NCBI GenBank assembly: GCA_007694185.1
Contig: RECD01000091.1
Coordinates: 1-51,469, forward strand
Direction: 5' to 3'
From: Planctomycetaceae bacterium
GTDB lineage: Bacteria > Planctomycetota > Planctomycetia > Pirellulales > Pirellulaceae
DNA length: 51,469 nucleotides
Shown here: one piece after another, positions 1 through 51,469 of the stretch
Layout: every line of letters starts with the position of its first letter
Position numbering within the stretch: position 1 is the stretch's first letter
Notes under the pieces: generated by a model
Database searches by the model: none
Told to the model about the DNA's origin: nothing
Seen by the model: the letters and a program-made list of their open reading frames with translations, nothing else
Position numbers and translations under genes: made by a program

Positions 1-40
1 CGTAGGGTTGGACGGCTGCACGTAGGGTTGGACGGCTGCC
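1..40. repeat. 20-bp direct tandem repeat, two copies
   Basis: The window opens with two adjacent copies of a 20-bp unit beginning CGTAGGGTTGGACGGCTGC and differing only in the last base. The array is cut by the window edge, so its true copy number is unknown. It lies just beyond the stop of the minus-strand zinc-ribbon gene, in its 3' flank. No function can be read from it. Confidence 0.7.
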
Positions 41-71
41 AGTGGCGTTCAAGTCGGCGCCGGCGTCCGAA

Positions 72-749
72 TCACCACCACAGCAGCACGCCCAACAGGG
101 CGAGCAGGCAGACGCAGGTGAGTCCCAAGCCGATAACCCAAACCGACCGCTTGCGGACGCGTTCGCGTCGCTGCTTGCCGATCGTCGCCCCGCCATGCAG
201 TTGTGGGGTTGGCTCGATCGGGTCGGCAGTTGGGGGTGTGGGTGACTCCGAGGCGGTCGGGCCGCTGGGCCGAGCCGCGGCCGGTTCGGGAGCCGCTTTC
301 GGCGTTGCCAATTCCGGGAAGACGTCACCGGCGATCCGCCAATCCGGCCAATCGCTTCGCCATACGAGCGTGTTGTGGGTGATCCGATGCTCGGCCACCC
401 AGGCCTCGATCAGCGATTCATCAGCCGGTCCGTAAGGCTCATTGCTGGAAGGCCGATGGACGAACCACTGCAGCGGTTCGGGCGGAGACGCCGGGTTCGA
501 AACGGCCGCGCCTTGGGTGGCGTCTGATCGGGGAGCAACCGTGGCGGCATCCGTTGGCATCGCTTCGCTAAGGCTGGTCGTTGTCGGCGCCGCGTGGGAT
601 TCGGCCTCGACGGGCAACGAGGTTTCCGCGTCCCGCAGCGGGATTTGGAAACGTTGTTGGCAGCCGGGACAACGGCCGATTTTTCCGGCGAGTTCGGCCT
701 TGATGTGGAGGGGGCGGCCACAGAGGTGGCATGCGAATCGGATTCCCAT
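72..749 (-). CDS. Zinc-ribbon, GYF_2 (DUF4339) domain membrane-anchored protein
   Basis: Protein of 225 residues. Residues 1-35 form a zinc ribbon with two Cys pairs (C7/C10 and C27/C30) of the kind common at the N-terminus of planctomycete proteins. A Ser/Thr/Ala/Pro-rich linker follows. Residues about 91-147 match the GYF_2 pattern (W-F-V then Y-G-P near the start, then a W-rich segment), usually a peptide-binding module. A basic stretch (KQRRERVRKR) precedes one C-terminal membrane helix (about 204-225), so the protein is probably tail-anchored with its domains in the cytoplasm. It lies 51 bp downstream of the cytochrome c'-like gene on the same strand and may be cotranscribed with it. The exact role is unknown. 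Confidence 0.8.
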   Translation of the reverse strand: MGIRFACHLCGRPLHIKAELAGKIGRCPGCQQRFQIPLRDAETSLPVEAESHAAPTTTSLSEAMPTDAATVAPRSDATQGAAVSNPASPPEPLQWFVHRPSSNEPYGPADESLIEAWVAEHRITHNTLVWRSDWPDWRIAGDVFPELATPKAAPEPAAARPSGPTASESPTPPTADPIEPTPQLHGGATIGKQRRERVRKRSVWVIGLGLTCVCLLALLGVLLWW

Positions 750-800
750 GAGCGGAGCGGATCGGCGGTTGGCGTGAAACGGGCGACGAACAACAGCCGT

Positions 801-1784
801 CTAGCGATAGTTCTCGTGGCACTTGTTGCAAGACTGCTGGATAGCGGCGACCGCCCGTCCGACAGCGGTCGGGTCGCCCTGGTCGAGCGCCAAAGAAACG
901 CCGCGACTGGCTTCAATCAGCTCATCGCAGAGTTCCGCGTAATCGGCGTCGTCGGCATCCGTCAGCCCCTCAGTGCGAAGGACTTGGGCGACGATCGCCA
1001 TCACTTCCGCGGACCTGCGCAACGCGTCCTCTTCGGCCTGAACCGTTTCGGCATTACGCGAACCTTCTTTAAGCGGTCCTTCGAGAAGTTGTTCCGCGTA
1101 CTGCATCAGCGGGACGCGGTCGGCGATCATCGACCAATCGTTTTCCGCTTCCGCTTGACGACTCGCCAGCCCACTTCCGGACACCAGGTCCTCCAGGTCG
1201 GCACGCCGCAATTTCGTCTCGTTGAAAACCTGCAAAGATCCGGACTTGCAGTTGGCTGCGGAGCGGGCGAGCAGATCGCGGGCGGCGGCCGCATCCTTTT
1301 TCCAGCGGACCTCCCCTTCGTGTTCGACGATCACCGCGAACAGCGTGGCCAGCGTCGTCAGGTGCAACCTGGCCCGTTGGTAGTCGCCGCCCTTGAACGC
1401 CGCCGGGGTGCTGACCGCCCCATCGAACTCGAGCCGCACGCGCTTGATCTCGTCTTCCAGCGAAGCGGGTGAGATCAGCTTCGTGAACAGGCTGGCCCCT
1501 CCATCACCGACGCTCGGCGCGGACGCCGCGGCTGTAGAGCCAGCCGTGGGACTGCCGGCGACCCTGGACGGGGCCGACGTCGCCTGACCCAAACGGGGGC
1601 GTTCGCCGCGGATCGCTTCGTCGACCGAATCGAAAAAAGTGCCGCGAAACCGGTCTTTAGCGATCGTTGGGGGTTTCGCCCGACGTTCGCTCGCCAGGGC
1701 GGCTAGCGAACCGACCAGCGACACGGTCAGGCAGATCAATCCGAGGACTCGGACGATGCGCCAAGCGGGGATCGGTGAGTGCAT
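801..1784 (-). CDS. Exported cytochrome c'-like protein (C-terminal CxxCH)
   Basis: Protein of 327 residues with a signal peptide (hydrophobic residues about 10-30 ending in an A-x-A-type site near LAALAS). The only obvious cofactor motif is a C-terminal CNKCH followed by E-N-Y-R, preceded by a helical segment. This resembles the C-terminal haem-binding helix of cytochrome c' family proteins, so covalent haem attachment in the periplasm is expected. The middle is helical with low-complexity Ala/Ser/Gly stretches. The start has a GGAG seven bases upstream. The first roughly 125 residues and about 95 bp of upstream DNA closely resemble the next gene upstream (1907-2701), which indicates a partial duplication. 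A redox or sensor role is inference. Confidence 0.75.
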   Translation of the reverse strand: MHSPIPAWRIVRVLGLICLTVSLVGSLAALASERRAKPPTIAKDRFRGTFFDSVDEAIRGERPRLGQATSAPSRVAGSPTAGSTAAASAPSVGDGGASLFTKLISPASLEDEIKRVRLEFDGAVSTPAAFKGGDYQRARLHLTTLATLFAVIVEHEGEVRWKKDAAAARDLLARSAANCKSGSLQVFNETKLRRADLEDLVSGSGLASRQAEAENDWSMIADRVPLMQYAEQLLEGPLKEGSRNAETVQAEEDALRRSAEVMAIVAQVLRTEGLTDADDADYAELCDELIEASRGVSLALDQGDPTAVGRAVAAIQQSCNKCHENYR

Positions 1785-1906
1785 GACAAGGCTCCAGACA
1801 AAGGCAAATCGTGCTTGCCATCATACGTCGAGAGCTCGGGCGGGTACAGCAACGGCAGCCTTGCTCGGAGACCGATCGTGGGGAGGCTCGGTGGCGGACG
1901 CCGATA

Positions 1907-2701
1907 TCAGCTGTCCGCATCGGTCGAGGCGATCGGCTCCAGGCTGGGCGGCGTGTCAGGCTCGACGTCACCGATCGTGTGGAAGTGGTTGTGGTCGACA
2001 TAGATCACTTTGATCACCTCCTTGTCATCCGCGGAGCGATGGATCGTGCACTTGTAGTGTGCGTGATGCAATTGGGCGGGGCCGATCAGCGAGTAGAAGC
2101 GGGGCGGATCGACGTATTCGACGATCTTTTCCTTGACGATGTGAACGTTGTTGCGTTGCTTTTCCCGCACGAAGGGAACGCCGCCCCGCACCGGTTGGGC
2201 CCGTTCCAAGGCTCGCATGATTTCGTCGTCACTCGGCGGATCGATCGCCACGGGGGGACCACCTTCGGTCGTCGGTCCGAGGATCGGCACAGGGGCATAC
2301 AGTTCGTGATGCCAGTGCTTTTCTTCCGGACGATGCTGCGGCGACGGGCTGGCCGGCATCGGGAGGCACTCGGTGCAGAACGACTCGCCGGGCTTGAGCT
2401 CAATACGCTGGATTTCGTCTTCCGACGAACCGGGTGAGATCAGCTTGGTGGAGTGGTTGGCTTCCACGCACGTGACACCCGCTGCGGACGGGGTCGACGT
2501 CGCCTGGCTTATGCAAGGGCAATCGCCTCGGGCCACTCTGTCCGCCGAATCAACCAAAGTGCCGCGAACATGATCATCGGGAAACGCAGGCTTCGCCCGG
2601 CGTTCGTTCGCTAACACGGCCAGCGAGCCGACCAGCGTCGCGGTCAGGCAGACCAGTCCGACGACTCGGATCGAATTCCCAACGGGGATCGATGAGTGCA
2701 T
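1907..2701 (-). CDS. Chimeric exported protein: N-part of the cytochrome c'-like gene joined to the body of the His-rich lipoprotein
   Basis: Protein of 264 residues with two visible origins. Residues 1 to about 105 (start MHSSIP, signal peptide, ERRAKP, RGT, QATS.PS, TKLISP, EDEI) align with the N-terminus of the gene at 801-1784. From the Cys-Leu-Pro motif near residue 113 to the end, it aligns with the lipoprotein at 3801-4391: HRPEEK, VPILGPTT, DPPSDDEIMRALERA, EKQRNNV, LIGPAQLHHAHYKCTI, YVDHNHFH, GDVEP. The Cys that is the lipobox cysteine in the parent is now internal, so the product should be a soluble Sec-exported protein. It has a short internal deletion relative to the parent (around the HRSADDKEV segment) and reads through the parental stop, adding about 10 residues. 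GGAG lies seven bases before the ATG. Function is unknown. Confidence 0.8.
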   Translation of the reverse strand: MHSSIPVGNSIRVVGLVCLTATLVGSLAVLANERRAKPAFPDDHVRGTLVDSADRVARGDCPCISQATSTPSAAGVTCVEANHSTKLISPGSSEDEIQRIELKPGESFCTECLPMPASPSPQHRPEEKHWHHELYAPVPILGPTTEGGPPVAIDPPSDDEIMRALERAQPVRGGVPFVREKQRNNVHIVKEKIVEYVDPPRFYSLIGPAQLHHAHYKCTIHRSADDKEVIKVIYVDHNHFHTIGDVEPDTPPSLEPIASTDADS

Positions 2702-2855
2702 GAGAAAGCTCCAGGCAGAGAGAAATTGTCTCAGCTATCTCTCGTAATGCGTCCGAGCGGGTATTGCAAGGGCAATCGGGGCTGATTGCGGCGCGCGGCA
2801 CGAGACACGCCCGTTGGCCGAGGCGGATTCGAATCGTCTGCCCGAAACCGAAGCT

Positions 2856-3770
2856 TCACGCGTCGTCCGTTGACGATCGCCAGCGGCGGCTGAATCCGCC
2901 GTTGACGGCCAGTGTCTGGCCCGTGATGAACTCGCTCTCGGGGCTGGCCAAGAAGCGGACCGCAGCGGCGACATCCTGGGGGGTTCCCCAGCGGGCCATC
3001 AAGGCTTGGCCGCGGGCGCGGCGATCCCAGTAATCGCTCGTCGCTTCGCCCCAAGCGGTGCGGATCCACCCCGGGGCGACCGTGTTCACCCGGATTTGGG
3101 GAGCCACGCTTTGGGCGAGCGATTTCGCGAAGGCTTCCACGGCAGCTTTGACCGGGCCGAACATCTGGCCGGCATCTCCCTCCATCCCTTCGGTCGCCTG
3201 ATCCCAACCGATCAGGATCAGGCTCGGCGGCGAACCGATCGGCGGGTTTTGTTGCCAGCGACGGATCAATTCCCGCGAGACGGCGATCGTCCCGACGAGA
3301 TCGACGTCGATCAGTCGTTGTAATTTTTGATCGAAATCGAGGTCGGCGGCTGCGCCGGTCAGCACATCGGCGCCGGCGACGTGAACCCAGACGTCCGGGG
3401 TGCCGACAGCCGTGAAGGCGTCTTCGACCAGTCCGCGACAACCGGCGGAAGAACCGCAGTCGGCCTGTAGAGAGATCGGTCGGCAGCCCCGCTGGAGGAC
3501 CAAGTGTGCGGTCTGTTCGGCGGCCGCGACGTTGACGGCGTGTTGCAACACCAGCGAGTGCATCCCGGCCGCCGCCAGCGTGACGGCGACTTGGCGGCCG
3601 ATTCCACCGGAAGCTCCGGTGACCACGCCCGACAGGCCGGCTAGCGACGTGTCGACATGAGCGTGGGAATCGTGCCGAAAATCACGTTGAGGATCGTTGG
3701 CGGCCATCGGTGACGAATCGGTGGGGCGATAGGGAATATCGCGACCGGATTCGTAGGCGGCCGCCGACAT
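2856..3770 (-). CDS. Short-chain dehydrogenase/reductase fold protein lacking the catalytic Ser and Tyr
   Basis: SDR of the FabG-like classical type. The cofactor-binding TGASGGIG is at residues 51-58, an N-A-G-like position reads V-A-G-A-D, and the C-terminus has the usual VNTVAPGWI, a GTP-like segment and ITGQTLAVNGG. The YxxxK active site reads FGPVK (Phe204, Lys208), and no Ser sits about 13 residues upstream, where the sequence is I-G-W-D-Q. Two members of the catalytic tetrad are therefore replaced, so normal oxidoreductase activity is doubtful. A cofactor-binding or altered role is possible. The first 20-30 residues overlap the duplicated flank of the preceding gene, and translation may instead start at the internal Met22 (MAAND). 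It lies 30 bp after the lipoprotein gene. Confidence 0.8.
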   Translation of the reverse strand: MSAAAYESGRDIPYRPTDSSPMAANDPQRDFRHDSHAHVDTSLAGLSGVVTGASGGIGRQVAVTLAAAGMHSLVLQHAVNVAAAEQTAHLVLQRGCRPISLQADCGSSAGCRGLVEDAFTAVGTPDVWVHVAGADVLTGAAADLDFDQKLQRLIDVDLVGTIAVSRELIRRWQQNPPIGSPPSLILIGWDQATEGMEGDAGQMFGPVKAAVEAFAKSLAQSVAPQIRVNTVAPGWIRTAWGEATSDYWDRRARGQALMARWGTPQDVAAAVRFLASPESEFITGQTLAVNGGFSRRWRSSTDDA

Positions 3771-3800
3771 CAGCGGTCCGCCTTGGCCGGGGGCGATCGG

Positions 3801-4391
3801 TTACAGGTTGGGCGTCGTGTAAGGCTCGACGTCACCGACCATGTGGAAGTGGTTGTGGTCGACGTAGATCACTTCGATCACCTCCATGTCATCCAGCGAG
3901 TGCGGGATGGGGTAACCGACGATCGTCCGTTCGCTGCAATAGATCGTGCACTTGTAGTGTGCGTGATGCAATTGGGCGGGGCCGATCAGCGGGTAGAAGC
4001 GGGGCGGATCGATGTAGTCGGCGATCTTTTCCTTCAGGATGCGAACGTTGTTACGCTGCTTCTCCCACAGGAAGGGAACGCCGCCCTGCACCGGTCGGGC
4101 CCGCTCCAGGGCTCGCATGATCTCGTCGTCGCTCGGCGGATCGAGCGCCACGGCGGGGCCGCCGGCGGTCGTCGGTCCGAGGATCGGCACGCGGTCGTAC
4201 CGCTCGTGGTTCCAAAACTTTTCTTCCGGTCGGTGCTGCTGTAGCGGGCTGACCGGAATCGGGAGGCAACCGGTGCTGACAACCATCGTCATGGCGAGCA
4301 AACCGAGTGCGGTCGGCTGGGCCCACAGGGCCCCGGAGGTCAAACGTGACATGACATTCATCTCTTGACGGTTCAACAGTTTACCGGTCAT
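3801..4391 (-). CDS. His-rich lipoprotein of unknown function
   Basis: Protein of 196 residues. A hydrophobic segment (about residues 25-42) ends in the lipobox V-S-T-G-C, so a lipid-anchored exported protein is expected. The mature part carries a conserved block also present in the chimeric gene at 1907-2701, ending in two His-rich stretches, LHHAHYKCTI and VDHNHFH, that could bind metal. No known family is recognised. The start at 4391 is supported by GAGGGTGA eight bases upstream. Met11 and Met14 are alternatives with poorer ribosome sites. The stop codon TAA corresponds to a Glu codon (GAG) in the chimeric paralogue. Confidence 0.75.
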   Translation of the reverse strand: MTGKLLNRQEMNVMSRLTSGALWAQPTALGLLAMTMVVSTGCLPIPVSPLQQHRPEEKFWNHERYDRVPILGPTTAGGPAVALDPPSDDEIMRALERARPVQGGVPFLWEKQRNNVRILKEKIADYIDPPRFYPLIGPAQLHHAHYKCTIYCSERTIVGYPIPHSLDDMEVIEVIYVDHNHFHMVGDVEPYTTPNL

Positions 4392-4623
4392 GGCGTCACC
4401 CTCGAACGGATGACTCTAGCTTTCTTTATCGTGTCAATCTGTAACGATCTTGCGGATAAGTTCGGTTTTCTCAGCAAATCGTTTGGTAACGGGCAGCTCG
4501 TCGTCGGAAGCGCGGCAGCATGACGGCCGAAGACTGCCGCTAGCCGCCACCGGACGCCGCCGAGCCGCCGTCGACGGGCTTGGGCCGGCACGGTCGGCCG
4601 ATACTCGCCGCTTCGCCGGCAAC

Positions 4624-4662
4624 AAAAAACCCGCCGGCGAGCCATGTTGGCAGGCCGGCGGG
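4624..4662 (-). terminator. Rho-independent terminator of the BON-domain gene
   Basis: Read on the minus strand, a perfect 9-bp stem (CCCGCCGGC / GCCGGCGGG, loop about 15 nt) is followed directly by a run of six T. This is the canonical intrinsic-terminator layout. It lies about 120 bp after the stop of the BON-domain gene and before the lipoprotein gene. The remainder of the 4392-4779 gap shows no credible coding sequence. Confidence 0.8.
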
Positions 4663-4735
4663 CAGGGCGATCGGGTTGAGCGATCGGTCACAAAGATCGA
4701 TTCCAAGGGTCATCCCATTGATGACTCCTCGCCCT

Positions 4736-4762
4736 GGGTCGCCGCCCGCAAGACGGCGACCC
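4736..4762. other. Perfect 9-bp inverted repeat just downstream of the BON gene
   Basis: GGGTCGCCG and CGGCGACCC are separated by nine bases and lie 18 bp beyond the BON-gene stop. On the plus strand the stem is followed by GGTTTTCTCG. On the minus strand no T run follows. It may be a 3'-end stabilising hairpin upstream of the true terminator at 4624-4662. Confidence 0.5.
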
Positions 4763-4779
4763 GGTTTTCTCGTCGCGGA

Positions 4780-5991
4780 CTACCGATCGGTGAAGTCCAG
4801 GAACCACCAACCGTCATCCCATTCGAGGCTGACCTTCCGCCATCCCAAGGGAACTTGAGGATAGGGATAGAAGGGGCCGATGTAGGGAAACGCCGAAGGG
4901 CTGTACTGCTGCGGGTAGCTGACTGCCGCGTAGTTCGGATACGACGCGTAGCCGGGCCAAGCGTAGTTCGGCAAGTACGGCTGTTCGTACCGCGGTCCGG
5001 CACCCGCTCCGGCGTACGGGGCCATCGGGACGGGGTGTCCCGAAAAACCTTGTGCCGGCATGCCCATGCTGACCGGTTGGGTCGGCATGGCCTGGTTCAT
5101 CTGGTACGGCGCGGTTTGCGCGGGCGCCCCGGGCATCCGGGTCGACGCGGTGCGGGCGGGAACGCCCGGACGCGATGCGGCGGCCTGGTTGGACGGCGAG
5201 TTCAACCCAAACCCGTCGTCCGAAGGCAATGCCATCGGCAGCGGTTCCAGGCTCTGCGCCGGTTGTCCCGCGGTCGCCACGTTGACGACCGTGATTTCCT
5301 CGACGACATCGAACACGCCGGACGTATCACGAACCAAGTCGACGATCATCTCGCGTTGCTGGTCGGAACTGGCACGGCCGTTCAAGTATACCACCCCGTC
5401 ACGGGTGTTCACGTCGACGCCGAAGCCCCGCAGCTTACCTTGACGCTGAGCGGCGCCGAGCGTTGCCACGACAGCCGACGTCACCTCGGCATCCGCCGAG
5501 TTGCCGGTTTCGGTGTCGGTCGCGGTGGCTTGACGGACTGACCGCCCCGCCACGCCCTGGCCGTTCGCGCCGATCACCACCGGACGGGTGGTAGCGACGC
5601 TCGGTTGACGGGCGTTCAGAGCCTGCCGCATCGAAAAGCTGTCATCCCCGCTCGGGACGAGGCCATCGGCCTTCTGAGCCGCAGCCGGGCCGGCGGGATT
5701 AGCCGCTTGGCGGACTTCGATTTCGTCCACCACGCTGAGCACACCTTCGACGCCTTCGGCGGCCGACAACACGTGCGACTTCTGGGATGGCACCGCGACG
5801 CTACCGCGCAGCAGCACCACACCATCGTTGACTTTCAGATCGAGCGTGAAGTCCTTCAGCGAACCGGAGTCGCGGTGAACCTTCAGCTTCCCGATAATGG
5901 TTTGGGCGATCTCGCGATCCCCGGCTTGAGCGCCCACGGGCGCCCCGGCCGCAATCAACAAGATCGCAGCCGTATAACACAAACGTCTCAT
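4780..5991 (-). CDS. Exported protein with two BON domains and a Pro/Tyr-rich tail
   Basis: Translation from 5991 gives 403 residues. The ATG has AGGAGG six bases upstream, which is far better than the upstream Met at 6045. Residues 1-23 are a signal peptide. Residues about 25-93 and 168-240 are two BON domains, each with the DGVV.L.G core and a final V.DEIEV or VVEEITV strand. BON modules are periplasmic or outer-membrane phospholipid-binding modules. The last 150 residues are rich in Pro, Met, Ala and Tyr (many YP and PYP) and end in a Trp-rich segment (WDDGWWFLDF). The gene is monocistronic, with a strong terminator at 4624-4662. A cell-envelope stress or maintenance role is inferred. Confidence 0.85.
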   Translation of the reverse strand: MRRLCYTAAILLIAAGAPVGAQAGDREIAQTIIGKLKVHRDSGSLKDFTLDLKVNDGVVLLRGSVAVPSQKSHVLSAAEGVEGVLSVVDEIEVRQAANPAGPAAAQKADGLVPSGDDSFSMRQALNARQPSVATTRPVVIGANGQGVAGRSVRQATATDTETGNSADAEVTSAVVATLGAAQRQGKLRGFGVDVNTRDGVVYLNGRASSDQQREMIVDLVRDTSGVFDVVEEITVVNVATAGQPAQSLEPLPMALPSDDGFGLNSPSNQAAASRPGVPARTASTRMPGAPAQTAPYQMNQAMPTQPVSMGMPAQGFSGHPVPMAPYAGAGAGPRYEQPYLPNYAWPGYASYPNYAAVSYPQQYSPSAFPYIGPFYPYPQVPLGWRKVSLEWDDGWWFLDFTDR

Positions 5992-6247
5992 GGAGAGCCT
6001 CCTGCAATCCTCAACCCAAGATCTGCCGTGATGCGAAACGCACACCCAGTCCGTTCGCGCAGCGGTTTTTGATTGTTTCGGCCGAATCGACGTCGCGATG
6101 GTAGGTTTTTTCCGATTTTAGCGGTTTCCCCCCAAACGCCACGACGACTCACGGCGGCCGCCTCCGGTCGGGTGACCGAAGACGTGGCCGCGAATCGCCT
6201 CAAAAAAACGGCAGAAACAGCATTGCCGGCAGATCACAGGTGGAGAG

Positions 6248-6454
6248 CTAGGCGGCGCGACGGGCGTCGATTTGGCCCAACAGCTCCAGGGCCTCGATCG
6301 CCCCTTCGAGCGACCCGAGTTGGACCACGAGTTGCTGGATGACGCCCGCCTGGGACTCATCCGCCTCGATCCCCAATTCTTCGAGAAGTTCGACCAATTC
6401 GGGCTTGCTCATGCCGGAAATCAATTGTTCCGGGGCGGGGGTGCGTTCTTCCAT
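6248..6454 (-). CDS. Small acidic helical protein of unknown function
   Basis: Protein of 68 residues, Glu/Leu-rich and predicted all-helical, with an S-K-P-E-L-V-E-L-L-E segment resembling a SAP or Rho-N-like short helix pair. GGAG lies nine bases before the ATG. There is no signal peptide or membrane segment. Flanking gaps of about 250 bp on both sides suggest its own transcript. No function is recognised. The short size limits certainty, but codon use and start context support a real gene. Confidence 0.6.
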   Translation of the reverse strand: MEERTPAPEQLISGMSKPELVELLEELGIEADESQAGVIQQLVVQLGSLEGAIEALELLGQIDARRAA

Positions 6455-6713
6455 GAACGTTTACTCCAGTTGGAAAGGTAAAAAGTGGCGAGGCCTGAGG
6501 GGAAACCGCTGCCGCCGAGCCCTGTGTCGCTGATCGGCGACTTTGCCAGGCGATCGGGCTCGGCGAGCGGGTCGGCCGTTCCGAGCCGGTGACCCGTGAG
6601 AAACGGAGTTCCCCCGCGCGGACTTTACCATCCTCGGCGGGCTTCGCGAAACGTCGATCTTGCCATAAACTCAGGCCGAAACGGATGGTCCTGAAAATCG
6701 TAACTTTCGAAAA

Positions 6714-8204
6714 ATGACGGTGAAAATGATGAGTGGCGACTGCGATTTCGGTCTGATCGGCTTGGCGGTGATGGGCGAAAATTTGGCCCTGAATGTCGAA
6801 AGCCGCGGTTACAAGGTCGCCGTTTTCAACCGCACGACATCCAAAGTCGATGATTTGATCGCCGGACGCGCGAAAGGGAAAAATTTTGTCGGCTGCCATT
6901 CCATCGAAGATTTTGTGGCAGCGGTCAAGCGTCCCCGGAAGCTGATGATGCTCGTCCAGGCCGGTCCCGCCGTCGACATGCTGATCGACCAGTTGATCCC
7001 GCTGTGCGAGCCGGGCGACATCCTGATCGATGGCGGGAACACCCACTACCTCGATACCGAGCGGCGCACCCAAAAGGTCGAAGAGGCGGGTTTGCTGTAC
7101 TGCGGGTGTGGCGTTTCCGGCGGCGAAGAAGGGGCGTTGAAGGGCCCCAGCCTGATGCCCGGCGGCAGCCGCGAATCGTGGGCGGAAATCAAGGAGATGT
7201 TCCAAGCGATCGCGGCGAAAGTAGGTCCCAACGACGACATCCCCTGCTGCGAGTGGGTCGGGCCGCGCGGCGCCGGGCACTACGTCAAGATGGTTCACAA
7301 CGGGATCGAGTACGGCGACATGCAGTTGATCTGCGAGGCGTACCACCTGCTGCATGAGGTCGGTGGGCTGGACAATGACGAACTGTACGAGGTTTTCGCC
7401 GAGTGGAATCGGGGCGACTTGCAGAGCTACCTGATCGAGATCACCCGCGACATCTTCAGCGTCCGCGACGACCAAGGGGGCGATCAGTTCTTGGTCGACC
7501 AGATCCTCGATGTCGCCGGGGCGAAAGGAACCGGTAAGTGGATGAGCCAATTGGCACTCGACCTGGGTGTCCCCAGCACGCTGGTGACGACCGCCGTGTT
7601 CGCCCGCGGGCTGTCGGCACAAAAGGACGCTCGGGTCCGTGCCAGCCAGGTGCTGTCCGGCCCGAAAGCGGAAGACAACGCGGCCTGGCGGGATTTGTGC
7701 AGCAAATTGGTGGGTGACAAGGCGATGTTCGTCGAAGCCGTTCGGCAGGCGCTCTACGCGTCGAAGATCGTCAGCTATGCCCAGGGCTTCGTGCAGTTGC
7801 AAGCCGCCTCTGCGGAACACGATTGGGGCCTCGATTACGGCCAGAACGCGTTGCTTTGGCGGGGTGGGTGCATCATTCGCGCCAAGTTCCTCGACCGGAT
7901 CAAGGAGGCGTTCGACGAATCGCCCGATCTGGAAAATTTGATGCTCTACCCGTTCTTCAACTCGGCCCTCGATGCGGCCCAGCCCGCTTGGCGGGCGGTC
8001 ATCGCCACCGCTTCGTTGATGGGAATCCCCGTCCCGGCCTTTACGGTCGCATTAAACTACTACGATGGTTATCGTGCGGCGCGGCTCCCGGCGAACCTGT
8101 TGCAGGCCCAACGGGATTACTTCGGGGCGCACACCTACCGGCGGACCGATCGCGACGGGACGTTCCACAGTGAATGGTTGGATCTGCGGAAGGAACCGTC
8201 GTGA
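6714..8204 (+). CDS. gnd: 6-phosphogluconate dehydrogenase, decarboxylating
   Basis: Oxidises and decarboxylates 6-phosphogluconate to ribulose 5-phosphate with NADP+ in the oxidative pentose phosphate pathway (cytoplasm). The N-terminal Rossmann domain shows GLIGLAVMGENL (about 13-24), with an N-R-T at the end of strand 2, as in NADP-dependent members. Substrate-site signatures are VSGGEEGA and the active-site block KMVHNGIEYGDMQ. The helical C-terminal domain is complete through the typical NYYDGYR and QAQRDYFGAH. Length (496) is normal for the long-chain family. The start may instead be the Met-Met at 6726/6729, which follows GGTGAAA. It stands alone on the plus strand. Confidence 0.95.
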   Translation: MTVKMMSGDCDFGLIGLAVMGENLALNVESRGYKVAVFNRTTSKVDDLIAGRAKGKNFVGCHSIEDFVAAVKRPRKLMMLVQAGPAVDMLIDQLIPLCEPGDILIDGGNTHYLDTERRTQKVEEAGLLYCGCGVSGGEEGALKGPSLMPGGSRESWAEIKEMFQAIAAKVGPNDDIPCCEWVGPRGAGHYVKMVHNGIEYGDMQLICEAYHLLHEVGGLDNDELYEVFAEWNRGDLQSYLIEITRDIFSVRDDQGGDQFLVDQILDVAGAKGTGKWMSQLALDLGVPSTLVTTAVFARGLSAQKDARVRASQVLSGPKAEDNAAWRDLCSKLVGDKAMFVEAVRQALYASKIVSYAQGFVQLQAASAEHDWGLDYGQNALLWRGGCIIRAKFLDRIKEAFDESPDLENLMLYPFFNSALDAAQPAWRAVIATASLMGIPVPAFTVALNYYDGYRAARLPANLLQAQRDYFGAHTYRRTDRDGTFHSEWLDLRKEPS

Positions 8205-8285
8205 TGCCTGGCCGTTGACGCTCGTTCGCCAGCCGCATTTGTTCTGCCGACTCGACAGCCGCCTCCGCAACACGAAGGGCTTCCT

Positions 8286-10430
8286 TTGAACCAGTCCTCC
8301 TCCGGTCGGCTGTGGCGACTTTGCCGCAAGGAATTGCGGGAAACGCTCCGGGATCGGCGGACGATTCTGACCCTGGTCATCATGCCGCTGCTGCTCTATC
8401 CGCTGCTCAGCATGACGTTGCAGCGGTTTTTGCTCTCGACCAAGCTAGACGGGGAGACAGTCTACCGGATCGCGGTCGCCTCGGAGGCCGAAGGGGCATG
8501 GGTTCGAGGATTGTTGGACGACCCGTTGAGCCAACCGCCCTCGGCCGTTCGTGAGGCGAGCGAGGGGAGCCCGGCACGCTTCGAAATCTTTTCGCACGAA
8601 GTCCTGACCCCTGAGCAGACGCTCGAGCAGGGGTTCGTCGACGTGGCGGCCATCATCTCGCTGGATGTCGTGCCGGACGAAGCGCCGCAGGTCGAGTTGT
8701 TGGCCAAGTCGGGAGATGCCGCTAGCCAGGCGGCCCGACGGATCCTCGTCGAACGGTTGCAGTGGCTCAAGTTGGCCGTCGCCGAACAGCGGCTGGCTCA
8801 AACCCAACGCGGGCCGCCGGACCGTTTCCCCCGGCTCAGCTTGCGGTCGCTCGATACCGCCGGCGGCGGGTCGTTGCTGGCGACCGTCGTCCCGTTGGTG
8901 TTGGTGTTGATGACGATCACCGGCGCCGTCTATCCCGCGATCGACCTGACGGCAGGCGAACGGGAACGGGGGACGATCGAGGCCTTGATCGCCTCACCGG
9001 TATCTCGCGGTCAGGTGCTGTTCGCGAAGTACACCGCGGTCGTCACCGTGGCGCTATTGACGGCGATCGTCAACTTGGTCGCGATGCTGATCACGCTGCA
9101 AGCCGGCGGCTTGCTGCCGCTGTTGACTGGCGGCGATCCCGGTGTCCCCTGGTTCGCGTTGTTGCAAATCCTCGGGCTGCTCGTGTTGTTCAGCGGGTTT
9201 TTCTCCGCCGTGCTGCTCTGCCTGACCAGTTTCGCCAAATCGTTCAAGGAGGCGCAGGCCTACCTGATCCCGCTGATGCTTTTGGCGCTCGCGCCCGGGG
9301 TCCTGTCGTTGCTCCCCGGAGTCGAACTGACCACCGGTCTAGCGGTGGTGCCCTTGGTCAACATCATCCTGCTCGCCCGGGAATTGCTCGCCGGCGGCGT
9401 CGACCCGGTCGCGGCCGTGGCGGCTGTCGTTTCGACGGTCGCTTACGCGGCCGCGGCGCTCGGGATCGCCGCGAGATTGTTCGGCAGCGATGCGATCCTG
9501 CGAGGGTCGGAAGTGTCCGCCGGATCGCTGTTGCGAAGGCCGCTGCGGTTCAGCGACGCGCCGACACCCGCCACCGCGGCCCTGGTCCTGGCCATGATTT
9601 TCCCGATTTACTTTTGGGTTTCCAACACTTTGGCGCAGCTCTCCCGTTCGGACGACGGCGCGCCGATCGAGCTCTCCGGCCCGCTGTTGGCCGGCGCGGT
9701 TTCGCTGACCTTCGTCTTCGGCGGCATCCCGCTGGTTGCGGCCTGGTTCGCCCGCGACCGTTTGGTAACCACCTTTCGCCTCCGTTCTCCCCTCTCCGGA
9801 TCTCGCTTCGTCGCGGCGCTGATCGGCGCCGCCGTGATGGGCTTGGGATTGTGGGGCTTGGCCCACGAATCGTTCGTGTTGACGACCAGTCAACTCGATC
9901 CCGAGAAGCTGACCGCAGCGCGGCAGTTGATGGAACGGTTGTCCGACGTCCCGTTGTGGCTGGTTCTCATCCCGCTGGCCGTGGCCCCCGGGGTGATCGA
10001 GGAACTCTGCTTCCGCGGCTATCTCTTTTCGGCCTTTTCCCGCGTCCTGTCGCCGCTTCGGACGATTCTCTTGACATCGCTGTTGTTCGGCCTATTCCAT
10101 GTCCTGACCGGCAACACGCTGCTGATCGAACGCTTCGTCCCGACCACCCTGATGGGCTTGTTCCTCGGTTGGGTCGCCTACCGGACAGGCAGTGTCTGGC
10201 CCGGTATGGTGCTGCATACGGTGCACAACGGGTTCCTGAATACGCTCGGAAGGTATCGGGACCACTTCGCGTTCCTGGGCAGCGCGGAGGACGAGTTGGC
10301 TCACCTTCCCGCCACTTGGCTGTTGACGACCGCCCTGATCGCGGCGCTCGGCGGGCTGATCATCGCTTGGGCCAGCCGCCCGTCGGCCACGGTCGCGCCC
10401 GAGGGGACCGATTCGACGGTTTTGGCTTGA
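8286..10430 (+). CDS. ABC-2 type permease fused to a CPBP intramembrane metalloprotease
   Basis: Protein of 714 residues starting with TTG. Residues 1 to about 480 form an ABC-2/NatB-type permease: a basic N-terminus (RKELRETLRDRRT), the first helix, a large extracytoplasmic loop, then five or six helices including the conserved L-T-A-G-E-R-E-R-G-T-I-E loop. Residues about 500-690 form a CPBP (Abi) domain with the glutamate motif EELCFR (about 571), a FxxxH-type motif (FGLFH, about 601-605) and HTVHN (about 644-648), the expected metal ligands. No ATPase partner gene is adjacent. It could be an exporter subunit combined with a membrane protease. The gene starts 81 bp after gnd. Confidence 0.9.
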   Translation: MNQSSSGRLWRLCRKELRETLRDRRTILTLVIMPLLLYPLLSMTLQRFLLSTKLDGETVYRIAVASEAEGAWVRGLLDDPLSQPPSAVREASEGSPARFEIFSHEVLTPEQTLEQGFVDVAAIISLDVVPDEAPQVELLAKSGDAASQAARRILVERLQWLKLAVAEQRLAQTQRGPPDRFPRLSLRSLDTAGGGSLLATVVPLVLVLMTITGAVYPAIDLTAGERERGTIEALIASPVSRGQVLFAKYTAVVTVALLTAIVNLVAMLITLQAGGLLPLLTGGDPGVPWFALLQILGLLVLFSGFFSAVLLCLTSFAKSFKEAQAYLIPLMLLALAPGVLSLLPGVELTTGLAVVPLVNIILLARELLAGGVDPVAAVAAVVSTVAYAAAALGIAARLFGSDAILRGSEVSAGSLLRRPLRFSDAPTPATAALVLAMIFPIYFWVSNTLAQLSRSDDGAPIELSGPLLAGAVSLTFVFGGIPLVAAWFARDRLVTTFRLRSPLSGSRFVAALIGAAVMGLGLWGLAHESFVLTTSQLDPEKLTAARQLMERLSDVPLWLVLIPLAVAPGVIEELCFRGYLFSAFSRVLSPLRTILLTSLLFGLFHVLTGNTLLIERFVPTTLMGLFLGWVAYRTGSVWPGMVLHTVHNGFLNTLGRYRDHFAFLGSAEDELAHLPATWLLTTALIAALGGLIIAWASRPSATVAPEGTDSTVLA

Positions 10431-10463
10431 CAACCGCAGCGGATCGGATAGCTTGACATTGAT

Positions 10464-10478
10464 TGAGACTCATTCTCA
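10464..10478. promoter_or_regulatory. Fur-box-like palindrome
   Basis: TGAGACTCATTCTCA is a 15-bp near-perfect palindrome (TGAGA/TCTCA arms), close to the 7-1-7 Fur consensus. It overlaps a possible promoter whose TTGACA (10453-10458) lies just upstream, although no good -10 is visible. It lies 65 bp before the small gene at 10543. Iron control is inferred from sequence resemblance only. Confidence 0.55.
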
Positions 10479-10542
10479 TTAACCACGAGTTCGGTCTTTC
10501 CCTCCTGTCGATTGCCAGCCCACCTGCGGAGTCTGACTCGCG

Positions 10543-10821
10543 ATGAACGAAGTTGTCTTGGCGGTGTTGAGTGAGCCTGGTGAGCACCAAAGGGTGGTGT
10601 TGGTGCATCGGCAAGCGTTCGGGGATCAGCGGATCGTGCTCCGCAGGGAATCGTTCAGCGAAGATGTCGGCTGGTTCGAGCAGTCGTCGGTCGCGATTTC
10701 GCCCTCGCAGTTGGGACAATTGAAGCAAGCCCTGGGTTTGGTGCCCGGCTCGAAAGTCCGCCCCGAGGCAGGCGGTTCTCGGCGGTTTGCGGTCGCCGGT
10801 TTGTCGACGGAGTGCGGCTGA
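10543..10821 (+). CDS. Small cytoplasmic protein of unknown function behind a Fur-like box
   Basis: Protein of 92 residues without signal peptide, membrane segment or cysteine cluster. It begins M-N-E-V-V-L and contains a strand-rich section (RVVLVHRQAF, RIVLRRESFSED, VGWFEQ) followed by a helix (SPSQLGQLKQALG). That order is loosely like the PC4/YdbC nucleic-acid-binding fold, but the similarity is too weak to assign. GGAG sits eleven bases before the ATG. The palindrome at 10464-10478 suggests iron-dependent control. The function is not known. Confidence 0.6.
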   Translation: MNEVVLAVLSEPGEHQRVVLVHRQAFGDQRIVLRRESFSEDVGWFEQSSVAISPSQLGQLKQALGLVPGSKVRPEAGGSRRFAVAGLSTECG

Positions 10822-10919
10822 TTCGTATCACCCGGGTGGCTTCTCGAGGGCCCGCATCGCCACTTGCCCGGCCGATTTTGTGATCGTTTCTGAGGCCGAC
10901 CGGCCGGTCCGAACGGCCG

Positions 10920-11666
10920 TCATTTCTTGACGGCGATCCTCAGAAAGCTCTGGGTGATCGGGTGTTGCGGGTTCCCGAAGACTTGGTCGGGTGGACCCTG
11001 TTCGACGTCGAAACCTTCGGCGAAGACGTGAACGTGATCGCAGACGTCGCGGGCGAAGTTCATCGAGTGGGTCACGACGACCATCGTCTGTTTCGACCGG
11101 GCCAGGTCGGCGATGACCTGCATCACCTCGCCGGCCATGACCGGATCGAGGGCGCTGGTCGGCTCGTCAAACAGGATGCAGTCGGGCCGCATGCAGAGCG
11201 TCCGGGCGATCGCGACCCGCTGTTGTTGCCCACCGGAAAGGTTTCGCGGCCAGGCGTTCGCCTTGCTTTCCAGGCCGACGCGTTGCAACAGTTTCAACGC
11301 CCGCTCGGTCGCTTCCTCGACCGGTTCGCGATGGACGCGGACGGGCGCTTCGATGCAATTGCCCAGCACGGTCAGGTGGGGAAACAGGTTGAATTGCTGG
11401 AAGACAAAGCCGACCCTGCGGCGGACCTGTTGCAGCAAACGGGCATCGCGCCGTGGGTCGGTTTCGGCGGTCAGGGCCAGGTCGCCGATCCGGACCGAGC
11501 CGCGATGAAAGCTTTCGAGGCCATTGAGGCACCGCAGGAAGGTGCTCTTGCCGCCACCGGACGGGCCGATGATCGCCGCGACATCGCCTCGGTCGACCCG
11601 CAGACTCACCCCCTTGAGGACTTCCAGCGGCCCGTGATGTTTGTGTAGGTCAACGACCTCGATCAT
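10920..11666 (-). CDS. Polar amino-acid ABC transporter ATPase (GlnQ-like)
   Basis: ATP-binding subunit of 248 residues, normal length for the family. Walker A is GPSGGGKST (about 34-42), the Q-loop lies in VFQQFNLFPHLTVL, the signature is LSGGQQQRVAIAR, Walker B is CILFDEPTSALDP and the switch His is in VVVTHSM. FQQFNLFPHLT is typical of polar amino-acid importers. Its start overlaps the stop of the binding-protein/permease gene by four bases, so the two are translationally coupled and form a complete importer. The substrate cannot be read; glutamine, glutamate or a related polar amino acid is usual. Confidence 0.92.
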   Translation of the reverse strand: MIEVVDLHKHHGPLEVLKGVSLRVDRGDVAAIIGPSGGGKSTFLRCLNGLESFHRGSVRIGDLALTAETDPRRDARLLQQVRRRVGFVFQQFNLFPHLTVLGNCIEAPVRVHREPVEEATERALKLLQRVGLESKANAWPRNLSGGQQQRVAIARTLCMRPDCILFDEPTSALDPVMAGEVMQVIADLARSKQTMVVVTHSMNFARDVCDHVHVFAEGFDVEQGPPDQVFGNPQHPITQSFLRIAVKK

Positions 11667-13240
11667 CCCCGCGGCTCCTCTTCGAGCCGTTTCTCGATGC
11701 GGCGGGCCACGAGGCTCATCGGGTAGCTCATCGCCAAATAGAGCAGCGCGGTGATCAACATCAGCACGACCAAATCGGCGACGTTGTTGCGAGACAGGAC
11801 GCTGAACCGTTTGGTCAGTTCGACGATGGTGACGACAGAGCAGACCGAAGTGTCCTTGAACATCGCGATGAAATCATTGACCACGGGCGGGATGACGATT
11901 CGGAAGGCTTGCGGGACGATGATCCGGCGGATCGCCTGAGCCGGGGTCATGCCGAGCGACAAAGCCGCTTCCATCTGGCCGCGCGGGATCGCCTGCAACC
12001 CGGCGCGGTAGATCTCCGATTCGTAGGCCGAATAATTGATCGCCAGCCCCAGCACCGCGGTCGGAAAGGGGGGGATGATCACCCCGAGTTCCGGCAGCAG
12101 GTAAAAAATGAAGTAGAGCTGGAGCATCAGCGGGGTGCCCCGCAGGAACTCGACATAGGCCGCCAGCGGGACGCGGAGCCAGCCGGGGCCGTACAGCCGG
12201 CCGATGGCCACCAGCATTCCGATGGTGATCGCCATCGGGAAGCTGAGCACGGACAGCGCGATCGTCATCCCGGCCGACAAGCCGAGCAATTGCAGGTAAT
12301 CCCAACCTTTGCTGCGACGCTCTCCAGTGGCCTGATAGAGCGAGTCTTCCGCAGTTTCCGAGACACCGTCCGATCCGTCCAAAATGCCGTAGAACTTGCC
12401 GGCATCGATGATCGGTTCGAGGATCGCTTGGTCCTCGTTCCACATCTCGTACTTCGTGTAAATCCGCCTCAATTCGCCGTTGCGATACAGCTTGCTGATC
12501 GCGGTGTTGATCGCCGTGATCAGTTCCTTGTCGCCGTTGCGAGCGTAGACGACGTAATAGCCCGGCGCGACCGGCTCATCGACGAATCGCAAGTTGGGAA
12601 AGTCGCGAGCGTAATAGTTGGCGATCGGCGTGTCTTGTAACGTCGCGTCGACCTTGCCCGTCTCGACCTCGCGCATCGCGTCGGTCACGCCGTCGTAGGC
12701 GGCCAGTTCGATCATGCCGCCGTCGGCCCGGAACTGTTCCAGGTACGCCTCGGCGGCCGAACCGCTGAGGATGCCGAACTTCCAACGCGACCCGTTCGGC
12801 TTGGCCCGCTTCAGTTGCTCCCAGCGTTGAATCGGGCTGTCGCGACGCACCTCGAGCTGCAGCGCGTAGACGTAATAGGGGATTGAGGCTTCCATCGTGG
12901 CGGCCCGCTCGGGCATCCACTCGTAGCCGTTCATCACGACATCGACCTTACGGGCCCGCAACATGCTGGGCAACGCGTCCCACTGGGACTGCTGGAACCG
13001 CAGGGTGACCCCCAGTTCGGCTTCCAAGCGGCGGGCCAGGTCGACTTCGAACCCGATCAACCTCCGTTGGTCATCGGGGTCGGGAAAGATGAACGGCGCG
13101 CCACCTTCCTGGTCCGCACCCCAGCGGAGCACGCCGCTTTGACGCGCCGTTTCGAGCGTGTCCTGGGCGGACAAGTCGGTCGGGGGAATGGCAAACGAAA
13201 CCAGCAGCAGCAGGCAGCGAACGGCGGTCGCAGGCTTCAT
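11663..13240 (-). CDS. Amino-acid ABC transporter, substrate-binding protein fused to permease
   Basis: Start at 13240 gives 525 residues with a signal peptide (MKPATAVRCLLLLVSFAIPP), preferred over the TTG at 13273. Residues about 20-265 form a bacterial extracellular solute-binding family 3 domain (begins ETARQSGVLRWGAD, then GFEVDLARRLEAELG, and TLQDTPIANYYARDFP). Residues about 310-515 form a HisM-type permease with its EAA loop (ALSLGMTPAQAIRRIIVPQAFRI, split here for reading) and the FKDTSV motif. Such HP fusions need only the ATPase encoded next, with a four-base overlap, to make an importer. The mature receptor domain should face the periplasm. Confidence 0.92.
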   Translation of the reverse strand: MKPATAVRCLLLLVSFAIPPTDLSAQDTLETARQSGVLRWGADQEGGAPFIFPDPDDQRRLIGFEVDLARRLEAELGVTLRFQQSQWDALPSMLRARKVDVVMNGYEWMPERAATMEASIPYYVYALQLEVRRDSPIQRWEQLKRAKPNGSRWKFGILSGSAAEAYLEQFRADGGMIELAAYDGVTDAMREVETGKVDATLQDTPIANYYARDFPNLRFVDEPVAPGYYVVYARNGDKELITAINTAISKLYRNGELRRIYTKYEMWNEDQAILEPIIDAGKFYGILDGSDGVSETAEDSLYQATGERRSKGWDYLQLLGLSAGMTIALSVLSFPMAITIGMLVAIGRLYGPGWLRVPLAAYVEFLRGTPLMLQLYFIFYLLPELGVIIPPFPTAVLGLAINYSAYESEIYRAGLQAIPRGQMEAALSLGMTPAQAIRRIIVPQAFRIVIPPVVNDFIAMFKDTSVCSVVTIVELTKRFSVLSRNNVADLVVLMLITALLYLAMSYPMSLVARRIEKRLEEEPRG

Positions 13241-13345
13241 CACGAATTGCCCCGCGCACGGCGTGGTCGTCAAAACCCAGATGTCGCCGGACGTCCAAAC
13301 GCCCGACGGGAGAGCAAGGCAAGGTGGTGGCCCGCGGCGAGCGGG

Positions 13346-13810
13346 TTAGCTGACCTTTTTTCCGGCCTGCTGACCGGCCTGGGACGCTTCGTGCTGGCCG
13401 CTGTCGCGGAGCAACTTGGTGTACTCGTCGACCCCGTCCTGTTCTTCCTTCAGGATGTCTTCGAGGAACACGACCAAGGCCCGGTCGCCTTCCGCCAACT
13501 CGAGGGCGCGGTTGTACATCTCGACCGCCTTCGCCTCGAACTCGAGGCTGAACTGGAGCACTTCCAGGATGTCCCGCGACTGCTTGACCTCGTTGCGGAG
13601 CACCGAGGGTACGCCGCCCAAAGCCGCGATTTTGTCGCCGACCAATTTGGCGTGACCGAACGATTCTTCGGCATCTTCGAGGAACTTTTCGGCGTACACC
13701 TGGCGCAGGACGCCTTCGATGATGAATCCGGCCTGCGAATATTGGGCCACGCCCGTCCATTCGTGCTTCAGGCATTCGTTCAATTGCTCAATGACCGCTT
13801 GGGTGTCCAT
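13346..13810 (-). CDS. Ferritin-like protein related to bacterioferritin
   Basis: Four-helix-bundle protein of 154 residues. Start at 13810 (second of two Met) has GGAGAG about seven bases upstream. Candidate di-iron ligands fall at bacterioferritin-like spacing: Glu17 (in KHEWTG), Glu50 and His53 (EESFGHAK), Glu90/92 and Glu122/123. The last His expected after the second Glu pair is absent (KEEQDG). A Met for haem at the dimer interface is not evident, so this may be a non-haem ferritin or DPS-like oxidase. It probably stores or oxidises iron in the cytoplasm. The C-terminus is Gln/Ala/Ser-rich. It lies 118 bp after gspF on the same strand. Confidence 0.8.
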   Translation of the reverse strand: MDTQAVIEQLNECLKHEWTGVAQYSQAGFIIEGVLRQVYAEKFLEDAEESFGHAKLVGDKIAALGGVPSVLRNEVKQSRDILEVLQFSLEFEAKAVEMYNRALELAEGDRALVVFLEDILKEEQDGVDEYTKLLRDSGQHEASQAGQQAGKKVS

Positions 13811-13927
13811 CATTCTCTCCGTCTCGATAGGGCTGCCCGTTCGACCCGCGAAAGTGGGTCGTCACTTCGAATATTAGCAGATCCGTCAACTTTGCGAAGC
13901 GGAGTGCCAGGACGGCGGATCACAGGC

Positions 13928-15145
13928 TCACATCGCGGTGCTGCTGCGGATGACCGGGACCAACAGGGCCAAGACGACGAGCATCACGAGCATCGCCATC
14001 ACCAGCAGCATCACCGGCTCGAGCATCCGGACGAACAGGTCGAGCCGGCGGAAAGTCCGCTTTTCCAGGCTGTCAGCGATCTCGGGGAGGACGGTATCGA
14101 GTGAATTGCTTTCCTCGGCAACGCTGATCATTTCCACAACGGTCAGCGGGAAGTGACCGGAAGCCCTCAGCGGAGACGCTAGCGAATCGCCCGAGCGGAT
14201 ATTTTCCGAGGCGTCGGCGATCGAACGGCTGAGCAGGCGGTTGCCGGTCGCGCTGCGGCTGATGTCGAGCGACTTAAGGATCGGCACGCCGTTACCCAGC
14301 AGCGTTCCGAGCACGCGGCAAAACCGTGCGACCGCGAGGTTCATCAAGATCCCGCCCAAGACGGGGATCTTCAACTTGACACGGTCGGCCCATTCCTTGC
14401 CGGCTTCGCTCGATAGCCGCACGCGAAACATGACGATGGCGACGACCGCGGCGATCAACAACAGCCAACCGTAGGACTGCAGCATCCGGCTGAACGACAG
14501 TAGCGCGTCGGTGACCCAAGGCATTTCCCCGCGGTCCCGCAAGCGGTCAAACATCTTGTCAAACTTGGGGACGAAAAAGACCAGCAGGATCGAGATCACG
14601 ATCGAGCCGACTCCGAACAGGAAGATCGGATAAGCCAAAGCGCTGACGGTGCGACCCTTGAGGTCTTCTTGCAACTCGGTGAAGACACCCACCCGTTCCA
14701 ACGCGTCCTCCAGGAAGCCGCCCTCGGCTCCGGCGCGGGTCATGTTGACCCCCATGTCGCTGAATACCCGAGGGTAACGCGACATCGCCTGCCCCAGCGG
14801 CTCGCCTTCCTCCACCCGCCCTTTGATCTCGGTCAGCACGGCGGAGAGGGTGGCGTCGGTACTTTGTTGCGACAGCACGGTCAGCGACCGCAGCATCGGC
14901 ACGCCGCTGCGGAGCAGCGACGCCATCTGCGCGTAGAACGTCGCCATCACCTGGCCGCTGACCTTGGCCTTGGCCAGCGTCGATTTCGCGGCGGCGGCGG
15001 CCCGCGGGTCGGCGACCTTGACTTCGATCGGAAACAGATTCAACGCGGCCAGTTGCGAAGTCGCCTCGCGGGGGTTGCCCGCGTCGAGGACCCCGGTGAT
15101 TTTCTGGCCCTTGAGGTCACGGGCGACGTAAGCAAATTGAGACAT
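13928..15145 (-). CDS. Type II secretion/type IV pilus inner-membrane platform protein, GspF/PilC family
   Basis: Protein of 405 residues, normal for GspF/PilC. It begins FAYVARDLKGQKITG, the family's typical N-terminus. Two T2SSF repeats are present, the first with YAQMASLLRSGVPMLRSL and the second with FCRVLGTLLGNGVPILKSL. Three membrane helices follow the usual pattern (about residues 170-190, 220-240 and 375-400). It forms the cytoplasmic-membrane platform that works with the GspE ATPase. Its ATG overlaps the gspE stop by one base (TGATG), so translation is coupled. Confidence 0.93.
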   Translation of the reverse strand: MSQFAYVARDLKGQKITGVLDAGNPREATSQLAALNLFPIEVKVADPRAAAAAKSTLAKAKVSGQVMATFYAQMASLLRSGVPMLRSLTVLSQQSTDATLSAVLTEIKGRVEEGEPLGQAMSRYPRVFSDMGVNMTRAGAEGGFLEDALERVGVFTELQEDLKGRTVSALAYPIFLFGVGSIVISILLVFFVPKFDKMFDRLRDRGEMPWVTDALLSFSRMLQSYGWLLLIAAVVAIVMFRVRLSSEAGKEWADRVKLKIPVLGGILMNLAVARFCRVLGTLLGNGVPILKSLDISRSATGNRLLSRSIADASENIRSGDSLASPLRASGHFPLTVVEMISVAEESNSLDTVLPEIADSLEKRTFRRLDLFVRMLEPVMLLVMAMLVMLVVLALLVPVIRSSTAM

Positions 15146-16836
15146 CAGACGCGATCACTCTTGGTCAAACGGACCACTTCTTCAATACTCGTTTTGCCCT
15201 GGATCGCCTTTTCCCAAGCGTCCATCCGTAGCGGTTTCATCCCTTCGGCCAGCGCCGCCCGACGGATCTCCCAACTGCTGACGCGGTCATGTGCCATCTG
15301 CCGAATCGATTCGGTCGTGACCAACAACTCATAGATCCCGAACCGGCCGGCATAGCCGACACCCCGGCAGGCGCGGCAGCCGACCGATCGATAGACCGGT
15401 TGGCCCGCCAAACGGTCCCAGGGGAAGTCGGGCGGCAGGTCACTTTGGCTCGGTTGGTAAGCTTCCTTGCAGGAGGGACAGAGTCGCCGAATCAGCCGCT
15501 GGGCCATCACCGCCTCGACGGTGCTGGCGACCAAAAACGGCTCGACGCCCATGTCGATCATCCGGGTGTAGGCACCCGCGGCGTCGTTCGTGTGCAAGGT
15601 GCTGAACACGAGGTGACCCGTCAACGACGCCTGGATGGCGTTCTCGGCCGTTTCGAAGTCGCGGATTTCGCCGACCAGGACGACGTCGGGGTCATGTCGC
15701 AGGATCGCCCGCAGGCTGGCGGCGAACGTCAACCCGATCTTGGGATGGACTTGGATCTGGTTGATGCCGTCGAGCTGGTATTCGACCGGGTCTTCGGTCG
15801 TGATGATCTTGTTGTCCGGCCCACGGATTTCCAGCAGGGCGCTGTACAGGGTCGTCGTTTTACCGCTACCGGTCGGCCCCGTGACCAGCACGATCCCGTG
15901 GGGCATGCGGATCAGATCATGGAAGGTCTTGTAAACGTCTTCGGCCATCCCCAAGCCGCGAAGTTCGAAGACCATGCTCCCTTTGTCGAGGATACGCATG
16001 ACCAACCCTTCGCCGTGAATCATCGGGATCACGCTGACCCGGATGTCGACTTCTCTCGAGTGGACCCGCAACTTGATGCGGCCGTCTTGGGGCAGGCGTT
16101 TTTCGGCGATGTTCAGTCGGGCCATGATCTTCAGACGGCTGACGATCGCCGCCTGAAAGCGATTGATCTCCGGCGGGACCGGTTGCGGGTGCAGGATGCC
16201 GTCGATCCGATAGCGGATCACCAATCCGTCCGACTGCGATTCGACGTGAATGTCGCTCGCCCGCGACTCGATCGCCTCGAGCAGGATTTCGTTGACGAGT
16301 CGCACGACCGAGGCTTCTTGGGCCATCTCCGACAGTTCGCTGCCGTCGGACTCGATCTCGTCGAGCAGTTCCACCCCCTCGTCGTCCGCCGCGGCGACCA
16401 GGCCTTCGATCGTTTCGCTGCCGACCCCCATGTGCCGCTTGACCAACCGGGCGATCTCACCCCGTTCGGCCACGATCGGGATCAGGTGCCGGCCGGTCGC
16501 GGCGCTGGCTTCGTCCAGCGGGTACAGGTCGAGCGGGTCGGCGGTGGCGACCACGATCGAGCCGTCGCGACGGCCGATCGGAAACAGACCGTGCCGGTAG
16601 ATCAACTTCTGCGGGAACCCAGCCAAAGCCCCCAAATCGACTTCGTAGTCCCGCAGGTCGACGAATTCCAGTCCCGCTTCTTCCGCCAAGGCTTGCAGCG
16701 CGACCGCCTCATCGACGTAGCCGAGATTGACAGCCGATTGGATCACGCCGCTGCTGTCGTCCGACATCGATTGCCGGAGCTGTTCGTCGGATAGCAATCC
16801 GCGGCGTCGCAAGATTTCCCCGGCGTGCATGATCAT
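15145..16836 (-). CDS. Type II secretion/type IV pilus assembly ATPase, GspE/PilB family
   Basis: Protein of 563 residues. The N-terminal MshEN-like domain (1-150) begins with the GEILRRRGLLSDEQL pattern. The ATPase core has Walker A GPTGSGKTTTL (about residue 317), an Asp box, Walker B DVVLVGEIRD and a His box (STLHTND). A four-Cys zinc site (LCPSCKEAY, then CRACRGVGY) completes the PilB/GspE signature. It powers pseudopilus or pilus extension at the inner membrane. It is cotranscribed with gspF downstream and probably with the secretin-N protein 160 bp upstream. No strong Shine-Dalgarno is seen. Met3 (MHAGE) could also be the start. Confidence 0.93.
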   Translation of the reverse strand: MIMHAGEILRRRGLLSDEQLRQSMSDDSSGVIQSAVNLGYVDEAVALQALAEEAGLEFVDLRDYEVDLGALAGFPQKLIYRHGLFPIGRRDGSIVVATADPLDLYPLDEASAATGRHLIPIVAERGEIARLVKRHMGVGSETIEGLVAAADDEGVELLDEIESDGSELSEMAQEASVVRLVNEILLEAIESRASDIHVESQSDGLVIRYRIDGILHPQPVPPEINRFQAAIVSRLKIMARLNIAEKRLPQDGRIKLRVHSREVDIRVSVIPMIHGEGLVMRILDKGSMVFELRGLGMAEDVYKTFHDLIRMPHGIVLVTGPTGSGKTTTLYSALLEIRGPDNKIITTEDPVEYQLDGINQIQVHPKIGLTFAASLRAILRHDPDVVLVGEIRDFETAENAIQASLTGHLVFSTLHTNDAAGAYTRMIDMGVEPFLVASTVEAVMAQRLIRRLCPSCKEAYQPSQSDLPPDFPWDRLAGQPVYRSVGCRACRGVGYAGRFGIYELLVTTESIRQMAHDRVSSWEIRRAALAEGMKPLRMDAWEKAIQGKTSIEEVVRLTKSDRV

Positions 16837-16996
16837 GGCGATGGGTCGGCTGGGCTGGAGGATGGGTAGGAAATTTTCAGGAGGGGCTTCAATCGTGATC
16901 GCCTGCGGCCACCTCGGTCAAGCCTACACGGCTCGTCACGGCAGATGACCAGTCGACGCCGGGAAGCGTCGTGGGCCACGGTGACTCCCCTTTGGA

Positions 16997-19900
16997 TCAG
17001 CGTCCGCCACGACCACGACCGGTCGTGCCGCCACCGCCGGTACCGCCTCGACCGGTGGGGGCTGCACCGCCGCGACCGCCCGTCGTTGCGCCACCGCCGA
17101 AACCTCCAGGAGGCCCACCACCGCCACCGAAACCGCCGGGAGGCCCGCCACCACCACCGAAGCCGCCACGTTGCTGCATCTGCTGGAAGAACTGAATCCG
17201 CCGCTGGATGTCCTCGGTCGAAGCGCCGCCACCAGTAGGCTGGTTGGTCGCGCCGGTCGTCGCCCCAGATGTCGGGGCGGTCGTCGACCGGGCTTTCGTA
17301 CCCAGGATCGAATCGAGAGCCTGCTGAACGATCTCCGGTTTCATGGTCCCCTTGAGCGACACGATCTCGACCGTTTCCTCGGACTGCATCCCGCCGGCGT
17401 CGATCGCCTCGACCAACTCGCGGATGTCCTCGACATCCTGCGGCGGGGCGGTGACGATCAAAGAATTGCTGCGGGCATCGACCGCGATCGAAACCGGAGC
17501 CGGCTTGGTAGCTTGTTCGTTGCCACCACCGCCGCGGCCGCCACGACCTCCGCCGCCACCCCGGATGGCGTTGAGTAAGTCTTGAGGCGAGATCTGCTGT
17601 TGCTGGCCGCCGCCAGCCCGTTGTTCGCCCGACCGCTCGGCGTAGACCGCCTTCACGATCGTCGCCACCTCCGCGGCGCTCTGATAGATGACCGGGATCA
17701 GTTGAGGTTTGGAAATTGTCCGCACGTCTTCGGGGCTTTCTTCACGATCGATCACTTCCAGGATCGTTTCGATCGCCAACATGTCGACCGCATTGGCTTG
17801 CACGATCAGGGCATTCAAGCGGCCGTCCGCTACGATGCTGACCGATCCGGTCGTCGTCAGGACGGACGTGCCACCCGACGAATCGCCGCCACCGCCGCCC
17901 CCCAAACCGAGCAACCCGCCGAGCATCCCGCCACCGAGTTCACCCATCAGCGAGCCGGCCAATCCGCCGCCACCGCCACCGCCACCGCCGCCGGTTTCGC
18001 CGCCCAACACCTTGGTCACCAAGTCGGCTGCCTCGGGTGCCTTGATGTACTTGAGCCAAAACACGGTCGGCTGGGCCGATGCCGTCGAGGACTCGTCACT
18101 CAACGTCCGCATCATCTGTTCGAAATCGGAAAGGGCCAGCGGGTCGTCGGACGCGACGATCATGCCCGCGGGCGTCATCCGGATCACGATTTCGCTACCA
18201 CCATCCTCAGACTGGAGCGTGATCGAGGGGGCCTGCGTTTCGATCGGTGAATTCTCCTTGTCTGCGGCGATGTCTGCGGCCACGGAGAACGACAAATCGG
18301 CGGCCGAAGTGTCCGATACGAAAGTCAGTTCGGCCGCAGCCGACGCCGGGTCGCTCGCACGATCCGTTTCGCCCGGAAAACCCGCTTCGGCAGCGGTCGG
18401 GTCGGCGGCCTCGTCCTCCACGGGTGCCACCGGAGCTCCGGAACGATCGAATCGCCCCTCCGGATCGGTGTTCGCGGCTCGCACCGGATCGCTACCGACC
18501 GGATTTCCCCGAGTCGGAGCGGTCAAGCCGCCGACCCGTCGCTGGGGGAGCGTCGTCCGCGTCGAATCCGTCTGTCCCGCGGCAGGCGAAACCATGCGAA
18601 TCTTGTTCTTGCGACCGAGGACTTCCCATAGGTCTTGCACCTGTTCGAGCGTTTCGACCGCCGTACGCCCCGTGTAGGGGAGGATCCGGAATCGGTCACC
18701 GAGTGCTCCCAAGGTGTCGGCACCTTCCAGACGCTCGATCAGCATCTTGACCTGGTCGATCTGTTCGGTCGTTCCGCGAACCCATAACCTGCCGGTCACC
18801 GGATCGCCGTCCACCGTCGGGGCATCTTTCGAATTCGCTTCCGTCACGCCGAAAAACTTGTTGATCGTCAGCAGCGCCTGCGACGGTTCCAGCCTCCGCA
18901 ACTGGATGATCTCGAAACTGGTGGCACGGGCCTCGAGCTTCTCGAGCGTGTTCTGGATCATTTCGTGGGTTTCGGGGCGGGCATAAGCGATGATGCCGCT
19001 CTGGTCCGGATCGGTCGCGATCCGAGTATCCGGGATGCCGGCCAGCAAAGTCTGCAGCACGTCCATCGCCGTCGCCGGGGCGATCGAAGAAAGCTTGTAG
19101 ATTTCCAGTTTGGGGGCCGATTGGGCCGCCGCGGGGTCCCCTTCGGGTGCCTGCAACGGCGTGTCGGCCCGCTCGATGATCCGGGAAAGCAATTCACGGG
19201 TCGCGGCGTCACCGGTGGCGTAGATCCGGTCACCGTACAAGCCGAGCGCGATGCGGATCTTGTCGCTGGAATTGACGCCGGGCTCCAATCCGATCAACGG
19301 CCGAGCGATCTCCAGCAACTCATCCGCCACGCGGTGCTTCAACTCGATCTCCGTCACCTCGCTGCTCGCCACCCGAGCGTTTTCCAACAATTCGCGGATC
19401 GCCCGCAACCGCATCACGGTTTCGGTCACCACGACTTGCTTGGCACTATCCAGCACGATCAGCTTGCCGGAGGGACCGATCAATTGATTGATTTCGACTC
19501 TCGCCGCATCGGGTGACAAACCGCCGAGCGCGAAGACGCACTTGACGATGTCCGAATCGGCCCGCGAATCCAGTTGGTCGGAGGTCACCAATTCCGCCAT
19601 TTCGCTGATCAGGCTCGCCGCGTTGTCGGCTTCCAGATCGATCAGGATCAACAACCGTCCGCGACGCACCAATGCGAAGCCGCGATCCAACAGCAGCTTG
19701 TTGATCACGTCCATCGCGCCGCTGAGGTCGTAAGTTCGGGTGTTGTCGATGTAATTCACCGTCCCGGGTGGGTAGCGATCGACCTGTAGCGACATCCCCG
19801 ATTCGTCCGACAACCAGCGGAGTACCTCACGCCAGTCGGTGCCCGAAAAATTGAAGCTCAGCCTTTGATCGGCAGCACCCGCACCCGGTGTCTCGCGGGG

Positions 19901-20449
19901 CGTGGACGCTCCGGGGAAAGTCTGCCCAGCCGGCGGTTGGAAGCCCGGCCCCGGAAACGCCCCACGGTCGCTCGGGTCACTGGTGCCTTGGCCGACCGGG
20001 GGGGTGCCACCGGGGATCGGGCCACCGGGAAACCGGCCCATGTCGGGCCTCGGGCCGGCGGCGGGAACACCCTCGCCCGGGGTCGGCCCGAACGGCCGAA
20101 ACGGAGGGGGGCCCGCCCGCGGCGCTTCTGTGGGGGCGGCGGGCTGCTCAGCAGGTGCATGACTCGGCTCATCATCCGCCGCGGGCGTGGCATCCGGTTC
20201 CGCCGCGTCAGACGCGGTCGTCGCTGCGGAACTGTCAGCCGGTACGGAACTGTCCGTCGCCGCGGGGCGATCCGCCGCTATTTCGGCCGCGATCTCCGTC
20301 TCCGACCCTAGCGTCGCATCCGTGGCTGCCGGGTCCGTCTCGACAACAGCAGCCTCCTGGGCACTCAACTTGCTACTCAGGCCGCCGGACAACAGCGGCA
20401 ACGCTGACAGGAACAAGCAAAGCGAGATGCGGGTGAGCGATCCGGTCAT
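16997..20449 (-). CDS. Giant exported protein built of secretin N-domains, no secretin barrel
   Basis: Start at 20449 gives 1150 residues with a signal peptide (RISLCLFLSALPLL...LSAQ). Residues about 30-180 are Ala/Pro/Gly-rich. Next comes an STN/N0-like segment (LSFNFSGTDWREVLRWLSDESG). About six or seven NolW-type secretin N-modules follow, each with a strand-helix unit ending near an R-x-x-I-x-x-L (examples: IVLDSAKQVVVTET, IIAYARPETHEMI, VDARSNSLIVTAPPQDV). Two modules are interrupted by Gly-rich loops. The C-terminal secretin barrel and its V-P-x-G-G-T signature are missing. The protein ends in a Gly/Arg-rich RGG-like tail. It heads the E-F operon, so a periplasmic channel or scaffold role in secretion is inferred. 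Confidence 0.8.
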   Translation of the reverse strand: MTGSLTRISLCLFLSALPLLSGGLSSKLSAQEAAVVETDPAATDATLGSETEIAAEIAADRPAATDSSVPADSSAATTASDAAEPDATPAADDEPSHAPAEQPAAPTEAPRAGPPPFRPFGPTPGEGVPAAGPRPDMGRFPGGPIPGGTPPVGQGTSDPSDRGAFPGPGFQPPAGQTFPGASTPRETPGAGAADQRLSFNFSGTDWREVLRWLSDESGMSLQVDRYPPGTVNYIDNTRTYDLSGAMDVINKLLLDRGFALVRRGRLLILIDLEADNAASLISEMAELVTSDQLDSRADSDIVKCVFALGGLSPDAARVEINQLIGPSGKLIVLDSAKQVVVTETVMRLRAIRELLENARVASSEVTEIELKHRVADELLEIARPLIGLEPGVNSSDKIRIALGLYGDRIYATGDAATRELLSRIIERADTPLQAPEGDPAAAQSAPKLEIYKLSSIAPATAMDVLQTLLAGIPDTRIATDPDQSGIIAYARPETHEMIQNTLEKLEARATSFEIIQLRRLEPSQALLTINKFFGVTEANSKDAPTVDGDPVTGRLWVRGTTEQIDQVKMLIERLEGADTLGALGDRFRILPYTGRTAVETLEQVQDLWEVLGRKNKIRMVSPAAGQTDSTRTTLPQRRVGGLTAPTRGNPVGSDPVRAANTDPEGRFDRSGAPVAPVEDEAADPTAAEAGFPGETDRASDPASAAAELTFVSDTSAADLSFSVAADIAADKENSPIETQAPSITLQSEDGGSEIVIRMTPAGMIVASDDPLALSDFEQMMRTLSDESSTASAQPTVFWLKYIKAPEAADLVTKVLGGETGGGGGGGGGGLAGSLMGELGGGMLGGLLGLGGGGGGDSSGGTSVLTTTGSVSIVADGRLNALIVQANAVDMLAIETILEVIDREESPEDVRTISKPQLIPVIYQSAAEVATIVKAVYAERSGEQRAGGGQQQQISPQDLLNAIRGGGGGRGGRGGGGNEQATKPAPVSIAVDARSNSLIVTAPPQDVEDIRELVEAIDAGGMQSEETVEIVSLKGTMKPEIVQQALDSILGTKARSTTAPTSGATTGATNQPTGGGASTEDIQRRIQFFQQMQQRGGFGGGGGPPGGFGGGGGPPGGFGGGATTGGRGGAAPTGRGGTGGGGTTGRGRGGR

Positions 20450-21117
20450 GAGCGGCGTTCCAGCGACAAGGGAGTCAGATCGGACGGGCACGGTTGATGG
20501 GTGAAGCGTTCGGTGATTTCGAAAATCTGGCAGCCGACCATTCGGCTGATGAAACGGCCGGGGAAGCGGTAGCCTGCCTCCCAAAGCTCGACTTGGCTTC
20601 GGCTCAACGACGGGATCGGCACTCATCTTAACTTAAACCCGATTATTCGCCATTGAATCGCCATCCTTCACAATCACGATCGAGTCGCAGGCCCGGCGGC
20701 GCCAGGTCGGGCGAAATGGGGGGCAGCGTTCTCTTTACCCGACCCGACCGACCCAGTCCACAGAAACTCGCGACGCTGGGCTGTTAAACCCATGGGGGTG
20801 CCTGAAGTTTCGCGACGAGCTGTCGGGAACGGGACGGTTGTGTCCGAGCGATCGTTTCGAACCGAAAAACCGTCGTTTCAGACAGCCTTTCTAAGACGTT
20901 TCACTATCCCCAAGCCTTGGAAGTTGTGTTATCGTTGTATTATCAAGGACGGAGTTCGCGGGCTCGCCCGGCTAATCCGACGACCGCTTTTCGCGATTCC
21001 TGCAGTTTCCGCTTCTGCCAATCCCCGAGCGGGCAATCCGCAAATCGGGTGCTTCCGGTGTAGGAGGCCTGATGGCAAAGCAGCGTTTCCCATGACCTAG
21101 ATGGAGTTCGATCACTG
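20450..21117. other. Intergenic region between divergent secretin-N and DUF3467 genes
   Basis: About 670 bp with no convincing gene. An upstream extension of the secretin-N frame to 20626 exists but encodes a basic, Pro-rich stretch unlike a signal peptide, so I do not accept it. The rest should hold the two divergent promoters. No tRNA, small-RNA terminator or repeat was recognised. Confidence 0.5.
20917..20943 (+). promoter_or_regulatory. Possible sigma-70-like promoter for the DUF3467 gene
   Basis: TTGGAA (20917-20922) and TATTAT (20938-20943) are separated by 15 bases in an AT-rich island within GC-rich DNA, about 175 bp before the DUF3467 start. The spacer is shorter than the usual 16-18, so this is tentative. 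Confidence 0.3.
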
Positions 21118-21513
21118 ATGTCTGATGTGAAGCCCGGCGATACCGCCCACGAGACCACCGCCACCACCCCTCCCGGCCCCGCTGCGGAAGCCCAAGTCCA
21201 ACAGCCGGTCCAAGTTCAAGTCAACGACGAAAACGCCCTGGCGACCTACGCGAACTTCTGCCGCGTGACCGGTTCGCCCGAAGAATTGATCGTCGATTTC
21301 GGCCTGAACCCACAGCCGATCGGCATTCCGAAGGATCCGATCCAGGTCAAGCAGCGGATCATTGTCAACTTTTTCACCGCCAAGCGGCTGTTGGCTGCCC
21401 TGCAGATGTCGATCGCCCGCCACGAGGCGGTCTTTGGTGTTCTGGAGACCGACATCAACAAGCGCGTTCGACCGGGCTTGCAGCAGCAGCAACAGCCTCG
21501 CCAAAACGGCTAA
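21118..21513 (+). CDS. DUF3467 family protein
   Basis: Protein of 131 residues. Residues about 38-120 match the DUF3467 pattern: YANFCRVTGSPEELIVDFGL, then a short loop, VKQRIIVNFFTAKRLLAAL and a helix with HEAVFGVLETD. A Pro/Ala/Thr-rich N-terminus and a Gln-rich C-terminus flank it. It is cytoplasmic, with no signal peptide. The family is widespread in bacteria and archaea with no established biochemical role. The gene stands alone, followed by a hairpin and a 15-bp tandem repeat. Confidence 0.88.
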   Translation: MSDVKPGDTAHETTATTPPGPAAEAQVQQPVQVQVNDENALATYANFCRVTGSPEELIVDFGLNPQPIGIPKDPIQVKQRIIVNFFTAKRLLAALQMSIARHEAVFGVLETDINKRVRPGLQQQQQPRQNG

Positions 21514-21538
21514 TTCTTGCCCCTTTGGGCATTCGTCA

Positions 21539-21562
21539 GCTCGGGGGCTCAGGCCCCTGAGC
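21539..21562. terminator. Hairpin after the DUF3467 gene
   Basis: A 10-bp stem (GCTCGGGGGC / GCCCCTGAGC with one G-T wobble) and a TCAG loop lie 26 bp after the DUF3467 stop. No T run follows on the plus strand, so it may be a 3'-end stabiliser or weak terminator. Its right arm continues into the 15-bp tandem repeat. Confidence 0.5.
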
Positions 21563-21598
21563 GTTCGGCCCCTGAGCGTTCGGCCCCTGAGCGTTCGG
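21554..21598. repeat. 15-bp tandem repeat, three exact copies
   Basis: CCCCTGAGCGTTCGG is repeated three times without change, with a decayed fourth copy (GGTCCCGAGC) after it. The first unit is also the right arm of the hairpin at 21539-21562, so the repeat probably expanded from that arm by slippage. Confidence 0.85.
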
Positions 21599-21731
21599 GT
21601 CCCGAGCTTTACAACTCCGAGCCTGCGGACCTGACCCAGACGCCCTGAAGCGTCCGAGGTCCCGTTCGGCATGGCACCGGGATTTTGTTGCTGTTCATTC
21701 GGTCCCGAAACGACCCCAGCGTAGCGACGAA

Positions 21732-22880
21732 ATGTCAGGAATCCGGGTCGGGATCGTCGGAGCCGGGATTGTCGGGCTCGCCCATGCCTGGTCGGCCGCA
21801 GTCCGCGACCATCGGGTAACCGTTTTTGAACGCAGCCCGCGGGCGATCGGTGCTTCGATCCGCAATTTCGGGATGGTTTGGCCGGTGGGCCAGCCGCCGG
21901 GGACCGACTACCGGCTCGCCATGCGTTCCCGACGCCGTTGGCTGAAATTGGCCCGCGATGCTGGCGTTTGGGTGAATCGCTGTGGCTCCGTTCATCTGGC
22001 TTACCGCGAGGACGAACGGGCGGTGATGACCGAGTTTGCCTCGATCGGCCGTGAATTCGGCGTGCGGTGTCGCTGGTTGGATGCCAACGAAGTGCTCTCA
22101 CGCTGGCCCGTCGCCAACCCGGACGGCCTGCTCGGGGGGCTGCACAGCCCGACGGAATTGGCGGTCAACCCGCCGGCCGCGGTAGGCCAACTCGCCAACT
22201 GGCTGCGTGACAGCCACGGCGTCGAGTTTCACTTCGGGACGTTGGTCGCCAAAGTTCAAACCGACGGCCTGCGAACGGCGGACGGTCGCGGCTGGGACTT
22301 CGATCGGATCGTCGTCTGTGGCGGTGCCGATGCCCGCGAGCTGTTCCCGGACGCATGGAATCGCGCAGGGATCCGGCTGTGCAAACTGCAGATGCTCGGA
22401 ACCGACCCCCAACCGAACGGCTGGCGGATCGGCACCCACATCGCCGGCGGCTTGACCTTGCGACATTATCGCAGCTTCGAGATCTGTCCGAGCCTCGGCG
22501 GGCTGCGTCAGCGGATCGCGGCGGAGCATCCCGAACTGGACCGCTACGGGATCCACGTGATGGCTTCCCAAGATGACGGGGGCCGCGTGATCCTCGGCGA
22601 TTCGCACGAGTACGACGAACAGATCGAGCCCTTCGACAAGGAGGAAATCGACGGCTTGATCCTCCGGGAGCTTCGTCGGATGATTCGTTTGCCACAATGG
22701 TCGATCAGCCGCCGCTGGCACGGCGTGTACGCCAAGCACCCGCAGCAGATCGTCCTGCGGGAGGAGCCGCAGCCCGAAGTTCATTTACGGACCGCCACCG
22801 GTGGGGCCGGGATGACGTTCGCCTTCGGTTTGGCCGAATCCGATTGGGACGAGTGGGCCGCGGAACGCGACGGTCGCTGA
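21732..22880 (+). CDS. TIGR03364-type FAD-dependent oxidoreductase (phosphonate-associated)
   Basis: Protein of 382 residues in the DAO (D-amino-acid oxidase-like) superfamily. The FAD-binding GxGxxG is VGIVGAGIVGLAHAW (5-19), followed by TVFER. SIRNFGMVWPVGQ and the C-terminal ATGGAGMTFAFGLAE are characteristic of the TIGR03364 group found beside phosphonatase genes. Members oxidise 2-aminoethylphosphonate or its N-methyl form to phosphonoacetaldehyde. The gene is followed 218 bp later by phnX on the same strand, which supports this role. No PhnW transaminase gene lies nearby. Cytoplasmic. The substrate is inferred from family and context. Confidence 0.85.
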   Translation: MSGIRVGIVGAGIVGLAHAWSAAVRDHRVTVFERSPRAIGASIRNFGMVWPVGQPPGTDYRLAMRSRRRWLKLARDAGVWVNRCGSVHLAYREDERAVMTEFASIGREFGVRCRWLDANEVLSRWPVANPDGLLGGLHSPTELAVNPPAAVGQLANWLRDSHGVEFHFGTLVAKVQTDGLRTADGRGWDFDRIVVCGGADARELFPDAWNRAGIRLCKLQMLGTDPQPNGWRIGTHIAGGLTLRHYRSFEICPSLGGLRQRIAAEHPELDRYGIHVMASQDDGGRVILGDSHEYDEQIEPFDKEEIDGLILRELRRMIRLPQWSISRRWHGVYAKHPQQIVLREEPQPEVHLRTATGGAGMTFAFGLAESDWDEWAAERDGR

Positions 22881-22992
22881 GGCTTCCTGATTCCGACGTT
22901 TCGCGTTCATGGGTTGGTTAGCGTGCCGACAGGTTTCCTTCGGCAAAACAAACACCAGCGGCTGGCTACGTTCATTGCCAAGTTAACGGACG

Positions 22993-23042
22993 GGCGCAAG
23001 CTCTCCAGTCTGCCATTGCCGAGGCACCGGACGGCTTGCGCC
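22993..23042. promoter_or_regulatory. Inverted repeat upstream of phnX
   Basis: GGCGCAAGC (22993-23001) and GCTTGCGCC (23034-23042) form a perfect 9-bp inverted repeat 57 bp before the phnX start. Overlapping it is a direct repeat, CATTGCC-n-AG followed by CGGACGG, seen at 22973 and again at 23014. It could be an operator or a transcript hairpin between the two phosphonate genes. Confidence 0.4.
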
Positions 23043-23098
23043 GTGCCGCTACATTAATTTCCGCTCCTGTCTTTCCATCTCTCTTTGCCGAGCAACTC

Positions 23099-23923
23099 AT
23101 GAACCCCCTTTCGCCCGTCGTTCCTGCGGATCCACTCATCAACCGTTCGGTCCGAGCGATCCTGTTGGATTGGGCAGGCACGACGATCGATCACGGCAGT
23201 CTGGCTCCCACGAGCGTCTTCATCGAAATTTTTCGAGCGGCCGGCATCGACATCACCGCCGCCGAGGCGCGCGGCCCGATGGGGACGGCCAAACGCGACC
23301 ACATCGCCGCGGTGCTGGCGCTCCCCCGGGTATCGGCGGCTTGGGAGCAGCGGCATGGGAAGCCGCCCTACGATGCCGACGTCGAATCGCTCTACCGCGA
23401 ATTCCTGCCGCTGCAAAAGTCAGTCTTGGCGGCCCATTGCGACCTGATCCCCGGCGTCCTGGAATTGGTCGATTGCTGTCGCCACCGGGGGATTCGGATC
23501 GGTTCGACGACCGGCTATACCCGCGAATTGATGGACGTCGTCGAGCCACTGGCGGCCAAGGCCGGCTATTCCCCAGAGGTCGTGATCTGCTCCGACGAGG
23601 TCTCTGCGGGCCGTCCCGCCCCCTGGTCCAACTTTCGTGCCGCCGAGAAATTGGGCATCTTTCCGGCTGCCGAGATCCTGGTGGTGGACGACACGGTGGC
23701 GGGCATCCGGGCTGGGCGGAACGCCGGGATGTGGACCGTGGGTGTGACCCGGACCGGCAACGCACTCGGGCTGTCGGCGGCCGATGTGGCGGCGCTGCCG
23801 GCGGCGGACTTGGCCCGGCGGTTGGCGGCGGCGGAAGCGGAATTTTTGGCGGCCGGGGCCGATTTCTGCCTGGGTGGCGTCGACGAACTCCCCGCTTGGC
23901 TCGCTTCCAATCTGCCGGGCTGA
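23099..23923 (+). CDS. phnX: Phosphonoacetaldehyde hydrolase (phosphonatase)
   Basis: Cleaves the C-P bond of phosphonoacetaldehyde to acetaldehyde and phosphate. HAD-superfamily enzyme of 274 residues, normal for PhnX. The nucleophile is Asp24 in LLDWAGTT. The Schiff-base Lys is Lys65 in MGTAKRDHI, a feature separating phosphonatases from other HAD proteins. Further hallmarks are GSTTGYTRELM, CSDEVSAGRPAPW and the acidic VVDDTVAGI. The start at 23099 (MNPLSP) fits family length better than the upstream Met at 23036. Its stop abuts the convergent pcp stop within the palindrome TGATCA. With the preceding oxidoreductase it forms a likely aminoethylphosphonate degradation module. Confidence 0.93.
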   Translation: MNPLSPVVPADPLINRSVRAILLDWAGTTIDHGSLAPTSVFIEIFRAAGIDITAAEARGPMGTAKRDHIAAVLALPRVSAAWEQRHGKPPYDADVESLYREFLPLQKSVLAAHCDLIPGVLELVDCCRHRGIRIGSTTGYTRELMDVVEPLAAKAGYSPEVVICSDEVSAGRPAPWSNFRAAEKLGIFPAAEILVVDDTVAGIRAGRNAGMWTVGVTRTGNALGLSAADVAALPAADLARRLAAAEAEFLAAGADFCLGGVDELPAWLASNLPG

Positions 23924-24538
23924 TCAGGCTGATGACCAGGGCCGTGTCGCCGAGTCGCTCGCGGCGTTCTCGAGCCAATCGATCGCCACGGCGACAGCGC
24001 GGGCCATCAGCCGGACATCACAGCTCGGCCAATTCGCGCCCGCTTTGGCGACTTGGCCGGGGGTCAGCGGCAGGTGCATGAACATCGAACGCGTCGGCAG
24101 TTGCATGCTGACGGCGAAGTGCTGGCTGAGGTACAGCACGGCGTTGCAAAGGTAGAGGCCGGCGTGATGCGAAACCTCGGACGGGATCCCCTCGCCGCAG
24201 AGCCCCGCGCGAAGGTGATCCAGGGCGAGCGGCGATCGGTAGGCCGCCGGGGCCTGGTCGATCAAGGGACACTGGTTGATCCGCAGGTTCAGTCCGGTCG
24301 ATTCGAGCTTGATCACCGGCGATCCGGGGGCTTGTCCCAAGTGGATCGCGAAATCGTAGTGCTCGGCGAGATCCCGACGGAGTCGCTCACTGGCCGCCTC
24401 GAAGTCGACCGGATAGCGACGCGTCACGACGGTCGATCGGCTGTCAAGCCAACTGGTCAATTCGACCAAGGCGAGCCAACTGCTGTTTTCCGACCACTGG
24501 TCGTAGGGCTCGAACGCCGTGAGCAGGATCTTGGTCAT
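23924..24538 (-). CDS. pcp: Pyroglutamyl-peptidase I (C15 cysteine peptidase)
   Basis: Removes N-terminal pyroglutamate from peptides in the cytoplasm. Protein of 204 residues. The family fold begins ILLTAFEPYD (usually TGFEPF). The catalytic triad is present: Glu79 in IKLESTGLN, Cys131 in SHHAGLYLCN and His155 in MFMHLPLTP. Several flanking positions deviate from the enterobacterial and Bacillus consensus, so the specificity may differ. Its ATG overlaps the stop of the TIM-barrel gene by four bases, giving a coupled pair. The biological link between the two is not obvious. Confidence 0.85.
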   Translation of the reverse strand: MTKILLTAFEPYDQWSENSSWLALVELTSWLDSRSTVVTRRYPVDFEAASERLRRDLAEHYDFAIHLGQAPGSPVIKLESTGLNLRINQCPLIDQAPAAYRSPLALDHLRAGLCGEGIPSEVSHHAGLYLCNAVLYLSQHFAVSMQLPTRSMFMHLPLTPGQVAKAGANWPSCDVRLMARAVAVAIDWLENAASDSATRPWSSA

Positions 24539-25377
24539 TCGGCATGAATCGCCTGGAGCAACTCTTCCAGTAACCGCACCGCGTCACCGATTTCGCTCAG
24601 TTGACGTTCGGGGTCCTGAGGGATTTCTCGTTCGATCGTCAGCGGTCCGGTGTAGCCGATCTCGTGCAGCGTTTCCAAATAGGCCCGGATGTTGACGTCG
24701 CCTTGGCCCAAGGGAACCTCTTGGCCCCAGGTGACGCCCGGTTGGTCGCTCCACTTGCCGTCTTTGCAATGGACGCTGCGGACCCAAGGGGCGACCTGGC
24801 GGAGCGCTTCCAGCGGTTCGCCGGTCCCATACAGGATCATGTTGGCCGGGTCGAAATTGATCTTCAGGTTTTCGTAGCCGACGTCACTGATGAACGCGAT
24901 CAGGTCTTCGGCCGTCTCTTGGCCGGTTTCCAAGTGCAGGAATTGGCCGTGGTCTTGGCAGTACTGGCAGAGCTTTTGGGTGACTTCGACAATCCCGGCC
25001 CGGTCCGGGTCCCGGCGGTCGTGAGGGACCACGCCGATGTGGAGGCCCACCGCATCGCACCCCATCTGGTCTGCGAAATCGGCGATCTCGAACATTTCTT
25101 GGAGCCGTTCGGCGCGGGTCGCCTTGGGGACCAACCCGATCGTTCGCTCGACCGTCGGGATATCGGCGTAGCTCTCCCCGTCGAAACCGGCGAAGACCGC
25201 CGTCAGCCGCACCTGGAACTCGGCCAACTGGGCAATCAGACGGGCAACCGCATCGCGGCCACGCGAGCCGCGATGGGGGGCATGGAGTTGGATCGTCGGC
25301 ACGCCGATTTGGCGGATCACGTCCCAAGAAACACCGAGCCCGGCATCGACCGAGGCAAACACACCGATTGGGTTCAT
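24535..25377 (-). CDS. Sugar phosphate isomerase/epimerase, TIM-barrel (AP_endonuc_2 family)
   Basis: Protein of 280 residues with the xylose-isomerase-like TIM-barrel pattern. Likely metal ligands are Glu in LHLETGQET, Asp in INFDPANM, His in VHCKDGKW and Glu in LTIEREI. There is no signal peptide, although many planctomycete relatives are exported. Substrate is unknown; family members act on sugars or inositol derivatives. First gene of a two-gene unit with pcp (four-base overlap). It lies downstream of the secretin on the same strand, separated by a strong hairpin. Confidence 0.85.
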   Translation of the reverse strand: MNPIGVFASVDAGLGVSWDVIRQIGVPTIQLHAPHRGSRGRDAVARLIAQLAEFQVRLTAVFAGFDGESYADIPTVERTIGLVPKATRAERLQEMFEIADFADQMGCDAVGLHIGVVPHDRRDPDRAGIVEVTQKLCQYCQDHGQFLHLETGQETAEDLIAFISDVGYENLKINFDPANMILYGTGEPLEALRQVAPWVRSVHCKDGKWSDQPGVTWGQEVPLGQGDVNIRAYLETLHEIGYTGPLTIEREIPQDPERQLSEIGDAVRLLEELLQAIHAE

Positions 25378-25439
25378 GACAATTCCATCAGCAAGGCGGG
25401 AAAGGGCGGAGCAAATCTCCAGGGCCGCCTATGATAGCA

Positions 25440-25479
25440 CGCGACCGCGTTCCCGGGATGTCCCGAAAACGCGGCCGCG
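25440..25479. terminator. Long GC-rich hairpin between secretin and isomerase genes
   Basis: Two 18-base arms (CGCGACCGCGTTCCCGGG and CCCGAAAACGCGGCCGCG) pair with three interruptions around a four-base loop. It lies 91 bp after the secretin stop and 62 bp before the isomerase start, both on the minus strand. No T tract follows, so it may act as a 3'-end stabiliser or factor-assisted terminator. Confidence 0.5.
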
Positions 25480-25569
25480 TGGCTGACAGATCTTAGATCG
25501 GGCTCTCGCCGGTTACCGCTCCCTGTCCGCCGGGGGCAGGGATCGGTTCGTCTTAGCCAAAGCCGCGGG

Positions 25570-28500
25570 TCAACGGGTCGGATCGAAGCCCGTTTGCACC
25601 AACTCTTCCTCTTCCTCGATGATGATCCGAGGCGTGACCATCATCATCAGGCTCTGGGCATCGCTGCCGATCGCGACGTTGCGGAACAGGCGGCTGATGT
25701 AGGGGATCTTGCTGAGGATCGGGACACCCCGTTCGTTGCGACCTTCCCGCATCCGCTTGATCCCGCCCAGCAGGATCGTCCCGCCATCGGGAACGCTGAC
25801 CGTGGTCGAAACGTTCGTCGTGGCCAAGGTCGGTTGCTGGACCGTCGTCCCTTCGATGAACTCGTCCTCTTCCTCGTTGTTGATCGGCTCACCGGTCACC
25901 GGGTCGCGTTGCACGTTGTTGCTCGAACGGCGGCGGCGACCTTCGAAGGTGAACGTGTTCACCTCACCGATCTGGCTGAAGTAAGGCATCAACGTCATCC
26001 GGACGAACCGCTTGTCATCGCTGACCACGGCTTGGACGGTCAACTGAGTCCCCTCGTTGATCACGACCACGATCGGCTGTTGAGCCACCGCGAAGTCGCC
26101 GACCACCGGTTGGATGCTCATCACGAACGGCCGGTTGACCGTGTCGTTGATGCTCGCCATCTGGCCGTCGAACAGCGTCACCTTGGGAGCCTGCAAGACG
26201 TTCGTCCGGGAGTTCCCCTGAGCGGCCTGCAAGAAGAAGAACGCTTCGATGTCGCTGAGGATCGCGAACCCGAACCGTGACCCGGTCCCGGCGTCGAACG
26301 CCCCGAAGGCCGGCGTCACACCGAAATCGTTATTCAGCTTGATGTCGAAGTCGGCCGTCGGGCCTTGACCGTCCCAACCGAATTTGACTCGCGGCCCGCG
26401 GTCGTCCGACGGGAACCGGGTGATGTTGTCATCGATGCTGAGGTCAAAGTCGACCCCGATCTGTTCGAAGAACGAGTCGCTCAAGGTGATGAACCGGACT
26501 TCGATCGTGACCTGGATGTTCTGCAGCTTGCGGAGCGATGCCAGCAACGCGGCGATCTGGTCATGGACCTCGGTCGTCGTGCTGATCACCAAGCTCAGGT
26601 TCTGCATGTAGGGTGCGATCGAGTAGGTCCCGTCCAGCCACTCGTCGGGCGAGATCGTCGTTTGGATCAGGTTCATCAATTCGAACGGCATGAAACCGCC
26701 ACCGAGCGCCCCGGGATCTTGGGTGCCCGGGCGACTGGTCCCGTACTTGTTCATCCCACCCGGTCCTGACGCGGCGAACTGGGCCAACGTCGACGGGTCG
26801 GTGCCGCCGTTTTTGCCGGCGGCCAATCCGGCCACCGACATCGGCATGATCTGCACGTCGGCCTGCTGGTTGGTCATCTGATAGGCGGCCCGCAAGGCAC
26901 CGGCCAAACCGTCCTCGTAACCCGAAGAGAAGTTCGGGATCGGGGTGATCAGGTCAGCCACCTTGTAGGGTTTCGAAAAGACCCGCGTTTTCTTGACGTC
27001 GTGGCTGGTGATCTTCAGCACGTCGTTCTCGATCAGGTAGGTCAGCTCGAAGTTCGACAGGACCAGGTTCAACGCGCTGCGGAGCGAGACCGGTTGGGTC
27101 AAGTCGATGTTGACCGGCGAGTCGCTGGCAACTTGCAGGTCGTTCATCGCCCGGGCGTCGAGGATGATCGAAATGTTGGCCACCGCGGCGAGGTCTTGGA
27201 GGACATCCGCCAACGGGGTGTTCGAGTACTTCACCTCGACCGGGATCGAGAGCTGTTGCTGGATTTGGCGTTCGATCGGGCTGTACCGCGAATCGGCGTC
27301 GCTCATCGACCGGCGTCGCCGGGACAACGCGCCCCACGACTGGGCGTCACCGAAGTCGATGTCGCGAGCCGGGTCCATCGCGACGTTGGCGGCACTGATC
27401 GCCGCAAACTGCTTGGCGACCCCGTCCTCTTTAGCGGACGCGATCTCCTCGTTGATCATCAACCGGGTACCCATCCGGCTGGTGTGGTGCATGCTCTTGG
27501 CGATCGCCGACCCGGGACTCAGCTCCGCGACCTGCTTGGCCACGACCTCGGCTTCGGGGTAGCGACGCTGCTCCATCAGGTCGTTGAAGGTCTCGACGAG
27601 CGAACCGATTTCGTCGTCGATCCGCTGGCGGCGGTCCTGGTCGCTGCTCAATTGGGCTCGCACGGCCGCGTTCGCCAGGTCGAGGTTGATCTTGGCCCGG
27701 TTGGCGTCGACGTACTGCTGCTGCTCTTGGATCGCCCGCTCGACCATCGCCGACAGGCTGGCGGCCGCCGTTTTGTCGAGTTGGCTTTGGTCGACCTTCT
27801 GGCTGAGTTTCCGGAGCCGATCGAGGGCTTCCAACGGCTCGGTCGACTTCAATTCGGTCGCCTTGGCCATTTCCGCGGTGACTTCGCGGTACAGCCGCCG
27901 TGTCTCCGTATCCGCTTCGGATTGTTGACGTTCGATCGGCGTCATTTCGCCCAGCCCGATCGGTTCGGGAAGCCGGGTCGGTTGCAGCAGCGTCAGCTTT
28001 TCCTTGAGCTGCGTCCGGGTCGCCAGGTCCATCGTCGCTTCGTGTTTCCAGGCTTCGACGAACAGGTCCCGGGCCTTGACGGCGTCGCCCGCGGTGAGCG
28101 CTTCCAAGCCGCGGCGATAGAGCGATTCGCCCTGGCCGCCACCGGGAATTTCCGACGTCGCTTGCGCCGGTTGGACGCGTGTCGAGTCATCGCTGTCGAC
28201 GAACAACGACTGCATCACCCCGTCACCGACCCGGGCAGAGGTGTCACCGACCGTCATCGCGCCGCTGGCTTGCACCACGGCAAAATCGCCACCTGCCGGC
28301 TGAGGGTCGAACGGCACGCCTGCCTTCCGAGCGGCGGAGCGAACATCGAGTGACAGTTGCCAAACGCGGGGTTCGCCCACGTCGAAGGAGGTTTCGGGGA
28401 CCCGCAGGTTTTCGGCCCGCTTGACCAACCGGATCGCTTCCTCAAGTTCGCCACGGTCCAATGCCGCGCGGCCTTGGGCGATCAACCGGGTCGCCTCCGC

Positions 28501-28983
28501 CTTCAACGCCCCGGCATCCCCGCCGGGAACCGCAGTGGCGTTCTGGGGCATCCGGAACGGTTCGTTCACAGGCCCGGCGCCGGCGTCTTGCGGAGGTGCC
28601 GACGGCGGCAAGTTCAGCAGCGAGGCGTCGATGCCGAGCGATTCGAGCGACCGGCGAAGGGTAGCCACTTGGGGCTGCAGCTTCGGCAACGGTTGGGCGT
28701 TGACGCGGGCCCGGCGATACAGCTCGACGGCCTCGACAAAATTCTGTTGTTCGATCGCCTTGCGGGCTCGCTCCAGCAGACTCAAGGTCGCGGCGGTGCG
28801 AGCCTCTTCCGGGCTGCTGTCTGCCGGCCCAGCCTTAACGGCCGAGGGCGCGGTCCCGGCTGCCGGTTGTTGGGCCCAGGTCGGGTCGAGCCAAGTCTGG
28901 CCGATCAGCCCGGTGCCGACGATCAGCGGGAGCAACCGGCTCCGCCAACCAGACCGATCACTCCAATCTTTGAGACGGTTCAA
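25570..28983 (-). CDS. Large outer-membrane secretin (GspD/PilQ-type) with TPR-like N-terminal half
   Basis: A TTG at 28983 preceded by AAGGAGAG gives 1137 residues with a signal peptide (LLPLIVGTGLIGQTW...WAQ). This is far better supported than the upstream ATG at 29157. The N-terminal half is helical and TPR-like, with Glu/Arg-rich repeats (LERARKAIEQQNFVEAVELY and similar). Residues about 620-700 are an STN/N0-like domain (DVLQDLAAVANISIILDAR). NolW-type modules and a Gly/Pro loop follow. The last 250 residues are a bona fide secretin barrel, with VPDGGTILLGG and VPILSKIPYISRLFR. It should form the outer-membrane gate of a type II secretion or type IV pilus system. Confidence 0.9.
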   Translation of the reverse strand: MNRLKDWSDRSGWRSRLLPLIVGTGLIGQTWLDPTWAQQPAAGTAPSAVKAGPADSSPEEARTAATLSLLERARKAIEQQNFVEAVELYRRARVNAQPLPKLQPQVATLRRSLESLGIDASLLNLPPSAPPQDAGAGPVNEPFRMPQNATAVPGGDAGALKAEATRLIAQGRAALDRGELEEAIRLVKRAENLRVPETSFDVGEPRVWQLSLDVRSAARKAGVPFDPQPAGGDFAVVQASGAMTVGDTSARVGDGVMQSLFVDSDDSTRVQPAQATSEIPGGGQGESLYRRGLEALTAGDAVKARDLFVEAWKHEATMDLATRTQLKEKLTLLQPTRLPEPIGLGEMTPIERQQSEADTETRRLYREVTAEMAKATELKSTEPLEALDRLRKLSQKVDQSQLDKTAAASLSAMVERAIQEQQQYVDANRAKINLDLANAAVRAQLSSDQDRRQRIDDEIGSLVETFNDLMEQRRYPEAEVVAKQVAELSPGSAIAKSMHHTSRMGTRLMINEEIASAKEDGVAKQFAAISAANVAMDPARDIDFGDAQSWGALSRRRRSMSDADSRYSPIERQIQQQLSIPVEVKYSNTPLADVLQDLAAVANISIILDARAMNDLQVASDSPVNIDLTQPVSLRSALNLVLSNFELTYLIENDVLKITSHDVKKTRVFSKPYKVADLITPIPNFSSGYEDGLAGALRAAYQMTNQQADVQIMPMSVAGLAAGKNGGTDPSTLAQFAASGPGGMNKYGTSRPGTQDPGALGGGFMPFELMNLIQTTISPDEWLDGTYSIAPYMQNLSLVISTTTEVHDQIAALLASLRKLQNIQVTIEVRFITLSDSFFEQIGVDFDLSIDDNITRFPSDDRGPRVKFGWDGQGPTADFDIKLNNDFGVTPAFGAFDAGTGSRFGFAILSDIEAFFFLQAAQGNSRTNVLQAPKVTLFDGQMASINDTVNRPFVMSIQPVVGDFAVAQQPIVVVINEGTQLTVQAVVSDDKRFVRMTLMPYFSQIGEVNTFTFEGRRRRSSNNVQRDPVTGEPINNEEEDEFIEGTTVQQPTLATTNVSTTVSVPDGGTILLGGIKRMREGRNERGVPILSKIPYISRLFRNVAIGSDAQSLMMMVTPRIIIEEEEELVQTGFDPTR

Positions 28984-29330
28984 CGCGACTCTCCTTTTCC
29001 GCGGTTGAATGTTTTCCGAGCAGGGCCGGCCCACGTCGAATGAGGGGTGACACATCGTTGCTATCCATTCCCTGGTAACTGTGTGGAGCCGTCGCCTACC
29101 GAAGGACGATGCGGCCTTGTCCGGTGACAACTTCCTGTTGTCGCGGTACAACGTCATGGTTTCCGGACGATTTCCCGGATTGCTGGCGGGAATAGCCCAC
29201 GCCGAAAGATCGCGTCAACACCACTTGCCCGCGGATTCTCGAAAAACACTCGTTTTTTCCGATTCCCGGACCCGTCTCGCTTGCCATCTCCCTTCCAACC
29301 GCTGCCACCAAACCGCTCCAGAGGTCTGTC
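28984..29330. other. Divergent promoter region, secretin and DJ-1 genes
   Basis: About 350 bp between a minus-strand and a plus-strand start. It contains the secretin ribosome site (AAGGAGAG) and a short A/T-rich hairpin (GAAAAAC / GTTTTTTC near 29239-29257). No gene, and no strong promoter match, was recognised. Confidence 0.4.
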
Positions 29331-29900
29331 ATGCCAAGTCGCCGCATCCTGATGATCGTGGGGGATTTCGTCGAGGATTACGAAGCGATGGTCCCGCTGC
29401 AGATCCTGCAATGCCAAGGCCACCGCGTCGATACGGTCTGCCCGGGTAAATCGGCAGGTGATTTCGTGTTGACGGCGATCCACGATTTCGACGGCGCCCA
29501 GACCTACAGCGAAAAGCCGGGTCATCGTTTCGCGATTTCGGCCGACTTCGACACGCTGGAGCTGACCGACTACGATGCCCTCGTGTTGCCCGGCGGCCGG
29601 GCCCCGGAATACCTGCGGCTGAACCCACGGGTACTGGAAATCGTTCGCCATTTCGCTGACGGTGCCTTACCGATCGCCGCGATTTGCCATGGCCCACAAA
29701 TCCTCGTCGCGGCCGGCGTGCTGGCCGGGCGGCAGTGCAGTTGCTATCCCGCCGTCAGCCCCGAAATCACGGCCGCGGGCGGCCACTATGTCGCTCCCAG
29801 CAGCGGGATGGATTCGGTCCACGTCGACGGCAACCTCTGCACCGCTCCGGCCTGGCCCGCCCACCCGGCTTGGATGCGTGAATTCCTGAAAATGCTTTGA
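29331..29900 (+). CDS. DJ-1/PfpI family protein
   Basis: Protein of 189 residues with the class-I glutamine-amidotransferase-like fold. The nucleophile elbow is AAICHGPQ with Cys119 followed by His120. The conserved early acidic residue is Glu15 in GDFVEDYE, and [14 protein letters not shown] is the typical DJ-1/PfpI strand-loop. Family members act as deglycase or glyoxalase-like stress proteins or peptidases; the reaction here cannot be chosen from sequence. Cytoplasmic. It probably shares a plus-strand direction, but not necessarily a transcript, with the isomerase 227 bp downstream. Confidence 0.9.
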
Positions 29901-30126
29901 TTCACGGGTCTCCGCACCCCATTCACTCGTCACCGCCGGCGCGTCCGGTCGTCGCTCGATCGTTGCTCGGTCGGCGGGGCGTCCGACGACGCGGATTCGG
30001 CCCGTCCTTGCCGGCAGCGCCCCAACCTGACGACCTGGCGACGCTTCGCCTTGCGGGTCGACCGGGCAGCGGCAACAATTTCGATCTCGTTCTCGCCCCT
30101 CACCTGATCAACCCCTGGAGCCCCTC

Positions 30127-31125
30127 ATGCCCCGTCCCGTTACGCTCTTCACCGGCCAGTGGGCCGACCTGCCGATCGAAGAAATGGCCCGACTGACCGC
30201 CGAATTCGGTTACGACGGGATCGAATTGGCCTGTTGGGGAGACCATTTTGAGGTCGGGCGGGCCTTGGCCGAACCGGATTATTGCCAACAGAAGCGGGAT
30301 CTGTTGAGCCGGCACGGTTTGGAATGCCTGGCGATCAGCGCCCACCTGGCCGGACAAGCGGTCCTGGACCTGATCGACGAACGGCATCAAGCGATCTTGC
30401 CCCCTGAAGTTTGGGGAGACGGCGACCCGAAAGGTGTCAACGAACGGGCGGCGGAGGAGCTGAAGAATACCGCTCGGGCGGCGCGCGAATTCGGCGTCGA
30501 CGTCGTCAACGGGTTCACCGGCAGCAGCATCTGGCACCTGCTCTATTCCTTTCCCCCCGTCCCGCCGAAGATGCTCGATGCCGGTTATGACCTGTTGGCC
30601 CAGCGGTTCAACCCGATCCTGGACGTGTTCGGCGAATGTGGCGTTAAGTTCGCGTTGGAAGTCCACCCGACCGAAATCGCGTTCGATATCCATACCGCCC
30701 AGCGGACCCTCGAAGCGCTCGATCATCGACCCGAGTTCGGGTTCAATTTCGACCCCAGCCACCTGATCTGGCAGGGCGTCGACCCGGTGCAATTCATCCG
30801 CGCGTTCCCCGATCGGATTTATCACGTCCACGTCAAGGACGCGATCGTCAAACTGGACGGGCGATCGGGGATTTTGGCCAGCCACCTGAACTTCGGCGAT
30901 CACCGACGGGGTTGGGATTTCCGCAGCCCCGGCCGGGGTGGCGTGAACTTCGAAGAGATCATTCGCGCCCTCAACGACATCGACTACCAAGGCCCGCTGT
31001 CGATCGAATGGGAAGACAGCGGCATGGACCGTCAATTCGGGGCTCGTGAGGCGTGCGAGTTCACCAAGAAACTCGATTTTTCCCCGAGCGGGCGGGCGTT
31101 CGATGCCGCCTTCGAAAAGGAATGA
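30127..31125 (+). CDS. Sugar phosphate isomerase/epimerase, TIM-barrel
   Basis: Protein of 332 residues, a xylose-isomerase-like TIM barrel. Likely metal-binding residues lie in [10 protein letters not shown] (Glu), [10 protein letters not shown] (Asp, His), YHVHVKDA (His) and [10 protein letters not shown] (Glu). An insertion of about 40 residues around [15 protein letters not shown] is typical of the longer planctomycete sugar-isomerase subgroup. Cytoplasmic, no signal peptide. It is distinct from the shorter isomerase at 24535-25377. Substrate is unknown. Confidence 0.88.
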
Positions 31126-31163
31126 TCGAGCGGGATTGGCAGCGAAATGAACGAGCGCCGCGG

Positions 31164-31973
31164 TCAACGCGGCCGATTGGCGACGTCGAGCCCTTCGGGC
31201 AAGGTGCCGGCAACCACTTCGTCCTCCCACTCGTCCATCAACGGCCAATCATCCGCGAGCGTGCCGAAATCGGCCATGTGCAGGTAACCCCGCAACCGAT
31301 CGATCGTACGGTCGATCATCGCCGCGTCCTTGGCGAAAATCGGCCCGTGGCTGGGAGCCAGCCACCGCACGTCGCTGTCGCGAATCCGTTCCAGCGAACG
31401 GATGAACGCCTTGATGTCGCTGCCGTGATGGGCGTCGATCGCACCCACGCAACCGTCCCGGTAAATGTTGTCGCCACTGAGCAACACGTCGCCGAGCCGA
31501 AACGCGAGTTGGCTGTTCGTGTGCCCCGGGGTGTGCCAAACCTCCAGTTCGAGCGACCCTACCGCTAACCGGTCGCCTTCCTTGATCTGCTCGTCCACCT
31601 GCACCGGCGGCATCTCCAATTTCAACCCTTGCGCTTCGATCACCGCCAGCGTCAGCAGCGGGTCGCCGCTGGCCAGCGGGCCGACCGCATCGGGGTGAGC
31701 CGTGACCGTCGTTTTCAACAATTGCTTCAGCTTCGCCAATCCCTGGATGTGATCGACATCGGCGTGGGTGGCGACCAGCGTTTTGCAACGCGACAACGGG
31801 AAGTCGAGTTGGCGGATGATTTCCACGAAATCGTCGACCGTCTCTTCATAACCGATGTCGATCAGGATCCACTCGTCGCCGTCGAAGACAAGGTACACGT
31901 TGCACCCCAACACCTCGCCGGCCTGAAAGTTCAGTTCGATGATTCCTGGGAACAGGGTCTTGCGGGTCAGCAT
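31164..31973 (-). CDS. Metallo-beta-lactamase fold hydrolase
   Basis: Protein of 269 residues. The metal motif is T-H70-A-D72-V-D74-H75, in which the middle His of the usual HxHxDH is Asp. The further ligands are His in [10 protein letters not shown], Asp in LLSGDNIYR and His in APSHGPIF. Glyoxalase II-like, RNase-type or quorum-quenching hydrolases share this layout, and the substrate cannot be stated. Cytoplasmic. It converges on the isomerase gene, with a 38-bp gap. Confidence 0.88.
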
Positions 31974-32106
31974 GTTGAGCCGGGCGAGAGAACGGAAAAA
32001 ACGGAAAACAGCAGAAGAATCGAGAGCGACAGCAGGATGACCGACGCGGCACCGTCTCGGTCACCGCAAACGCATCCGGCGGGCAGGTGGCTGTCGAAGC
32101 CCCGCC

Positions 32107-33042
32107 CTAGTGGCTTCCAGATGCCAAGCATTGTAAGCAATGGGGCAGTCCCCGCAGGTAGTCGGGGAAAAGTAACCGCGGGAGCAACTCTTGGCGAACC
32201 CGACGGTTCCAGATCCGTTTGTCGCTGGACGAGCGGGCCGACAGGTTCCCCGAGTGGCCGCTGACAAAGGTCGGCGGGGGGCAGCGGAGGCAACGTGCGA
32301 GTTCCTCGTAGAACCGTCGCCTCGGTACCGGCGAATCGTCGCTGACCAAGTACAGCCGATGCTTCCGATCGGGCTGGTCCCACGCCGCCAACACCGCGGC
32401 GGCCGCGTCATCGCGGTGAATCAAATTGAGAAAGCCCTGATTCGGCCCCTCGATCGGTCGGCCCGCCAAAATGTCCTTCGCTCGAGGCAGCCTTCCGGGA
32501 CCGTAAATCCCGGCCAATCGGAGAATCACCCAACGCCCCGAGGGCCGGAGGCGGTGCAGCAGTTCCTCCGCTCGCAGGTGAGCCCGTCCGCCCGGACCGA
32601 CCGGCCTGGTCGGCGACGTCTCATCCACCCAACTGCCGTCGGTTTGATGATAGACGCCGGTGGTGCTGAGGTAGACCAGATCGGCCTCCGGAGGCAGCCG
32701 AGTGAGCAGCCGACCCAAGCCTCCCACCATCGACTCCTCTCGTGAATACCCCGCTCGGGCGTCGAAGCTGACCGCGACCAGGACGCGTCCGCATTCCGGC
32801 AGTTCCTCGAGCGTCCGGCCGTCGTTCCAGTCCGCCACCACCGGCAGAAACCCCTGTCGCGACCAGGCCGCCGCTTTCGCTCGCGATCGCGTGACCACGT
32901 AAACGGGTTGGCCGGGATACCGTTGCCGGGCCCATTGGGCGACCCGGCTGCCGACGTACCCGGCGCCGAACACGAGTGTCCCCGTGGCCGACAGACTGCA
33001 CCCCGGCGCGATTGTCGAAAGGGGAAAAGACTTACTTTCCAT
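32107..33042 (-). CDS. NAD(P)-dependent epimerase/dehydratase-like protein (YeeZ-type atypical SDR)
   Basis: Protein of 311 residues with the Rossmann motif LVFGAGYVGSRVAQ near residue 23-36. Strand and loop patterns VYLSTTGVYHQTDG, VILRLAGIYGPGR and NLIHRDDAA fit the YeeZ/YbjT-like atypical extended SDRs. A classical YxxxK is not evident, as usual in that group. The C-terminus is Arg/Leu-rich with an extra tail ending in two Cys-containing turns. The substrate is unknown. The ATG is divergent from the DegP-like protease gene, with about 100-175 bp between starts. Confidence 0.8.
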   Translation of the reverse strand: MESKSFPLSTIAPGCSLSATGTLVFGAGYVGSRVAQWARQRYPGQPVYVVTRSRAKAAAWSRQGFLPVVADWNDGRTLEELPECGRVLVAVSFDARAGYSREESMVGGLGRLLTRLPPEADLVYLSTTGVYHQTDGSWVDETSPTRPVGPGGRAHLRAEELLHRLRPSGRWVILRLAGIYGPGRLPRAKDILAGRPIEGPNQGFLNLIHRDDAAAAVLAAWDQPDRKHRLYLVSDDSPVPRRRFYEELARCLRCPPPTFVSGHSGNLSARSSSDKRIWNRRVRQELLPRLLFPDYLRGLPHCLQCLASGSH

Positions 33043-33217
33043 GGATCACCGACGATACAATGACAGGCGTTCGCGGACTCGGTCGGTTCGTGCCGATGCC
33101 GACCATATCGACATTCTGCCCAATCCGGAAAAACCCACAATGGATGCCATTCCCAATTTCGGTCCTCTGGCGACTCAGGTTGCCCCCTCAGCGGTTCCGT
33201 CGCGGGGCAACCGATCG

Positions 33218-34297
33218 ATGTCGGATCGGCGTTGGTTGTCGGCGATTCTCCTTGCCGTTTGGGCAGTCGCCTCCGTTCCCGGTACGGTGCAGGCAGATGT
33301 TGCCGGCACGACCCGGTCACTGCGGGAAGAGGCCTCCGCGGGAGATTCCAAAGGGACCGAAATCGAGGCCCCCGAGGCGTTGACGCGGCTGATCCGCCGT
33401 GGCGGGACGCCCGGGTCGGTCGAGCAGTTGTTGGAATTGGAGGATCAGCAACGACGGATCGCGGAAACGGTTGCCGCCTGCACGGTGAACGTCTCGATCG
33501 GTCCGGCTCAGGGTTGCGGCGTGATCATCAGCGAAAGCGGCTATATCTTGACCGCAGCCCACGTCGCGACGCGACCTGGAAAAGGGGCAATCATCACCTT
33601 TCGCGACGGCCGTAGCGTCAAAGCGACGACCCTCGGCTTGAATCGGGCGGTCGACGCCGGTTTGATGAAGATCGACCCAGGGCAAGATGACGGGGCCCCT
33701 TGGCCGGTCGCTTCCCTGGGTGCTAGCGACCAGTTGCGAGCCGGTATGTGGTGCATCGCGAGCGGCCATCCGGGCGGGTTCGATCGGGAACGCGGAGTCG
33801 TGACCCGGGTCGGTCGCGTCCTGGCGGTTCGGGACGACACGATCGTGACCGATTGCGCTTTGATCGGCGGCGACAGTGGCGGTCCTCTGTTCGATCTGAA
33901 CGGCCGGCTGATCGCGATTCACAGCCGGATCGGCAACGACGTCGCCGACAACCTACACGTGCCGATCGATCATTTCGACAAGACGTGGGAACGGCTGGTC
34001 ACCGGAGAAGCATGGGGGTTCCTCCCGGGCTTCAAACCGAACTTGGGCGTCAAGGGCAAACCCGATTCGCCGGTAGCCGAAATCGCCGAAGTCCTGCCGG
34101 GCTCCCCAGCAGCGGCGGCCGGATTTCGCGAAGGGGACGTCATCGAAGAGTTCGGCGACGTCCCGATCAGCAACTTCAAGTCGCTGCAGGCTGCCGTCGC
34201 GGACACGATGCCGGGCGAGCGTTTGCCGGTCTATGTCCGACGCGGCGAGCAACGCATTCGGCTGCTCGTCGAGATCGGCCGTTCCGGTTCGCCGTGA
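33218..34297 (+). CDS. Exported trypsin-like serine protease with PDZ domain (DegP/HtrA-like)
   Basis: Start at 33218 gives 359 residues with a classical signal peptide (MSDRRWLSAILLAVWAVASV...). ATG 33140 is an alternative that would lengthen the N-region by 26 residues. The catalytic triad is His115 (LTAAHVAT), Asp146 (AVDAGLMKI) and Ser220 (IGGDSGGP). A PDZ domain occupies about 260-350 (AEVLPGSPAAAAGFREGDVIEEFGD, split here for reading). It should act on misfolded proteins in the periplasm or paryphoplasm. It has one PDZ only, so it resembles the DegS/HtrA1 layout. Confidence 0.9.
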   Translation: MSDRRWLSAILLAVWAVASVPGTVQADVAGTTRSLREEASAGDSKGTEIEAPEALTRLIRRGGTPGSVEQLLELEDQQRRIAETVAACTVNVSIGPAQGCGVIISESGYILTAAHVATRPGKGAIITFRDGRSVKATTLGLNRAVDAGLMKIDPGQDDGAPWPVASLGASDQLRAGMWCIASGHPGGFDRERGVVTRVGRVLAVRDDTIVTDCALIGGDSGGPLFDLNGRLIAIHSRIGNDVADNLHVPIDHFDKTWERLVTGEAWGFLPGFKPNLGVKGKPDSPVAEIAEVLPGSPAAAAGFREGDVIEEFGDVPISNFKSLQAAVADTMPGERLPVYVRRGEQRIRLLVEIGRSGSP

Positions 34298-34324
34298 GGA
34301 CGCCGCACCGGGCAATGTCGTCAG

Positions 34325-34377
34325 CGGATAACGCGAACTCCGGATAACGCGAACTCCGGATAACGCGAACTCCGGAT
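34325..34377. repeat. 16-bp tandem repeat, 3.3 copies
   Basis: CGGATAACGCGAACTC is repeated three times exactly, followed by CGGAT of a fourth copy. It lies between the convergent protease and kinase genes. No protein or hairpin role is visible. Confidence 0.85.
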
Positions 34378-34437
34378 CACTGGGCCGTCGGGTCATCTGG
34401 GGCGTGAAGCACGCCGTTCGTAAAGAACGCCCGGCAT

Positions 34438-36753
34438 TCAGCGGACCTCAACCGTCGGGGCGTCAGCCGGGTCGGACGGTCCCGTTCGCCGTGGCGGTTC
34501 GTCAGCGGGAGAGGCATCGGTCAACCGGTTGACGTACCACCACATGCCGAGCGCGAGTGAAAACAGAACGCCCAGCGTCACCGCTCCCTCCATCAGCAGT
34601 TGTCGCTGCAAGTCCCCGACCGGCTCGAACACCTTCGCCAAGCGATACTGAACCAACACCAGCAGGTCGGTCGCTTCGGCTTCATCTCGGTCTGCGGGCG
34701 GCCTGATGCCATCGAGTTCTCGCGGCAACGTCACCGGGGCGACCGCCGCCAGCCACGTGCCGCCATAGAGGTTGCCCCCCTCGGCCTTGGCCATCGGGTC
34801 GCGATAGTCGACGTCACCGCCGGCCAACAGGCGGTCCAGTACTTCGGGGGATACCTGATACCGTTTCCCGGCCAACGAGTTGCCTTTGCGAGCCTGCTGA
34901 TCGAGCAGCGGATGCTGTAGCACGGTTCCCCGCAACGGACCGGATCTGGCTTCGATCACCACCGCCAACTGGTCCCGGAAGGTGCCGTCTCGCATCGATT
35001 CGAAATCGCCCAGGTCAGTGGTGATCACGAACACGCCGTCCGGTCGCCGTGGCTCCACGGCAGGGTCGCTCGCGGACGTTTCACCCCCAGACGTTTCACC
35101 CCCAGGCGTTTCGTTCGCGGCCTGTTCGCTGAGATAAATCGGGGCGCTGAACGCCAGCTTCCACAACCCCGTGGCGGTGCTCTGGAAGGCCGCCGAAAGA
35201 TGTGGTCGCGTTAGCGGCCGGATCTGCGTGGGAGGCGTGTCGCGATCCAAGTCGTCCCGGCCACCATGAAAATAGGACCGAAACGCGAAGTTCAATCCGC
35301 TGCTGGAGCGGGACTCCTCGACGACCGTATCGAAAGCGCTGGCCAGGATCGTCCCTTGCGCGTCGACGACGAACATCGTCGAAATCCCCGGCAAACGACC
35401 GGTCTGGTCATCGTTGAACCGCGACAGACGGGAGGAAAGTTGGGCGTCCAGGCGGCGGCGCAGTGGGTGCGTCAGAAACTCTGCCCGCTGAGGGATTGCC
35501 GTGGCGGCCGATTCGGCCGTCAGTTCGCGGATCTCGGTCAACTCGTCCGCCCCCAACAGCTCACCGAGCGCCCGTCGGGTCGCCGGTTCGGTGGCTTCCT
35601 TGGCGAGGACTTGAAAATATCGGGACAATTCGTTTTCGAGTGAACGGGCCGCGAACCTCGCGGCCAACTGGTTGCTGGCCCGTGCCTCGGTCCGCAACGC
35701 TTCGGTCGCCCGACCGCTGGCCCCGACGATGCTGCGGGCGGCGAAACCCCCCGTCGCCAGCATCAGCAACAACGGCCCGACGACGCCCAGCAACAGCAAC
35801 GGCCGGCGAGCCCGCGCCAGATCCCGTTGGTGCAACGCGTCCAATACCTGCTGCACGTTGGCGAAGCGTTCGGACGCCTCGGGCGCCAAACACCGGTCGA
35901 CGATCGCCGCCAGTTCCGCGTCGACGCCACGGAGTTCCCGGTGACCGCTGGGCCGGGCGTCTCTCATGATCGCTTCACGGTAGTGCTCCAACCGTTTGGA
36001 TAACGAGCCCGCTGTGTCGATCCGCTGCAGCAGCGTGACGTCGCGGTGAGGAATCTTGCCGGTCAGCATCTGATAGAGGATCACGCCCAACGCGTAGACG
36101 TCCCACCTCGCGTCGGGGGCCGCCTCCAGTTGGGCCTGCTCGGGGGCCATGTAAAACAACGTCCCCAGCGACGGCGATTGGTCATGCGACATTCGGCTTT
36201 GGCCAAAATCGGCCAACCTCGGGGCATGGTCCGAATCGAGCAGGATGTTGCCCGGCTTGAGGTCGCAGTGCAGGATGCCGCGGCCATGACAGTGATTCAG
36301 CCCGCCGCAGATCTGGCGGAAAATATCGACCGCTTGCGAGACCGCCATGCGTTCGCCGTCGCGGAGCCAATCCTCCAGCGAGCCGTTGGGCAAGTATTCC
36401 ATCACGTAGAATGGCGGCTCGGCATCCCAGCCGACATCCAGCACCTGAACGATCGACCGTTCGGCTGACAAATGCACGAGGTTCTTGACCTCACGCGATA
36501 ACAGCGCCCAATTCACGCCGCCGCGATAGAGGTAGAATTTAATCGCGACCGGCCGACCGGTGTTCAAATCGTGCCCGTACCAAACCTGACCGAACGTGCC
36601 GGCCCCAAGGAATTTTTCGAGCTGATATCCCGGCAGGTTTGCCGGCGGAGCGGTCGGTCGGCGACTGAGCTCCTCAGCCCTCATTTGCTCGCCAACGCTC
36701 TGCCGTTCGGTTTCGTCTCCGCCCACGAGCTTCCTTCGTCCTACGCTTGCCAT
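34438..36753 (-). CDS. Receptor-type Ser/Thr protein kinase with extracytoplasmic sensor
   Basis: Start at 36753 gives 771 residues; Met at 36786 is an alternative. The kinase domain is about 42-310: GAGTFGQVWYG glycine loop, VAIK lysine (about Lys72), catalytic loop ILHCDLKPGN, DFGQS, and MAPEQ. The Arg of the usual HRD is Cys (HCD), making it a non-RD kinase. One membrane helix (about 318-338) leads to an extracytoplasmic region of about 390 residues with Cache/PAS-like segments (TMFVVDAQGTILASAFD, GVFVITTDLGDF). A second helix (about 730-750) precedes a short tail. It probably senses an external ligand and phosphorylates cytoplasmic targets. Confidence 0.9.
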   Translation of the reverse strand: MASVGRRKLVGGDETERQSVGEQMRAEELSRRPTAPPANLPGYQLEKFLGAGTFGQVWYGHDLNTGRPVAIKFYLYRGGVNWALLSREVKNLVHLSAERSIVQVLDVGWDAEPPFYVMEYLPNGSLEDWLRDGERMAVSQAVDIFRQICGGLNHCHGRGILHCDLKPGNILLDSDHAPRLADFGQSRMSHDQSPSLGTLFYMAPEQAQLEAAPDARWDVYALGVILYQMLTGKIPHRDVTLLQRIDTAGSLSKRLEHYREAIMRDARPSGHRELRGVDAELAAIVDRCLAPEASERFANVQQVLDALHQRDLARARRPLLLLGVVGPLLLMLATGGFAARSIVGASGRATEALRTEARASNQLAARFAARSLENELSRYFQVLAKEATEPATRRALGELLGADELTEIRELTAESAATAIPQRAEFLTHPLRRRLDAQLSSRLSRFNDDQTGRLPGISTMFVVDAQGTILASAFDTVVEESRSSSGLNFAFRSYFHGGRDDLDRDTPPTQIRPLTRPHLSAAFQSTATGLWKLAFSAPIYLSEQAANETPGGETSGGETSASDPAVEPRRPDGVFVITTDLGDFESMRDGTFRDQLAVVIEARSGPLRGTVLQHPLLDQQARKGNSLAGKRYQVSPEVLDRLLAGGDVDYRDPMAKAEGGNLYGGTWLAAVAPVTLPRELDGIRPPADRDEAEATDLLVLVQYRLAKVFEPVGDLQRQLLMEGAVTLGVLFSLALGMWWYVNRLTDASPADEPPRRTGPSDPADAPTVEVR

Positions 36754-38017
36754 GCCGATGATCCGCTCCCAGTTGTACCGCGCCATCTTATCGCTCGTCG
36801 CCTTGGTGGTCGCCCCGCTGCCGCTGGGTGCGACCGACCACGCGACGCCGCAACCGCCTGCAAATTCGCCTGGAAACCCGTCGGGCGAAAACCTACCCGC
36901 GGGGCTGACCGAGCCCGAGGCCGACGGTGAAGCCGGCAGAGACCTGTCGGTGCGTCGCTTTCAGCCCCGCAGCCGCTTGGTCCTCCCCCGCACCGAAATC
37001 CACCAGGCCAAGTTCCCCGTCGTGGACGTACACACTCACTTTTTTCACAAGCTCCGGCACAACGACGAAGCGCTCCGTGATTTCGTCGGGCTGATGGACC
37101 GCAACGGGATCCGGACTTGCGTCTCGCTGGACGGCCGCTTAGGCGATCGGCTCGATTCGCATCTCGAATTCCTTCATCGCGACTACCGCGACCGCTTCGT
37201 CGTGTTCGCCAACGTCGACTGGCAAGGGGACGGGGCCGACGACGACCCCGCCTCTTGGGCTTGCTTGCGACCCGGTTTCGGCGAACGGACCGCCGAAGAA
37301 TTGGCCCAAGCCGTCTCACGCGGCGTCGCCGGCTTGAAGGTTTTCAAGCAGTTGGGGCTCGGTTACCGCGACTTCGACGGGACCCTGTTGCGGATCGACG
37401 ACCCGCGGTGGGACCCGATCTGGGAAGCCTGCGGAAAGCTCGGCATTCCCGTGCTGATTCACAGCGGTGACCCGGCAGCCTTTTTCGACCCGATCGATCG
37501 GTTCAACGAACGCTGGGAGGAACTGAGCCGGAACCCTTCCTGGAGCTTTCATGGCGAGGGCTTTCCGTCGCTGGACGAGTTGCTTCAGGCCCGCAATCGG
37601 GTCGTCGCCAAACATCCCCAAACGCGGTTCATCGCCGCCCATTTGGCCAGCAGCGAACATGATTTGAAGCAGCTTTCCGAGTGGCTCGATGCCTACCCGA
37701 ACTTGTACGTGGACATCGCCTCGCGGATCAGCGAATTGGGTCGCCAACCTTACTCGGCTCGCGAATTCCTGATCCGCCACGCCGACCGAATCCTGTTCGC
37801 TACCGACGGCCCGTGGCCCGAAACCCGCTTGCACGCCTACTGGCGGTTTTTGGAGACTAAGGACGAAGCGTTCGATTACAGCGAGAAGGTCCCTCCGCCA
37901 CAGGGCTTGTGGCAGATTCATGGGGTCGGACTGCCGGACGACGTGCTGCGAAAGATCTATTCCGAAAACGCCGTGCGGCTGATCCCGGGCGTCGCTCAGC
38001 GATTGGCTAAACCTTGA
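36752..38017 (+). CDS. Exported metal-dependent amidohydrolase
   Basis: Protein of 421 residues with a signal peptide (MPMIRSQLYRAILSLVALVVAPLPLGA) and a Pro/Gly/Glu-rich linker. The amidohydrolase-2 TIM barrel begins at FPVVDVHTHFF with His94/His96. Further ligands are His in LIHSGDP, His in AAHLAS and Asp in FATDGPW. Substrate is unknown; the family includes decarboxylases and lactonases. Its ATG and the kinase ATG share the four bases CATG head to head. The stop overlaps the next ATG as TGATG, so the pair is translationally coupled. Confidence 0.88.
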   Translation: MPMIRSQLYRAILSLVALVVAPLPLGATDHATPQPPANSPGNPSGENLPAGLTEPEADGEAGRDLSVRRFQPRSRLVLPRTEIHQAKFPVVDVHTHFFHKLRHNDEALRDFVGLMDRNGIRTCVSLDGRLGDRLDSHLEFLHRDYRDRFVVFANVDWQGDGADDDPASWACLRPGFGERTAEELAQAVSRGVAGLKVFKQLGLGYRDFDGTLLRIDDPRWDPIWEACGKLGIPVLIHSGDPAAFFDPIDRFNERWEELSRNPSWSFHGEGFPSLDELLQARNRVVAKHPQTRFIAAHLASSEHDLKQLSEWLDAYPNLYVDIASRISELGRQPYSAREFLIRHADRILFATDGPWPETRLHAYWRFLETKDEAFDYSEKVPPPQGLWQIHGVGLPDDVLRKIYSENAVRLIPGVAQRLAKP

Positions 38018-39570
38018 TGAGCCCGCCGCGAAACCGATTGTCACCGGCGACGAAACGACGCGAAATCTGGGACGCGATCATCTTGGGCTCGGGGTTTGCC
38101 GGAGGCCTGCTCGGCTGGATCCTCGCCAAACAGGGGTGGCGGGTGATGATCGTCGACCCCGGCCGCCATCCCCGTTTCGCAGTCGGGGAATCTTCGACGC
38201 CGACCGCCGACTTCCTGTTGAGCCACCTGGCGGATCGCTGGGGGCTTCCGGAACTCGCCCCGCTGGCGACCTGGGGGAGCTGGAAAGCCAGCTACCCCGG
38301 TCTCGTTTGCGGCAAAAAACGGGGCTTCAGCTACTACCGTCACTTCCCCAATCGGCCCTTCGCCGATACCCCGGCGCACGACCATTCTCTGCTGGTCGCC
38401 GCCAGCAGCGACGATTCGACCAGCGATACCCATTGGCTGCGGAGCTCCGTCGACGCGTTCATCGCCACCCGATCGGTCGACGCGGGCGTCGTGCTATGCG
38501 AGGAATCGAGGCTGACCCAAGCCCGATTCGATTCCTCGGACCGAACCTGGGATGCGATCGTCGCCTCCCCGGCGGGACGACTTCCGCTGAAAACACGCTG
38601 GTTGATCGATGCCAGCGGTGGCGCTGCGGCCTCGGCGGCGTGGACCGACAACCCCGTCGACCAAGCCTGGATGCGGACCCGCACCCGGGCGACCTTCGCA
38701 CATTTTCAAGGGGTCCGTCCGTTCGCGCCCCTGGTTTGCCCCCGGGCGTCGTTCGCCGGAGACGATGCGGCTCAGCATCACCTGCTCGATGACGGCTGGG
38801 TCTGGATGTTGCGGCTGGACAACGGCACGACGAGTGTCGGGATCGTGCGGGGCTCGGCTCCGACCTGCCGTCGATCGATCGATGCGGCCCCGCAATCCGC
38901 CGACGCGGGCCGCTGGTGGGACGAATTGAACGCCTATCCCAGTCTCGCCGAATCGCTCGCGAACGCCCGACGAATCACCCCAGCCGATTCGCCGATCGTG
39001 ACGGGGCGGATCAGTCGCTGTCGGTCTCGGGCCGCAGGACCGGGCTGGGCGATGCTGCCGGCGGCGTTCGCGATCGTCGACCCGCTTCACAGCACCGGCA
39101 TCGCGCATTCGCTCAGCGGCGTGGCGAGACTAGCCGAAATCCTGCTGGGTGAAGGGCGTCGCATTCCGACCTCGCTGGCCCGCTATAGTCGCGAGTTGCG
39201 AACCGAAGTTCGCTGGATCGACACGTTGGTGGCGGGCTGCTACCGAGCCCTTCCCAGCTTCGACCGCTTCACCGCCTTTTCGGCGTTCTATTTCCTCTCC
39301 ACGATCGGGTTCGAACGGGCGATGAAACGCGACCCGCTCCATTGGCCCGACGGCCTGCTCGGCTGCCAGGATGCGGGGGTGGTCAGCGCCGCGGAGCAGG
39401 CCTGGAAACTGGTTGGCGACGATTCGATCGACGACCGCCGGTACGTCGAATCGGTCCGGCGCCTGGTCGCACCCTGGAACTCGCTCGGCTGGCTCGATCC
39501 GCTTCACGGCAATCGCTACCGCCACACGGCCGCTCCGAAAACGGCCATTTCGCCCGCCCCCGTCCCCTGA
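38017..39570 (+). CDS. FAD-dependent oxidoreductase related to flavin halogenases
   Basis: Protein of 517 residues. FAD-binding is at AIILGSGFAGGLLGW (about residue 20-35). The G-E-S-S-T-P motif after the second strand resembles that of flavin-dependent tryptophan halogenases and geranylgeranyl-reductase-like proteins. The halogenase signature WxWxIP appears only as WVWMLRL, so halogenation is not assured. The FAD-proximal motif near DPLHSTGIAHSLSG matches the family's C-terminal FAD segment. The ATG overlaps the stop of the exported amidohydrolase. A secondary-metabolite or lipid-modification role is possible. Confidence 0.75.
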   Translation: MSPPRNRLSPATKRREIWDAIILGSGFAGGLLGWILAKQGWRVMIVDPGRHPRFAVGESSTPTADFLLSHLADRWGLPELAPLATWGSWKASYPGLVCGKKRGFSYYRHFPNRPFADTPAHDHSLLVAASSDDSTSDTHWLRSSVDAFIATRSVDAGVVLCEESRLTQARFDSSDRTWDAIVASPAGRLPLKTRWLIDASGGAAASAAWTDNPVDQAWMRTRTRATFAHFQGVRPFAPLVCPRASFAGDDAAQHHLLDDGWVWMLRLDNGTTSVGIVRGSAPTCRRSIDAAPQSADAGRWWDELNAYPSLAESLANARRITPADSPIVTGRISRCRSRAAGPGWAMLPAAFAIVDPLHSTGIAHSLSGVARLAEILLGEGRRIPTSLARYSRELRTEVRWIDTLVAGCYRALPSFDRFTAFSAFYFLSTIGFERAMKRDPLHWPDGLLGCQDAGVVSAAEQAWKLVGDDSIDDRRYVESVRRLVAPWNSLGWLDPLHGNRYRHTAAPKTAISPAPVP

Positions 39571-39792
39571 AACGCCCGGTGTCCCCGGTCGCCTCCACCG
39601 CGGGCGAGTTGGTGAGCGGTGGTTCGCCTGGTGGTCGCCCTCGTCCCGCTCGGCAGCCCTGGTTTCCCTGGCGTGTATCCCGCTGGTCGCCTTGCATGCC
39701 GGCGCTGCTGTCGCGTACGCTCGGGACGCGCCGGCGCGGCAAACCGATTCGCCCTGCTCGCGTCGTCCATCCCCCCCGGAAATCCGATTCGC

Positions 39793-41706
39793 ATGAGCAC
39801 GGCGACCCCCGAGTACAGCGCCAAAGACATCACCGCCCTGGAGGGCCTGGAACCGGTACGCAAACGTCCGGGGATGTACATCGGCGGCGTCGGGTCCTCC
39901 GGGTTGCATCACTTGGTTTGGGAAATCGTCGACAACAGCGTCGATGAGGCGATGAACGGTCACGCCTCCGAGATCAAGGTGACGCTGCACAAGGACGGTC
40001 ACACGATCACCGTCAGTGACAACGGCCGGGGAATCCCGGTCGACAAGCATCCCAAAACCAAGAAGCCGGCGCTCGAGATGGTGCTCACCATCCTGCATGC
40101 CGGCGGCAAGTTCGACGGCCACAATTACAAGACCGCGGGCGGTTTGCACGGCGTCGGCGCGTCGGTGGTCAACGCGCTGAGCAAGGAATTGGTCGCCACG
40201 GTCCGCCGCGACGGGGCCGAGTACCAGATGAGCTTTTCCAAGGGGGCTGTCACCAAGCCGCTTAAGAAATTGCCCGGTGCGATTCGGGGGACCGGAACCT
40301 CGATCACTTTCACCCCCGATCCGACGATCTTTCCGAAGACCGAATTCGATGCGGTCATCATCCGCAACCGCTTGGAAACGGCCAGCTTCCTCCATCGGGG
40401 ACTGAAGGTCACCTTCATCGATCAACAGGCCGGGACCCAGGAGACGTTCCTGCACGAACGGGGGATCGTCGATTACCTGAATCACGTTGTCCGTGATCGC
40501 AAAGCCCATCCGATTCACGAAACGCCGTTCAGCATGAGCCGCGACGACAGCCAGCGGATCGAGGTCTCGCTGCTCTGGTCCGACTCGACCGACGAACATG
40601 TCCGCAGCTACGTCAACGGCATCCCGACCGGCGACGGCGGGACCCACGAGAACGGATTCCGCAGCGGTCTGACCAAGGCGGTCCGCAATTACGTCGAAAC
40701 CCACAACCTGACCCCGCGGGGCGTGAAGATCCATCACGAGGACATCCGCGAAGGGGTGTTGGCGATCGTTTCGATCTTCGTCTCCGAACCGCAATTTCAA
40801 GGCCAGACGAAGGATCGGCTGAACAACCCCGAAGCCATGGCGGCGGTCGAATCGGCACTCCGCCCGCTGCTGGAACAGTGGCTGAACAACAACCGCTCGG
40901 TCGGTGACCAGATCGTGGCGAGGATCATCGCCGCGGCCCGGGCCCGCGAGGCGTCGCGCGCCGCCTCGGAGGCAGTTTCCCGAAAAGGCGGCGCCAAACG
41001 GACCGCCCTGCCCGGCAAGTTGAGCGATTGCCTGGCGAGCGGACGCGACCATTCGGAACTGTTCATCGTCGAAGGTGACTCGGCAGGTGGCAGCGCCAAA
41101 CAAGGCCGCGACCGCAACTTCCAAGCGATCCTGCCGCTCCGCGGTAAGGTGCTGAATACCGAAAACGTGCCGCTGAAGAAGCTGCTGGAAAACAAAGAGA
41201 TCGAAGACCTGCTGACCGCGATGGGCTGCGGCATCGGCCCCGGCTTCCAACTCGCCAACCTCCGCTACCAACGGATCATCCTGCTGGCGGATGCCGATTC
41301 GGACGGTCATCACATCACGACGTTGCTGTTGACGTTTTTCTATCGACACCTGCAACCGCTGATCGCCGCCGGCCACCTGTACATCGCCCTGCCGCCGCTG
41401 TATCGCATCGACCTCGGCAAGGAAACCCATTGGGCAGCGGACGAAGCCGATCGGGAACGGATCCTGAAGCAACATGCCGGACGGTCCAAGCCGGAGATCA
41501 CCCGCTTCAAGGGGCTGGGTGAGATGATGCCGCAGGTCCTCTGGAACACCACGCTGAACCCCAAGACCCGGCGGCTGATGCGAGTTGAGATCGACGACCA
41601 CTTGGAGACCGATCGGGTGATCAGCGACCTGATGGGCCGAGACGCCTCCGCACGCTTTCGATTCATCATGGACAGGGCGGAAGAAGCGGAAGAGATCGAC
41701 GTCTGA
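39793..41706 (+). CDS. Type IIA DNA topoisomerase subunit B (ParE/GyrB family)
   Basis: ATPase and TOPRIM subunit of 637 residues, lacking the large insert of proteobacterial GyrB. The GHKL ATPase shows EIVDNSVDEAMNG, VSDNGRGIPVD and AGGLHGVGASVVNALS. The transducer has QTKDRLNNPEA. The TOPRIM domain has FIVEGDSAGGSAKQGRDR and ADADSDGHHI, and the C-terminus has RFKGLGEM. The details (GASVVNALS) are closer to ParE than to GyrB, but no gyrA or parC gene is in the window. It could be topoisomerase IV or a second gyrase B. The ATG at 39793 starts the conserved region; the upstream 220 bp is noncoding. Confidence 0.92.
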   Translation: MSTATPEYSAKDITALEGLEPVRKRPGMYIGGVGSSGLHHLVWEIVDNSVDEAMNGHASEIKVTLHKDGHTITVSDNGRGIPVDKHPKTKKPALEMVLTILHAGGKFDGHNYKTAGGLHGVGASVVNALSKELVATVRRDGAEYQMSFSKGAVTKPLKKLPGAIRGTGTSITFTPDPTIFPKTEFDAVIIRNRLETASFLHRGLKVTFIDQQAGTQETFLHERGIVDYLNHVVRDRKAHPIHETPFSMSRDDSQRIEVSLLWSDSTDEHVRSYVNGIPTGDGGTHENGFRSGLTKAVRNYVETHNLTPRGVKIHHEDIREGVLAIVSIFVSEPQFQGQTKDRLNNPEAMAAVESALRPLLEQWLNNNRSVGDQIVARIIAAARAREASRAASEAVSRKGGAKRTALPGKLSDCLASGRDHSELFIVEGDSAGGSAKQGRDRNFQAILPLRGKVLNTENVPLKKLLENKEIEDLLTAMGCGIGPGFQLANLRYQRIILLADADSDGHHITTLLLTFFYRHLQPLIAAGHLYIALPPLYRIDLGKETHWAADEADRERILKQHAGRSKPEITRFKGLGEMMPQVLWNTTLNPKTRRLMRVEIDDHLETDRVISDLMGRDASARFRFIMDRAEEAEEIDV

Positions 41707-41895
41707 ACTCGAGGGAGGTTTGCCTGGTACAATCAAGCCGCCGGGCCCCGGACGTCTTTGGCGATCCGTCCGAATGTCCCAGCCGCCCATTGCCAGCGGC
41801 CCCTCCCGCCGGTTCCCACCCCGCTCCGCCGCCCAAACCGCTCCCCCCCGACCGATCCGTGCGTTTCGGCGACCCCGTCAGCCCAGGTTCCGTTT

Positions 41896-43038
41896 ATGCA
41901 GCCGTTCGATTTCCAGCCCCGTACCCGAATCCTGTTCGGTATCGACTCGATCGACCGCCTCGGCGAACTCGCACGTGAATACGGAGGCACCCGGGTGTTG
42001 GTCGTGACCGACCCGGGCGTTGTCGCCGCCGGCCATTTCCAAACCGGTGTGGATCGACTGCGAACGGCGGGCCTGGAAATCGCCTCTTTCCACGAATTCG
42101 CCGAGAACCCGACCACCGCCATGGTCGATCGCGGGGTTGCGGCGGCGCAGGAGTTCCAGCCCGACCTGCTTGTCGGCCTCGGCGGCGGCAGCAGCCTCGA
42201 CTGCTGCAAAGGGATCAATTTTGTCTACTCCTGCGGCGGGTCGATGCACGATTACCACGGCGTCGGCAAGGCGACCGGCGACCTGCTGCCGATGATCGCC
42301 GTCCCGACGACCTCGGGGACCGGCAGCGAAGCCCAATCGTTCGCCTTGATCAGCGACGCGCAGACGCACGTCAAAATGGCTTGCGGCGATCCACGCGCGG
42401 CTTGCAAGGTGGCCTTGCTCGACCCTCGCTTGACGGCGACCCAACCGCCGCTCGTGACCGCGTTGACCGGCATCGATGCCCTGTCGCATGCGATCGAAAC
42501 CTACGTCACGACCCGTCGCAACCCGATCTCGCTGACCTTCGCCCGCCGCGCCTTCGGCCTGCTGGCGGTCGGTTTCCCCAAGGTCCTGGACGAACCCGGT
42601 GACCTGGAAGCCCGTGCCAACATGCAGCTCGGGGCCTGCTTGGCAGGGATGGCGATCGAGACCTCCATGCTCGGCGCCGCCCACGCCACCGCCAACCCGC
42701 TGACCGCCCGCTACGACGTTTCCCACGGCCAAGCGGTCGGGCTGATGCTGCCTGCCGTGATCCGGATGAACGGGGCCGGCCACGCGAATTGGTACGCCGA
42801 ACTGCTCCGCGAGATCGACCCCGGCACGACGGTGGAAGATGCCCCCGACCGCTTGGCGGAACACATCCGCCAGTGGCTCAAGCGGGCCGGCCTGGCGACG
42901 TCGCTCTCCGAACTTCAAATCCCCGACGACACGATCGCTTCGCTCAGCGAGGACGCGTTGCAACAATGGACGGGTAACTTCAACCCGGTTCCGCTGGATC
43001 TGCAACGGGCTCGGGGATTGTATCAGTCGGTTTTCTGA
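41896..43038 (+). CDS. Iron-containing alcohol dehydrogenase
   Basis: Group III alcohol dehydrogenase of 380 residues (start at 41896). NAD-binding is at VGLGGGSSLDCCKG (about 93-106) and VPTTSGTGSEA. The Fe ligands match the canonical spacing: Asp194, His198 (TGIDALSHAIE), His263 (GAAHATANP) and His277 (DVSHGQAVG). It interconverts an alcohol and aldehyde with NAD(P). The phosphonatase module makes acetaldehyde, but this gene is 19 kb away and no link is claimed. Its last 59 bp overlap the convergent prepilin-peptidase-like gene. Confidence 0.93.
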   Translation: MQPFDFQPRTRILFGIDSIDRLGELAREYGGTRVLVVTDPGVVAAGHFQTGVDRLRTAGLEIASFHEFAENPTTAMVDRGVAAAQEFQPDLLVGLGGGSSLDCCKGINFVYSCGGSMHDYHGVGKATGDLLPMIAVPTTSGTGSEAQSFALISDAQTHVKMACGDPRAACKVALLDPRLTATQPPLVTALTGIDALSHAIETYVTTRRNPISLTFARRAFGLLAVGFPKVLDEPGDLEARANMQLGACLAGMAIETSMLGAAHATANPLTARYDVSHGQAVGLMLPAVIRMNGAGHANWYAELLREIDPGTTVEDAPDRLAEHIRQWLKRAGLATSLSELQIPDDTIASLSEDALQQWTGNFNPVPLDLQRARGLYQSVF

Positions 43039-44194
43039 GCAAGCTGCCGGCAAACAACATCAGGCCCGCCGCCCAGGCAAGCGTCACCACCGGCGCCGTT
43101 CCGACGCTCGGCCACCAGGCCGCCTCGTGGAGCGTCTTCCAACAAGCGAGCTGGAACGTGACGGCGATCGGCAACGCGACCGACCAGCGGGCGAGCGGTT
43201 CGGTACGGTTCAACCACCCAGTGGGCAGCGCGGCGGTCAGCAACACCGCTACCGCCGTCACCGGAATCGTCGCCTGCCAACCGATCAAGATGCCGACCAA
43301 CGAAAGCATCATGCTGAGGTCGATCAACTGACCCGTCGGCTCACTCAGCGGCTTCCACTTCGGATCAGCCCCCGGACAGAGCGTCCGGGCAAGTATCCGC
43401 GCCAACAGCACGCCGATCGCGAGCCCCGTCAACACCCGCATCGCGGCGTTGAGGTATTCCCCAGACGCCTCCCAGTCGGCCGGCGATACCACCCCCCACG
43501 GGATGACGGCAAAGGTCGGATAGACGAGCATCGGCAGCGCCACCAAGGCGAAGCACCAACCGACCAGGACCCGGGGCAGTCGGGTCGAGTCGAACCGTAC
43601 CAAGGCCAACGCCCACAGACAGCCGATCGCCATGACGTGGTACAGGATCGTCGCCAGCGAATCGTGATTCAGCTTCGGCATCCACAGCGCCGTCACACGC
43701 CCGAACCGTTGCGGCCAGTACGGCAGGTGAGTCGCGTCGCGGTACGCCCCCGACATCGCGATCATCAGAACCGACAAGCCAACGACCGTTTCGACAATCG
43801 GGTACCGCGGCGAAATGGGCAGACGGCAATGGCGGCAACGTCCGCCAAGGACGATCCAGCCGAAGACCGGCCAGTTCTCTCGCCAACCCAATTCGACGTC
43901 GCAGAACGGACAATGAGAACGGCCGCGGATGCTCCGCCCGCGCGGCATTCGCCAAGCGACCACGTTCAAAAAACTGCCGATCGCCGAGCCGACGAAAAAG
44001 AACCAGCCGACGAGCAGCACGTCGATCGTCCGCGAAGGGACGAAGTCCCAAAATCCGGTCAGCGGGTGACTGCCGGCTTGCCACCAGGCCGCTACCCCGA
44101 CATAGCCGCCGCTCACAACGAGCATCCCCGCCAGCACCGCAAACAACCGCAGCGATCGCGGATCCGGGCGAAAACGCCGACGCGATGAGACCAA
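42980..44194 (-). CDS. Prepilin peptidase relative (A24 family), second catalytic Asp missing
   Basis: Protein of 404 residues and about eight membrane helices. The N-terminal methyltransferase-type domain is intact: IGSFLNVVAWRMP, four Cys (95, 98, 120, 123) in HCPFC and RCRHC, and ISPRYPIVE. The first catalytic Asp is probably Asp202 in VRFDSTRLP. The second should lie in a GxGD motif before the segment ending IGWQA. Here that stretch reads L-I-D-L-S-M-M-L, so the motif is not conserved and the only nearby Asp (292) is one position off. It may be an inactive peptidase, a methyltransferase-only enzyme or a changed site. The C-terminus overlaps the alcohol dehydrogenase by 59 bp. Confidence 0.82.
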   Translation of the reverse strand: MVSSRRRFRPDPRSLRLFAVLAGMLVVSGGYVGVAAWWQAGSHPLTGFWDFVPSRTIDVLLVGWFFFVGSAIGSFLNVVAWRMPRGRSIRGRSHCPFCDVELGWRENWPVFGWIVLGGRCRHCRLPISPRYPIVETVVGLSVLMIAMSGAYRDATHLPYWPQRFGRVTALWMPKLNHDSLATILYHVMAIGCLWALALVRFDSTRLPRVLVGWCFALVALPMLVYPTFAVIPWGVVSPADWEASGEYLNAAMRVLTGLAIGVLLARILARTLCPGADPKWKPLSEPTGQLIDLSMMLSLVGILIGWQATIPVTAVAVLLTAALPTGWLNRTEPLARWSVALPIAVTFQLACWKTLHEAAWWPSVGTAPVVTLAWAAGLMLFAGSLLRKPTDTIPEPVADPAEPG

Positions 44195-44326
44195 TTCGAA
44201 TTTCCTCTCTGCAGACCGCCCACGCTACCAAGCGTTCATGGTAAACCAATGCCCTCGAACGACAACGGGCGAGCCGATCCGTTTTTGGCCCCACCGATAT
44301 TCATTTGGCTGCCCATCGCGAAAAAG

Positions 44327-44389
44327 GTGCCAAGTACCCTTTGCGAAGAACTCGCCCTTCGGGTGCTTCGCACAAAAGGTACCTGACAC
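44327..44389. repeat. 63-bp imperfect palindrome (REP/MITE-like)
   Basis: The left arm GTGCCAAGTACC...GCGAAG pairs with the right arm CTTCGC...GGTACCTGACAC, with a few mismatches and a 2-base gap. An inner CCC-TTC-GGG closes the loop. It lies in the 648-bp gap before GltS. It is not part of any gene and looks like a short interspersed palindrome. Confidence 0.75.
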
Positions 44390-44453
44390 AAATGGCATTG
44401 TCGGTAAACGCCGTCTGTTGAACGAACTCTGCGGGCGAGAGATCTACCACTCC

Positions 44454-44671
44454 TTATCCCGAAGGGATTACAGCAATAAGCCCCGGGTCGCGCAGCGCAC
44501 CCGGGGTTTTAGGAACAAAAACGAAGATTTCGACCCCGAAGGGGTCGCAGAGACCGAGCGTCGACCGATGGCTGCGACCCCTTCGGCGTTGACGGGGCGT
44601 TGGGGGGTTCGTAACCGGCGGTGTTCGCTGCGCTCGACCGCCGGCTCATCGCTTTCATCCCTTCGGGATAT
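44454..44671. repeat. 218-bp compound palindromic element with 29-bp terminal inverted repeats
   Basis: The ends are a 29-bp inverted repeat with five mismatches, whose core ATCCCGAAGGGAT (44456-44468) and ATCCCTTCGGGAT (44657-44669) are exact reverse complements and each self-palindromic around GAA/TTC. Inside are CCCCGGGT/ACCCGGGG (44481-44506), CGACCCC-GAA-GGGGTCG (44531-44547), a near-complementary copy (44575-44591) and CCGGCGGT/ACCGCCGG (44615-44644). It encodes no credible protein and looks like a non-autonomous mobile or structured repeat. Confidence 0.8.
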
Positions 44672-44841
44672 TGGTTGCCTGCTCCGGCGGTCAACCCCCA
44701 GGCCGTTGAGTCCGGTTTTCCGTTACCCTATCCGGAAAGGTCGCCCATTTCGATCACGCGACAACGCCATTCGTTCCTCACACCTTTTTCACCCTCTCCC
44801 CCAATGCCGCCGCCTCACCCCGCATTCGGAGCATCGTCGGG

Positions 44842-46326
44842 ATGACCGCCACGCTCGTATTCATTCTGGTCAGCCTCGGTCTGCTGTCTGGCAAACTGAC
44901 GTTGATCCTTTTCCCGGCGCTGCGACGTTGCTTCGTCCCCAGTTCGATCATCGGCGGGTTGTTGGCGCTGCTGATCGGACCCGAGGTCTGGGGAAGGCTG
45001 ATCCCCGGCCAACCCGGCGGACCGTTCGGCGAAGAAGTTTATTTCTACTGCGGGAAATTGCCCGGCTTCCTGATCAGCGTCGTGTTTGCCGGACTGTTCC
45101 TCGGCGAATCGCTCCCCAAGGTTCGCGAGATCTGGCGGCGAGCGGGACCCCAAGTCGCCTTCGGCCAAGCGACGGCTTGGGGCATGTACGCGGTCGGGTT
45201 GGGCATCACGATGGTGCTGCTGGTGCCGCTGTTCGATGTCCCCCCCGTTTTCGGCACGCTGCTGGAAATCGGCTTCGAAGGGGGCCACGGGACGGCGGCG
45301 GGCATGAGCGCTTCGTTCGAATCGATCGGCTGGGCCGAAGGGACCGACTTGGCCCTGAGCGTCGCGACCGTCGGCGTCGTGTTCGGCGTCGGTGTCGGCA
45401 TGCTGCTGATCAATTGGGGCGTTCGCCAAGGACACACCCGGTTTCTTACAACCGACGGGTACCAGTCTGCGGAGTCGCCGTCGGACGCCGCACTCGGTAA
45501 GGCTGCGAACCCACCGACTAGCGACCAACGGCCCCGCCCCGAAGTGGGACTGGGAAAATCCCGTCGGCCACCTGCGGGTGAACCGGATGACCGTTACGTG
45601 GTCCGATCGATCGACGCGATCTCCCTGCACATCGCCGTGATCGGACTGTCGATCGGCGTCGGGGCGGTCTTGCTGATGGCGCTCCAATTCATGGAAACCC
45701 AAACGCTCGGCCGGTTGGGGGTGAAACCGCTGCTCAGCCACATGCCGCTGTTTCCCTTGGCGATGATCGGCGGGATCATCGTCCAGCGTTGGCTCTCCAG
45801 ATTTCTCCCTCGGTTGAAACTCGAACGCGAGGTCTACGTACGGTTGCAAGGCGTCGCACTCGACTTCCTGATCGTCTCCGCGATGGCGGCCCTGTCGCTG
45901 CGCGCGATCGCCGCCAACCTCGCCCCCCTGCTGATCCTGATGGCGGTCGGCACGGCGTGGATTTTGGCGATGTTTTTGTTCGTCGCCCCGCGGATCTTCC
46001 GGAGCTTTTGGTTCGAACGAGGGATCGGCGATTTGGGGCAATCCTTCGGCATGACCGCCACCGGCCTGCTGCTGATGAAAATCGTCGACCCGGAATATCG
46101 CTCGCCCGCCATGGAGGCCTTCGGATACAAACAATTGCTGTTCGAACCCTTCGTCGGTGGCGGGCTAGTCACAGCCATGTCCGTACCGTTGGTGGCGAAC
46201 TACGGCCCCTGGCCATTCTGCATCTTCGCCACACTGCTCACGATTTTCTGGATCGCGTTGGGGATCATGGTCTTTGGCCGCGCCCCGCGAACCGTCGCCG
46301 TCGCCGATTCCGGCCCCGCGGAATGA
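44842..46326 (+). CDS. gltS: Sodium/glutamate symporter, GltS family, with central loop insertion
   Basis: Protein of 494 residues (about 400 is usual) with some ten membrane helices. The family's signature loops are present: EIGFEGGHGTAAGMSASFESIG after helix 5 (shown split by its GGHGTAAGM core) and its counterpart ERGIGDLGQSFGMTATGLLLM in the second half, plus the conserved FVGGGLVTA. It should import glutamate with sodium. The central cytoplasmic loop (about residues 198-250) carries a hydrophilic Ser/Pro/Arg/Gly-rich stretch (YQSAESPSDAALGKAANPP...) that looks like an in-frame insertion. GGAG lies ten bases before the ATG. Confidence 0.9.
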   Translation: MTATLVFILVSLGLLSGKLTLILFPALRRCFVPSSIIGGLLALLIGPEVWGRLIPGQPGGPFGEEVYFYCGKLPGFLISVVFAGLFLGESLPKVREIWRRAGPQVAFGQATAWGMYAVGLGITMVLLVPLFDVPPVFGTLLEIGFEGGHGTAAGMSASFESIGWAEGTDLALSVATVGVVFGVGVGMLLINWGVRQGHTRFLTTDGYQSAESPSDAALGKAANPPTSDQRPRPEVGLGKSRRPPAGEPDDRYVVRSIDAISLHIAVIGLSIGVGAVLLMALQFMETQTLGRLGVKPLLSHMPLFPLAMIGGIIVQRWLSRFLPRLKLEREVYVRLQGVALDFLIVSAMAALSLRAIAANLAPLLILMAVGTAWILAMFLFVAPRIFRSFWFERGIGDLGQSFGMTATGLLLMKIVDPEYRSPAMEAFGYKQLLFEPFVGGGLVTAMSVPLVANYGPWPFCIFATLLTIFWIALGIMVFGRAPRTVAVADSGPAE

Positions 46327-46615
46327 CCCGACCACCTCGGCGACTGCAACTGATTGACGCCATTTCGGTTGCGGTCGCCCGCGTCGTCCCCCGACGATAA
46401 ACTGGCATCCGCTCGCCGCGATCCGTTCGCCTGTGAAACGCCCGATTCGGCAGCGTGATCGCTTCCCGACTGCGGACGAAACCTTCGGCAGCTTGGCGCT
46501 CGGCCGGTTGGAAGTCCACACGCAGCGTCGTTGACGCGAACTCGCGCAGTGCCCCCCCGGCAAGACGGGGGGCGATTCCCTTTCCTTGACACACGATCAG
46601 ACACCAGGTTGGCGG

Positions 46616-47470
<855 letters not shown>

Positions 47471-47659
47471 AGACTCGCGACGTTTCACTCCTGTGAGATC
47501 GTCCAACCCCGCGAGCCTCGCTTCCACAATCCGGCGTCGCGACGAAGCCGACCAAGTTGATCATCGCTTGCGGCGTTGTCGGCTGGCCGCGGCACCGTTC
47601 TATTATCAAACTGAGGGATTCATCGATCGGGTGTAGGACAACACAACAAGGAGCCAACC

Positions 47660-50422
47660 GTGGCAGAAATGATTTCGACGGCGGCGGGGAAGGCGACCCG
47701 AGGCAAAGGGACGATCGCAAAGCGACCCTCACCAGGCTCACGCCACCAATCCCCGACCAATCTGTTTCATCAGCGACTCGGCGCACTCACCTACTACCAA
47801 GCCTGCCAATTGCTGGGCGAAGAAGGCGCGCAGCGGCTTCAAAAAGGTGACCAACAGTTCGAAATCCTCTCCGACCAGGACGTGTTTCTCGGGCATGACC
47901 AATATCGGGTTCGGGTCACCGACCCGGCGCTGCCAACCGGATTGGCGGTCGTCACCCTGACGCTTGATTCGGGACGCAACAAGCGCCTGCGATTGCAGTG
48001 CGATTGTGGCGAACCGTTTTGTCTGCATTCCGGCGCGGCGATCAACCACCTGCTCGACGGCAAGGAAAGCCTCGGTCTGGCCGCCCCGCCCGACGAAACG
48101 GTGCCACTGGAACTGCTGACCCATGAAGAGCTGCACGCCCGGGCGATCTCGGATCGCGCGCGGCGGGCCGCCGAGGAACCGATGCGAGTTCGGGCCCTGA
48201 CCGACGACCGTCCTTGGTCCGACTATCTGGTCACCAGCGAACGGTCGGGCAAGACCTATCGCGTCGCCTTGCGCGGCTACGAACTCGGGCAATCCTACTG
48301 TTCGTGTCCCGATTTCCGCACCAACGGGTTGGGGACGTGCAAGCACATCCTCCACTCGCTCGGCAAGATCGAGAAGCGTTTTTCCGCAGCCAAGTTGCGA
48401 GCCCCCTACTACCGTCGCAACCTGTCGGTCCGAGTCGATTACACCGCCCCGGTCGGGTTGCGGTTCAATCTGCCGACTCGCCCCGATCCGCGGATGGTGG
48501 AGATCGTGGAGGACTCCCATCTCCACAACGTGACCGACGTGCAAGACGTCGTCCGGCGGATCCAGGCGTTGGCCCAAGCCGGGGTGGAGGTTCACCTCTA
48601 TCCCGATGCCGAGGAATACATCCAACGGGCGCTGATCCAGGATCGGTTGTCAAAGTCCGCCGCCGAAATCCGTCGCGACCCCGCCGGGCACCCGCTGCGA
48701 CGAGAATTGCTGTCAGTCGAACTGTTGCCTTACCAAATGGACGGGATCGCCTTCGCCGTCGGCGCCGGGCGGGTGATCCTGGCCGACGACATGGGCTTGG
48801 GCAAAACGATCCAAGGGATCGGGACGGCCGAGTTGCTAGCCCGCTGGGCCGAGATCCAACGTGTGCTGGTGATTTGTCCCGCTTCGCTGAAAAGCCAATG
48901 GCGCTCCGAGATCGCGCGGTTCAGCGGTCGGTCGACCCAAGTCGTCGTCGGCACCGGGGCGGAACGTGCGGAGCAATACGCCAGCGACACGTTTTTTACG
49001 ATCTGCAATTACGAACAGGTCCTCCGAGACTTACGAGAAATCGAGACCGTGCCGTGGGACCTGATCATTTTGGACGAAGGGCAACGGATCAAGAATTGGG
49101 AATCGAAAACCAGTTCCGTGATCCGGTCGTTGCAGAGCGATTTTCGTTTGGTGCTCTCCGGCACGCCGCTCGAAAACCATCTCGGCGAACTCTTCACGGT
49201 AGCTCGTTTCGTCGACGAACATCGCCTGGGGGCGGCGGACCGATTCTTCAACCGGCACCGGATCGTCGACGACCGGGGTAAGGTCGTGGGCTACCAAAAC
49301 CTCGATCAGCTCCGCGAGTCGTTGGCGCCGATTTTGTTGCGGCGAACGCGGGCGGAGGTGGCCAAACAATTGCCCGAGCGGACCGACGAGGTGGTGCGGA
49401 TCGAACCGACGGCGGAACAGCTCGAAATACATGACGGCAACCTGACGATCGCCGCCCAGATCGCCGCCAAGAAATTCCTGACCGAAATCGACTTGCTGAG
49501 GCTGCAAAAGGCCTTGCTGCTGGCCCGCATGTCGGCCGACAGCACCTTTCTGGTCGACAAGCAGGAACCCGAATACAGCAGCAAACTGGAGCGATTGGCG
49601 GAGCTGTGGGAAGGATTGCTCGTCGATCCGACGCGAAAGATCGTCCTGTTCAGCGAATGGCGGACGATGCTCGACCGGATCGAAAGGCAACTCGATGATC
49701 TCGGCTGTGACTACGTGCGACTGGACGGCCAGGTCCCCCAAAAGAAACGCCCGGCGATCGTCGAACGATTCCAGTCCGACCCCGAGTGTCGTGTGATCCT
49801 GATGACCAATGCCGGCTCAACCGGGTTGAACCTGCAAAGCGCCAACGTCGTGATCAACGTCGACCTGCCGTGGAACCCGGCGGTCTTGGAGCAGCGGATC
49901 GCGCGAGCCCATCGGATGGGTCAACGCAACCCGGTTCACGTCTACAAGTTGGTCACGACGGGGACGATCGAGGAACGCTTGCTCGACACGTTGGCCTCCA
50001 AGCAGGATTTGGCCGACGCGGCACTCGACATCACCAGCGAAGTCGATTCGATCGAAATGGTTACCGGGATCGCAGACCTACGCCGGCGGCTCGAAAAGAT
50101 CCTCACCCCGCCACCGCCGGCGCCGGTGGATGAAAGCCAATTGCGGCGAGTCGAAATGGAAGCCGCGTCGATCCAGGCGAAGCGAGAGGGCGTCGCCGCG
50201 GCGACGGGGCAACTGGTCGGAGCCGCCTTGGCTTTGGCCGGGCAATTGCTCAGCCGTGGCGAGACATCGGCCCCCGACAACGAGCTGGTCGACCGCATGA
50301 CGGATCAGTTGACCGCGCTGAGCGAAACCGACGCGCAAGGTCGCCCCCAAATCACCATCAGCCTCCCCGATGAACAGGCCCTTCGAGGGATCGCAATGAC
50401 CCTAGCGCACCTCCTGAAGTGA
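47660..50422 (+). CDS. SNF2-family ATPase with two SWIM-like zinc motifs
   Basis: Protein of 920 residues starting with GTG, preceded by AAGGAG six bases upstream. The N-terminal part has two Cys/His motifs: CDCGEPFCLHS (about 114-124) and a clear SWIM pattern, CSC...GTCKHILH (about 214-232). SNF2 helicase motifs follow: I is DDMGLGKTIQG (about residue 375), II is LDEGQRIKN (DEGQ rather than DEAH), III is LSGTPLEN, IV is VLFSEWRTML, V is GSTGLNLQ and VI is QRIARAHRMGQ. Such proteins translocate on double-stranded DNA and remodel protein-DNA complexes. A DNA repair or transcription role is possible. The C-terminus is an Ala/Arg-rich tail. Confidence 0.93.
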   Translation: MAEMISTAAGKATRGKGTIAKRPSPGSRHQSPTNLFHQRLGALTYYQACQLLGEEGAQRLQKGDQQFEILSDQDVFLGHDQYRVRVTDPALPTGLAVVTLTLDSGRNKRLRLQCDCGEPFCLHSGAAINHLLDGKESLGLAAPPDETVPLELLTHEELHARAISDRARRAAEEPMRVRALTDDRPWSDYLVTSERSGKTYRVALRGYELGQSYCSCPDFRTNGLGTCKHILHSLGKIEKRFSAAKLRAPYYRRNLSVRVDYTAPVGLRFNLPTRPDPRMVEIVEDSHLHNVTDVQDVVRRIQALAQAGVEVHLYPDAEEYIQRALIQDRLSKSAAEIRRDPAGHPLRRELLSVELLPYQMDGIAFAVGAGRVILADDMGLGKTIQGIGTAELLARWAEIQRVLVICPASLKSQWRSEIARFSGRSTQVVVGTGAERAEQYASDTFFTICNYEQVLRDLREIETVPWDLIILDEGQRIKNWESKTSSVIRSLQSDFRLVLSGTPLENHLGELFTVARFVDEHRLGAADRFFNRHRIVDDRGKVVGYQNLDQLRESLAPILLRRTRAEVAKQLPERTDEVVRIEPTAEQLEIHDGNLTIAAQIAAKKFLTEIDLLRLQKALLLARMSADSTFLVDKQEPEYSSKLERLAELWEGLLVDPTRKIVLFSEWRTMLDRIERQLDDLGCDYVRLDGQVPQKKRPAIVERFQSDPECRVILMTNAGSTGLNLQSANVVINVDLPWNPAVLEQRIARAHRMGQRNPVHVYKLVTTGTIEERLLDTLASKQDLADAALDITSEVDSIEMVTGIADLRRRLEKILTPPPPAPVDESQLRRVEMEAASIQAKREGVAAATGQLVGAALALAGQLLSRGETSAPDNELVDRMTDQLTALSETDAQGRPQITISLPDEQALRGIAMTLAHLLK

Positions 50423-50632
50423 CACCGAAAGGTAAATCGTACCGTTCGGAATTCAATGCCGAACCCAGGAAAGCCATTCGCCGAGAGCAGCGCAGCACCC
50501 CCGGCGAAACCGCCACGTTCTCATCGCCAGGTTAGGAATGGTCGTTTTTTACTGGCGCGTTTTATCGCAGCTCTGGACGCTCCTGCCGGAGCGGTAAACG
50601 CAAAATTTCGGCAATGATTGACCATCCGTTCC

Positions 50633-50804
50633 GAAGGGCCAACGGCCCGGCAATTTGCGACAAAGAAACCGACAGGCACACCCTACCATCGCAGCGCTCA
50701 TGGTGACGAATACCGGAGGCTTTGCGAAATGCGCGGTATTGCGCTGTACCCTCGATGCGTTTGGGGTCGAGCGATCTCGCAAACGGTCGGGCCGTTGGCC
50801 CTTC
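50633..50804. repeat. 172-bp element with 28-bp inverted ends
   Basis: GAAGGGCCAACGGCCCG (50633-50649) is repeated inverted as CGGGCCGTTGGCCCTTC (50788-50804), a perfect 17-bp match. After a four-base mismatch the match resumes with TTTGCGA and its complement, giving about 28 bp of inverted end. The core also holds its own partial palindrome GGGCCAACGGCCC. Confidence 0.8.
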
Positions 50805-50836
50805 TGGAAATTCGGAAACGCGGACACCAGCCCGTT

Positions 50837-51001
50837 GGAGACTGCTCGTTTAATCGCGTCGGGGGCGATTTCCCGCATTTCTTTCCCCGATCCGACCGCG
50901 AACCGCCCCGAAAAACCACCCAGTTAGGGGGTAAGTCAGCGTAAAATCGCGGAGGCGAAAGGAAGAACGCAGTATGGAATGCGATTAAACGAGCAGTCTC
51001 C
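50837..51001. repeat. 165-bp element with perfect 21-bp inverted ends
   Basis: A 21-bp sequence starting GGAGACTGCTCG (50837-50857) recurs as its exact reverse complement at 50981-51001 (starting GCGATTAAACGAG). The outer flanks continue partly matched (CCCGTT versus GTTGGG). The 123 bp between them has no gene. Confidence 0.8.
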
Positions 51002-51469
51002 GTTGGGCTGGGCTAGGCAAATGACTGGGCCGTTGGCCCGCAGGGTCGACACATCCCCTCCCGGGGTCCGTGAGGGTCTCGGAAAGGAAGATAGCCCCTT
51101 GGGCTGGGTTGGTGGTCAAATGATGAGTTAAGAAGCGGTCGATTTTTACTGGCGTGGTTTGTCGCGCCTTTGGGGGCCTCGGCCCTGGCGGAAAACACAA
51201 AAATGCGCCACTTATTGATCCTTCAACCCTTAAGCACTTCAACAGGTCTTATTCCGCATAACTTGAGCACATTAATCGACACCGGCGCTGACCGTTCGCT
51301 CAGAATTCCCCAAAATGAATCGATGCAGCCGGTCACCCGCCAGCCGCGTAAACCCGGAATCGAGAACGACCGCCTGGTTTCTTAGCCCGAAGGGCGACAC
51401 ATACTTGCCGGTGGCAATACTGTTCGGCACAAGATTTGCGCAGCGAATTTTACACCCTTTTGGCTCGGC

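Follow-up and report, generated by a model that had tools for sequence, protein, structure and literature searches.

The open reading frame F of an uncultured planctomycete is a mosaic of two neighbouring genes, A and B. Our preferred reading, to which we give a probability of about 0.8, is that a tandem duplication gave rise to F as a chimeric gene, that the second copy of an intervening SDR gene was then deleted, and that the product is predicted to be Sec-exported and released; the origin of F as such is well supported. The DNA analysed, hereafter the window, is positions 1-51,469 of contig RECD01000091.1 of assembly GCA_007694185.1 (Planctomycetaceae bacterium, Pirellulaceae). Its minus strand carries, in this order, genes for a BON protein (6045-4780), B, the SDR, F, A and a GYF-domain protein (749-72). 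Thus, F sits between its intact parents, in the order set by a head-to-tail joint (Table 1). The contig opens with head-to-tail copies of a 20-base unit (window 1-40), perhaps an assembly edge; the 19-base core of this unit has no further exact copy in the genome.

Table 1. Features of the chimeric gene F, its parents and the gene between them
Feature	Position in the window	Strand
F, chimeric ORF, 264 aa	1907..2701	-
F 5' part from A (aa 1-107): signal peptide, linker, start of A's conserved helical region	2381..2701	-
F junction (aa 108-110), TTC TGC ACC; GTC AGC ACC in both parents	2372..2380	-
F body from B, aa 111 onward	1940..2371	-
F C-terminal extension (10 residues + stop) into the former B-SDR spacer, past B's lost stop	1907..1939	-
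Putative remnant of the second SDR copy's first codons: ATATCGGCGTCCGCC here, ATGTCGGCGGCCGCC in the SDR gene	1893..1907	-
F 5' flank, resembling the A 5' flank at 1785-1857	2702..2774	-
Parent A, cytochrome c'-like	801..1784	-
Shared word GTCAGCACC in A, VST, aa 124-126	1407..1415	-
Parent B, conserved His-rich probable lipoprotein, 196 aa	3801..4391	-
Shared word GTCAGCACC in B, VST, aa 38-40; Gly-Cys of lipobox-like site directly after	4272..4280	-
SDR-type dehydrogenase gene between B and F, in the inferred duplicated unit	2856..3770	-

Pairwise DNA alignment and a repeat finder both resolve F into two collinear matches. The match to A begins 73 nt before the start codon and ends at the junction (F 2774..2486 with A 1857..1566, and F 2461..2372 with A 1496..1407), the longer blocks being 66-84% identical by pairwise alignment and 71-83% by the repeat finder. 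An earlier note on this DNA had traced the 5' flank, the signal peptide and the first ~105 residues to A; all of this stands except the length, which the DNA alignment puts at 107 residues plus three at the junction. It had also derived the rest of F from the His-rich B, and the second match bears this out: F 2379..1893 aligns with B 4279..3756 (86% identity over 337 nt and 90% over 101 nt), starting just ahead of B's lipobox Cys and running over the first 15 nt of the SDR gene. The switch is sharp. Between the 12-nt segments F 2384-2373 and F 2368-2357, matches to A fall from 9 to 2 of 12, whereas those to B rise from 7 to 11 of 12.

Similarity reaches beyond the coding parts on both sides, a point on which the earlier note had made its reading depend. 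The 5' flanks of F and A alone match at 50 of 72 aligned bases, a score reached in 14 of 2000 shuffles and thus modest on its own, and the spacer between B's stop and the SDR matches the sequence after F at 24 of 29 positions (0 of 2000 shuffles); the shuffles for the flank, the spacer and the 1850-1893 score below preserve base composition only. In G003, the nearest relative tested, the SDR-A spacer has diverged too far to inform the 5' flank comparison. A promoter and terminator scan of 1700-2950 found no sigma-70-like promoter site at F and one terminator-like site (1819-1803; 0.9 expected). Searched against its own genome up to E 10, F recovers only itself, B (76%) and A (57%). Likewise, a comparison of the window's 243 stop-to-stop frames of at least 100 aa yields, at E 1e-8, just the pairs F-A and F-B and one antisense pair. 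Long plus-strand frames over F (1787-2437) and B (3714-4244) are 74% identical to each other, and are most likely a shadow of GC-rich coding.

The net length differences between F and its parents are 3, 45 and 36 nt, each a multiple of three; the DNA alignment also places four 1-nt gaps, which cancel out, in the signal-peptide codons. A has a cytochrome c' Pfam match at aa 278-327 with the motif CNKCH, in a region that F did not inherit. Accordingly, F lacks the C-terminal heme domain of cytochrome c' (PF01322) with CxxCH, and has no Pfam match up to E 1. Four cysteines were gained in the linker of F (window 2375-2521), at residues 61, 63, 78 and, at the junction, 109; four among 50 replacements is not significant (P 0.09).

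With A and B set in register, nine bases are identical at the switch, GTC AGC ACC, which reads VST in both frames (GTCAGCACC). The alignment of the three loci that the earlier note had proposed therefore maps the junction to a 9-bp shared word. Such runs of at least nine are rare, occurring at 134 of the 459,534 breakpoint pairs between A and B (0.03%), or 37 of 51,152 in frame. In G003, VST is present in both A and B, each with one base different. The junction lies directly before B's Gly-Cys, and hence F inherited the Cys internally, as residue 112, after Glu.

Beyond F lie, in order, the B-SDR spacer, a degenerate SDR start, ~35 nt without clear match to either parent and the 5' flank of A. 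F itself ends in a TGA that overlaps the old SDR start, B's stop having been lost. A second SDR copy is absent between F and A, where only ~15 nt are recognisable, and 1858-1892 has no convincing match to either parent (1850-1893 scores 20; shuffles reach 27). Since tandem duplication on its own should have left another SDR gene here, a later deletion of ~1 kb must be added, as judged from the missing copy and from the stretch that resembles neither parent. For the same reason, we claim that F arose by tandem duplication, not that the locus still is one. The earlier note had proposed a plain tandem duplication with breakpoints inside A and B; the breakpoints and the position of F between its parents hold, but the lost SDR had gone unseen. 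Overall, that note was right on the mosaic and largely right on the origin; the 9-bp joint, the missing SDR copy, the deletion inside the body and the relaxation of selection had escaped it.

The gene order, the 9-bp in-frame word and the remnant of the SDR start agree with a tandem duplication whose ends fell within A and B, and we infer the following order of events. From an ancestral order B-SDR-A, the segment running from the VST codons of B through the SDR to the VST codons of A (unit B3'-SDR-A5') would have undergone head-to-tail duplication through illegitimate recombination at the shared word. At the novel joint, the body of B would have come to follow, in frame, the ribosome site, signal peptide and linker of A, with intact B and A left on either side. 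The redundant second SDR would later have been deleted, except for the ~15 nt of its start that remain after F. F would then have lost 12 body residues, gained 10 residues through the lost B stop, and had the Gly before B's lipid-attachment Cys replaced, its product presumably leaving the cytoplasm via Sec and being released after cleavage by signal peptidase I rather than lipid-anchored as expected for B. A fusion born by deletion was considered and rejected, as A and B are full length on the same contig and the SDR stands between B and F.

The predicted change of location rests on signals read from the protein sequence. F retains A's hydrophobic N-terminal segment, which by eye has an A-x-A-like end (VLA-NE); A-x-A is the signal peptidase cleavage pattern, and thus F is likely to be exported by Sec and cleaved. 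A Gly-Cys lipobox near the N-terminus is not found in F, which reads FCTEC at aa 108-112. With A's signal peptide in place and this Gly replaced, F is predicted to be released. In B, the Gly-Cys is nearly invariant. Its -3 residue, however, is mostly Ser/Thr, not the L/V/I usual in the lipobox consensus, so that lipidation of B is likely rather than certain. The move would then probably be from a lipid anchor in B to soluble export in F.

Among the genomes searched, the fusion is seen in one. In three of the four genus mates (G001, G003 and G004), the order is BON-B-SDR-A-GYF, without F. In the fourth (G002), BON-B-SDR is followed by other large genes (L089 6341-12354), and A-GYF lies on a separate short contig (L090); thus, the SDR-A boundary is broken there too. 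The search covered 98 genomes, its own included; F was found in none of the 97 relatives, and no match listed for them spans both halves. This led us to reject two widespread domains joined in many taxa, the outcome that the earlier note had set against its reading and for which it had proposed a search of sister genomes. The B-derived body alone is matched in 94 of the 97 relatives (the exceptions being G038, G094 and G096), and the N-half in 18 of 241 family genomes, own included. Nine of the 17 non-own N-half matches were read, and all are full-length A genes aligned to A's last residue; the other eight, judged from the listing, are open frames of 312-373 aa, except one of 99 aa (G018).

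The age of F can be expressed relative to the split from G003, using 142 codons for the body and 95 for the A half, where the linker alignment is uncertain. For the body, dS is 0.237 between F and B (bootstrap 0.136-0.373) and 0.677 between B and its G003 counterpart, a ratio of 0.35. For the N-half, dS between F and A is 0.504, against 1.560, a value near saturation, between A and its G003 counterpart, a ratio of 0.32 (0.43-0.47 and about 0.3 by other alignments); dS of A for G001 and G004 was not computable. Both ratios indicate a single event that postdates the split from G003, F being about one third as old as the distance to this nearest relative tested. Consistently, the best of eight codon trees pairs F with the B of the window itself as its sister (lnL -1508.31), though a deeper placement, with a zero-length branch, is only 1.25 lnL units worse. 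Sixteen consecutive codons are identical between the bodies of F and B, from which we make no claim of gene conversion by B.

Purifying selection on the body of F is strongly relaxed, yet not absent. When dN/dS was computed, as the earlier note had advised for both halves, a two-ratio codon model gave an omega of 1.46 on the F branch against 0.047 elsewhere and improved on a single ratio by 26.6 lnL units. Under a clock, the body is fitted best by an omega of 0.84, so that the estimates span about 0.8-1.5 against 0.05. An omega of 1 fits as well (lnL -1508.50, 0.2 units below the best), and since 0.3 is 5.1 units worse whereas 5.0 is only 0.9 worse, values above 1 remain compatible with the data. 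With one age imposed on both halves, omega is 0.67 for the body and 2.15 for the A half on a coarse grid. The replacements in F nevertheless avoid conserved positions: at sites conserved at >=90% (72 of 138), nine of 30 are seen against 15.7 expected (P 0.005), and at 40 invariant sites four against 8.8 (P 0.02), four of the 142 aligned residue pairs having been dropped (<20 sequences in the column). For the yardstick pair, B and B of G003, none of 16 replacements falls in conserved sites.

These figures bear on whether F has a function. That it has none, and that its open frame is drifting toward loss, would be compatible with the origin proposed here, and we put the odds somewhat below even. 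The omega of the F branch, with neutrality fitting equally well, speaks for such drift, as do the heavily changed part derived from A's conserved helix and the loss of seven of the 43 residues that all 40 B sequences share (three by deletion, four by replacement). On the other hand, the frame is intact, as the earlier note had remarked: the chance of no stop in 264 codons is about 4-19% for 120-60 random changes. The in-frame length differences and the scarcity of replacements at conserved sites also argue against drift, and, with one age assumed for both halves, making both fully neutral costs 12.2 lnL units relative to freely estimated omegas.

Other routes to the same mosaic deserve weighing. 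A could have been duplicated and the 3' half of one copy then overwritten by B through ectopic recombination. The absolute dS would suit such a history, being larger in the A half (0.43-0.50, 0.47 in one estimate) than in the body (0.24), and separate ages for the two halves improve on a single shared age by 1.72 lnL units (about P 0.06). Yet the ages scaled by locus agree, albeit with dS at the A locus near saturation, the 3' match extends into the SDR start, an extension that copying B by itself would not require, and two separate recombinations are required; we regard this history as improbable. Assembly error comes to mind because the source assembly comprises 288 contigs, with this locus near the start of one. 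However, present-day A and B joined by misassembly would give near-identical halves, whereas the body of F differs from B by 13%, the other half is further from A, and the indels are in frame, which makes an artefact highly implausible. Least credible of all is that F is an ancestral composite of which A and B are the split products: nothing was found in its favour, and the B-type body in nearly all relatives, the nine full-length A-type genes elsewhere and the presence of F in a single genome contradict it. Tandem duplication followed by loss of the second SDR is thus the reading that we retain.

The body that F took from B belongs to a wide family. Over 40 B sequences, 43 columns are invariant, including HHA-YKC and DHNH-H, yet B has no Pfam or NCBIfam match despite its wide distribution in Pirellulales. 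With F included, 44 columns are invariant over 18 sequences; the HHAHYKC and DHNHxH body is conserved, and F keeps the invariant His and Cys, its own motifs reading HHAHYKC and DHNHFH. These residues suggest that the body may bind a metal or a redox partner. Missing from F, with the 12 residues CSERTIVGYPIP of B, is the VGxPxPH (VGYPxPH) segment, whose G, P and P are invariant in 40 B sequences. Eight further matches to the B domain occur in seven of the 97 relatives, and five of them (both G072 copies, G065, G093 and G031) are likewise shortened where F has its deletion, so this deletion need not destroy the fold; the G028 copy keeps the segment, and those of G084 and G055, ambiguous at this position, are not counted among the five. 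In G072, two B-like domains lie in one M56 (BlaR1-type) protein, and in G028 one lies in an M56-secretin protein. These two M56 (BlaR1-type) proteins are 1240 and 1290 aa long (L095 526-4248 and L096 573-4445). The G065, G031 and G093 copies follow apparent transmembrane or signal segments, as judged by eye. Re-anchoring of the B body thus looks like a recurring theme.

AlphaFold gave a pLDDT of 66.6 for B (40 sequences) and a poor 49 for F (18 sequences), values that are not comparable given the unequal alignment depth; we read nothing into the difference. The B fold has no clear match among PDB structures by Foldseek (best E 0.09), and a further comparison with the PDB reached at best Z 5.3, with mixed ARC6/PARC6, CaMKII hub and NTF2-like chains. 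By sequence, B has no PDB match up to E 10. We would tentatively raise a broader idea, itself rather unlikely: the B body may be an undescribed, order-wide extracytoplasmic domain, repeatedly copied out of the lipoprotein, re-anchored or exported and shortened at one place, of which F would be the youngest, freed form with a new soluble role. Literature searches, mostly at the level of title listings, turned up no naming of the fusion or of the B domain.

The kind of event is already known, and F is an instructive natural, datable bacterial case with intact parents. In Drosophila, tandem duplications with ends inside two genes can reportedly give chimeras, as proposed for F. Work by Farr et al. 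in 2017 on domain fusion and protein relocalization is said, by its title, to concern a changed place in the cell, as predicted for F. The Drosophila chimeras, as presented in the excerpts of PMC4503668, are from animal populations, segregating and young, unlike F. According to the excerpts of PMC11111574, tandem duplication in an engineered E. coli system occurs between borders with 9 bp of microhomology, such microhomology having been unnecessary in the authors' earlier work, and promoter capture through tandem duplication by illegitimate recombination goes back to Anderson and Roth 1978. As in F, the duplication joint there lies between two genes with short or no homology; promoter capture, however, arose under laboratory selection for expression, whereas F is natural, in frame between two exported proteins, and diverged by at least 13%. 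The deletion-born fusions of PMC12803068, in the part of that paper considered, likewise join two gene fragments into a new bacterial ORF, but by a deletion, while both parents of F are intact alongside. Similarly, in the adaptive Pseudomonas fluorescens fusions (Lind, Farr and Rainey 2015, PMC4395868), a body is in frame with another gene's N-terminal part; these arose, as that paper's excerpts describe, by deletion under selection and were checked by reconstruction, F being known here from its sequence alone.

The bacterial fusions in the portions of the cited papers at hand were thus made or caught in selection experiments or born by deletion, and F is a natural duplication-fusion. Its two parents, the shared joint and the scar left by the spacer gene can all be read, its age can be given in relative terms, and the change in selection has been measured. 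Beyond F itself, a widespread Pirellulales domain without a name comes into view, one that recurs in other architectures, among them BlaR1-type M56 peptidases. If F is functional, it illustrates how a single recombination event can relocate a conserved, anchored protein.
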